DNA from: a virus
Length of the DNA: 33,251 bases
Direction: 5' to 3' (one strand)
Virus record (IMG/VR): IMGVR_UViG_3300033388_001380
Span: 1-33,251 of that record
The position numbers and the translations under genes are program-made. The notes beneath the pieces were generated by a model. That model was not told where the DNA came from. It searched no databases and saw only the letters and a program-made list of their open reading frames with translations. Shown here in pieces: positions 1 through 33,251 of the stretch; position 1 is the first letter of the stretch; the number at the start of each line of letters is the position of its first letter.

Positions 1-3
1 TAT

Positions 4-210
4 ATGTGTGAATATGTTACAGGTAACGCACATCCAGATGATCGTGATGATTATAAATTTGATATGTCAATGGACATCAAAGATGCGAAAGTATTTTACA
101 GCAGACAAGACGCATGGAATTTTCGCGAGGATGTTGAAAGGGCGCAGACTTGGCAGATAACGCCAATGTCAGCACTCAAAGTGTTTACTAGAAAGTTGAA
201 AAGCAAATGA
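4..210 (+). CDS. Small protein of a four-member phage paralogue family, member A
   Basis: Function unknown. The 68-residue product shares a pattern with the products at 2121, 2366 and 2671: an N-terminal YV.......HPDD stretch (also in the 2366 protein), a central (D/E)AKVF.(S/T)R..A motif and a basic C-terminus after a T....LF.A.L-like segment. The frame is still open at the window edge, so the true start may lie upstream; the ATG at 4 is kept because it puts HPDD at nearly the same distance from the start as in the 2366 paralogue. It overlaps the next gene by ATGA, which suggests translational coupling. No catalytic motif is visible. Confidence 0.6.
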   Translation: MCEYVTGNAHPDDRDDYKFDMSMDIKDAKVFYSRQDAWNFREDVERAQTWQITPMSALKVFTRKLKSK

Positions 211-353
211 GTGAAGAACTCTCTAAAGACGAAATCATTAAAGACCTTCGTGCAAGAATCGTTGACTTGGAGCTGAGGAATTATTGGAAGGAGTGGCGCG
301 AAGATATAACTCCTGAGGTATTTAAACACTATGGCTGGAAGGACTTTCGATGA
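207..353 (+). CDS. Hypothetical 48-residue protein
   Basis: Unrecognised charged protein. It starts on the ATG of an ATGA overlap with the stop of the upstream gene and ends in an ATGA overlap with the HAD-like gene, so it fills exactly the gap between two coupled genes. The first 22 residues (SEELSKDEIIKDLRARIVDLE) look helical and amphipathic; the C-terminal half is aromatic (YWKEWRED, HYGWKDF). The perfect fit between neighbours is the main argument that it is real. Confidence 0.6.
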   Translation: MSEELSKDEIIKDLRARIVDLELRNYWKEWREDITPEVFKHYGWKDFR

Positions 354-772
354 AAGTAGCATTCGACATACACGGTGTTACTGACACGTTCCCGGCGTTT
401 CAAGAAATGATACGCAGATACATGGACGATGATGGTGTAGAAGTACACATTGTCACTGGTGCGACATTTGAACGGACAAAAGAAGAGGTTGGTGACTTGA
501 TTGATTTGGACAGGCTCGACGGATTCTTTTCAATCACTGAGCATCTAGAGAGTAGACCAGACATTGAAGTTAAGTGGATCGACGGTCTGCCCTGGGCTGA
601 CGAGACAGCATGGAACAATGCAAAAGCAGACTACTGCTATGAGAACAGCATTGATATACTGTTCGATGATAGTCCAATTTATGCAGATACATTTGCAGAG
701 ATCAATACGATTTATTGTCAAGTGCATAATCCAGGAAGGAAATCATTCAAGACGAGGCCGAATACGAAATGA
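350..772 (+). CDS. HAD-like hydrolase family protein
   Basis: The 140 residues show the HAD-superfamily layout. Motif I is FDIHGVTDT with the nucleophile Asp6; motif II is IVTGA with Thr36 after a hydrophobic strand; a basic region with Lys75 follows; motif III is DILFDDSPIYAD with Asp106/Asp107. HAD phosphatases normally carry DxD in motif I, but here the second Asp is His (D-I-H), so the usual general acid/base is missing. Phosphatase activity is therefore doubtful; a nucleotide- or phosphate-binding role or altered chemistry is possible. There is no cap domain larger than about 40 residues. It is coupled by ATGA at both ends to tiny unknown genes, which do not suggest a substrate. Confidence 0.65.
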   Translation: MKVAFDIHGVTDTFPAFQEMIRRYMDDDGVEVHIVTGATFERTKEEVGDLIDLDRLDGFFSITEHLESRPDIEVKWIDGLPWADETAWNNAKADYCYENSIDILFDDSPIYADTFAEINTIYCQVHNPGRKSFKTRPNTK

Positions 773-903
773 ATAATATAATGGACATGGTGAAGTGTGT
801 GCGTTGTAGACTTTGGTTTCGTGCGCAGCAGATTGCAACACGATTCTGGCGCGAAACAGACAGAGGTCTATGTGACACTTGCGACAAGGTGGTGCGAAAA
901 TGA
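769..903 (+). CDS. Tiny zinc-ribbon-like protein
   Basis: 44 residues with two CxxC pairs: Cys10/Cys13 (KCVRC) and Cys35/Cys38 (LCDTC), separated by a basic/aromatic segment. This is the layout of a minimal zinc ribbon. Zinc binding is inferred from the spacing only. Start and stop both lie in ATGA overlaps with the neighbours, so the gene fills the gap between the HAD-like gene and the membrane protein at 900. Possible roles are nucleic-acid binding or inhibition of a host protein; nothing in the sequence decides. Confidence 0.55.
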   Translation: MNNIMDMVKCVRCRLWFRAQQIATRFWRETDRGLCDTCDKVVRK

Positions 904-1085
904 ACATACTAGACACAATAACACCAATGTTAATTGGTGTATTCTTTATACTGATGGCAATTGCACAATCTCGCTTAAGTTCGTTGCGATACAAGAATTC
1001 GTATCTTAATTCTACAATTGTTGTCTTCTGTGGCACTTACGGATTTATTGTTTTATATGGTGTTGTGCGAGGAGCAATGACATGA
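900..1085 (+). CDS. Small membrane protein, two predicted TM helices
   Basis: Unrecognised 61-residue protein. Two hydrophobic stretches (about residues 7-24 and 40-57) are separated by a polar, basic loop (SRLSSLRYKNSY). The ATG at 900 is chosen over an in-frame ATG at 879 because it forms the ATGA overlap seen throughout this operon. It is the first of a run of tiny membrane proteins. Holin-like, membrane-remodelling or superinfection-exclusion roles are possible but untested. Confidence 0.55.
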   Translation: MNILDTITPMLIGVFFILMAIAQSRLSSLRYKNSYLNSTIVVFCGTYGFIVLYGVVRGAMT

Positions 1086-1312
1086 GCTTAATGGATGACG
1101 TATTTGATCTCCGCGATCATTTGAAAGACACACCCCAAGCAGAGTTGCTTGATAATATCGAGACTCGTCTTTGGGCATACGAGGAATGGATTGACAAGCA
1201 CACGCCGCTACTGCAATCAGTAGTTGACTTTAAGAAGATAGTCTCAGAAGGTGATGATGCTGCAATCACAGCGTTGTTAGCAGCAGAGACTATCAGAGAG
1301 GAGAAAGAATAA
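1082..1312 (+). CDS. Hypothetical acidic helical protein
   Basis: 76 residues, soluble, acidic and predicted mostly helical (DDVFDLRDHLKDT, LLDNIETRLWAYEEWIDKH). The family is not recognised. The ATG overlaps the upstream stop as ATGA, and its own stop TAATG provides the A of the next ATG. The strong amphipathic helices suggest a small binding protein; no function is proposed. Confidence 0.6.
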   Translation: MSLMDDVFDLRDHLKDTPQAELLDNIETRLWAYEEWIDKHTPLLQSVVDFKKIVSEGDDAAITALLAAETIREEKE

Positions 1313-1500
1313 TGGACTTTATATGGGGTGCAATATTTATTTACGCAGCGACAAGGTTCTGGCGACATTACAAAAAGCCTTACGAATCTTCACGCGCTGA
1401 CATACGCATGATGGCAGTTCTCATTATGGTTTATTGTGGTGGGTATGGCGCGTACAATCTCTATCTCGGCTTTGGCGGAGCTCCGTGGGGAGGATTCTAA
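1312..1500 (+). CDS. Small membrane protein
   Basis: 62 residues with a hydrophobic N-terminus (FIWGAIFIYAATRFW), a basic cytoplasm-like loop (RHYKKPYESSRADIR) and a second hydrophobic segment (MMAVLIMVYCGGYGAYNLYLGF) ending in a glycine-rich tail. Two membrane passes are likely. It follows the preceding gene by a TAATG overlap and has a good purine-rich site (GAGGAGAAAG) just upstream. Function unknown. Confidence 0.6.
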   Translation: MDFIWGAIFIYAATRFWRHYKKPYESSRADIRMMAVLIMVYCGGYGAYNLYLGFGGAPWGGF

Positions 1501-1501
1501 A

Positions 1502-1603
1502 ATGAAATTCCCACTATACTTCTTCGGAGTTATAATTGTTTTCGCAGGGCCGCCGCTGTTGGGATTGTTTCTCATATGGTGCGGTTGGATGGCAGCAGAA
1601 TGA
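1502..1603 (+). CDS. Very small membrane protein (33 residues)
   Basis: Nearly the whole product is one hydrophobic helix (residues 4-28) with a short KFP start and an AAE end. The start follows the previous stop by one base, with GGGGAGG as ribosome-binding site, and the stop overlaps the next ATG (ATGA). Short but supported by this spacing. Function unknown; the size resembles single-pass phage regulators such as antiholins, which is only an analogy. Confidence 0.45.
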   Translation: MKFPLYFFGVIIVFAGPPLLGLFLIWCGWMAAE

Positions 1604-1773
1604 ATTATCTTATTGGATTTTGGTTTTTGTATGTTGCATGGAGCGACTTTAGAAACATGCTTGATCCTAACAGGCTATCACGCAGGGCTGTACAATTTCA
1701 ATCAGGAATACTAATGGTATTTGCATTAGTTATCGCATATGCATTTATTTTTCACGGTACACCGGCGCCATGA
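1600..1773 (+). CDS. Small membrane protein
   Basis: 57 residues, two predicted membrane helices (about 3-16 and 38-53) around a basic middle (RNMLDPNRLSRRAVQ). The ATG at 1600 overlaps the upstream stop as ATGA, which decides it over an in-frame codon at 1576. Not recognised. It belongs to the run of membrane miniproteins between 900 and 2124. Confidence 0.55.
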   Translation: MNYLIGFWFLYVAWSDFRNMLDPNRLSRRAVQFQSGILMVFALVIAYAFIFHGTPAP

Positions 1774-1904
1774 TTTTTTGGCTGGCATTATCATCTGTGA
1801 CCTTGCTAGTGATCGCAAATTTATTGAATGAGATACTTAGCGAGTTAAAGCTTGCTAAGAGAGACAGGGAAGACGCAAACTCACAAGGAAAGATCAATGA
1901 CTGA
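1770..1904 (+). CDS. Tiny single-pass membrane protein with charged tail
   Basis: 44 residues: one N-terminal membrane helix (FWLALSSVTLLVIANLL) followed by a charged helical tail (EILSELKLAKRDREDANSQ). Starts in an ATGA overlap at 1770 and overlaps the next gene by eight bases. The layout (N-terminal anchor plus a soluble coiled tail) resembles small phage spanin or anchor proteins, but no lipobox or proline-rich segment is visible, so this is not called. Confidence 0.5.
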   Translation: MIFWLALSSVTLLVIANLLNEILSELKLAKRDREDANSQGKIND

Positions 1905-2124
1905 ATTTACAATACAAATGTTAGAGTTAAGTGTTGCCGCTAGTGCGGCTGCTATTATTAGCTCTTACGTTACAACGAAAGTGCTTGCATTTAGAACACG
2001 CAAGAAACGTCGTGCAAGAGAAAATGCATTGCGCGATATTGCAAGTCACAAATGGGACACAGGCGAACACAACGATGCTGTAGTTATTACGCGCATCGCA
2101 TTGCGAGGGTTGGAGGGAGAGTGA
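1897..2124 (+). CDS. Small single-pass membrane protein
   Basis: 75 residues. A hydrophobic helix at about 8-27 is followed by a strongly basic stretch (FRTRKKRRARENALR), giving an N-out/C-in orientation by the positive-inside rule, then a soluble tail. The ATG at 1897 is preferred over one at 1852 because AAGGAAAG lies just upstream and because it limits the overlap with the 1770 gene. Function unknown. Confidence 0.55.
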   Translation: MTEFTIQMLELSVAASAAAIISSYVTTKVLAFRTRKKRRARENALRDIASHKWDTGEHNDAVVITRIALRGLEGE

Positions 2125-2369
2125 AGTACGCACTCGTACAAACTACTTACAGCCCACAGAGAGAAATGGTTGTAGAGTTATACTTGATGCCGCTGAATGC
2201 AGCGTACCAAACTAATGATTGGCCTCACACGACATTATTGGCAGATGCAATGATCTTTGATACGCTTCGTGAGGCATTAGCATACATAGATGATGAACGC
2301 ATAGACGCTCATAAAGTCGCAAGGATAGAAGATAAAGATTTGTTTGAAGCAAGGTTGGCAAGGACATGA
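2121..2369 (+). CDS. Small paralogue family, member B
   Basis: 82 residues from a GTG start at 2121, which overlaps the upstream TGA (GTGA) and has a very good GGAGGGAGA site before it. The product shares with the 4, 2366 and 2671 proteins the pattern KYA/KYV at the start, a central (A/D)A.(I/V)FDT..EA motif and a C-terminal (V)...D..LF.ARL ending. Three consecutive genes of this kind suggest tandem duplication followed by divergence. No known domain is recognised. Confidence 0.6.
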   Translation: MKYALVQTTYSPQREMVVELYLMPLNAAYQTNDWPHTTLLADAMIFDTLREALAYIDDERIDAHKVARIEDKDLFEARLART

Positions 2370-2674
2370 AGTACGTAATATATTCTAAACATCCAGATGA
2401 TATTGAATCAGACGCTAAGACTTTAGATAGAACAGTGCCTGTGTACTACAGGTCTACTACTTTCAAAAGTAGTGATTGGGATACGTACGGATCACAGCCT
2501 GCATTGACTAATAAATGGACGGTGAAGCTACGAGAAGCAAAGGTATTTGATACGAGGGTAGAAGCGATAGATTTATTTGAAAAGAATATAGAACAGAACG
2601 TTGCTATACCTAAATATATTCATATTGTTCAAGTCACTGATAAGCAGTTATTCAAAGCAAGGCTAGCAGCATGA
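2366..2674 (+). CDS. Small paralogue family, member C
   Basis: 102 residues. N-terminal KYVIYSKHPDD resembles member A; the centre has REAKVFDTRVEAIDLF; the end has VTDKQLFKARLAA. It starts and ends in ATGA overlaps with members B and D. It is the most complete version of the family and the best seed for a profile search. Function unknown; the alternating strand/helix pattern suggests a small alpha/beta fold. Confidence 0.65.
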   Translation: MKYVIYSKHPDDIESDAKTLDRTVPVYYRSTTFKSSDWDTYGSQPALTNKWTVKLREAKVFDTRVEAIDLFEKNIEQNVAIPKYIHIVQVTDKQLFKARLAA

Positions 2675-2937
2675 ACAACAGTCCTAACATTCCAGTTGAA
2701 GATCGCAAGTATGTATTGCGCTTTCCTAAGTCTCGCAGAGCCGCGTTAGCTGGCAGGGATAATTGGAAGTGGTACTATTATACGGGCAAGGAACCGACAG
2801 CTAAGATACACAAAGCAAAAACATTTAGTTTAAAATATGCAAAGGCAGCTAAACAATTTGCTCACACGACACACAGGTGTGAAATTAAACGAGTAACACA
2901 GAAGATGCTGTTTAAAGCAGCACTAAAAGGAAAATAA
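2671..2937 (+). CDS. Small paralogue family, member D
   Basis: 88 residues, strongly basic. It matches the family at KYVLRF near the N-terminus, KAKTFSLKYAKAAKQF in the centre and VTQKMLFKAALKGK at the end. The high Lys/Arg content, compared with neutral members B and C, suggests divergence toward nucleic-acid or membrane contact, but this is inference. ATGA overlap with member C and TAATG overlap with the next gene. Confidence 0.65.
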   Translation: MNNSPNIPVEDRKYVLRFPKSRRAALAGRDNWKWYYYTGKEPTAKIHKAKTFSLKYAKAAKQFAHTTHRCEIKRVTQKMLFKAALKGK

Positions 2938-3218
2938 TGAGTTTTCTACAATGGTACGGAATAGGAATTGTAATCTTACTGATGTTGTTTAGTTGGGAAG
3001 CACTCATCACGAACAATACAATAAAGAAAGCGATAGATGAAGTGTATGATGTATTCATACGCAAAGCAGATAAGTTATCGACTAGTGTTCTGCTTATAGT
3101 AGCATTGTTCGGTCCTCTCTTGCTTCCAGCGATAGGTTACTTCAAGTTTCGCTCATGGCAAGACAGTCTAGCAGTTGATGAGGATGACAACAGAGTTTAT
3201 CCGTGGAGTAAAGAATGA
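2937..3218 (+). CDS. Small membrane protein, two predicted TM helices
   Basis: 93 residues. Hydrophobic segments at about 6-20 (YGIGIVILLMLFSW) and 48-66 (STSVLLIVALFGPLLLPAIGYF) enclose an amphipathic loop (TIKKAIDEVYDVFIRKAD). The C-terminus is acidic and soluble. Starts within TAATG and ends in ATGA. Not recognised; two-helix topology is compatible with a class II holin, but no lysis gene is visible in the window to support that. Confidence 0.6.
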   Translation: MSFLQWYGIGIVILLMLFSWEALITNNTIKKAIDEVYDVFIRKADKLSTSVLLIVALFGPLLLPAIGYFKFRSWQDSLAVDEDDNRVYPWSKE

Positions 3219-3553
3219 GTGAAATAAGCATGTACAGAAAGGTATTGGGCTACATGGGTGGTGACAAGAAACAGCCTATCTATCAGCACATGAAAGGTGC
3301 GCTAGTAACTAATGCAGTTATTAGTTGTAGTCAATGCAGAGCGATGATTAGCGGACACAATGGGCCGCGACAGGATGCTTGGTGCATCAAGTGTACAGAC
3401 GATAAAGTTGTGACTGATGCAGAAGAAAAGGTAGCAGCAAGAAAGAAAGCTACTGCCGATGCATTAGCGAAAAAGAAAGCTGATGCAGAAGAAAAAGCAA
3501 AAAAGAAGGCCGAAGACGAAGCAAAATCTGACATAGATTTCACTAAACAATGA
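3215..3553 (+). CDS. Zinc-finger-like protein with Lys/Ala-rich helical tail
   Basis: 112 residues in two parts. The first (to about residue 62) has a four-cysteine finger: CSQC and CIKC about 20 residues apart, with His48 between them. The second (about 66-105) is a long, highly charged helix made of repeated K-K-A-D-A-E-E-K units, likely a single extended or coiled helix. Zinc binding is inferred from the cysteine spacing. ATGA overlaps on both sides. No family assigned. Confidence 0.6.
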   Translation: MSEISMYRKVLGYMGGDKKQPIYQHMKGALVTNAVISCSQCRAMISGHNGPRQDAWCIKCTDDKVVTDAEEKVAARKKATADALAKKKADAEEKAKKKAEDEAKSDIDFTKQ

Positions 3554-3873
3554 ACATGTATGCATGGCAAGAGGATGTGCTAAAGAAAGGCTTTAAGCCA
3601 GGCGAGCTTAGAGTTATTGCTGTGCAGCGGCAGACAGGCAAAAGTATGATTGCACAACACATGATACGATTCACTAGCTCATGGACAGAATGGAAACCAG
3701 AATGGACTTGGAAGACAAGAGTATCGTCTAGGAGCGGCAAGATTATTTGGGGTCGGATCATGGTGCGTACAAGTAAGTACGTTGTCAGTGCTGGTAAGCT
3801 AATACAACAGCGCGCCACTCCTGCAGAAGCACTAACGCAACAAAAAGAAGCATTCAAGAGGGCACTAAGTTAA
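3550..3873 (+). CDS. Short protein with degenerate P-loop
   Basis: 107 residues. The N-terminal third (AWQEDVLKKGFKPGELRVIA, then VQRQTGKSM) resembles the start of RecA/DnaB-like or terminase-like ATPase domains: a strand followed by a GKS loop. The Walker A consensus GxxxxGK(S/T) lacks its first glycine (Val in that place), and no Walker B or sensor motif follows, so it is too short for a full ATPase. It may be a truncated relative or a binding-only domain. The middle is Trp/Arg-rich. It sits between unknown genes with ATGA and TAATG overlaps. Confidence 0.55.
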   Translation: MNMYAWQEDVLKKGFKPGELRVIAVQRQTGKSMIAQHMIRFTSSWTEWKPEWTWKTRVSSRSGKIIWGRIMVRTSKYVVSAGKLIQQRATPAEALTQQKEAFKRALS

Positions 3874-4148
3874 TGAACACTCAACGAGCAATTGACGCAA
3901 TGGACAAGTGGTTGACTGAAAACTACGAAGACACAGCACCTAGAAAGATTCCAGGGTGCTATCGCGCAGCAATGACAGCAATAGAAGCTGGCTCTTATGG
4001 AGAAGCAGCACACTTGAGATGGATGATTGGTGAAATGAGAACAATGACAGACACAGAGAAATTGATGCGCTGGATTGGTTTCATGCAAGGTGCGCTCTGG
4101 AGTCTCGGGTTTGTTTCAATTGATGAATTTAGAGAAATGAATGGGTAA
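3873..4148 (+). CDS. Hypothetical helical protein
   Basis: 91 residues, predicted all-helical, moderately acidic, with several Trp and Met residues. No family recognised. Starts in a TAATG overlap with the upstream gene; its end overlaps the next gene by eight bases. Function not proposed. Confidence 0.6.
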   Translation: MNTQRAIDAMDKWLTENYEDTAPRKIPGCYRAAMTAIEAGSYGEAAHLRWMIGEMRTMTDTEKLMRWIGFMQGALWSLGFVSIDEFREMNG

Positions 4149-4386
4149 GCGATTCGAAATCAGCGGCAAGTACTTTCGTGTACGACGCGGCAAACTAGTA
4201 GAAATACCTGAGAAGTGGGAAGGTATTGTTGCTCGGCCACAAACTATACGTAAGCGTCAGAGCAAGCTTACCCGCAAGCAAAAGAACGGTGACATAAAGA
4301 ATAATTGGAACCGAGACTTTGGGTGTGGTAAATACTTGCAGTATAAGAGAGGTGAAGATGTTTTCGGTGATGAATATGAAATGTAA
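4141..4386 (+). CDS. Hypothetical basic protein
   Basis: 81 residues, strongly basic in the middle (RKRQSKLTRKQKNGDIKNNW), with a beta-rich N-terminus (KRFEISGKYFRVRRGKLVEI). Basic charge suggests nucleic-acid contact, which is inference. It overlaps the next gene by 29 bases in another frame. Confidence 0.55.
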   Translation: MGKRFEISGKYFRVRRGKLVEIPEKWEGIVARPQTIRKRQSKLTRKQKNGDIKNNWNRDFGCGKYLQYKRGEDVFGDEYEM

Positions 4387-4594
4387 AGAATGTATAGATG
4401 AAGGTAAAAAGAGTAAAGTTTTTCCAGGAGGCAGCAGTTGCACATTGATGTACTGCGCGCCGTTCTATGATGAGGATGGAAATTATCATCATCACGACAG
4501 CAATACGACTACGACTGACTATTCGTGCAGCAACGGGCATAGGTGGGTAGTTAGCTCACAAGGTCAATGCGGCAGTTGCGATTGGGGTCATTGA
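4358..4594 (+). CDS. Small Cys/His-rich protein, possible zinc binder
   Basis: 78 residues from the ATG at 4358, chosen because AGAGGTGAAG lies just upstream; an earlier in-frame codon at 4319 and later ATGs at 4370 and 4376 are alternatives. CKEC near the start and a terminal SCSNGH...CGSC-type cluster with an HHH run between (NYHHHD) could make one or two zinc sites. The middle contains PGG.S.TLMY..PFYDEDG, which looks like a conserved small phage protein, but I cannot name the family. Last gene before the promoter at 4614. Confidence 0.6.
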   Translation: MFSVMNMKCKECIDEGKKSKVFPGGSSCTLMYCAPFYDEDGNYHHHDSNTTTTDYSCSNGHRWVVSSQGQCGSCDWGH

Positions 4595-4613
4595 ACAACA
4601 GGAAATAAAGTGG

Positions 4614-4642
4614 TTGCTATCTAGGTGGTAGCATGTTATAAT
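4614..4642 (+). promoter_or_regulatory. Sigma70-type promoter with internal inverted repeat
   Basis: TTGCTA (4614-4619) and TATAAT (4637-4642) are separated by 17 bases: a near-consensus host-type promoter in the only gap of this small-gene region, 25 bases before the ATG at 4667. The spacer holds GCTATC (4616-4621) and GGTAGC (4627-4632), an inverted repeat with one G-T pair, which could be an operator or a weak terminator for the upstream operon. Confidence 0.65.
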
Positions 4643-4666
4643 TATTTTTTAATCAGAGTGATAATC

Positions 4667-4906
4667 ATGGCTAAGATGAAGAAAGAAGAAATCGCAGTTA
4701 AGTTTGCAGCATTGAGTGACGTTGCAAAGGCCAAAAACATCGAAAACAAGAACAAACGTTTTCTTCCTATGTCTCATGTTCGGCATCACAAGCTCCAAGA
4801 GTTTGGGTTGTACGATTATAAGACTAAACGATACACACTGGGCAGCATCCATTCTGGAAAGGCTCAGACAATCCTCAAAGAAATGCGAGAAATGTTGAAC
4901 AAGTAA
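4667..4906 (+). CDS. Hypothetical basic protein
   Basis: 79 residues, lysine-rich, beginning MAKMKKEEIAVKF. First gene behind the promoter at 4614-4642. The ATG at 4667 is preferred to an in-frame codon at 4625 because the latter lies inside the promoter. The sequence KRFLPMSHVRHHKLQEFGLY followed by KRYTLGSIHSGKAQTI has a small winged-helix-like look, but no family is assigned. Stop overlaps the next ATG (TAATG). Confidence 0.6.
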   Translation: MAKMKKEEIAVKFAALSDVAKAKNIENKNKRFLPMSHVRHHKLQEFGLYDYKTKRYTLGSIHSGKAQTILKEMREMLNK

Positions 4907-5163
4907 TGACCACTCAGCGAGAATTACTTGAGGATGAAGTACACACCGTTAATGAACAGTTGTATGCTTCATACAAACACATCGCAGAGTTGAATAAGCG
5001 CATTACTAAGTTAGAAGAAGAAATCAAAGGGACAGTCGATTTAATAGCACAGGCCGATACTGGCGGCGCGTTGCGCAATCACGAAAACAGTCGAATGAGA
5101 CTGCTCGTTGAAGACGCAAAGGATATGACTGAGAGATATAATCTGTTCAACTATTGGGACTAA
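4906..5163 (+). CDS. Small coiled-coil protein
   Basis: 85 residues. Residues 5-45 form a clear heptad pattern (LLEDEVHTVNEQLYASYKHI, then AELNKRITKLEEEI), so a coiled coil, probably a dimer. The rest is helical and charged. Starts in the TAATG overlap with the 4667 gene. Function unknown. Confidence 0.6.
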   Translation: MTTQRELLEDEVHTVNEQLYASYKHIAELNKRITKLEEEIKGTVDLIAQADTGGALRNHENSRMRLLVEDAKDMTERYNLFNYWD

Positions 5164-5165
5164 CT

Positions 5166-5420
5166 ATGTCTGAGCATGATCCTAACGATCCCGTAAAGAT
5201 TTCATTTACCGTTAAAGATGAAGCGATGGAACCGTGGTTCGATAAGCGAATTGCTGATCTGAAAGAGTATGATGCAGGATTTTATTGTCAGACTAACAGT
5301 TGGTTGCACGGAGTACTCTATACACTGACTACGACTCGCCGACACCTAGAACATGAAGACTTCAAGAAATTCATGTTCCAAGTAAAACTCAAGCTCGGTG
5401 AGGATGTTAAGATACGATGA
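5166..5420 (+). CDS. Hypothetical protein
   Basis: 84 residues from ATG 5166, just after the upstream stop; an in-frame TTG at 5154 would overlap that gene but has no better ribosome-binding site. The C-terminal part (F.KFMFQVKLKLGEDVKI) faintly resembles the same region of the next product (LDRFLFKLRLRFPNFVAH), so the two may be distant paralogues. Not otherwise recognised. Confidence 0.55.
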   Translation: MSEHDPNDPVKISFTVKDEAMEPWFDKRIADLKEYDAGFYCQTNSWLHGVLYTLTTTRRHLEHEDFKKFMFQVKLKLGEDVKIR

Positions 5421-5740
5421 AGAAACGTATAGAACGAAAGGTCTATTTCAAACTTCAATTCAGTCTAGGCAAAGTAACTTCCGAAGATGTTGATTGGGTG
5501 CGTGAAGCAATGGAAGCATTAGAGACTTGTCCTGCGATAATGAAGTGCTTTCAGAATACTAGCGTATCTGTATTTGATGGTAACGGTTCATGGAATAGAC
5601 TAGACAATACTAATCCAGATTTTACTGTGTACTATCGTGAGGAATCAGTAGATGCACTTGACAGATTTTTATTCAAGTTGAGACTTCGATTCCCTAACTT
5701 TGTTGCTCACACTTCGCAAACACTTCAAGAACACTTTTAA
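5417..5740 (+). CDS. Hypothetical protein
   Basis: 107 residues; starts in an ATGA overlap. Alternating strands and helices suggest a small alpha/beta domain. Its stop TAA lies within the stop of the oppositely oriented gp5 gene (shared TTAA at 5737-5740), so the two genes meet tail to tail with no terminator between them. Function unknown. Confidence 0.55.
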   Translation: MKKRIERKVYFKLQFSLGKVTSEDVDWVREAMEALETCPAIMKCFQNTSVSVFDGNGSWNRLDNTNPDFTVYYREESVDALDRFLFKLRLRFPNFVAHTSQTLQEHF

Positions 5741-7416
5741 ATTCCAGGTACTCCGCCTAGAAGTCCACCTTGCCCGCCTGTGTTTGTATGCTCAGGGCAG
5801 GGCTCATACGTCAAGAACCTTCCTACCATCGTTAGCACAGGCTGAGTCAATCGTGTATCATTGATTGGCGGTATAAATGTAAGCAATACGTTAGTCTTCG
5901 GCAATGGGATAGTAGGGATACCTGGAATGGCAGGTGCAGCTATGGCTGCTATCGGTCCACACACAGGGCCAGTGGTCCCGCCAGTTCCTACAAACGGCAA
6001 TGTCTTACCTGCTGATGAACCACTCGAAATAACATGATCGTGCCCTTGCAATCCTTCTAACGACATTGATGTTGATTTTACATCGGCGCCGAACACAACA
6101 CCTGCTGCCTTGATATTGCCCAGAGTTCCAACACCTGCAGATGCAATGCCTATATTAGTACTACATACTCCAAATTCGCCAGCAGTTGACATTGTGATGC
6201 CGCCAGCGGCACCTAATTCAAGTGTACCTGTCGTTGTCATTGTTTGGCCGCCGCCGATAAGTAACCCGTCGTCACCTACAATATTTGTATTGCGATTGCC
6301 TGTGATTGTAGTTTCCATATCACCAACAAGAACTGTGGTGGTCATACTACCTAACAAGGATGTCGTTGTAATATCGTTTGCAGCTTCAATAATAATGTCG
6401 CCGCCTTCGCCAACTGTCGGAGGACCGACTGCTCCTGTCTCAATAGGTATTCCGGTGTCAGGAATAGGAAGCTTGTCTGCTGCTGCTTTGATGAGAACAT
6501 TGCGTCCTGCTTCTATGTTAATGTCATTATCTGCACGAAAGTTAATGTCTTTCACTGATCGTATACTCATGCTTTGCGCAGCATAAATATCGAAGTTGCC
6601 CGTTGCATCCATCTGAAACCAGCTTGTGCCTGTTTTGTTAATGCCGTACACAAGACCGTTAGTCTCGTCTACTAAAAGTTGTGCCCCACTCTTTGTACGT
6701 ATACGAATATGCTCACTACCCTCGCCGTCATCCATTACGAACTGTGATCCGCCTAGACGCTTACCCTTTGCATCTTCATGCTTAGGGCCAGGTGTTAACA
6801 TGCCGTACACTTCTGATGGTGACTCACGACGAGCACCACTAGTAGTTATGCCGCGCACTTGATCGTGAATCAAGCCTTGTGCATTAATGCCTTCTGCAAT
6901 TGTAGTAACGGCAGGCCGACGAGTATCATCAGTCTTCGCCCCAGGTGAATTCTTATTATACTCAGCAGTTGGTGCATCAGTAGTTGGAAACTGATACGTT
7001 TGACCTGCAGGCATGCCAGGTACCATTTGATTCATAAACTGTTGATACAAACAGCCCATCACGACGCCGCGAGTAGGGTCGCCGTTTGCAAACATAATTG
7101 TAACTTGGTTGTCTAGATCAGGCGGCACAGCCCAAAAGCCGTAGCTTGTCTGTGTTTGCGAATCTAGTGTTTCATTATTTCCTAACAGCTTAGGACTAGT
7201 TGCTCCAGCAAATGGCGATGAATACGATACAGTTAACCAACCAGTAGTATCTTCTTCTTGTGCGCCGAACTCTGGAATCCAAACTTGCATTCGACCCATC
7301 TTCTGTATATCTGCATTGCCTTTGACATAGCCGATGTACATACCGTCGTATCGCTTTGATCGACCAACTGTATCATATGCTTTGTCTGTGCGTGATGTAC
7401 GTGTAAATTTAGCCAT
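5737..7416 (-). CDS. 5: Baseplate hub/spike protein gp5-like, no lysozyme domain
   Basis: 559 residues. Residues about 20-130 form a gp5/VgrG-type OB-fold (GYVKGNADIQKMGRMQVWIP; later FWAVPPDLDNQVTIMFANGD and GVVMGCLYQQFMNQMVPG). After a linker, residues about 225-300 match the gp5 C-terminal region (GSQFVMDDGEGSEHIRIRTK). A beta-helix-like part follows with NDI/DMET/GNRN repeats, forming the cell-puncturing needle. T4 gp5 has a lysozyme domain between OB-fold and helix; no lysozyme motif is visible here, so this phage needs another enzyme for the wall. The C-terminus adds a PGIP-rich stretch and a CPEH motif. Last gene of the baseplate operon; it overlaps the hub gene by eight bases. Confidence 0.85.
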   Translation of the reverse strand: MAKFTRTSRTDKAYDTVGRSKRYDGMYIGYVKGNADIQKMGRMQVWIPEFGAQEEDTTGWLTVSYSSPFAGATSPKLLGNNETLDSQTQTSYGFWAVPPDLDNQVTIMFANGDPTRGVVMGCLYQQFMNQMVPGMPAGQTYQFPTTDAPTAEYNKNSPGAKTDDTRRPAVTTIAEGINAQGLIHDQVRGITTSGARRESPSEVYGMLTPGPKHEDAKGKRLGGSQFVMDDGEGSEHIRIRTKSGAQLLVDETNGLVYGINKTGTSWFQMDATGNFDIYAAQSMSIRSVKDINFRADNDINIEAGRNVLIKAAADKLPIPDTGIPIETGAVGPPTVGEGGDIIIEAANDITTTSLLGSMTTTVLVGDMETTITGNRNTNIVGDDGLLIGGGQTMTTTGTLELGAAGGITMSTAGEFGVCSTNIGIASAGVGTLGNIKAAGVVFGADVKSTSMSLEGLQGHDHVISSGSSAGKTLPFVGTGGTTGPVCGPIAAIAAPAIPGIPTIPLPKTNVLLTFIPPINDTRLTQPVLTMVGRFLTYEPCPEHTNTGGQGGLLGGVPGI

Positions 7417-9985
7417 CTGTATCTGTCTCTGGTGCAGGTGTTGGACCTGTAGGTGTTAGTTCTGCGTCAAGAACATCACTAAATAAATTCGCAAACGGAC
7501 TTTCGCCGAATGCTGATGCACTTATATTCAATCCGTTTGCCCCTGTAATCAGATCACCTGCGTTTAGGGCTTCGATAGCTTGGTTAGCAAAATACTCATT
7601 AGATTCTGTGTCAATGTCTGATCCAGAAGATTCTGATACACCTAAGTGCGCAAGTAGATTGACGTTACTAACATTAATCTTCGGATCTCTGATTCCATGT
7701 AATACTTGTGTGAAGGCTCCGCCAGCAAATGTATGAGTAACTGTACGTATACCGTACACGCCGTTCAATACGTTGTTAGATTTCTTTCCGGCAGGAGTTA
7801 TGCCTGTCTTCGGATCAAACTCTTTCGGAGTAAATGATCGAAACACCATGTATGTTTGCGCGTTGCTTGCGTTTGCTGTTGTAAAGTTTTGTGCCACTGC
7901 TTCACTGTTAGGTGTTTCAGAACTATCACCTGCATCCACGAATCCCCGTTCAGCAAGCATACGATCAAGAGTTGAGCGCGGAACTGAGTTACGATGAATT
8001 GGAGGAGGCTCAAGCCAATACGGATCGCCCTTGATGTTTAAATCAATGTTTAGTAGATCACCAGACACAGGACTCTTAGCCTGCTCAAACATCGCACTCA
8101 ACATTGTTCGTTGTGGTGTTTGCGATCCTTGTGCTATGTCAGCATTGTTATCGCCAGACTTAGCTTCAGTCGTAGATTGCTTGAATATTTCTTCTAGCTT
8201 CTCTCCGATTCGAGGATCATCTAAAAATATATCTTGCTCACGTAAGTTATCTTGTGCTGAACTAGTAGATCCTGTGTTCGGCGTGCCGACGCGAGGGAGT
8301 TGCGTGCCTGCAACTAAACGATCAACAAGAGTACCTGTGCCAGTCAGCAACGGATTAGCTGTTAATCCAGAAATTCCAGGTAATGATGTATTAATATTAT
8401 TTGATACTCCAGGTATAACTGGGATTCCTGGGACTACTTCTGGGATAGCAGGTATGCCGGCTTGCACGGTATCAAGTGCGCCTTCTGCATCAGCAATAGC
8501 TGTTCCGATAACGTCATCTATCTCAGCTTGTGCTGCATCTAATTCATTTTGTACTTGGTCAGTTACATCTGTTATCGGGCTAAGGAACTCAGATAGTGCG
8601 TCTTCAAAGAATGACAGAGGTGCAAAGCCCGCAGGGTTAGCAAGAAAGGAACGCAACTGATTAATCTTGTCAGCAGTCTCAGCAAGTTTTTCTGCTTGCT
8701 CAGGTGTTAGTAATGCTTTTGGTTCTGCGGCTGCAGGGTTTGTTGACACACCTGCTTGTAAAGGTAATGCTGCGTACCAGTTGAAATTGAATACTAATTC
8801 AAAATCTAGAACTTGATCGTTCAATCCTGTGTAGATATAATTGTATAATTTCTTAACAAGCCCTTTGCGAACTTTTGCTTTATATAGTTCTTCGTCACCC
8901 TCTGTTCCATCTTTGTTAGTGACAGTTGTTAGAGTTGACATTTCATATGGGATGATAAGATAACGAAAATTTCGTGCATAATCTGAACGAGTCTCATCAT
9001 AATCGCCTATCTGTGTATCAGTAATGACACGATACAACGTTTGTACATCAGATTCGTTACCAGATCCTTCTTCCTGAGTAACGTCTTTCTGGAAAAATGT
9101 TGTGAGTGATAAGATATTTTCTGCCATGCGATCTACTGAAATACCAGGTTGAAAACTGAACGTCATTTTGCCGTCAACTTCTTCGAATGATCCTGCCCGG
9201 GACTTTCGCTCCTCAAGCGAAGGAGGAACAATTTGAGCTTTAGCAATTTCTTCGTCAACATAGAATGTATATGTATCAACAGCTTTATAGTTTGCTGTTG
9301 TCTTTTTCTCTTCCTCACGCAGATTCATTTGCTTTTGTAAACCAGTAAAAAATTCGCCAGCAGTAGTCGCATCAACTGAGATTGTTTTCTGTGCATCAGC
9401 CGCTTCATTAGTTGTTGCTAAATCACCGTAGATAACAGCGTTCATTGAATACACTGTACCACCTGTGTTAACATCCATTGACATCTTCGTTAAAAGTATA
9501 GGCCAAGTCCATACTAGGTCAGCTAGCTCACCGATTGAGCCTGGTTCTTGTTTTTGATCTTCTCCAGATTTTCTACCTTTGAATGATAATTCTAGATAGA
9601 ACGGAATCTTTGCGAAATTTTTGATGCCTAAGAACTTGGCCGCATTAGAAACTTGATCTAACAGCGTTGCTCCGTAAGGTTCTTTTAGTGTGAAATTAAA
9701 CTCTGTAGCAGTTCCGACTCCTTTTGTGCGAGAAATGCCAGACACAGTAGTTACTTCTACCTCATCTATGTCCAACACTGTTACTCCACTTTCAGCAATT
9801 ACGACGCGCTCGTTTTTAGCCTGCGGTCCAAATATGCCTTTACGTATAGCATCATCAGACATCATATACAAACGAAAATGATAAGTTGGAAGATCAAACT
9901 TGTCTAAAATGTTGTCTTCAATGTCAGTAGTTATATCTACAGACGAACGCCCAGACGGGACTGTTTGTGCGTTATCATCACTCAT
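7409..9985 (-). CDS. Large baseplate hub protein, gp27-like by position
   Basis: 858 residues. It lies directly upstream of, and overlaps, the gp5 gene, where a gp27-type hub partner is expected; T4 gp27 is only 391 residues, so if homologous this is a much enlarged form. N-terminal part is beta-rich (FRLYMMSDD, VTVLDIDEVEVTTVSG, FYLELSFKG); the middle is alpha/beta with long helices (about 415-520, an E/D/A-rich helical segment), followed by a Pro-Gly-Ile rich linker (IPAIPEVVPGIPVIPG) and a second beta domain ending in an acidic, proline-rich tail. The phage-structural role is well supported by operon context; identity with gp27 is inference and a fused tail protein is the alternative. Confidence 0.6.
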   Translation of the reverse strand: MSDDNAQTVPSGRSSVDITTDIEDNILDKFDLPTYHFRLYMMSDDAIRKGIFGPQAKNERVVIAESGVTVLDIDEVEVTTVSGISRTKGVGTATEFNFTLKEPYGATLLDQVSNAAKFLGIKNFAKIPFYLELSFKGRKSGEDQKQEPGSIGELADLVWTWPILLTKMSMDVNTGGTVYSMNAVIYGDLATTNEAADAQKTISVDATTAGEFFTGLQKQMNLREEEKKTTANYKAVDTYTFYVDEEIAKAQIVPPSLEERKSRAGSFEEVDGKMTFSFQPGISVDRMAENILSLTTFFQKDVTQEEGSGNESDVQTLYRVITDTQIGDYDETRSDYARNFRYLIIPYEMSTLTTVTNKDGTEGDEELYKAKVRKGLVKKLYNYIYTGLNDQVLDFELVFNFNWYAALPLQAGVSTNPAAAEPKALLTPEQAEKLAETADKINQLRSFLANPAGFAPLSFFEDALSEFLSPITDVTDQVQNELDAAQAEIDDVIGTAIADAEGALDTVQAGIPAIPEVVPGIPVIPGVSNNINTSLPGISGLTANPLLTGTGTLVDRLVAGTQLPRVGTPNTGSTSSAQDNLREQDIFLDDPRIGEKLEEIFKQSTTEAKSGDNNADIAQGSQTPQRTMLSAMFEQAKSPVSGDLLNIDLNIKGDPYWLEPPPIHRNSVPRSTLDRMLAERGFVDAGDSSETPNSEAVAQNFTTANASNAQTYMVFRSFTPKEFDPKTGITPAGKKSNNVLNGVYGIRTVTHTFAGGAFTQVLHGIRDPKINVSNVNLLAHLGVSESSGSDIDTESNEYFANQAIEALNAGDLITGANGLNISASAFGESPFANLFSDVLDAELTPTGPTPAPETDTDG

Positions 9986-9986
9986 G

Positions 9987-10283
9987 TTAGACTATGTCCT
10001 GTATAGACTCAGGGTTCGGCACAAATATTTGAACGCCGGTTTTGAAATCAGCAATCGGATCGACTAGCGTATCCATATTGCGTGTAGCTAAGATCCACCA
10101 TAAGCGAGGCGACCCAAAGTAATCGTTAGCAAACAAATCAGGTCGTTCGTTATACTTTGCTTCAATAGTAACTAACTCATCATTTGAACTAGGCGGAATA
10201 GATCGCTTAGTCATCACATCAAGATAGAAATCCTTGATAGGAGTATTTAGATAAGGGCTAGTTGTTTTGTGTATGCCAGCCAT
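9987..10283 (-). CDS. 53: Baseplate wedge protein gp53-like
   Basis: 98 residues with the gp53/LysM-like signature: KYNERPDLFANDYFGSPRLW, then WILATRNMDTLVDPIADFKTG and a VFVPNPES-like end (here VQIFVPNPESIQDI). In T4, gp53 joins the wedges around the hub to close the baseplate; T4 gp53 is about twice as long. Two bases separate it from the hub gene downstream and it overlaps the gp48-like gene upstream by one base, as expected of one baseplate operon. Confidence 0.75.
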   Translation of the reverse strand: MAGIHKTTSPYLNTPIKDFYLDVMTKRSIPPSSNDELVTIEAKYNERPDLFANDYFGSPRLWWILATRNMDTLVDPIADFKTGVQIFVPNPESIQDIV

Positions 10284-10987
10284 TAGATGAATCCTTTGTT
10301 AATTAAGTTGCCGCTCTTGAAATCGTCAAGGCTAAACTTATCGCGCACTTTACGTGGGTTCTGTTGAACCATGAGCATAAGAGTAATAACAACTCTTGTT
10401 GGAACATATGTACTGTTATCATTGATTTGAACAACATCGCCGAAAACACTTTGTCCAGATATAAAGCTGTCTTGTGGAGAAAGTGCGCTCGGAAGATTGA
10501 CTTCCACATAGTCAATTGTATCTTCTAGCAGATAATTATACGTAGTCAGTACGACAGGTACATTGTTGAATTGCTGTCCACCTAGATAATTGAATCTTAA
10601 TACTGGTGGCGGAGTTCCTGCTACACCCTGTCGTGCTGCTTCTGCACCAAACTCTATCATCGTTGATGCACGAAGAAAACGCAAGACTGCAAGCAAATAG
10701 CGTCCTTCCTCATTCGTTTGTGCAGTAAACGTGCCAGTTATCTGTATCTCTGAAGGCATCGAATTCTGAAAGTTGTGTTGTTGATAGTTACTGTGCGTAA
10801 AATGCCACTGATTATAGTTTGCTGTTCCGCCAAAGTTTAACTGTGGTGTATATGGAAATAGCATACCTTTTGTAGCATGAAGTGGCTGCAAAAGATTATT
10901 ACAATCAGTTGGATCACCAAGGATTGTAGTCATTGCTGCTCTAGCGGGTCCTAGTCTTGCTCGTTTATTCGTAGTAAATGTTGACAT
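10283..10987 (-). CDS. 48: Baseplate tail-tube cap protein, gp48-like
   Basis: 234 residues from ATG 10987. An in-frame TTG at 10993 is rejected because the ribosome-binding site AGAGGAAG is nine bases before the ATG but only three before the TTG. Features match the tube-cap/gp48-type proteins of marine T4-like phages: KGMLFPYTPQLNFGGTANYN, NSMPSEIQITGTFTAQTNEE, RYLLAVLRFLRASTMIEFG, PPPVLRFNYLGGQQFNNVPV and a C-terminal FSLDDFKSGNLINKGFI. gp48/gp54 cap the baseplate and start tube polymerisation. gp54 is the alternative. First gene of the operon, 22 bases downstream of a late promoter octamer. Confidence 0.65.
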   Translation of the reverse strand: MSTFTTNKRARLGPARAAMTTILGDPTDCNNLLQPLHATKGMLFPYTPQLNFGGTANYNQWHFTHSNYQQHNFQNSMPSEIQITGTFTAQTNEEGRYLLAVLRFLRASTMIEFGAEAARQGVAGTPPPVLRFNYLGGQQFNNVPVVLTTYNYLLEDTIDYVEVNLPSALSPQDSFISGQSVFGDVVQINDNSTYVPTRVVITLMLMVQQNPRKVRDKFSLDDFKSGNLINKGFI

Positions 10988-11009
10988 GTGCAATCTTCCT
11001 CTTTGCTGT

Positions 11010-11017
11010 TATTTATC
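11010..11017 (-). promoter_or_regulatory. Late promoter octamer GATAAATA for the baseplate operon
   Basis: Reads GATAAATA on the - strand, 22 bases upstream of the gp48-like ATG. It matches the T4 late promoter TATAAATA in seven of eight positions and the NATAAATA form reported for T4-like cyanophages. Expected to be used by RNA polymerase carrying the gp55-like sigma factor. Confidence 0.7.
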
Positions 11018-11050
11018 ACCGAAATTATATGCTATGTTAATGTTAGGTAT

Positions 11051-11058
11051 GATAAATA
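11051..11058 (+). promoter_or_regulatory. Late promoter octamer GATAAATA before the sigma factor gene
   Basis: GATAAATA on the + strand, 77 bases before the gp55-like ATG. It would let the late sigma factor feed its own operon late in infection. It is back to back with the octamer at 11010-11017 on the other strand, so 10994-11135 is a divergent regulatory region. Confidence 0.55.
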
Positions 11059-11075
11059 GTACTGTATGTGAGGCA

Positions 11076-11105
11076 TTGACAACGTAAGTCGTTGTATGTT
11101 ATACT
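11076..11105 (+). promoter_or_regulatory. Strong sigma70-type promoter for the gp55-gp47-gp46-purF operon
   Basis: Consensus -35 TTGACA (11076-11081) and TATACT (11100-11105) separated by 18 bases, 30 bases before the ATG at 11136, which has AAAGGAG as ribosome-binding site. This is a host-type promoter and suggests early expression of the sigma factor, recombination and PurF genes. Confidence 0.75.
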
Positions 11106-11135
11106 AGATCACATAATAAGAATAAAAGGAGCACT

Positions 11136-12077
11136 ATGGCAGCGCGCAATAAGTATCTTAATAATAAAGAACTGTTAAAAGAAATCCACGAAAGCAAAAC
11201 TTCATTCAGCGAATTTGATAAGCCAGAATACAATCGTTTCGATGCAATTGTAGAGGAATACAATGACCTATTTGAATATGCTGAAAGAACTGAAGACATT
11301 ATTGATAAAGTAACTGGCGAAATCACTGGCACTAGAAGTACTGGTGAGTGGTATTATCCAGTTATAGAAGCAGCACAAGAGGCAAAAGCTGCACGAATAG
11401 CGGCAGAAGATTATGCAGCAAAGATGGCAGTTTGGGAAGAGGGTCCGAAGAAAGCATCAGACAAGCCTAGACTTGTAGACTGTAAGTTTGATCCCACTAC
11501 ACTAGCAGAGGATGAACTTGTCTATCGCGGAATGACGTTTGAGCATATTCCACTTGAGCCTGGCCGTAAGAAGAATCCTCGAAAAGAATCAGAATACTAC
11601 GTCAAGCTTAACTTTATCCCCTTCAAGCATTACATGATTACAGATATGGCTAATAAGAAAGCAGTTGAGGTCGGCCGCAGTCACAGCAAAGATGGTGAAT
11701 TCTGTCAGACACACGGTGCAATGACAGACAAGCTAGCAGTTATGTACATGCTACTAGTGGAACGTTATAGTCAGCGATCTAACTGGCGCGGCTACACATA
11801 TCTAGATGAAATGAAAGGACAGAGTCTCTTGCAATTATCATCAATGGGATTACAATTCAACGAAGCAAAAAGTAACAACCCGTTCGCGTACTACACACAA
11901 GCTCTGACACATAGCTTTACGCGAGTGTTGAACATAGAGAAAAAGAATCAGGACATCAGAGACAAGATACTCGTAAACAAAGGTCTCACTCCTAGCTTCT
12001 CTAAGCAAATTGAACATGAGAACAAGCTACGCCAGATGCGTGAGGATGCAGCAAATAACGCTGAAGGTAAAGAATAA
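11136..12077 (+). CDS. 55: Late-transcription sigma factor, gp55-like
   Basis: 313 residues. The N-terminus (NKYLNNKELLKEIHESKTSF) matches the start of T4 gp55 (NYVNNKELLQAI...). The sigma region 2-like core is at about 195-275: RYSQRSNWRGYTYLDEMKGQ, then LLQLSSMGLQFNEAKSNNPF and AYYTQALTHSFTRVLNIEKK. gp55 replaces the host sigma factor and recognises the TATAAATA late promoter. T4 gp55 has 185 residues; here about 150 residues (roughly 25-180) are inserted between the N-terminal helix and the core. The C-terminus (GLTPSFSKQIEHENKLRQMR) is charged; a sliding-clamp-binding tail as in T4 is not obvious. First gene of the operon, with both an early and a late promoter. Confidence 0.85.
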   Translation: MAARNKYLNNKELLKEIHESKTSFSEFDKPEYNRFDAIVEEYNDLFEYAERTEDIIDKVTGEITGTRSTGEWYYPVIEAAQEAKAARIAAEDYAAKMAVWEEGPKKASDKPRLVDCKFDPTTLAEDELVYRGMTFEHIPLEPGRKKNPRKESEYYVKLNFIPFKHYMITDMANKKAVEVGRSHSKDGEFCQTHGAMTDKLAVMYMLLVERYSQRSNWRGYTYLDEMKGQSLLQLSSMGLQFNEAKSNNPFAYYTQALTHSFTRVLNIEKKNQDIRDKILVNKGLTPSFSKQIEHENKLRQMREDAANNAEGKE

Positions 12078-12106
12078 AACAAATAAAACTAGTAGTATAG
12101 GAGCAT

Positions 12107-13123
12107 ATGACTAGCAACTTATTTAAACATGTGGCTGTCTTCACAGACATACACTTTGGGCTGAAACACAATAGTCGTTTACATAACAACGATTGCATAC
12201 GGTTTCTTGAGTGGTTCATTCAAGAGGCAAAGCAGCGTGGTTGTGAGACATGCATGTTCATGGGCGACTGGAATCATCACCGAGCATCTATTAATGTCTC
12301 AACGCTAAACTATAGCATGAGAGCATTCGGAATGTTGAACGAAGCATTCGAAGATGTATATTTCATCGTGGGTAATCACGATCTCTACTACAAAGAGAAG
12401 CGCGAAATCAATTCGATTCCTATGGCCGAACTCTATCCCAACATACACTTGATTGATTCAGTAATTAATAACAAGGGTGTTGCTATCATTCCTTGGCTCG
12501 TTGGTGATGAGTGGAAGAATGTTGCTAAGATCAAATCGAAGTATATGTTCGGACACTTTGAGCTACCTAAGTTTAAAATGAATGCGCACGTAGAAATGCC
12601 CGATCACGGACAGTTGAGCGCAGATGATTTCCAACACCAAGACTACATCTTCTCTGGTCACTTTCATAAGAGACAGAACAAGGGAATCATTCATTACATC
12701 GGCAACCCTTTCGGACACAACTACGCAGACACATGGGACTTTGATCGCGGCGCGATGTTCTTAGAGTGGGGCGGCGATCCTGTGTATGTCAATTGGGAAC
12801 ATGGGCCTCGATACATTGCAATGGACTTGAGTGACTTGCTAGAAGACCCCGAGAAACATTTGAATGCGCATACGTATGCCAAAGTTGAACTGGATGTCGA
12901 TATTTCTTACGAAGAAGCAAACTTCTTACGTGAGACACTCTTTGAGAACTACGACATACGAGAACTCAAACTACTACCTAAGCATGAAGAAACTGATTCA
13001 GACATACTGCTTGGTGACATCAAATTTGAAACAGTAGATCAAATTGTTACAGAAAGCATACAGACCATGGACTCAACTACATTCAAAGTCGATGTACTAA
13101 CACAAATTTATAACGATCTATGA
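12107..13123 (+). CDS. 47: Recombination endonuclease subunit gp47 (Mre11-like)
   Basis: 338 residues. Metallophosphoesterase motifs in order: DIHFG (Asp14, His16), GDWNHHR (Asp54), GNHD (Asn90-Asp92), GHFE, and SGHFHKR. These build the two-metal site of Mre11/SbcD nucleases. With gp46 it forms the nuclease that resects DNA ends for recombination-dependent replication and host DNA breakdown. It starts after TAGGAG and overlaps gp46 by four bases (ATGA), the usual arrangement of the pair. Length equals T4 gp47 (339). Confidence 0.95.
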   Translation: MTSNLFKHVAVFTDIHFGLKHNSRLHNNDCIRFLEWFIQEAKQRGCETCMFMGDWNHHRASINVSTLNYSMRAFGMLNEAFEDVYFIVGNHDLYYKEKREINSIPMAELYPNIHLIDSVINNKGVAIIPWLVGDEWKNVAKIKSKYMFGHFELPKFKMNAHVEMPDHGQLSADDFQHQDYIFSGHFHKRQNKGIIHYIGNPFGHNYADTWDFDRGAMFLEWGGDPVYVNWEHGPRYIAMDLSDLLEDPEKHLNAHTYAKVELDVDISYEEANFLRETLFENYDIRELKLLPKHEETDSDILLGDIKFETVDQIVTESIQTMDSTTFKVDVLTQIYNDL

Positions 13124-14886
13124 TAACAATTAAGAACATAGCGATCAAGAACTTTATGAGTGTCGGCAATGTCACACAGAGTATCAACTTTGTAGACAAA
13201 GACCTCGTACTTGTGTTGGGTGAGAACTTAGACATGGGCGGCAATGACTCGCGTAACGGTGTGGGCAAGAGTACAATAGTTAACGCATTGTCGTATGCAC
13301 TATACGGATCAGCACTAACTAATATTCGCAAAGATAACCTTATCAATAAGACTAATGCGAAGAACATGGTGGTGACTCTAGAGTTTGAACTAGACGGAGT
13401 AGAGTACTTAGTCGAACGTGGACGCAGGCCTAACAAGTTTTCGTTTATGGTAGCAGGATTAAATTCAGATGTTGATGATGCGGATGAAGCACAGGGCGAC
13501 AGTCGCGTAACACAACAACAACTAGAGCGTGAACTTGGCCTCAGCCATAACATGTTCAAAAACATCGTAGCACTCAATACATACAGCGAGCCGTTTCTTG
13601 CTATGAAAGCAGCAGACCAGCGTGAACTTATTGAACAGCTACTTGGCATCACTAAACTTAGTGAGAAGGCAGAAGTGCTAAAGGAGAGACTCAAAGATAC
13701 TAAAGATGCTATAAAAGAAGAGGAATTTAGAATAGATGCAGTCAAAGGAACGAACAAGCGCATTGAAAACAATATTGAAAGCTTACGTATCAAGAAGGCA
13801 GCGTGGGACACGAATCAGACAAAACTTATTGATGACACTCAAGCAGCCATCGGAGTCCTCGAAGGAATTGACATCGACGCCGAAATTGAGAACCACAAAG
13901 TTTTGGCAGTCATTAAGGATACTCAGGCAGAAAAAGACAAAGTAGATCATACTTGCAAGACAAAGAAGACACAACTAACTGAAGGCACTCGTCGCTTACA
14001 AAAAGCATACGATGACTTAGTTGTGCTTGAAGGTCAAGCTTGTCACACATGCGGACAAGACTTACATGATGATGCGCATGAGACACTTCAGGCAGAAGTA
14101 GTTGTGCGTATAGATAAGTACGAAGGTGAGACTGCAAAACTCACAACAGATGTTGCTAAGTTAGAAGATGAGACTGCTAAGTTAATCATTGATGATAGTC
14201 CAGAGACTTTCTATGATGACTTTGAGGCAGCACACGATCATCGCGCAAGCCTAGAGACTTTGCAGACTACGCTTGAGGTTGAATCAGCAAGAGAAAATTA
14301 CTTTGTAGAACAAATTGAATCACTTGAGAAGACTGGCATACAAGCAATTGACTACACAGGCATGAATGAACTAACAGTTTTGCGCGATCATCAAGATTTC
14401 CTATTGAAGCTGTTGACTAGTAAGGACAGTTTCATTCGTCGCAAGATTATCAATCAGAATCTAACATACTTGAACGCACGACTAGAGCATTACTTAGACC
14501 TAACAGGATTGCCGCACAAGGTCAAGTTTCAGTCTGATCTTAATGTAGAGATACGAGAGCATGGACGAGACTTAGACTTCGATAACTTGAGTCGTGGTGA
14601 GCGTACACGTTTGATCTTGGGACTTAGCTGGTCATTCAGAGATGTATACGAAAGTCTGAATACAGCTATCAATCTACTATTCATTGACGAATTAATTGAC
14701 AATGGGCTAGATCCTGCAGGCGTAGAGAGTAGTCTCGCAGTATTGAAACACATGACTCGCGAATCAGGTCGTAACATATTCTTGATTAGTCACAAAGACG
14801 AGTTAGTAGGACGAGTCGGATCAGTACTCAAAGTCGTTAAAGAAGGTGGCTTCACAGCATTTGAAAATGACGCGGAGATTAACTAA
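13120..14886 (+). CDS. 46: Recombination endonuclease subunit gp46 (Rad50/SbcC-like ATPase)
   Basis: 588 residues. Walker A SRNGVGKST (about 44-52), a central coiled coil (about 170-440) interrupted by the zinc hook CHTC (Cys308, Cys311), the ABC signature LSRGE (from Leu490), Walker B LLFIDE (Asp523, Glu524) and the H-loop LISHKDE near the C-terminus. All motifs needed for ATP-driven DNA end processing with gp47 are present. T4 gp46 is 560 residues. Overlaps gp47 by ATGA and the next gene by TAATG. Confidence 0.95.
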   Translation: MITIKNIAIKNFMSVGNVTQSINFVDKDLVLVLGENLDMGGNDSRNGVGKSTIVNALSYALYGSALTNIRKDNLINKTNAKNMVVTLEFELDGVEYLVERGRRPNKFSFMVAGLNSDVDDADEAQGDSRVTQQQLERELGLSHNMFKNIVALNTYSEPFLAMKAADQRELIEQLLGITKLSEKAEVLKERLKDTKDAIKEEEFRIDAVKGTNKRIENNIESLRIKKAAWDTNQTKLIDDTQAAIGVLEGIDIDAEIENHKVLAVIKDTQAEKDKVDHTCKTKKTQLTEGTRRLQKAYDDLVVLEGQACHTCGQDLHDDAHETLQAEVVVRIDKYEGETAKLTTDVAKLEDETAKLIIDDSPETFYDDFEAAHDHRASLETLQTTLEVESARENYFVEQIESLEKTGIQAIDYTGMNELTVLRDHQDFLLKLLTSKDSFIRRKIINQNLTYLNARLEHYLDLTGLPHKVKFQSDLNVEIREHGRDLDFDNLSRGERTRLILGLSWSFRDVYESLNTAINLLFIDELIDNGLDPAGVESSLAVLKHMTRESGRNIFLISHKDELVGRVGSVLKVVKEGGFTAFENDAEIN

Positions 14887-15275
14887 TGAAGAAACGAACC
14901 TCACCTAAGAATCTACGCAAGCCAAGAATTATCTCTGGTGGATGGGCATTCTCTGGCGCAGTTACATTGGGCACTATAACTGATGAGTCCGGAATGTATT
15001 TCCAGACTGACACAACTAGTGTCACGTTCCCCTCAGGAACATTTTCTGGATTTCAAGTCGGTGACGTAATAACTATAACAGGTGGACAAGAGGCTAAAAA
15101 GAAAAAGAAAGTTCATGTTGCTCGGCGCCGCAAACAGAATAAAGAAACAACACATACAATTACTGATGTAAGGAGTACTACTATGACTATAGCAGTAAAT
15201 GATTTAGTAACAGCAACAAAGATTTCAGAAACAGGTTGGTCAATACACTCTACAACAGGAACAATTACATTCTGA
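14886..15275 (+). CDS. Small beta-domain protein with a basic insert
   Basis: 129 residues, not a known DNA-metabolism protein. About 25-60 and 85-128 are beta-rich: [16 protein letters not shown], then [15 protein letters not shown] and [14 protein letters not shown]. The same pattern (FYSGQVITIGG, VYEIANDGVTALVITV) occurs in the N-terminal part of the fibre-like product at 29101. Between the two halves is a very basic insert ([17 protein letters not shown]), where the fibre protein has a short turn (SGTTNDG). So this looks like a virion-type domain adapted for DNA or nucleotide-polymer contact, placed between gp46 and PurF. Start by TAATG overlap; its TGA shares an A with the purF ATG. Confidence 0.6.
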
Positions 15276-16726
15276 TGTGTGGAGTAGTTGGCATCTTTGG
15301 ACATACGCCCGTAGCGCAACCGTTATACGACGCGCTGACTATGCTACAGCATAGAGGACAAGATGCTGCAGGCATCGTAACGTGTAATGGAGAAGGCTTG
15401 CACACTCGCAAAGGTCGAGGCATGGTACGCGATGTATTTCACACGCGACACATGCGTAGGCTTAAAGGCAACGCAGGCATAGGTCACGTTCGCTATCCGA
15501 CCGCAGGTGCGAAGAAAGCAGGAGAGTCACAACCCTTCTATGTCAACAGTCCTTACGGAATATGTCTAGCACACAATGGCAATCTAGTTAACTATGACGA
15601 TCTATCAGACATGCTAGCAAGCACTGATCTTCGTCACCTCAACAGCAAGAGTGATAGTGAAGTTCTATTGAATGTCTTTGCACATGAATTGCAGAAGATC
15701 GGGCAGCACGGAGTAATGGCTGATCGTATATTCGATGCGGTAACACAACTACACAAGCGAGTCAGTGGTGGCTATGCAGTTGTCTCATTGATAGCGAACA
15801 ATGGGCTTGTTGCTTTTCGTGATCCGAATGGAATTCGTCCTCTTGTGTTAGGCAAGCGTGATGGCACAAGCGGAACTGAATACATGATAGCAAGCGAGAG
15901 TGTTGCGCTTGATGCATTAGACTTTGAACGTGTACGAGATATTACCCCAGGCGAAGCAATCTACATTGACAACAAAGGACGATTACATTCTCAAGTGTGT
16001 ACTAACAAATCAGTATGGTCACCTTGCATCTTTGAGTATGTATATCTTGCAAGACCTGATAGTATGATCGACGGCATATCAGTCTACAAGGCTAGACTAC
16101 GAATGGGCGAGAAACTAGCAGAGAAGATCATACGTGAGAATAAGCATCTCGACATAGATGTTGTCATTCCTATTCCTGATACAAGTCGAACACCTGCTGT
16201 GCAAGTAGCACATGGGCTAGGTGTTAAGTTCAGGGAAGGCTTCATCAAAAACAGATACATACCTCGCACGTTTATCATGCCAGGTCAAGCGATGCGAGAG
16301 AAGTCAGTCAAGCAAAAGCTAAACGCAATTGATTTAGAATTTAAAGACAAGAATGTATTACTCGTTGACGATAGCATTGTGCGTGGCACAACGTCGCGAG
16401 AGATTATAAAAATGGCGCGCAGGGCAGGTGCGAAGAAAGTTTATTTCGCGTCTGCTGCTCCCCCTGTGCGCTATCCTAATGTATACGGAATCAATATGCC
16501 TACATCAAAAGAGTTGATAGCATCTGGTTGCGAGGAGAAGGACGTAGAAGCATTGATCGGTGCTGATTGGCTTGTGTACCAAGACCTAGACGCACTTACG
16601 GAGTCAGTTGTGTATGAAGAAAGCATTGTACGCACCTTTGACACCTCATGCTTCTCTGGTCAGTATGTTACAGGTGATGTGACACCTGAGTATTTGAAGA
16701 AGTTAGCGGAGTCTGGTAGTGGTTGA
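15275..16726 (+). CDS. purF: Amidophosphoribosyltransferase PurF
   Basis: 483 residues, catalysing PRPP + glutamine to phosphoribosylamine, the first committed step of purine synthesis. Start at 15275 makes Met-Cys-Gly, so removal of Met exposes the catalytic Cys as in E. coli PurF; a longer frame from 15236 would bury it. The Ntn glutaminase domain (about 2-235) has [37 protein letters not shown] and [16 protein letters not shown]. The phosphoribosyltransferase domain has [25 protein letters not shown] and the PRPP loop [14 protein letters not shown] (about 361-374). No propeptide and no obvious Fe-S cysteines, so the E. coli type rather than the Bacillus type. Length close to E. coli (505), C-terminus shorter. 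Likely boosts nucleotide supply for phage DNA. Confidence 0.97.
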
Positions 16727-16970
16727 CAAGAAGACTAAGTTTGTGTTATCATTACAGGGTAAAGAATACGCTGGGCATTTAGATCACTGGTCTGTTGATA
16801 GAGGAGACCTAGCAGGATTAGTTTGTGGAGAGTATCAGTTGACCGCCCGCTGTAGACATTACGAAATTATAAACAACGAGTATGCAATATCTGAACACGC
16901 ATATGTTACACTCGGACAGCAATGTACCCATCAAGAAATAGTAGAAATGTATACTGCAATAGGAACATAA
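16719..16970 (+). CDS. Hypothetical small protein
   Basis: 83 residues from a GTG start that overlaps the purF end by eight bases. Beta-rich, with four cysteines (Cys36, Cys45, Cys69 plus aromatic/His residues around CRHYE and QQCTHQE), which could bind a metal, though the spacing is irregular. Not recognised. Its stop overlaps the nuclease start (TAATG). Confidence 0.55.
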
Positions 16971-17479
16971 TGGCTAAGAAAGTAAACGGAAAACAGAAAG
17001 GCAACAGATTTGAGAGAGACATAGCTAATATGTTCTCTGAACGCTTTGCTGAGTACACAGGAATAGAACAAAGCTTCCGACGAAACCCTGATAGTGGTAG
17101 CTTTTTCGGAGGCAAGAACGTAGCTCGCGCAGAAACACATGACACTGATTGGGCAGTCTATGGCGATCTGATTTGTCCGAAAGCATTTCGATTCGTTGTC
17201 GAGTGTAAGAACTATAAGAAGCCGCCTACATTCAAATCTCTAATAGAAGATAATGTTTCTGAATGGGACGGTTGGCTTGAGCAAGTGCGCGCAGACGCAA
17301 GAGCATGTGGAAAGTATCCGATGCTCATTATCAAATACAATAACGTACCAACATTTGTGTTGTTGAATTGGTCTGATCTTGACCGAGAATACGTAATTGA
17401 ATACGGTGGGGCAAAGGTATTTCCGATTGCTAAAGTACTTGAGGAAGACGATCCATTCTTCTTTGACACTACAGCATAA
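16970..17479 (+). CDS. PD-(D/E)XK nuclease, Holliday-junction-resolvase-like
   Basis: 169 residues. The start at 16970 follows a TAATG overlap and gives [20 protein letters not shown], the usual entry of Hjc/RecB-like nucleases (Glu15). The catalytic set is completed by Asp66 (VYGDLI) and the FVVECKNYKK strand (Glu78, Lys80). Such enzymes cleave branched DNA or junctions, which fits the gp46/gp47 genes in the same operon; T4 uses the unrelated endonuclease VII. Specificity (junction, flap or a restriction-type site) cannot be read from sequence. The last codons contain the -35 box of the next promoter. Confidence 0.75.
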   Translation: MAKKVNGKQKGNRFERDIANMFSERFAEYTGIEQSFRRNPDSGSFFGGKNVARAETHDTDWAVYGDLICPKAFRFVVECKNYKKPPTFKSLIEDNVSEWDGWLEQVRADARACGKYPMLIIKYNNVPTFVLLNWSDLDREYVIEYGGAKVFPIAKVLEEDDPFFFDTTA

Positions 17480-17491
17480 ATTTGCTATATA
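17463..17491 (+). promoter_or_regulatory. Consensus-like sigma70 promoter of the gene-free region
   Basis: TTGACA (17463-17468), a 17-base spacer and TATATA (17486-17491), followed by a second overlapping TATAAG. The -35 box lies in the last codons of the nuclease gene, and transcription should start near 17498, in DNA with no gene on the + strand. It is among the strongest host-type promoters in the window. Confidence 0.7.
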
Positions 17492-17497
17492 TAAGTA

Positions 17498-17969
17498 TAA
17501 ACAAAAACAAATCATCATAGTAAGTAACATCAAGGCGAACATCATGGAACACACTAGACAGTACAACCTACATACTAGCCTTGTCGGAGAGACCCTCCTT
17601 CCTTGAGTGCGCGCTCGCGCATAGATACTGGAACGCTAGACAATTAAATAACGATGATGCTCTGAGAAACAGTCAACATCAGCTTGTGCAGCCTTAGATA
17701 AGTTGTATGGGTCGCGGAATTCTACAGTAACGAGTAGACGGTTCAATTAAGTGGTCAATGATTCCCGCCACGCATTCAGTTTTGATCTAATGGCGACGCT
17801 AAACTATCAAGCGTTAGCTGTGGGACTGCTTGCGTAAGCGGTTCTATGGCTTTACTAACCATCAATATAGAAAAGCTTAATCCAGAAGAAAAACTAGACA
17901 AGAGTTTTAGAACGAAGTGAAACGGAGTGAGAAAACTTGAAGTCTTCGAAGCTTTAGCTTCGGCTTAAG
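17498..17969 (+). ncRNA. Candidate structured non-coding RNA of about 470 nt
   Basis: No gene fits in 17480-17969 on either strand; all frames have frequent stops. Many local helices can be drawn: GGAG/CTCC (17586-17598), the palindrome TGCGCGCTCGCGCA (17608-17621), TGATG/CATCA (17655-17681) with inner CTG/CAG, GCGGAAT/ATTcCCGC (17714-17768) closing over TCTAC/GTAGA (17721-17738), ACGCT/AGCGT (17796-17814), ACTGCTT-GCGT-AAGCGGT (17825-17842) inside GTTAG/CTAAC (17813-17859), and CAAG..TTTT/AAAACTTG (17899-17939). A strong promoter precedes it and a hairpin ends it. A 20-codon reading frame at 17544-17606 could be a leader peptide. It does not match tRNA, tmRNA or RNase P signatures that I can recall. 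Confidence 0.5.
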
Positions 17970-17971
17970 TT
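17934..17971. terminator. Hairpin between convergent transcripts
   Basis: CGAAGC (17947-17952), loop TTTA, GCTTCG (17957-17962), extended by AACTT..AAG on the left and CTTaAGTT on the right. It lies exactly between the + strand transcript from 17498 and the end of the - strand gene at 17970. On the - strand it is followed by CAAGTTTTCTC; on the + strand by TTACTTCTTCTTT. Likely a bidirectional terminator, though the T-tracts are interrupted. Confidence 0.6.
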
Positions 17972-18218
17972 ACTTCTTCTTTAGAGACTGTGCTGCTAAG
18001 TGTGCAGCTTCTAGTAGTTCGCTGTCTTCCCCTAAGTGTTCTTCTAAGTTCTCTAGGAAAGACTTCATGCTTATCATCTTGCCTGTGCCAGAACATAAAG
18101 GACAAGTATAAAAGCCGCCAATTGGTCGCATGGCATCAGGAAGGCCAAGCGTTGGAGAATCAACGTGACATTGGCCGCTGCCTTGACAGCGACAGCATGT
18201 ATCATATTCATTTGACAT
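17970..18218 (-). CDS. DnaJ-type zinc-finger protein
   Basis: 82 residues. Two CxxCxGxG-type motifs, CCRCQGSG (about 8-15) and CPLCSGTG (about 39-46), as in the cysteine-rich domain of DnaJ; here a single pair makes one zinc site. No J-domain is present. The C-terminal half is a charged helix. Small DnaJ-finger proteins are common in phages and may act in protein-protein contacts. The start at 18218 overlaps the end of the upstream gene by 11 bases. Last gene of the gp26 operon. Confidence 0.7.
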   Translation of the reverse strand: MSNEYDTCCRCQGSGQCHVDSPTLGLPDAMRPIGGFYTCPLCSGTGKMISMKSFLENLEEHLGEDSELLEAAHLAAQSLKKK

Positions 18219-18534
18219 GATCTTCTGGTGGAGTAATCACATTTCCAATTGATAATACACGACGCACAATGCAAGCATCTTCTAGTAGGTCTAGTCGTGC
18301 AAGGAAGCACTTAGTTGAGTATCCTGTTACGTCATGTGTTTCAAACGTCAAAGGATCCATTACGGAAGACGTTGTTAGTTCAGGTGATACTTCTCTGTAA
18401 TGTAATTTAAAAGACTTAGTTGTTTCAGTAACATCTGAAGCAAGATCAATTGTCACGTTATCGTGATGCATTTTAATCTCATTGAGAATTCCTTGCGGAA
18501 CTTCTGTCAATACGCTTTGGTCAAGATTTGTCAT
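18208..18534 (-). CDS. Hypothetical protein
   Basis: 108 residues from ATG 18534, one base after the upstream stop and with GGGGGAAATAAA before it; an in-frame ATG at 18576 would overlap the upstream gene by 41 bases and is less likely. Beta-rich, acidic (TIDLASDVTETTKSFKLHYR, LARLDLLEDACIVRRVL). Not recognised. Position in the operon behind gp26 suggests a tail or baseplate accessory role, but this is inference. Confidence 0.6.
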   Translation of the reverse strand: MTNLDQSVLTEVPQGILNEIKMHHDNVTIDLASDVTETTKSFKLHYREVSPELTTSSVMDPLTFETHDVTGYSTKCFLARLDLLEDACIVRRVLSIGNVITPPEDHVK

Positions 18535-18535
18535 T

Positions 18536-19096
18536 TTATTTCCCCCATGGTCTGCGATTATATATGCGTAGGACACGCTTGATCCAATCTTCTGGATACT
18601 GATCTACTACATCAGCAGTCATACATAGGCGTACAGCTACAATAGTAGGGCCGACTGTATCAACAGAAATAACGCCTGCGAACTTTTGGAAGTGCATTGT
18701 AGCCATAGCTGAGATACGTAGTTCAATGTCACCGCGTAGATTATCATTGAGGACTTTCTTGCCGTCTTCGATATGATGATGTGCAGCCCACTTAATAGCA
18801 CCTTTCATAACAACTACGTCTGTAGTCAATGCTTCGCCATATAGTTCGCCAGTATAGATTACACCTGATCGTGAGTCGCCACTTTCAACTGTGAACTCTT
18901 GCAGTGGATACGTTAAGTTGCCTAGTGCAAACGGCGCCCATTTAATACTTTGAAAGTCAAGCAATCGTGATGTACTGTAAACCCAATTGTACTTCGGGTA
19001 CAGTTCATATGCTACTTCGTCGTTAAGCGGAATGTCTACGTTTGTTTCAACGTCCGCAAATATTGTGTCTTTTGTGTCTATTCCTAAGAATGTCAT
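18536..19096 (-). CDS. Hypothetical protein, possible virion assembly role
   Basis: 186 residues, mixed alpha/beta. Conspicuous segments are NDEVAYELYPKYNWVYSTSR, IKWAPFALGNLTYPLQEF and a C-terminal YPEDWIKRVLRIYNRRPWGK. No transmembrane or catalytic motif. It follows the gp26 frameshift extension by 13 bases (AAGAGGTAAACACACATG, ribosome-binding site AAGAGG), within the same late operon, so a tail/baseplate role is plausible. Family not recognised. Confidence 0.65.
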   Translation of the reverse strand: MTFLGIDTKDTIFADVETNVDIPLNDEVAYELYPKYNWVYSTSRLLDFQSIKWAPFALGNLTYPLQEFTVESGDSRSGVIYTGELYGEALTTDVVVMKGAIKWAAHHHIEDGKKVLNDNLRGDIELRISAMATMHFQKFAGVISVDTVGPTIVAVRLCMTADVVDQYPEDWIKRVLRIYNRRPWGK

Positions 19097-19109
19097 GTGT
19101 GTTTACCTC

Positions 19110-19343
19110 TTACATTGATTTCTTGCCAGTCTGTGCTTCTTCTCTTTCTTTGTATATCTTGTTAATGTATGTTATCATCTTATTTCGCTGCCTAGGACTC
19201 ATTCCCCAAGCTTCGTTCCATGTAACGCCTTTCATGTGATAGCAAAGTTCAATACATCCCTGCTCAATAGCATCCATATCTTTCCGAAGCTGTTGTAAAT
19301 GGTCCCTGATCTCCTCGGGTTCTGCTAGTGATAGAAACCTTAT
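19110..19343 (-). CDS. Frameshift extension of gp26 (gp26'), 77 codons in the -1 frame
   Basis: In the -1 frame, the reading frame stays open from the last codon of gp26 to TAA at 19110-19112. It begins ATA AGG after the slippery site and encodes IRFLSLAEPEEIRDHLQQLR, then KDMDAIEQGCIELCYHMKG and VTWNEAWGMSPRQRNKMITY, ending KKSM. A shift would give a 361-residue gp26-gp26' fusion. Helical, with the VTWNEAWGMSPRQR pattern reminiscent of C-terminal domains of tail assembly chaperones. An ATG at 19275-19277 with GGAAAG three bases before it could alternatively start a separate 55-residue protein. Confidence 0.65.
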   Translation of the reverse strand: MRFLSLAEPEEIRDHLQQLRKDMDAIEQGCIELCYHMKGVTWNEAWGMSPRQRNKMITYINKIYKEREEAQTGKKSM

Positions 19344-20194
19344 AAAAAATTTACAGGATTAAATTCAATCGGCGCTTCCCATTTATGTCCACAGGTTGTG
19401 CAAACAGCATCTAGTGTTTTTGCTATACCTATCTTATTAATATCGCTGATCTTACTATCTATGAGATCAACTGTAGACTTGTCTATGTTCTTAATAAAAT
19501 CTGAAATCTGTTTCTTATTAGTGACTGTCTGTATTTCATCTTCTGCGTCTGTAAACACAATCTTGTCAATTGCCGCTTCAATTACTTCAAAATTCAATTT
19601 TGTTAGTGCTTTGAATACTTGAGCCAATAATGTCATTTGCGTTTCATCAGTTAACGAAGGATTAGTCATTGCTCTCTGTATTTTAGCATTCTCAAACGCT
19701 GCTTTATTTTGACGAGTTGTTGTGTCAAATGATCCTGGTTTGAGATATACTGTCAAATTGTTAGGTAGTACTACTTCGTATGTTTCGTCAAGTGTTTCTG
19801 TGTCATTGAGTAGCATTTCGAGATTCAAAGCGAATTCGTTTTTAGCTTTACATTCCACATTAGGACATTCTAGTTCCATAGAAGCTTCATCACCATACGA
19901 TGCTTCTCTAATTGCAATCATTAGTGCATCAATATCACAAGCTAATAGTTTTTTGGGTTTCTTGATGCCGCTAACACAACTAGTAATTACGTCTACAATT
20001 GCCTTTCCAGATAGTAATGCATCTGGATTCTTAAGAGTAATCTCATCTGCGGCAGTCATAGCCATAACTGCAAGTTCACCATTGTCTAGAAACTCAACAA
20101 CATCATCGTCGTAATAGTGTCCCCTAGACGGTAGTTGTATGAAAGCTGTCTCCTTGCGATAAAACTGCTGTAGTGGATTTGCTTTTGTGTTCAT
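19340..20194 (-). CDS. 26: Baseplate hub/tail assembly protein gp26-like
   Basis: 284 residues, resembling the T4 baseplate protein family that includes gp26. Recognisable parts: FIQLPSRGHYYDDDVVEF (about 18-35), EITLKNPDALLSG (51-63), KLLACDIDALMIAIREASYG (82-101), and two metal-like pairs, CPNVEC (110-115) and CTTCGHKWEAP near the C-terminus. T4 gp26 is about 208 residues. Ribosome-binding site is AGGGG seven bases before the ATG; a late octamer lies at 20255-20262. It stands next to the tape measure gene but diverges from it. The 3' end carries a predicted -1 frameshift site, so two products are expected, as for tail assembly chaperones. Confidence 0.75.
   Translation of the reverse strand: MNTKANPLQQFYRKETAFIQLPSRGHYYDDDVVEFLDNGELAVMAMTAADEITLKNPDALLSGKAIVDVITSCVSGIKKPKKLLACDIDALMIAIREASYGDEASMELECPNVECKAKNEFALNLEMLLNDTETLDETYEVVLPNNLTVYLKPGSFDTTTRQNKAAFENAKIQRAMTNPSLTDETQMTLLAQVFKALTKLNFEVIEAAIDKIVFTDAEDEIQTVTNKKQISDFIKNIDKSTVDLIDSKISDINKIGIAKTLDAVCTTCGHKWEAPIEFNPVNFL
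19343..19349 (-). promoter_or_regulatory. Predicted -1 ribosomal frameshift site (U UUU UUA)
   Basis: The gp26 codons AAT TTT TTA TAA contain U UUU UUA in the correct register for a -1 slip, directly before the stop. A second X XXY YYZ heptamer, A AAU UUU, overlaps it one codon earlier. Three bases downstream, GGTTTCT can pair with AGAACC (19315-19338 region), a possible stimulatory stem. The stop codon next to the slip site should itself favour pausing. Confidence 0.6.
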
Positions 20195-20217
20195 CTAAAA
20201 ACCCCTTATAATACTGT

Positions 20218-20225
20218 GATAAATA
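20218..20225 (+). promoter_or_regulatory. Late promoter octamer GATAAATA for the tape measure gene
   Basis: GATAAATA, 63 bases before the GTG at 20289. It faces the - strand octamer at 20255-20262, so the two late transcripts overlap by roughly 20-25 bases at their 5' ends. Confidence 0.65.
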
Positions 20226-20254
20226 AGAGTATAGAAATACTCTAATTATATCAG

Positions 20255-20262
20255 TATTTATC
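20255..20262 (-). promoter_or_regulatory. Late promoter octamer GATAAATA for the gp26 operon
   Basis: Reads GATAAATA on the - strand, 60 bases before the gp26 ATG at 20194. It implies late expression of gp26 and the three genes behind it. Confidence 0.65.
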
Positions 20263-20288
20263 TATAAAATTGTGAGGGGTTTTAAAGC

Positions 20289-22250
20289 GTGGCTGACATT
20301 GGTAGTGAAGTCGAAGTAACTGGAAGTATTTACGGGCCGTGGGCATCTGAGAAGACGCTCGCTGATCTCCTTGACACTATAAAAGACCTTGTCGGCACAA
20401 GTGAAGAACAAAAGAAGTTACTTCAGCGCCAAGCCACAGAGATGAAGAATACTGGTAAAGTATCTTCTGGTGGTGCAGCAGGCAGCCCCAAGGGAGCAAA
20501 AGAAGTTCAGTCTGCTACCAAGATAATGACTACTGGCCTCAAAGAATCAGGTCAATCAGCATTAGAATCGGCAGCAGGATTCGATGAGCTTAACAGTGGA
20601 CCACTAAAATCATTCGGCAAGTCACTTAAGAACGCATCTCCTGCATTTAAAGGAATGCTCGTCGGCGTTGGTCTAGTTGCTGGAGCTATAGGTAAGTACA
20701 TCAAGTCAGTCAACCAGAGTGTTACTGTCTTGCGCGGCCTAGCAGACTCAGGTGTTGGATTCTCAGGTAGCTTCGTAGAAGTATCAGGCGCACTAGCTAC
20801 TACAGGTCTAACACTTGAACACTTCGGTGAGATGGCAGATAAGTATGCTAGAGTCATGGGTCAAAATGGTCTTCAAGGTCTGCTTAATCTTACTACTGCA
20901 ACAGAAGACGCTGCAGGCGGCTTCTCTCGATTCGGACTAACAACGGCAGAAGCAACAGAGTACGCAGCAGAATATCTCGATCAACAGAGAATGGCAGGTG
21001 TATTTGGCAAGGCAAATGACGCTAATCAAGCAGCAGCATTACAGAAAAACATTGAACGCTTGACATCTTACTCAAAAGTACTGAATGTCTCACGTAAAGA
21101 CTTACAAGATGCTTCAAGAGAAATGTTGAGTAATGCTGATCTACAAGCAGAATTGTTTAGCATGGCTCCGAAAGAACGAGCAGCAGCACAAGCAGCCTTC
21201 ACAGAAACAGCACAATCGTTTGCTGCAATGGGTCCTGCGGGGCTTGAAATGGGCAAGCTATTTACCGACATCGCTGCATCTCCTGTAGCAGAAGCGTCAG
21301 ATGGATTTCAACAGCTAGCTAATGCAGGTCTCGGTGATCTAGCAGCACGCATGGTTAAGCTTGCAGAAGCTAACAAAGCAGGCGAAGGCGCATCAGTCGA
21401 ACAGCTAATGGCAATGGCTAATCTTACACAAGCAGAAAAAGACCAACTAGCTGCGTTACGTCTAGCTGGTGGTGAGATTAAGAATACAGCCGTAATGGTT
21501 TCATCGTTCGGCCAAGCACAAGCAGAAGCAGTCGTGTCAATGGAAGAACATCGCAAGAAGGCAAAAGAACAAGGTAAGTCTATGGAAGAATACATGAAAA
21601 CCGTAGATGACAATGCAGCAGCACAAGCACACCTACAAGATGAACTATCGAAGTTTGAAGCTACTGCTGAGTACGGTATGGTCAAAGCATTCTCTACACT
21701 CTTAGGCGGCAAAGGCACAGAAGCAGTTAATATGGCTGCGGATGCGCTAGGAGTATTGAATGACAAAGCACGTACATTCATCGACGGCCCTATGGTTGAT
21801 GGCATTGAAGCATTCAAAGACAAAGCTATGGAAATTTGGGGCGTATTGAAAGAAATCTTTGCTGACTTAGGTGAAGTAATAAAACCGATAATTGGATTCT
21901 TTAGACGAGCAGGTGAAGTTATCAATGATATGATTCAAGGTATAATGCTGGGGTGGGATAGTTTAGCTGCATGGATTAAAGATGTAACTGGTGGAATAGT
22001 AGATTTAACTGGTGGCGGCGGCGAGGTTACAGAACCTACGATGGCTACTGTTAAAGGCGCAACTCATATGACAGATGAAGGCCAGCGCAACAGGTTTGCA
22101 AGATCACAACTAGCAGCAGGCGAAGCAACAGGCGCAGATGATGATGTTATGGTCGCGCTAAGAGAAATCATTGCCAACACATCTGAAGGTGCTAGACAAA
22201 CGAAGAAAGTCGCAAATGCTACAAAGGGCGGAGCTCTCAGCGAAACATAA
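20289..22250 (+). CDS. 29: Tail tape measure protein, gp29-like
   Basis: 653 residues, starting at GTG 20289 (AGGGG nine bases before). Features expected of a tape measure: long, alanine-rich, predicted almost wholly helical, with hydrophobic segments (MLVGVGLVAGAIGKYI, about 119-134; and IWGVLKEIFADLGEVIKPII, about 515-535) and Gln/Ala/Glu-rich helices (KERAAAQAAFTETAQSFAAM). T4 gp29 (590 residues) sets tail length at the hub. The C-terminus is flexible and glycine-rich (VDLTGGGGEV) then helical. Identification rests on composition and on the gp26 neighbour, not on a diagnostic motif. Confidence 0.7.
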   Translation: MADIGSEVEVTGSIYGPWASEKTLADLLDTIKDLVGTSEEQKKLLQRQATEMKNTGKVSSGGAAGSPKGAKEVQSATKIMTTGLKESGQSALESAAGFDELNSGPLKSFGKSLKNASPAFKGMLVGVGLVAGAIGKYIKSVNQSVTVLRGLADSGVGFSGSFVEVSGALATTGLTLEHFGEMADKYARVMGQNGLQGLLNLTTATEDAAGGFSRFGLTTAEATEYAAEYLDQQRMAGVFGKANDANQAAALQKNIERLTSYSKVLNVSRKDLQDASREMLSNADLQAELFSMAPKERAAAQAAFTETAQSFAAMGPAGLEMGKLFTDIAASPVAEASDGFQQLANAGLGDLAARMVKLAEANKAGEGASVEQLMAMANLTQAEKDQLAALRLAGGEIKNTAVMVSSFGQAQAEAVVSMEEHRKKAKEQGKSMEEYMKTVDDNAAAQAHLQDELSKFEATAEYGMVKAFSTLLGGKGTEAVNMAADALGVLNDKARTFIDGPMVDGIEAFKDKAMEIWGVLKEIFADLGEVIKPIIGFFRRAGEVINDMIQGIMLGWDSLAAWIKDVTGGIVDLTGGGGEVTEPTMATVKGATHMTDEGQRNRFARSQLAAGEATGADDDVMVALREIIANTSEGARQTKKVANATKGGALSET

Positions 22251-22281
22251 CCAAACATGTCAGGAAAAACTCTTAGTTGTT

Positions 22282-22289
22282 GATAAATA
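22282..22289 (+). promoter_or_regulatory. Late promoter octamer GATAAATA for the portal gene
   Basis: GATAAATA followed by C, 27 bases before the gp20 ATG at 22317, in the 66-base gap behind the tape measure. Good spacing for a short 5' leader. Confidence 0.7.
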
Positions 22290-22316
22290 CTGATAACAAT
22301 AACTAGGTAAAAACAC

Positions 22317-24038
22317 ATGGCTTGGACAAAATTCTTTAAACCTGTAAATTCAGTGCTTCCACAACAATCGTCACCGAGTGCTAATCACGGTGGCGCGACA
22401 GCACTCAACAAATTCTCTAGTTGGCTTCCTGAATTCTATCAAGGTCCTCCTAATAGGCTTATGCGTTATATGCAGTATGAGCAGATGGATCTCGACCATG
22501 AAGTGGCCGCAGCCTTAGATACTCTCGCAGATTTCTCGACAGCAATCAACGTAACAACACAAACACCGTTTGATATTAAGTACACGAAAGACGCAAGCAC
22601 ATCAGAGAAAGAAATTCTCGTTGCAGCACTACGACAGTGGTCTAATCTAAATGAATTTCAGAAGCGCGCATGGCGCTTGTTTCGTTCTACACTCATGTAC
22701 GGAGATCAGTTCCTGATTCGTGATCCAGAGACATTCAAACTTCACTGGGTCGATCCGTCAACTGTAGAGAAAGTACTAGTCAATGAGTCTGAAGGCAAAG
22801 CAATCGAAGCGTACTACATTCGCGAACTTGACTTGAATCTTCAATCATTGACAGCAACAAATACATTTAAGAAGACAGAGATGGGCTACAATGCTCAAGA
22901 TACTATCTTCCCTAACGCTCCGTACACTGGGCAAGCTAACTACAGTACAGGATCTGCATCAGGCATGATTAGTACTTCAGGTTCGCAGTACTCAAACGCA
23001 GAAGCATTCCCCGTTGACGGACAGCACGTTGTACAGCTAAGTATGACAGAAGGCATGAATAGCTCATGGCCTTTCGGTATCAGTATTCTTGAAACGATCT
23101 TCAAAGTATACAAGCAGAAAGAACTACTTGAAGATAGTATTCTAATCTATCGTGTTCACCGTGCACCAGAGCGTCGTATATTCTATATTGACGTAGGTAC
23201 GATGCCACCTAACAAAGCAGCACAGTATCTAGAGCGCATTCGCTATGAAGTACAGCAGAAGCGTATTCCATCACGAACAGGCGGTGGCGAGAGTATTACT
23301 GACTCAGCTTACAATCCAATGTCAATGCTTGAAGATTACTTCTTTGCTGCCACAGCAGATGGTCGTGGTTCTAAAGTAGAGACACTCCCAGGTGGTGATA
23401 ACTTGGGTGAGATTGATGATCTTAAATACTTCAACAACAAGATGCTACGTGGTCTTGGCGTACCTAGCAGTTATCTGCCGACAGGCCCAGACGATGGTAG
23501 TTCAGCATACAACGATGGTCGAGTAGGCACAGCATTCATTCAAGAATTCAGGTTCTCGAAAGTATGTCAACGTCATCAACGACAGATCGTACCGACACTC
23601 GATCAAGAGTTCAAGCTATTCTTGAAGCACAGAGGCTTTACGATTGATAGCAGTATCTTTGAGCTAGAGCTAGAAGAACCACAGAACTTCTCAGAGTATC
23701 GTCAAATTGAAATTGACGCAGCATACGCTAACTTGTTTGCACAGATGAAAGACGTTCCTTACATGAGTAAGCGATGGGCAATGAAGCGTTACTTAGGCTT
23801 GAATGAAACTGAAATCGCAGAGAACGAGAAGATGTGGCGTCAAGAACAAGCAGTTCCACATGCAACTGAAGACTCAGGTGCGGTAGCTGATCTACGTAGT
23901 GTAGGTGTCGGCGGTGGAGACTTCGGAGACTTCGAAGGTGAAGAAGGTGAAGAGGACATGGGCGATGAAGACATAGGTGACGGCGAGGATCTAGCTGGAG
24001 GAGAGATTGATCTTGAAGCTGGCGGAGATGAAATATAA
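22317..24038 (+). CDS. 20: Portal vertex protein gp20
   Basis: 573 residues (T4 gp20: 524). Characteristic segments: NRLMRYMQYEQMDLDHEVAA, ALDTLADFSTAIN, WRLFRSTLMYGDQFLIRDPE, HVVQLSMTEGMNSSWPFGIS, LEDSILIYRVHRAPERRIFY, IDVGTMPPNKAAQYLERIRY, and LRGLGVPSSYLPTGPDDGSS. The dodecameric portal is the DNA entry channel and nucleates prohead assembly. The last 50 residues are a glycine/acidic tail (GEEGEEDMGDEDIGDGEDL), longer than in T4. A late octamer precedes it; the next gene overlaps by TAATG. It heads the head-assembly genes. Confidence 0.95.
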   Translation: MAWTKFFKPVNSVLPQQSSPSANHGGATALNKFSSWLPEFYQGPPNRLMRYMQYEQMDLDHEVAAALDTLADFSTAINVTTQTPFDIKYTKDASTSEKEILVAALRQWSNLNEFQKRAWRLFRSTLMYGDQFLIRDPETFKLHWVDPSTVEKVLVNESEGKAIEAYYIRELDLNLQSLTATNTFKKTEMGYNAQDTIFPNAPYTGQANYSTGSASGMISTSGSQYSNAEAFPVDGQHVVQLSMTEGMNSSWPFGISILETIFKVYKQKELLEDSILIYRVHRAPERRIFYIDVGTMPPNKAAQYLERIRYEVQQKRIPSRTGGGESITDSAYNPMSMLEDYFFAATADGRGSKVETLPGGDNLGEIDDLKYFNNKMLRGLGVPSSYLPTGPDDGSSAYNDGRVGTAFIQEFRFSKVCQRHQRQIVPTLDQEFKLFLKHRGFTIDSSIFELELEEPQNFSEYRQIEIDAAYANLFAQMKDVPYMSKRWAMKRYLGLNETEIAENEKMWRQEQAVPHATEDSGAVADLRSVGVGGGDFGDFEGEEGEEDMGDEDIGDGEDLAGGEIDLEAGGDEI

Positions 24039-24334
24039 TGACACAGACATGTACAAACTCAGAAGACCAACGAGAACAACTACTTGAAGACATGAAACAA
24101 CAGATGCAAATGATTGAAGAAAATATGAAACCAACAAAACGATGGTGGCATTATCTAGGCATCAAACCAGTTAAACCGAAGTTCATGTTTGAGATCGAAG
24201 GACGACCAACATTCACAGAGCAACAACTAGCTGAACGCCGCGCATTCCTTGATGGATATTGCGCAGGGCGACAAGATGGCGACGCCGGCCCAGCTTACAA
24301 ACTATGGCGCAAAATGAGAGACTACGAAGAATGA
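24038..24334 (+). CDS. Hypothetical protein between portal and prohead core genes
   Basis: 98 residues. N-terminal helix rich in Gln/Met/Glu (REQLLEDMKQQMQMIEENMK), then a KRWWHYLGIKPVKPKFMFEI stretch and a C-terminal LAERRAFLDGYCAGRQDGDA segment. Not recognised. TAATG overlap with gp20 and ATGA overlap with the next gene suggest co-translation with the portal. Confidence 0.65.
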   Translation: MTQTCTNSEDQREQLLEDMKQQMQMIEENMKPTKRWWHYLGIKPVKPKFMFEIEGRPTFTEQQLAERRAFLDGYCAGRQDGDAGPAYKLWRKMRDYEE

Positions 24335-24627
24335 ATCAGACATACTTAAAATACGGATTAATCGGAGCACTAGTATTATATGCTCTATCAGTACTAGCAG
24401 GCTTTGCAGGCAACGTACTCATATCACTTGTTGTAATTGCAGCACTAGGTGCAGCAGTCGGCGACAAGCTTGCGAAAGTAAAATTGTGTGACGCACACAT
24501 CTACAAGAATAAAGAAGATGGCTCACTATTGTACTGTGATAGCAAGCAAGCTAGTCATGCAAACCATGACTATCTTGGCACATCAAAGGTTGACTGTGCG
24601 AACGTAAATCGTTGTAGCCTATCATAA
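24331..24627 (+). CDS. Membrane protein with cysteine-rich tail
   Basis: 98 residues from ATG 24331 (ATGA overlap; an in-frame codon at 24259 is less likely). Two hydrophobic helices (about 8-24 and 28-46) are followed by a soluble tail with Cys53, Cys69, Cys89 and Cys95 plus several His, possibly disulfide-bonded if exported. A membrane protein among head genes is unusual; it could anchor prohead assembly at the membrane, as T4 gp40 does, but that is only inference. Confidence 0.6.
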   Translation: MNQTYLKYGLIGALVLYALSVLAGFAGNVLISLVVIAALGAAVGDKLAKVKLCDAHIYKNKEDGSLLYCDSKQASHANHDYLGTSKVDCANVNRCSLS

Positions 24628-24629
24628 TA

Positions 24630-24637
24630 GATAAATA
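24630..24637 (+). promoter_or_regulatory. Late promoter octamer GATAAATA just before the 24643 gene
   Basis: GATAAATA followed by C, ending only five bases before the ATG at 24643. A transcript starting about six to seven bases downstream would begin at or next to that ATG. Confidence 0.6.
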
Positions 24638-24642
24638 CTACT

Positions 24643-24891
24643 ATGACTGACGAAATCACAGAGAGCATCGAAGAAACATATAAGCGTATCATCAACGAGA
24701 ACTACGATCCAGCAGATGATAAGATGAATCAAGCCTCTATGAGCGATACTCGGAGGCCGAGATTAACCTTGAGACATCTCAACAAACTTCGCAAAATTCA
24801 AGAACTCAAGGCGTTAGAAGCTGGCGCGCATGATGATTTTGTCAAGACCATGTATGGAACACCAGAAGAAGGCGCAGAGCCAGAATTCTAA
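24643..24891 (+). CDS. Small protein upstream of the prohead core gene
   Basis: 82 residues. The C-terminal half has PRLTLRHLNKLRKIQELKAL followed by EAGAHDDFVKTMYG, a pattern I associate with small proteins found at this place in other T4-like marine phages; the N-terminus is acidic and helical. Function unknown, perhaps head assembly. There is no ribosome-binding site before the ATG, and the late octamer ends five bases away, so a leaderless mRNA or translation from an upstream transcript is likely. Confidence 0.6.
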   Translation: MTDEITESIEETYKRIINENYDPADDKMNQASMSDTRRPRLTLRHLNKLRKIQELKALEAGAHDDFVKTMYGTPEEGAEPEF

Positions 24892-24935
24892 ACATAGTAT
24901 TTTAATCGTCGCAACGACAAGCTAAATACAAAAAA

Positions 24936-24963
24936 ACGCGCTTTTTGGCCCCTTTAAGCGCGT
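24936..24963. terminator. Palindromic hairpin in the 165-base gap before the prohead core gene
   Basis: ACGCGCTT (24936-24943) and AAGCGCGT (24956-24963) form an uninterrupted 8-bp GC-rich stem with a 12-base loop. No clean T-run follows, so termination would be weak; an RNA-processing or mRNA-stabilising hairpin is the alternative. A near-match to the late octamer (GCTAAATA) lies at 24921-24928. The rest of 24892-25056 shows only the ribosome-binding site AAAGGAG. Confidence 0.45.
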
Positions 24964-25056
24964 ATTCATCACATTCTTTTAAATATGTATTGTAACACTT
25001 ACGGGTGGCGCAATGCTGCCTTTGTGTTGCATTATCTAACATAAAAGGAGAGACAG

Positions 25057-25884
25057 ATGTCCCATCGTGAAAAACTAGAGCAAGTTCTCGAACTGCTCAT
25101 TAATGAAGAAACCGATGCCGCATCCGAACTACTACATACCGTCATTGTTGAAAAGGCTCGTACTATGTATGAAGACCTAGTAGACGAAGATTTTGGTGGC
25201 GATGAGAAGGAAGACTTTGCAGCAGATATTGAAGCTGATAAGGATGAAATCGAATCTGACGAAATTTTTGATGGTGAAGAAGGTGAGGAAGGCGAAGAAG
25301 AATTTGGCGAAGAGCCAGCAGAAGAAGAAGAAGTTGAAGACCGCTTAGAAGACGTTGAAGCACAGCTAGCAGAGCTAACAGCACAGTTTGACCAGATTGT
25401 TAATGGTGAAGAGGGTGTTGAAGGCGAAGAAGGCTTTGCAGTAGACGGCGAAGAAGAATTTGGCGGTGAAGAAGGCTTTGGTGATGTAGAGCTAGGTGGC
25501 GAAGAAGAATATGCTGAAGAAAGCATGTACGAAGAAGTCATTGACGAGCTAGACGAAGCTACTAAGCTACAGGATACTGTTGCTGACACAGGCCAAGGCC
25601 AAGAAGGTAAGTACTCAGGAACAGGCAAGAACTCTAAAATCGGTGCAACCGGCAAAGAGAGCATGTTCACAAAAGCTCCTTCGAAAGCAGATCACGGCGG
25701 CAAGCCAGTAGTAAAGAAAGGTGCTGACGAAGCTACTAAGAAAGTAGGCGAAGGCGAAGATAACACTCCTACATCAAACATTGACGTTAAGACAGGCGAG
25801 AAGAAGTCTGCTGACGTAAGTGCAAAAGATGACAAAGGAGCAAAATCACCACTAGGTAGCTCAGGCTCACCTAAGGGTAACTAA
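25057..25884 (+). CDS. Prohead core/scaffold protein, gp67/gp68-like
   Basis: 275 residues. The N-terminus (EKLEQVLELLINEETDAASE, LLHTVIVEKARTMYEDLVDE) matches small internal core proteins of T4-like phages. Residues about 45-165 are extremely acidic (DGEEGEEGEEEFGEEPAEEE type), and the last 90 are Lys/Gly/Ser-rich (KKGADEATKKVGEGEDN, SPLGSSGSPKGN). Charged core proteins assemble with gp22 inside the prohead and are cut by gp21. Longer than T4 gp67 (80) or gp68 (141), so a fusion or expanded form. AAAGGAG precedes the ATG; gp21 follows after six bases. Confidence 0.7.
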   Translation: MSHREKLEQVLELLINEETDAASELLHTVIVEKARTMYEDLVDEDFGGDEKEDFAADIEADKDEIESDEIFDGEEGEEGEEEFGEEPAEEEEVEDRLEDVEAQLAELTAQFDQIVNGEEGVEGEEGFAVDGEEEFGGEEGFGDVELGGEEEYAEESMYEEVIDELDEATKLQDTVADTGQGQEGKYSGTGKNSKIGATGKESMFTKAPSKADHGGKPVVKKGADEATKKVGEGEDNTPTSNIDVKTGEKKSADVSAKDDKGAKSPLGSSGSPKGN

Positions 25885-25889
25885 GAAGA

Positions 25890-26513
25890 ATGTCAAACAA
25901 GCTATATGAATTTATGTCGTTCGACAAAGCTCACATTGAGTTAGTCGAAGCTGCAGGTGGCAAGGACCTTTATATGAAGGGAATTTTCATCCAAGGTGAT
26001 GTAAAAAATCAGAACCAGCGCGTCTATCCTCTTACTGAAATCAATCATGCTGTTCATCAGATTAATGAGAGAATTCAAGGCGGAGAGACTGTGCTGGGCG
26101 AGCTTGACCATCCAGAAGAACTTTCTATTAACTTAGATCGTGTAAGCCATATCATTGAAGATATGTCAATGGTTGGTAAAGATGGTCATGGGAGTCTGAA
26201 AATTATCCCTACACCGACTGGACAAATTGTGAGAACATTGCTTGAAAGCGGCGCAAAACTTGGCGTTAGCTCACGTGGATCAGGTAACGTAGGTAATGAT
26301 GGAGCAGTAAGCGAATTTGAGATCATAACGGTCGATATAGTCGCGCAACCATCAGCACCAGATGCGTTTCCAAGAACGATTTATGAGAGTCTATTTAATA
26401 TGCGCGGCGGCCAAACGATGTATAACCTTGCAGCAGACGCAACACACGATAAAGTAGCAGAACGGTATCTTGCAAAAGATATTGCCAAGTTCATTAAAGA
26501 TTTAAAGATATAA
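25890..26513 (+). CDS. 21: Prohead core protease gp21
   Basis: 207 residues (T4: 212). Motifs of the T4-type prohead protease: VKNQNQRVYPLTEINHAV, GELDHPEE with the catalytic His74, and GAKLGVSSRGSG with the catalytic Ser (127/128), then FEIITVDIVAQPSAPDA. It matures the head by cutting scaffold and capsid proteins after L/I-x-E. Order core-gp21-gp22-gp23 is as in T4. Starts six bases after the core gene. Confidence 0.95.
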   Translation: MSNKLYEFMSFDKAHIELVEAAGGKDLYMKGIFIQGDVKNQNQRVYPLTEINHAVHQINERIQGGETVLGELDHPEELSINLDRVSHIIEDMSMVGKDGHGSLKIIPTPTGQIVRTLLESGAKLGVSSRGSGNVGNDGAVSEFEIITVDIVAQPSAPDAFPRTIYESLFNMRGGQTMYNLAADATHDKVAERYLAKDIAKFIKDLKI

Positions 26514-26525
26514 GGAGAACGACAC

Positions 26526-27647
26526 ATGACAAAGTTCGCAGATATCCTAGCTGAAGGCACTAACCTCTCTGAGGAAGCGCGGGATGCTATTCAGGTAGCT
26601 TGGGACACTAAGCTAGTTGAAGCAAAGGAAGAACTAACGTCTGAACTTCGTGAAGAATTCGCCCAGAAATTCGAGCATGATAAAACTATTATGATCGAGT
26701 CTATGGATAAATTTCTAAACGATAAAGTACAGACTGAGATTGTTGAATTCGCTGAGGACAAGAAAGCACTAGCAGAAGATAGAGTTAAGTACCGCGCACG
26801 ACTAGCAGAACACGTAAAAGTATTGGAGCGTTTCATCACAGAAACACTAGCTACAGAAGTAAAAGAGCTCCGTTCTGAGCGTACTGCACAAGCAGGCAAC
26901 GTACACAAACTAGAAGAATTCGTACTGAAGCAACTAGCTACAGAAGTTAAAGAATTCCACGGTGATAAAGTAGCTCTAGCAGAACAACGTGTTAAACTTG
27001 TACGCGAAGGCAAGCAAGAACTAGTAGAAACAAAGCGTAAATTTGTTACTAAGGCTGCTCAAGTAATTGAGAAGAACATTAACGAAACGCTTAAGAAAGA
27101 GATCGGTTCTTTCCGTACTGACATTAAGGCAGCACGCGAGAACGATTTTGGTCGCAGAATGTTTGATACGTTCGTCGGTGAGTTTATGACATCACACTTG
27201 AATGAGAGTGGTGAAGTACGCAAGCTGCAGGACAAGATTGCTAAGTTAAACGAGCAAGTCGAAGCATCTGAGGTCAAGAGTGCAGAACAGAAGCAACTAA
27301 CAGAGTCAGTAGAGCGCAAGCTAAGTGCAGTATCAGATCGCGTTAATCGTGATAAGAAACTGAACGAACTATTGTCTCCATTGGGCAAGAAGGAACGTGC
27401 TGTAATGGGTGAGTTGCTACAGACAGTAAAGACAGAAAAATTGGATGAAGGATTCAAGAAATATATTCCAGCAGTCCTAAACGAAGACACACGCACACCA
27501 AGCAAGAAACGCAGCACACTGAAGGAATCAGTAAGGACTGTAAAAGAAGGTAATAAGAGGGTATCTATTGCCCAAACAGAAGAGGATAAAGAAACCCTCG
27601 CAGAAATCAAGCAGATGCAACGCGCTGCTGGAATTCTAGTTAAATAA
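26526..27647 (+). CDS. 22: Major prohead scaffold protein gp22
   Basis: 373 residues (T4 gp22: 269). Almost entirely charged helix, with about four repeats of a 30-45-residue unit: MDKFLNDKVQTEIVEF, LERFITETLATEVKELR, LEEFVLKQLATEVKEFHGDK and IEKNINETLKKEIGSFR, then GRRMFDTFVGEFMTSHLNES. The scaffold shapes the prohead and is degraded by gp21. The extra length over T4 comes largely from the repeats. AAGGAG precedes the ATG; gp23 follows after 22 bases. Confidence 0.9.
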   Translation: MTKFADILAEGTNLSEEARDAIQVAWDTKLVEAKEELTSELREEFAQKFEHDKTIMIESMDKFLNDKVQTEIVEFAEDKKALAEDRVKYRARLAEHVKVLERFITETLATEVKELRSERTAQAGNVHKLEEFVLKQLATEVKEFHGDKVALAEQRVKLVREGKQELVETKRKFVTKAAQVIEKNINETLKKEIGSFRTDIKAARENDFGRRMFDTFVGEFMTSHLNESGEVRKLQDKIAKLNEQVEASEVKSAEQKQLTESVERKLSAVSDRVNRDKKLNELLSPLGKKERAVMGELLQTVKTEKLDEGFKKYIPAVLNEDTRTPSKKRSTLKESVRTVKEGNKRVSIAQTEEDKETLAEIKQMQRAAGILVK

Positions 27648-27669
27648 ACTATAAGTAAGGAGAAAGATA

Positions 27670-28842
27670 ATGGCCGATAAGCTATTTGAAAGTAAATGGG
27701 CAGCGACAAAGGAAGCACTTCTAGAAGGTCTTTCAGGTTCTCGTCGTGAATCCCTTGGCGTGGTTCTTGAGAATACACGCAAACAGCAACTTCGCGAAAC
27801 CGCTACAGCGGGTGGCACAGGTGCTGGCAACATTGCAACATTGAACAAGGTTATGCTACCTCTGATTCGTCGTGTAATGCCAACTGTTATTGCTAACGAG
27901 ATTCTAGGCGTACAGCCTATGACGGGTCCTGTGGGTCAAATCCACACGCTTCGTGTTCGTTATGCTGATTCAGCAGGCGGTGTCACAGCGGGTACAGAAG
28001 CACTTGGCCCGTTTGATCTAGCACGCGGTTACGCAGGTGATGAAGCAGTACCACCAGGCGGAGCAGCAGCGGGAACAGCAGCACTTGAAGGCGCAGCTGG
28101 TAACCGTCTATCCATCCAGATCCTCAAAGAGACAGTAGAAGCTCGCACACGTAAGCTATCTGCTCGTTGGACTTTTGAGGCAGCGCAGGATGCACAGTCA
28201 GTTCATGGAATTGATATTGAAGCAGAAATCATGCAGGCACTAGCTCAAGAGATTACTGTTGAAATTGACCAAGAGTTGATTAACAACCTACGCGCACTAG
28301 CTGGGCCGGTCGGCGCAACATACGACCAAACAGCAGTATCTGGTACAGCAACATATGTTGGTGATGAACATGCAGCACTAGCTGTACTAATCAACCAGCA
28401 AGCTAACCTAGTAGCAGCACGTACACGACGTGGCGCAGCAAACTGGGCAGTTGTATCTCCGCAGGCTCTAACGATCCTACAGAGTGCTACAACTTCTTCG
28501 TTCGCACGTACTACAGAAGGTACATTCGAAGCACCAACAAACACAAAGTTTGTAGGTACATTGAATAACAGCATGAAGGTTTACTCCGATCAGTACCAGG
28601 CTGACAACAGCCCAGTTCTAATTGGTTACAAAGGCCCAACAGAGACAGATGCAGCGGCGTTCTATTGCCCTTACATCCCTCTAATGAGTACTGGACCAGT
28701 AATGGATCCAACTACTTTCGAGCCAGTAGTAAGCTTTATGACTCGTTACGGCTACCAAGAGCTATCTAACACAGCTAACTCTCTAGGTAACGCAGCAGAC
28801 TATCTTGCACAAATCGGTATCACCGACGTAACATTCTTCTAA
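27670..28842 (+). CDS. 23: Major capsid protein gp23
   Basis: 390 residues, shorter than T4 gp23 (521) and than usual cyanophage forms. Typical segments: NKVMLPLIRRVMPTVIANEI, LGVQPMTGPVGQIHTLRVRY, LEGAAGNRLSIQILKETVEA, RKLSARWTFEAAQDAQSVHG, IDIEAEIMQALAQEITVEID, and a C-terminal SFMTRYGYQELSNTANSLGN. A gp21 cut after L-R-E (Glu43) would remove the N-terminal propeptide. Shell subunits form the head lattice. TAAGGAG precedes the start. A strong terminator lies 29 bases downstream. Confidence 0.95.
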   Translation: MADKLFESKWAATKEALLEGLSGSRRESLGVVLENTRKQQLRETATAGGTGAGNIATLNKVMLPLIRRVMPTVIANEILGVQPMTGPVGQIHTLRVRYADSAGGVTAGTEALGPFDLARGYAGDEAVPPGGAAAGTAALEGAAGNRLSIQILKETVEARTRKLSARWTFEAAQDAQSVHGIDIEAEIMQALAQEITVEIDQELINNLRALAGPVGATYDQTAVSGTATYVGDEHAALAVLINQQANLVAARTRRGAANWAVVSPQALTILQSATTSSFARTTEGTFEAPTNTKFVGTLNNSMKVYSDQYQADNSPVLIGYKGPTETDAAAFYCPYIPLMSTGPVMDPTTFEPVVSFMTRYGYQELSNTANSLGNAADYLAQIGITDVTFF

Positions 28843-28870
28843 AAAAGAATTTACAACTAAGATAAAATCG

Positions 28871-28897
28871 AAAGGGTCTTTTAGACCCTTTCTTTTT
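28871..28897 (+). terminator. Rho-independent terminator behind gp23
   Basis: AAAGGGTCT (28871-28879), loop TTT, AGACCCTTT (28883-28891), then CTTTTT. A perfect 9-bp stem and T-run, closing the head operon. The best terminator in the window. Confidence 0.9.
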
Positions 28898-28925
28898 GCC
28901 TGTGTGGAAAGTTTTCCGATTTAAT

Positions 28926-28933
28926 GATAAATA
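28926..28933 (+). promoter_or_regulatory. Late promoter octamer GATAAATA for the fibre block
   Basis: GATAAATA, 26 bases before the small gene at 28959 and after the gp23 terminator. Sole late octamer in front of the fibre-like genes. Confidence 0.65.
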
Positions 28934-28958
28934 CATGCATAACAGCAACAGGTGACAC

Positions 28959-29060
28959 ATGACTAATCAAGAAAAACTAGACGCATTTCAAGCTAAAATA
29001 GATAATTTTATCAATAGTAATCATTCTGGTGATAGACGCGGCGCCGCAGTTGAACACTGA
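28959..29060 (+). CDS. Hypothetical 33-residue protein
   Basis: MTNQEKLDAFQAKIDNFINS followed by NHSGDRRGAAVEH. Starts after AACAGGTGACAC (GGTGA as weak ribosome-binding site), 26 bases behind the late octamer. Too short to assign; it may be a leader or a small helical structural protein. The remaining 29061-29100 contains only the ribosome-binding region of the next gene. Confidence 0.35.
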   Translation: MTNQEKLDAFQAKIDNFINSNHSGDRRGAAVEH

Positions 29061-29100
29061 GTTTGGTGCTAGATTAACTGCCATAAACGAGAGATAATAA

Positions 29101-31071
29101 ATGTCTAAAAGAATAACAGTACAAGACGGCAACTTAGAATTTGACATTGTTACAGGTGCAATATCGTTTCCGTCTGAAACTCGCGATTTAGATTTTGTAG
29201 GTGAATCTGGTACTATTGCAACATTCCATGATGTAATAATTACAACAGATGCAGCTACACTACAAATTACTGAAGCTGGAACCTGGGATACAATAACACG
29301 CACTGGTGGTGCGTCTGATTTTCTCGCTGAAGGATTCTACTCTGGACAAGTAATTACTATTGGTGGTTCAGGAACTACTAATGATGGCGTATATGAAATT
29401 GCTAACGATGGTGTTACCGCACTAGTAATTACTGTAGAATGGTTCTATGATCTTGTTGATGAAGGACCAAGTGGATCGTTAACATTGACAGGTAGCGATA
29501 AGTATTTTGAACTTAGCGAGGACTCAAAATTAAAACTTACGAGTTGGGAAGACCCAACACTTTATGGTACATTTGAAACGACAGGAGGTGGTCATCTTCA
29601 AATAAGAATGTCAGATCCTGACCCACTCGGTGGCAGCATATTTGCATACGGTGGTGGACACATAGGTGTTCTCGATAATCTTAATACTGTTTCAAATCCT
29701 CCAGCAGATACAGACGTAGCCGAATCCACAGTAGGAGGCTGGTCAGAAGCGGCCAACATGGACATGTTAGTCAGTAACTTTGTTCCTGGTTCTGCTCTCG
29801 GTGGATGGATTGTTGATCCACCTGATCTAGTTTATCGCCGCATATTTGAAGGTGATTATACAACAGGCATGCACCTATACTGGCCTACTACAAATGCAAT
29901 TGCATTATCTACGGATGTTGCAGGTGTATACTCACCACTTGGTTCTGTATACTTAGCAGAGAAAACAACCCCAGGAGCAGACACAGCAACGCGCGGCCAA
30001 CTTTGGGTTCGTAATGATAACCCACAAACATTAATGTTTACTGATGGTGATAGCACAGACTTTACTGTTGCTGGCGCATTATCAGGTGCGGTCAGTGCAA
30101 CAGGAACTCCACTCAATAATGAAATAGCAGTATTTGTAGACGGCATCAATAATGAAATAGCAGTATTTGTAGACGGCACAACAATTGACAGTGATTCTAC
30201 GTTTACATGGGATGGTTCAACACTAGCATCCACAGGCACAATAGCACTAGCTGGTGGTAGTGTAAGCGCAGCCGCATACAGCTTCGCTAGTGACAGCAAC
30301 ACGGGCGTCTACAGTGATGGGGCTGGTCTTGTTGGCATCACGGCTGATAGTCAGTTTGCTATAAAGTGGGTAGAAACTGGTGGACAGATAGCATATGACG
30401 TTCATACCGCAGGTGGCGCGAGTGCAAACGCTAATCAGTCGCAGGGTGACACCCCTATCGAACGCTCATACACTATCTTCACGGTTGTAGCCACCGAAGG
30501 TGACGCAGTAACGTTACCAGCAGTATTCGCCCTAGGCAGAGTAGTCCACTTTAAAAACGATCATGCTACGAACGGTATGCAAATATTCCCCGCGTTAGGC
30601 GACACGATTACGGGTGAGGCTGTGAATGTTCCAATAACATTAGCTGCTGATTCATGGATAACATTCATCGGTACTTCAGCCAACTCGGTTTGGGGCACAC
30701 TTTCTAGAGGCATCGGCGTGCCTATTCTGCGGAACGCAACAGTACAAACAACAACAGCAGCGGTTGAAGAAATTATTAGTGTTGCAATAGCATCGGGTGA
30801 TGCACAAGGCTTTGAAATCCATTGCGTGGGAACAGAAGATGCTACAGGCGATACAGTATTTGAAAGAATATTCGGTGCAATACGTAATCAAGGCGGCACA
30901 ACAGCACTAGTCGGCAGTACGATTATTGATCGTACAGACGATGCAGGTGCAACTACCTGGGTAATATCAGTAGAAGCAGATGATGCAGGTGATGCACTAA
31001 CAGTTGATGTAACTGGCGAAGGCTCACACACAATTGATTGGAAAGTTAGAGTAGAAATGCTACTAGCATAA
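29101..31071 (+). CDS. Fibre-like virion structural protein
   Basis: 656 residues, low in Cys/Trp, rich in Gly, Thr, Asp and predicted all-beta. Recognisable parts: an N-terminal repeat-like beta domain (FYSGQVITIGGSGTTNDGVY, about 78-97), the tail-fibre-type motif TRGQLWVRNDNPQTLMFTDG (about 298-317), a PLNNEIAVFVDG unit that is tandemly duplicated (about 338-360) leading into IDSDSTFTWDGSTLASTG, and a C-terminal beta domain (about 530-656). Probably a tail fibre or head fibre used in host contact. No transmembrane or chaperone domain seen. Next gene starts 12 bases behind it. Confidence 0.7.
   Translation: MSKRITVQDGNLEFDIVTGAISFPSETRDLDFVGESGTIATFHDVIITTDAATLQITEAGTWDTITRTGGASDFLAEGFYSGQVITIGGSGTTNDGVYEIANDGVTALVITVEWFYDLVDEGPSGSLTLTGSDKYFELSEDSKLKLTSWEDPTLYGTFETTGGGHLQIRMSDPDPLGGSIFAYGGGHIGVLDNLNTVSNPPADTDVAESTVGGWSEAANMDMLVSNFVPGSALGGWIVDPPDLVYRRIFEGDYTTGMHLYWPTTNAIALSTDVAGVYSPLGSVYLAEKTTPGADTATRGQLWVRNDNPQTLMFTDGDSTDFTVAGALSGAVSATGTPLNNEIAVFVDGINNEIAVFVDGTTIDSDSTFTWDGSTLASTGTIALAGGSVSAAAYSFASDSNTGVYSDGAGLVGITADSQFAIKWVETGGQIAYDVHTAGGASANANQSQGDTPIERSYTIFTVVATEGDAVTLPAVFALGRVVHFKNDHATNGMQIFPALGDTITGEAVNVPITLAADSWITFIGTSANSVWGTLSRGIGVPILRNATVQTTTAAVEEIISVAIASGDAQGFEIHCVGTEDATGDTVFERIFGAIRNQGGTTALVGSTIIDRTDDAGATTWVISVEADDAGDALTVDVTGEGSHTIDWKVRVEMLLA
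30115..30180 (+). repeat. 33-bp tandem duplication in the fibre gene
   Basis: Two adjacent 33-bp copies (30115-30147 and 30148-30180) that differ only in the last two bases, encoding NNEIAVFVDG(I/T) twice. In-frame and nearly identical, so recent. Confidence 0.9.
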
Positions 31072-31083
31072 CGGAGAAAGAGA

Positions 31084-33251
31084 TTGACTATAGATTTTAA
31101 TGCAAGAACAGGCATCATTACTGCAACTAGTTTTAGTGGTTTAGTAACAGGTAACGCTGATACTGCAACCGCACTAGATACTGGTCGTACTATTGGTATG
31201 ACAGGTGATGTTGTTTGGACTAGTGCATCTTTTGATGGCACAGGTAATGTTACAGGTACATCGGTAATACAATCTGACTCTGTAGATATGGATATGATTG
31301 TTGACATTGCAACAGACACTTTCTTAGGTCGTGTTACAGCAGCAACAGGTACAGTCGAAGTACTAACAAATGCACAAGCAAAGACAGCACTTGATCTAAC
31401 AGGTACAAACTCAGGCGATCAAACTATTACACTAACTGGTGATGTAGGTGGTACTGGTACTGGATCATTTGCAGCTACAATTGCTGCCGATGCAGTAACG
31501 ATGGACAAGATTGTTGACATTGCAACTGATACATTCTTAGGTAGAGTAACAGCAGCAACAGGTACAGTCGAAGTACTAACAAATGCACAAGCAAAGACAG
31601 CACTTGATCTAACAGGTACAAACTCAGGCGATCAGACAAGTATTGTTGGTATTACAGGCACGAAAGCACAGTTTGATACAACAGTTACAGATGGAAATAT
31701 TCTCTACGTAGGTGATGTAACATCTAACGCAACGCACACAGGACAAGTAACTGGCGCAACTGCATTAGCACTAGATGTTACAGCAGTTACAGCACAACCA
31801 GCAAGCGGAGTAATCGTTGGTACTGATACAATCATAATCAATGATGGTGGTGTATTATCTGAGGCTACAATGGATCAGGTAAAAACGTTTGCAGGAGGCG
31901 GCTCTGGTACAGTAACAGCATCTGGCTCACCACTCAATAACGAAGTTGCTGTATTTGCTACAGCCACAGACATCAACAGCGATTCTACGTTTACGTGGGA
32001 TGGCACAACGATGTTTGCTACGAATGTAACTGGCACGAACATTGGCGGTATTACATCAGGGAGCTTAGTAGATAAGGCAGCAGGAGAAACAATCACTGGC
32101 GTATGGCGACACGAAGTTGATGATGCTGCAACAGCAGCACTTGTAACTGTATTAGAAATTAGTGCAACTAGTACTGGCACACCAGCAGTAGGATTTGGTC
32201 CTTCAATAGATTTCTATGCAGAAGTAACAGCAGGATCTCCAGGTGGTCAAGAACTTGCAGGTAAGATTGCTGTAGAAATGACTGACTTAACAGTAGACAC
32301 AGAATATTCTGAAATTGTATTTTACACGATGGATGTTGGCGGCGCTGCAGAACAGCGACTTGCTATTGGTGGAACCCCAGGCGGCGCAACAATATTAACT
32401 GGTAGTAATGCTGTATCACTATTCGCTGGTGCAAATGAAGTAATATCAGGAGGTGCCCAAACAGAACTTTTTTACTCTGGAACTAAACGATTCGGAACAG
32501 CAGTTGGAGGCGACGTTCAGGTGTTCTCCGATGGAAATACTAGTACTGAAGGTAGAGCAATAAATTATTCTTATCAGAATGGAACGTCAGCAGCCGAATT
32601 AGGATTTCGTGCTACAGCTAGATTCGATATTCACAATAATATTAATGCTGGTGGAATACTAATCACAGCAGACGATACAGGTGACACAGCACGAACTATT
32701 CTAGATGGCGACCCAGATGCAGCTACAATATTGCGTGGCGACACGAACTTAGAATTACAGGTTGAAGCTGGTGAAACAGCATTATTAGCAAACGCAAGCG
32801 GCACAACACAACTATACTACAACAATATAAAAAGATTCGACGTAAGTTCGGCGGGCGCAATGACTCTATTCAGTGACACTAATACTGATACAGAAGTTCG
32901 CGTACTTAACTTTGATCGACAAGACGGTACGCAACGTGCAGCAGTAGGTTATACAGCAGCAGGCGCAGTATTTTATATTAGAAACCAAATACATGGAGCA
33001 GCAGTTTCTATTACGGCTGAAGACGTAGGCGGTGCAACTCGTCCATTACTTTATGGTGATCCAGATGCAGCAACATCTATCACTGGCGACACTGATATTC
33101 AACTATGGAACTCTGCAGGTGTTGATTTAGTAGTTAAAGGCTTCGACGGAGCGCGCACAGGGATATATCACAATGGTACTGAGAAGATTCGCACTGTATT
33201 ACATACAGCAGCAGATCAAATCTCTGGTGCAGAAATGGTTGATGCGGAAGG
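31084..33251 (+). CDS. Long fibre-like protein, partial (runs off the window)
   Basis: At least 722 codons without a stop to the window end. The start is TTG at 31084, with GGAG (31073-31076) seven bases before it; the first ATG in frame (31198) lies well inside the conserved part. The product begins TIDFNARTGIITATSFSGLV and is Gly/Thr/Ala-rich and beta-predicted. It contains a 71-residue duplicated unit (VTAATGTVEVLTNAQAKTAL, then DLTGTNSGDQT), and SPLNNEVAVF...INSDSTFTWDGTTM, a module shared with the 29101 protein. Likely a tail fibre or its partner; the C-terminus, which would carry receptor or autochaperone domains, is not in the window. Confidence 0.75.
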   Translation, partial: MTIDFNARTGIITATSFSGLVTGNADTATALDTGRTIGMTGDVVWTSASFDGTGNVTGTSVIQSDSVDMDMIVDIATDTFLGRVTAATGTVEVLTNAQAKTALDLTGTNSGDQTITLTGDVGGTGTGSFAATIAADAVTMDKIVDIATDTFLGRVTAATGTVEVLTNAQAKTALDLTGTNSGDQTSIVGITGTKAQFDTTVTDGNILYVGDVTSNATHTGQVTGATALALDVTAVTAQPASGVIVGTDTIIINDGGVLSEATMDQVKTFAGGGSGTVTASGSPLNNEVAVFATATDINSDSTFTWDGTTMFATNVTGTNIGGITSGSLVDKAAGETITGVWRHEVDDAATAALVTVLEISATSTGTPAVGFGPSIDFYAEVTAGSPGGQELAGKIAVEMTDLTVDTEYSEIVFYTMDVGGAAEQRLAIGGTPGGATILTGSNAVSLFAGANEVISGGAQTELFYSGTKRFGTAVGGDVQVFSDGNTSTEGRAINYSYQNGTSAAELGFRATARFDIHNNINAGGILITADDTGDTARTILDGDPDAATILRGDTNLELQVEAGETALLANASGTTQLYYNNIKRFDVSSAGAMTLFSDTNTDTEVRVLNFDRQDGTQRAAVGYTAAGAVFYIRNQIHGAAVSITAEDVGGATRPLLYGDPDAATSITGDTDIQLWNSAGVDLVVKGFDGARTGIYHNGTEKIRTVLHTAADQISGAEMVDAE
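31336..31421 (+). repeat. 86-bp direct repeat, copy 1
   Basis: Identical over 86 bp to 31549-31634, at a spacing of 213 bp (71 codons). Upstream 48 bp (31288-31335) is a diverged part of the same unit. Confidence 0.9.
31549..31634 (+). repeat. 86-bp direct repeat, copy 2
   Basis: Second copy of the repeat at 31336-31421, in the same reading frame. Perfect identity in only part of the unit suggests gene conversion or recent recombination. Confidence 0.9.

Follow-up and report, generated by a model that had tools for sequence, protein, structure and literature searches.

How many proteins does the gp26 gene of a T4-like phage encode when it ends in slippery codons and is separated from the next ORF by a gap that stays open in the -1 frame? 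The question is raised by an IMG/VR virus record of 33,251 bases, analysed here over its whole length (the window), in which the head genes are T4-like: the portal gp20 was recognised by profile search, and the prohead protease and major capsid protein gp23 are also present. Elsewhere in the window, positions 2052-5740 (+) hold a series of about 13 small ORFs (81-112 aa), most of which overlap or abut; only the first two are clearly similar to each other. A PurF-like amidophosphoribosyltransferase with glutamine amidotransferase and phosphoribosyltransferase domains is encoded at 15236-16726 (+), and a PDDEXK-type phage endonuclease (PF24608) at 16922-17479 (+). The features of the gp26 locus are as follows.

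20289 to 22250, plus strand: divergent neighbour of 653 aa, a tape-measure candidate by its position and by notes on its counterparts in relatives
19340 to 20194, minus strand: gp26, 284 aa, the short form (TAC-N candidate), PF12322 T4_baseplate
19346 to 19352, minus strand: slippery heptamer A_AAT_TTT, of the X_XXY_YYZ type in the gp26 register, the likelier main -1 slip site
19343 to 19349, minus strand: overlapping heptamer T_TTT_TTA, also X_XXY_YYZ in the gp26 register, a second possible slip site; most relatives have T_TTT_TTC at the equivalent place
19340 to 19342, minus strand: gp26 stop codon TAA, which the frameshift would bypass
19330 to 19339, minus strand: 5' arm of a hairpin with a 10-pair stem, GGTTTCTATC
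19301 to 19311, minus strand: 3' arm of the same stem, with one bulged base
19113 to 19343, minus strand: -1 frame extension of 77 aa (TAC-C candidate), with its stop at 19112-19110
19275 to 19277, minus strand: first ATG of the -1 frame, from which internal initiation would give a 55-aa ORF

The gp26 gene ends in AAT CCT GTA AAT TTT TTA TAA, and it is alone among the 53 ORFs of the two strands of the window in carrying such a heptamer at its 3' end (the scan covered stop-to-stop ORFs of 100 codons or more and looked for T_TTT_TTN, A_AAT_TTN or A_AAA_AAN in the last 16 codons). The sequence-only reading of this DNA had placed both heptamers in the gp26 register and had followed the -1 frame for 77 codons to 19110, to a fusion of 361 residues; base-by-base inspection confirmed this, the frame being open for 77 codons after either slip (78 with the re-read Phe for A_AAT_TTT) and the predicted fusion having 361 aa. 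Its gap of about 240 bases was measured as 243 nt up to the next ORF (18536-19096), and the helical protein that it expected agrees with the structure model of 76 extension residues, which is all helical (pLDDT 90.5). The gp26 protein scores 62.9 bits against PF12322 (Pfam; curated cut-off 24.5), which places it in the T4 gp26/gp51 family, and matches the baseplate hub family phrog_150 (E 1.4e-23); its AlphaFold model has a pLDDT of 91.8. The window extension had no match in profile libraries and its model no match of note among solved structures. Searched by sequence against the PDB, gp26 and the extension had matches at chance level only.

Relatives were drawn from phage genome records and IMG/VR, yielding 102 distinct jumbo-type loci. 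The comparison of heptamer and -1 frame in relatives, proposed beforehand as a check, showed that in 101 of the 102 a slippery heptamer stands in register close to the end of gp26 and is followed by an open, protein-conserved -1 frame; the same holds for 62/62 loci of the cyanophage type. Counting one site per jumbo-type locus, the heptamers are T_TTT_TTC (76), A_AAT_TTT (18), T_TTT_TTT (5) and T_TTT_TTA (2); two of the 101 extensions run beyond the end of the fetched stretch. In the gp26 bodies of the 101 relatives T_TTT_TTN is found in register at only 2 of 25,594 codon positions, as opposed to 83/101 at the slip site. All 83 of these sites use TTT for the first Phe codon, against a background of 820 TTT to 349 TTC, and in all 83 the preceding codon has T as its last base, the background being 37%. 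On these counts, the presence of the heptamer with an open -1 frame is far beyond chance. Shine-Dalgarno-like stimulators 5' of the slip site are depleted, one locus having such a motif where 8.3 were expected. Relatives with an intact extension, a well-placed start codon and no heptamer, which had been named as evidence against slippage, amount to at most 1/102. This is L027, whose gp26 end (near 3350) reads TCT TTT TCT and has no standard heptamer; a T5 run and the -1 extension are conserved there, and the site may represent either a single-tRNA slip or decay.

Downstream of the slip site, 15 loci from the clade of the window can form a 10-pair stem that begins 6 nt past A_AAT_TTT. In 14 distinct aligned sequences 87.9% of the stem cells are paired, versus 32-57% with the partner strand shifted along, and 17 cells show double-sided changes versus 6.2 +/- 2.3 in shuffles (0/500). 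The stem covaries in these sequences, and stimulation of slippage is its proposed role. Over 99 loci, the region directly downstream has a mean fold stability of z -1.01, compared with -0.16 to -0.48 at control offsets; the hairpin region of the window taken alone is not thermodynamically outstanding (z +0.8). Single cyanophage downstream regions fold strongly (mean z -2.7), and RNAalifold gave no consensus structure when these regions were taken ungapped.

The initial emphasis had been on U UUU UUA. This heptamer is indeed in register, but it is A AAU UUU that is conserved in the clade: A_AAT_TTT is kept throughout, and outside the window T_TTT_TTA was seen in none but its closest relatives, L006 and L007. 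The hairpin begins 6 nt from A_AAT_TTT and 3 nt from T_TTT_TTA. Because of its clade-wide conservation and better spacing to the hairpin, A_AAT_TTT is the likelier main slip site.

In lambda (G/GT) and P2 (E/E+E') a -1 slip occurs near the end of a short ORF beside the tape-measure gene, and the window resembles them in both respects. The tape-measure candidate of the window had no telling profile match; its RaK2 homologue bears a note of similarity to a tape-measure protein, and the gp26 neighbour in PA5oct carries an ESI-MS/MS note. As the sequence-only reading had stated, gp26 is adjacent to this gene and divergent from it. In the lambda G/GT type the chaperone gene lies upstream of the tape-measure gene and is co-directional with it, whereas here gp26 is on the minus strand and the candidate on the plus strand. 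For this reason we file gp26 with T4 gp26/gp51 and say only that it would work like G/GT. The gp26 model aligned with the HK97 chaperone 2OB9 at Z 5.7 (89 aligned, 3.7 A), which is within noise and not above unrelated entries, and a Foldseek search of the PDB with this model returned nothing below E 0.6. Between gp26 and the tape-measure candidate (20195-20290) there are divergent ATAAATA motifs (20219 + and 20261 -) resembling T4 late promoters.

Considering these data, it is very likely that the single gp26 gene gives a tail-assembly chaperone of two lengths, that the longer one arises by -1 ribosomal frameshifting, and that the pair works in the manner of lambda G/GT. A tail chaperone with a frameshift product had been the central proposal of the sequence-only reading, and it gains support from the conserved heptamer and -1 frame, the covarying hairpin, the non-conserved internal start and the link to the gp26/gp51 family; slippage in cells, its rate, the fusion protein and the chaperone function are inferred. 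Most ribosomes would halt at the TAA and release the 284-aa short form. On A_AAT_TTT (or on T_TTT_TTA) some would, with help from the hairpin, move back by one base and add the 77-aa helical extension to give the 361-aa long form. The short form would then correspond to T4 gp26 and the long form to T4 gp51. By analogy with lambda G/GT, the short form may coat the tape-measure protein and the extension of the long form may help to recruit tail-tube subunits.

The extension might instead be a separate small gene, with its own start codon or translated by reinitiation past the gp26 stop. Many GenBank records give it as an ORF of its own (for instance Phosso 3325-3555 and S-PM2 gp51), the first start codon is at extension codon index 3 in 31/62 cyanophage loci, and the -1 frame of the window does contain the ATG at 19277. 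However, PA5oct lacks this ATG, and so does the nearest relative, L006, in which the extension has its first ATG at codon index 36; among jumbo extensions the first start varies from codon index 1 to 75, or is lacking. No start codon occurs within the first 12 codons in 78/99 jumbo loci, nor within the first 25 in 43/99. In two Pseudomonas phages, PA5oct and PAC2, the whole extension is devoid of ATG, GTG and TTG, so that there it could be made only by frameshifting. The extension consensus among relatives is loose, with EE and W..M...R positions, and conserved residues are present 5' of the first ATG. Moreover, over the 22 codons at the start of the -1 frame, 34 independent pairs show 125/69/236 substitutions at codon positions 1/2/3, a pattern of protein-coding selection upstream of many possible starts. 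As a separate gene would also leave the conserved heptamer and hairpin unexplained, we regard it as improbable, and where a start codon overlaps the gp26 stop, as in some relatives, reinitiation could contribute. Still less probable, to the point of being hardly credible, is a frame change caused by RNA polymerase slipping on the T run. The sites do contain T runs of 5-7, but the longest run is only 5 in 18 loci and only 6 in 78, and runs of 5-6 are short for transcriptional slippage; a heptamer in register and, at a set distance from it, a covarying hairpin are hallmarks of the ribosome.

It may also be asked whether a frameshifted gp26 has a role other than that of tape-measure chaperone, for example as a hub component of the virion. 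Genetic studies cited in PMC3004832 put gp26 in the hub, GenBank labels the CBB homologue CBB_250 a structural protein, and the 'baseplate hub' annotation points the same way. Against this, PMC3004832 itself lists T4 gp26 and gp51 as hub assembly chaperones. In the virion peptide list of phage CBB (PMC5259590), the tape-measure candidate CBB_251 is represented by 29 unique peptides, and in the stretch of that list examined neither CBB_250 (gp26) nor CBB_249 (the extension) appears, as expected of a chaperone. Such a role is therefore unlikely, though somewhat less so than a separate extension gene, and the two-length chaperone remains our preferred reading.

The same organization is found in cyanophages. 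All 62 distinct cyanophage-type loci, S-PM2 included, have an in-register T_TTT_TTC, whose distance from the stop does not vary, and an open -1 extension. In S-PM2 (NC_006820, 150471-151363) gp26 is followed by a 57-aa 'gp51' annotated as a separate gene. Its gp26 ends in TCT TTT TTC GCA TAA and the -1 frame reads into the 'gp51' ORF; judging from this arrangement, 'gp51' looks like the frameshifted tail of gp26. On phrog_150, S-PM2 gp26 covers 5-232 and the S-PM2 frameshift ORF 240-281, while T4 gp51 alone covers 13-280; the window fusion is matched over its gp26 part only. The cyanophage extension matches phrog_634 (1.9e-27). The S-PM2 pair shares with the window the heptamer at the equivalent place (T_TTT_TTC), a hairpin in single folds and the -1 extension, and differs in its shorter extension (about 60 aa) and in the annotation of the latter as an independent gene.

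In T4 itself there are two PF12322 genes, gp26 (215 bits) and gp51 (178 bits), which are homologous to each other (hhalign 98.8%, E 6e-17). Within the PF12322 family T4 has a short protein and a long one extended at the C-terminus, as is proposed for the window; unlike the window, T4 encodes them in two separate, divergent genes with no slippery site at the gp26 end, instead of one gene with a frameshift. The heptamer was absent from 10/10 T4-type gp26 ends. By profile search, a single PF12322 gene above the cut-off was found in 18/19 frameshifting genomes, and S-PM2 also has one; in SCTP-2 no PF12322 gene was detected by the profile model, and its gp26 was found by BLAST. A search for the gp51 family (phrog_634) in the frameshifting genomes gave nothing better than E 0.028. 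The window fusion aligned end to end with T4 gp51, a modest match (44% probability, E 2.4e-4), the extension alone gave E 0.02, and one relative's extension matched phrog_634 with E 0.002. In an unrooted tree T4 gp26 and gp51 group together, apart from the jumbo phage and cyanophage gp26 (support 93/84, long branches). We think it reasonably probable that frameshifting is ancestral for the short and long chaperones of T4-like phages. Jumbo phages and cyanophages would have retained it, and T4 with its close relatives would be the exception, having replaced it by duplication of the gene into gp26 and gp51. The tree grouping fits this reading, but it rests on long branches and on an unrooted tree.

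The frameshift had been supposed not to be part of standard T4-like annotation. This holds for the annotated relatives examined, in every one of which it is unmarked (the CM1 record carries no annotation), but the concept is present in the literature. Vladimirov et al. (2022) identified T4-like chaperone genes; as summarised in PMC10885494, their work showed that some T4-like phages have separate short and long genes, and PMC12846349 credits the same authors with poly-T slippery sites in T4-like TAC-N genes. A chaperone frameshift in Vandenendeviridae/Andersonviridae, in phage Adele (PMC12846349), differs from the window in its GTTTTT motif. Literature searches pairing frameshift terms with jumbo phages yielded nothing on gp26; among 17 papers listed for RaK2, 121Q, PBECO4, GAP32 and PA5oct, the word frameshift occurs in only two, one surveying spanins (PMC6139136) and the other on metagenomics (PMC6487183). 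The idea is not wholly new, T4-like chaperone genes and poly-T slippery sites having been described before.

The present analysis adds a survey that spans jumbo phages and cyanophages, the covariation of the hairpin, an argument from start codons and the contrast between one gene and the two genes of T4. In jumbo T4-like phages and cyanophages alike, a 'baseplate hub' gene and its adjoining 'hypothetical protein' would become two products of a single tail chaperone gene, and the same error probably recurs in many of their annotations. The single frameshifted gene, set beside the two genes of T4, would provide a natural pair for asking why a set ratio of short to long chaperone is needed.
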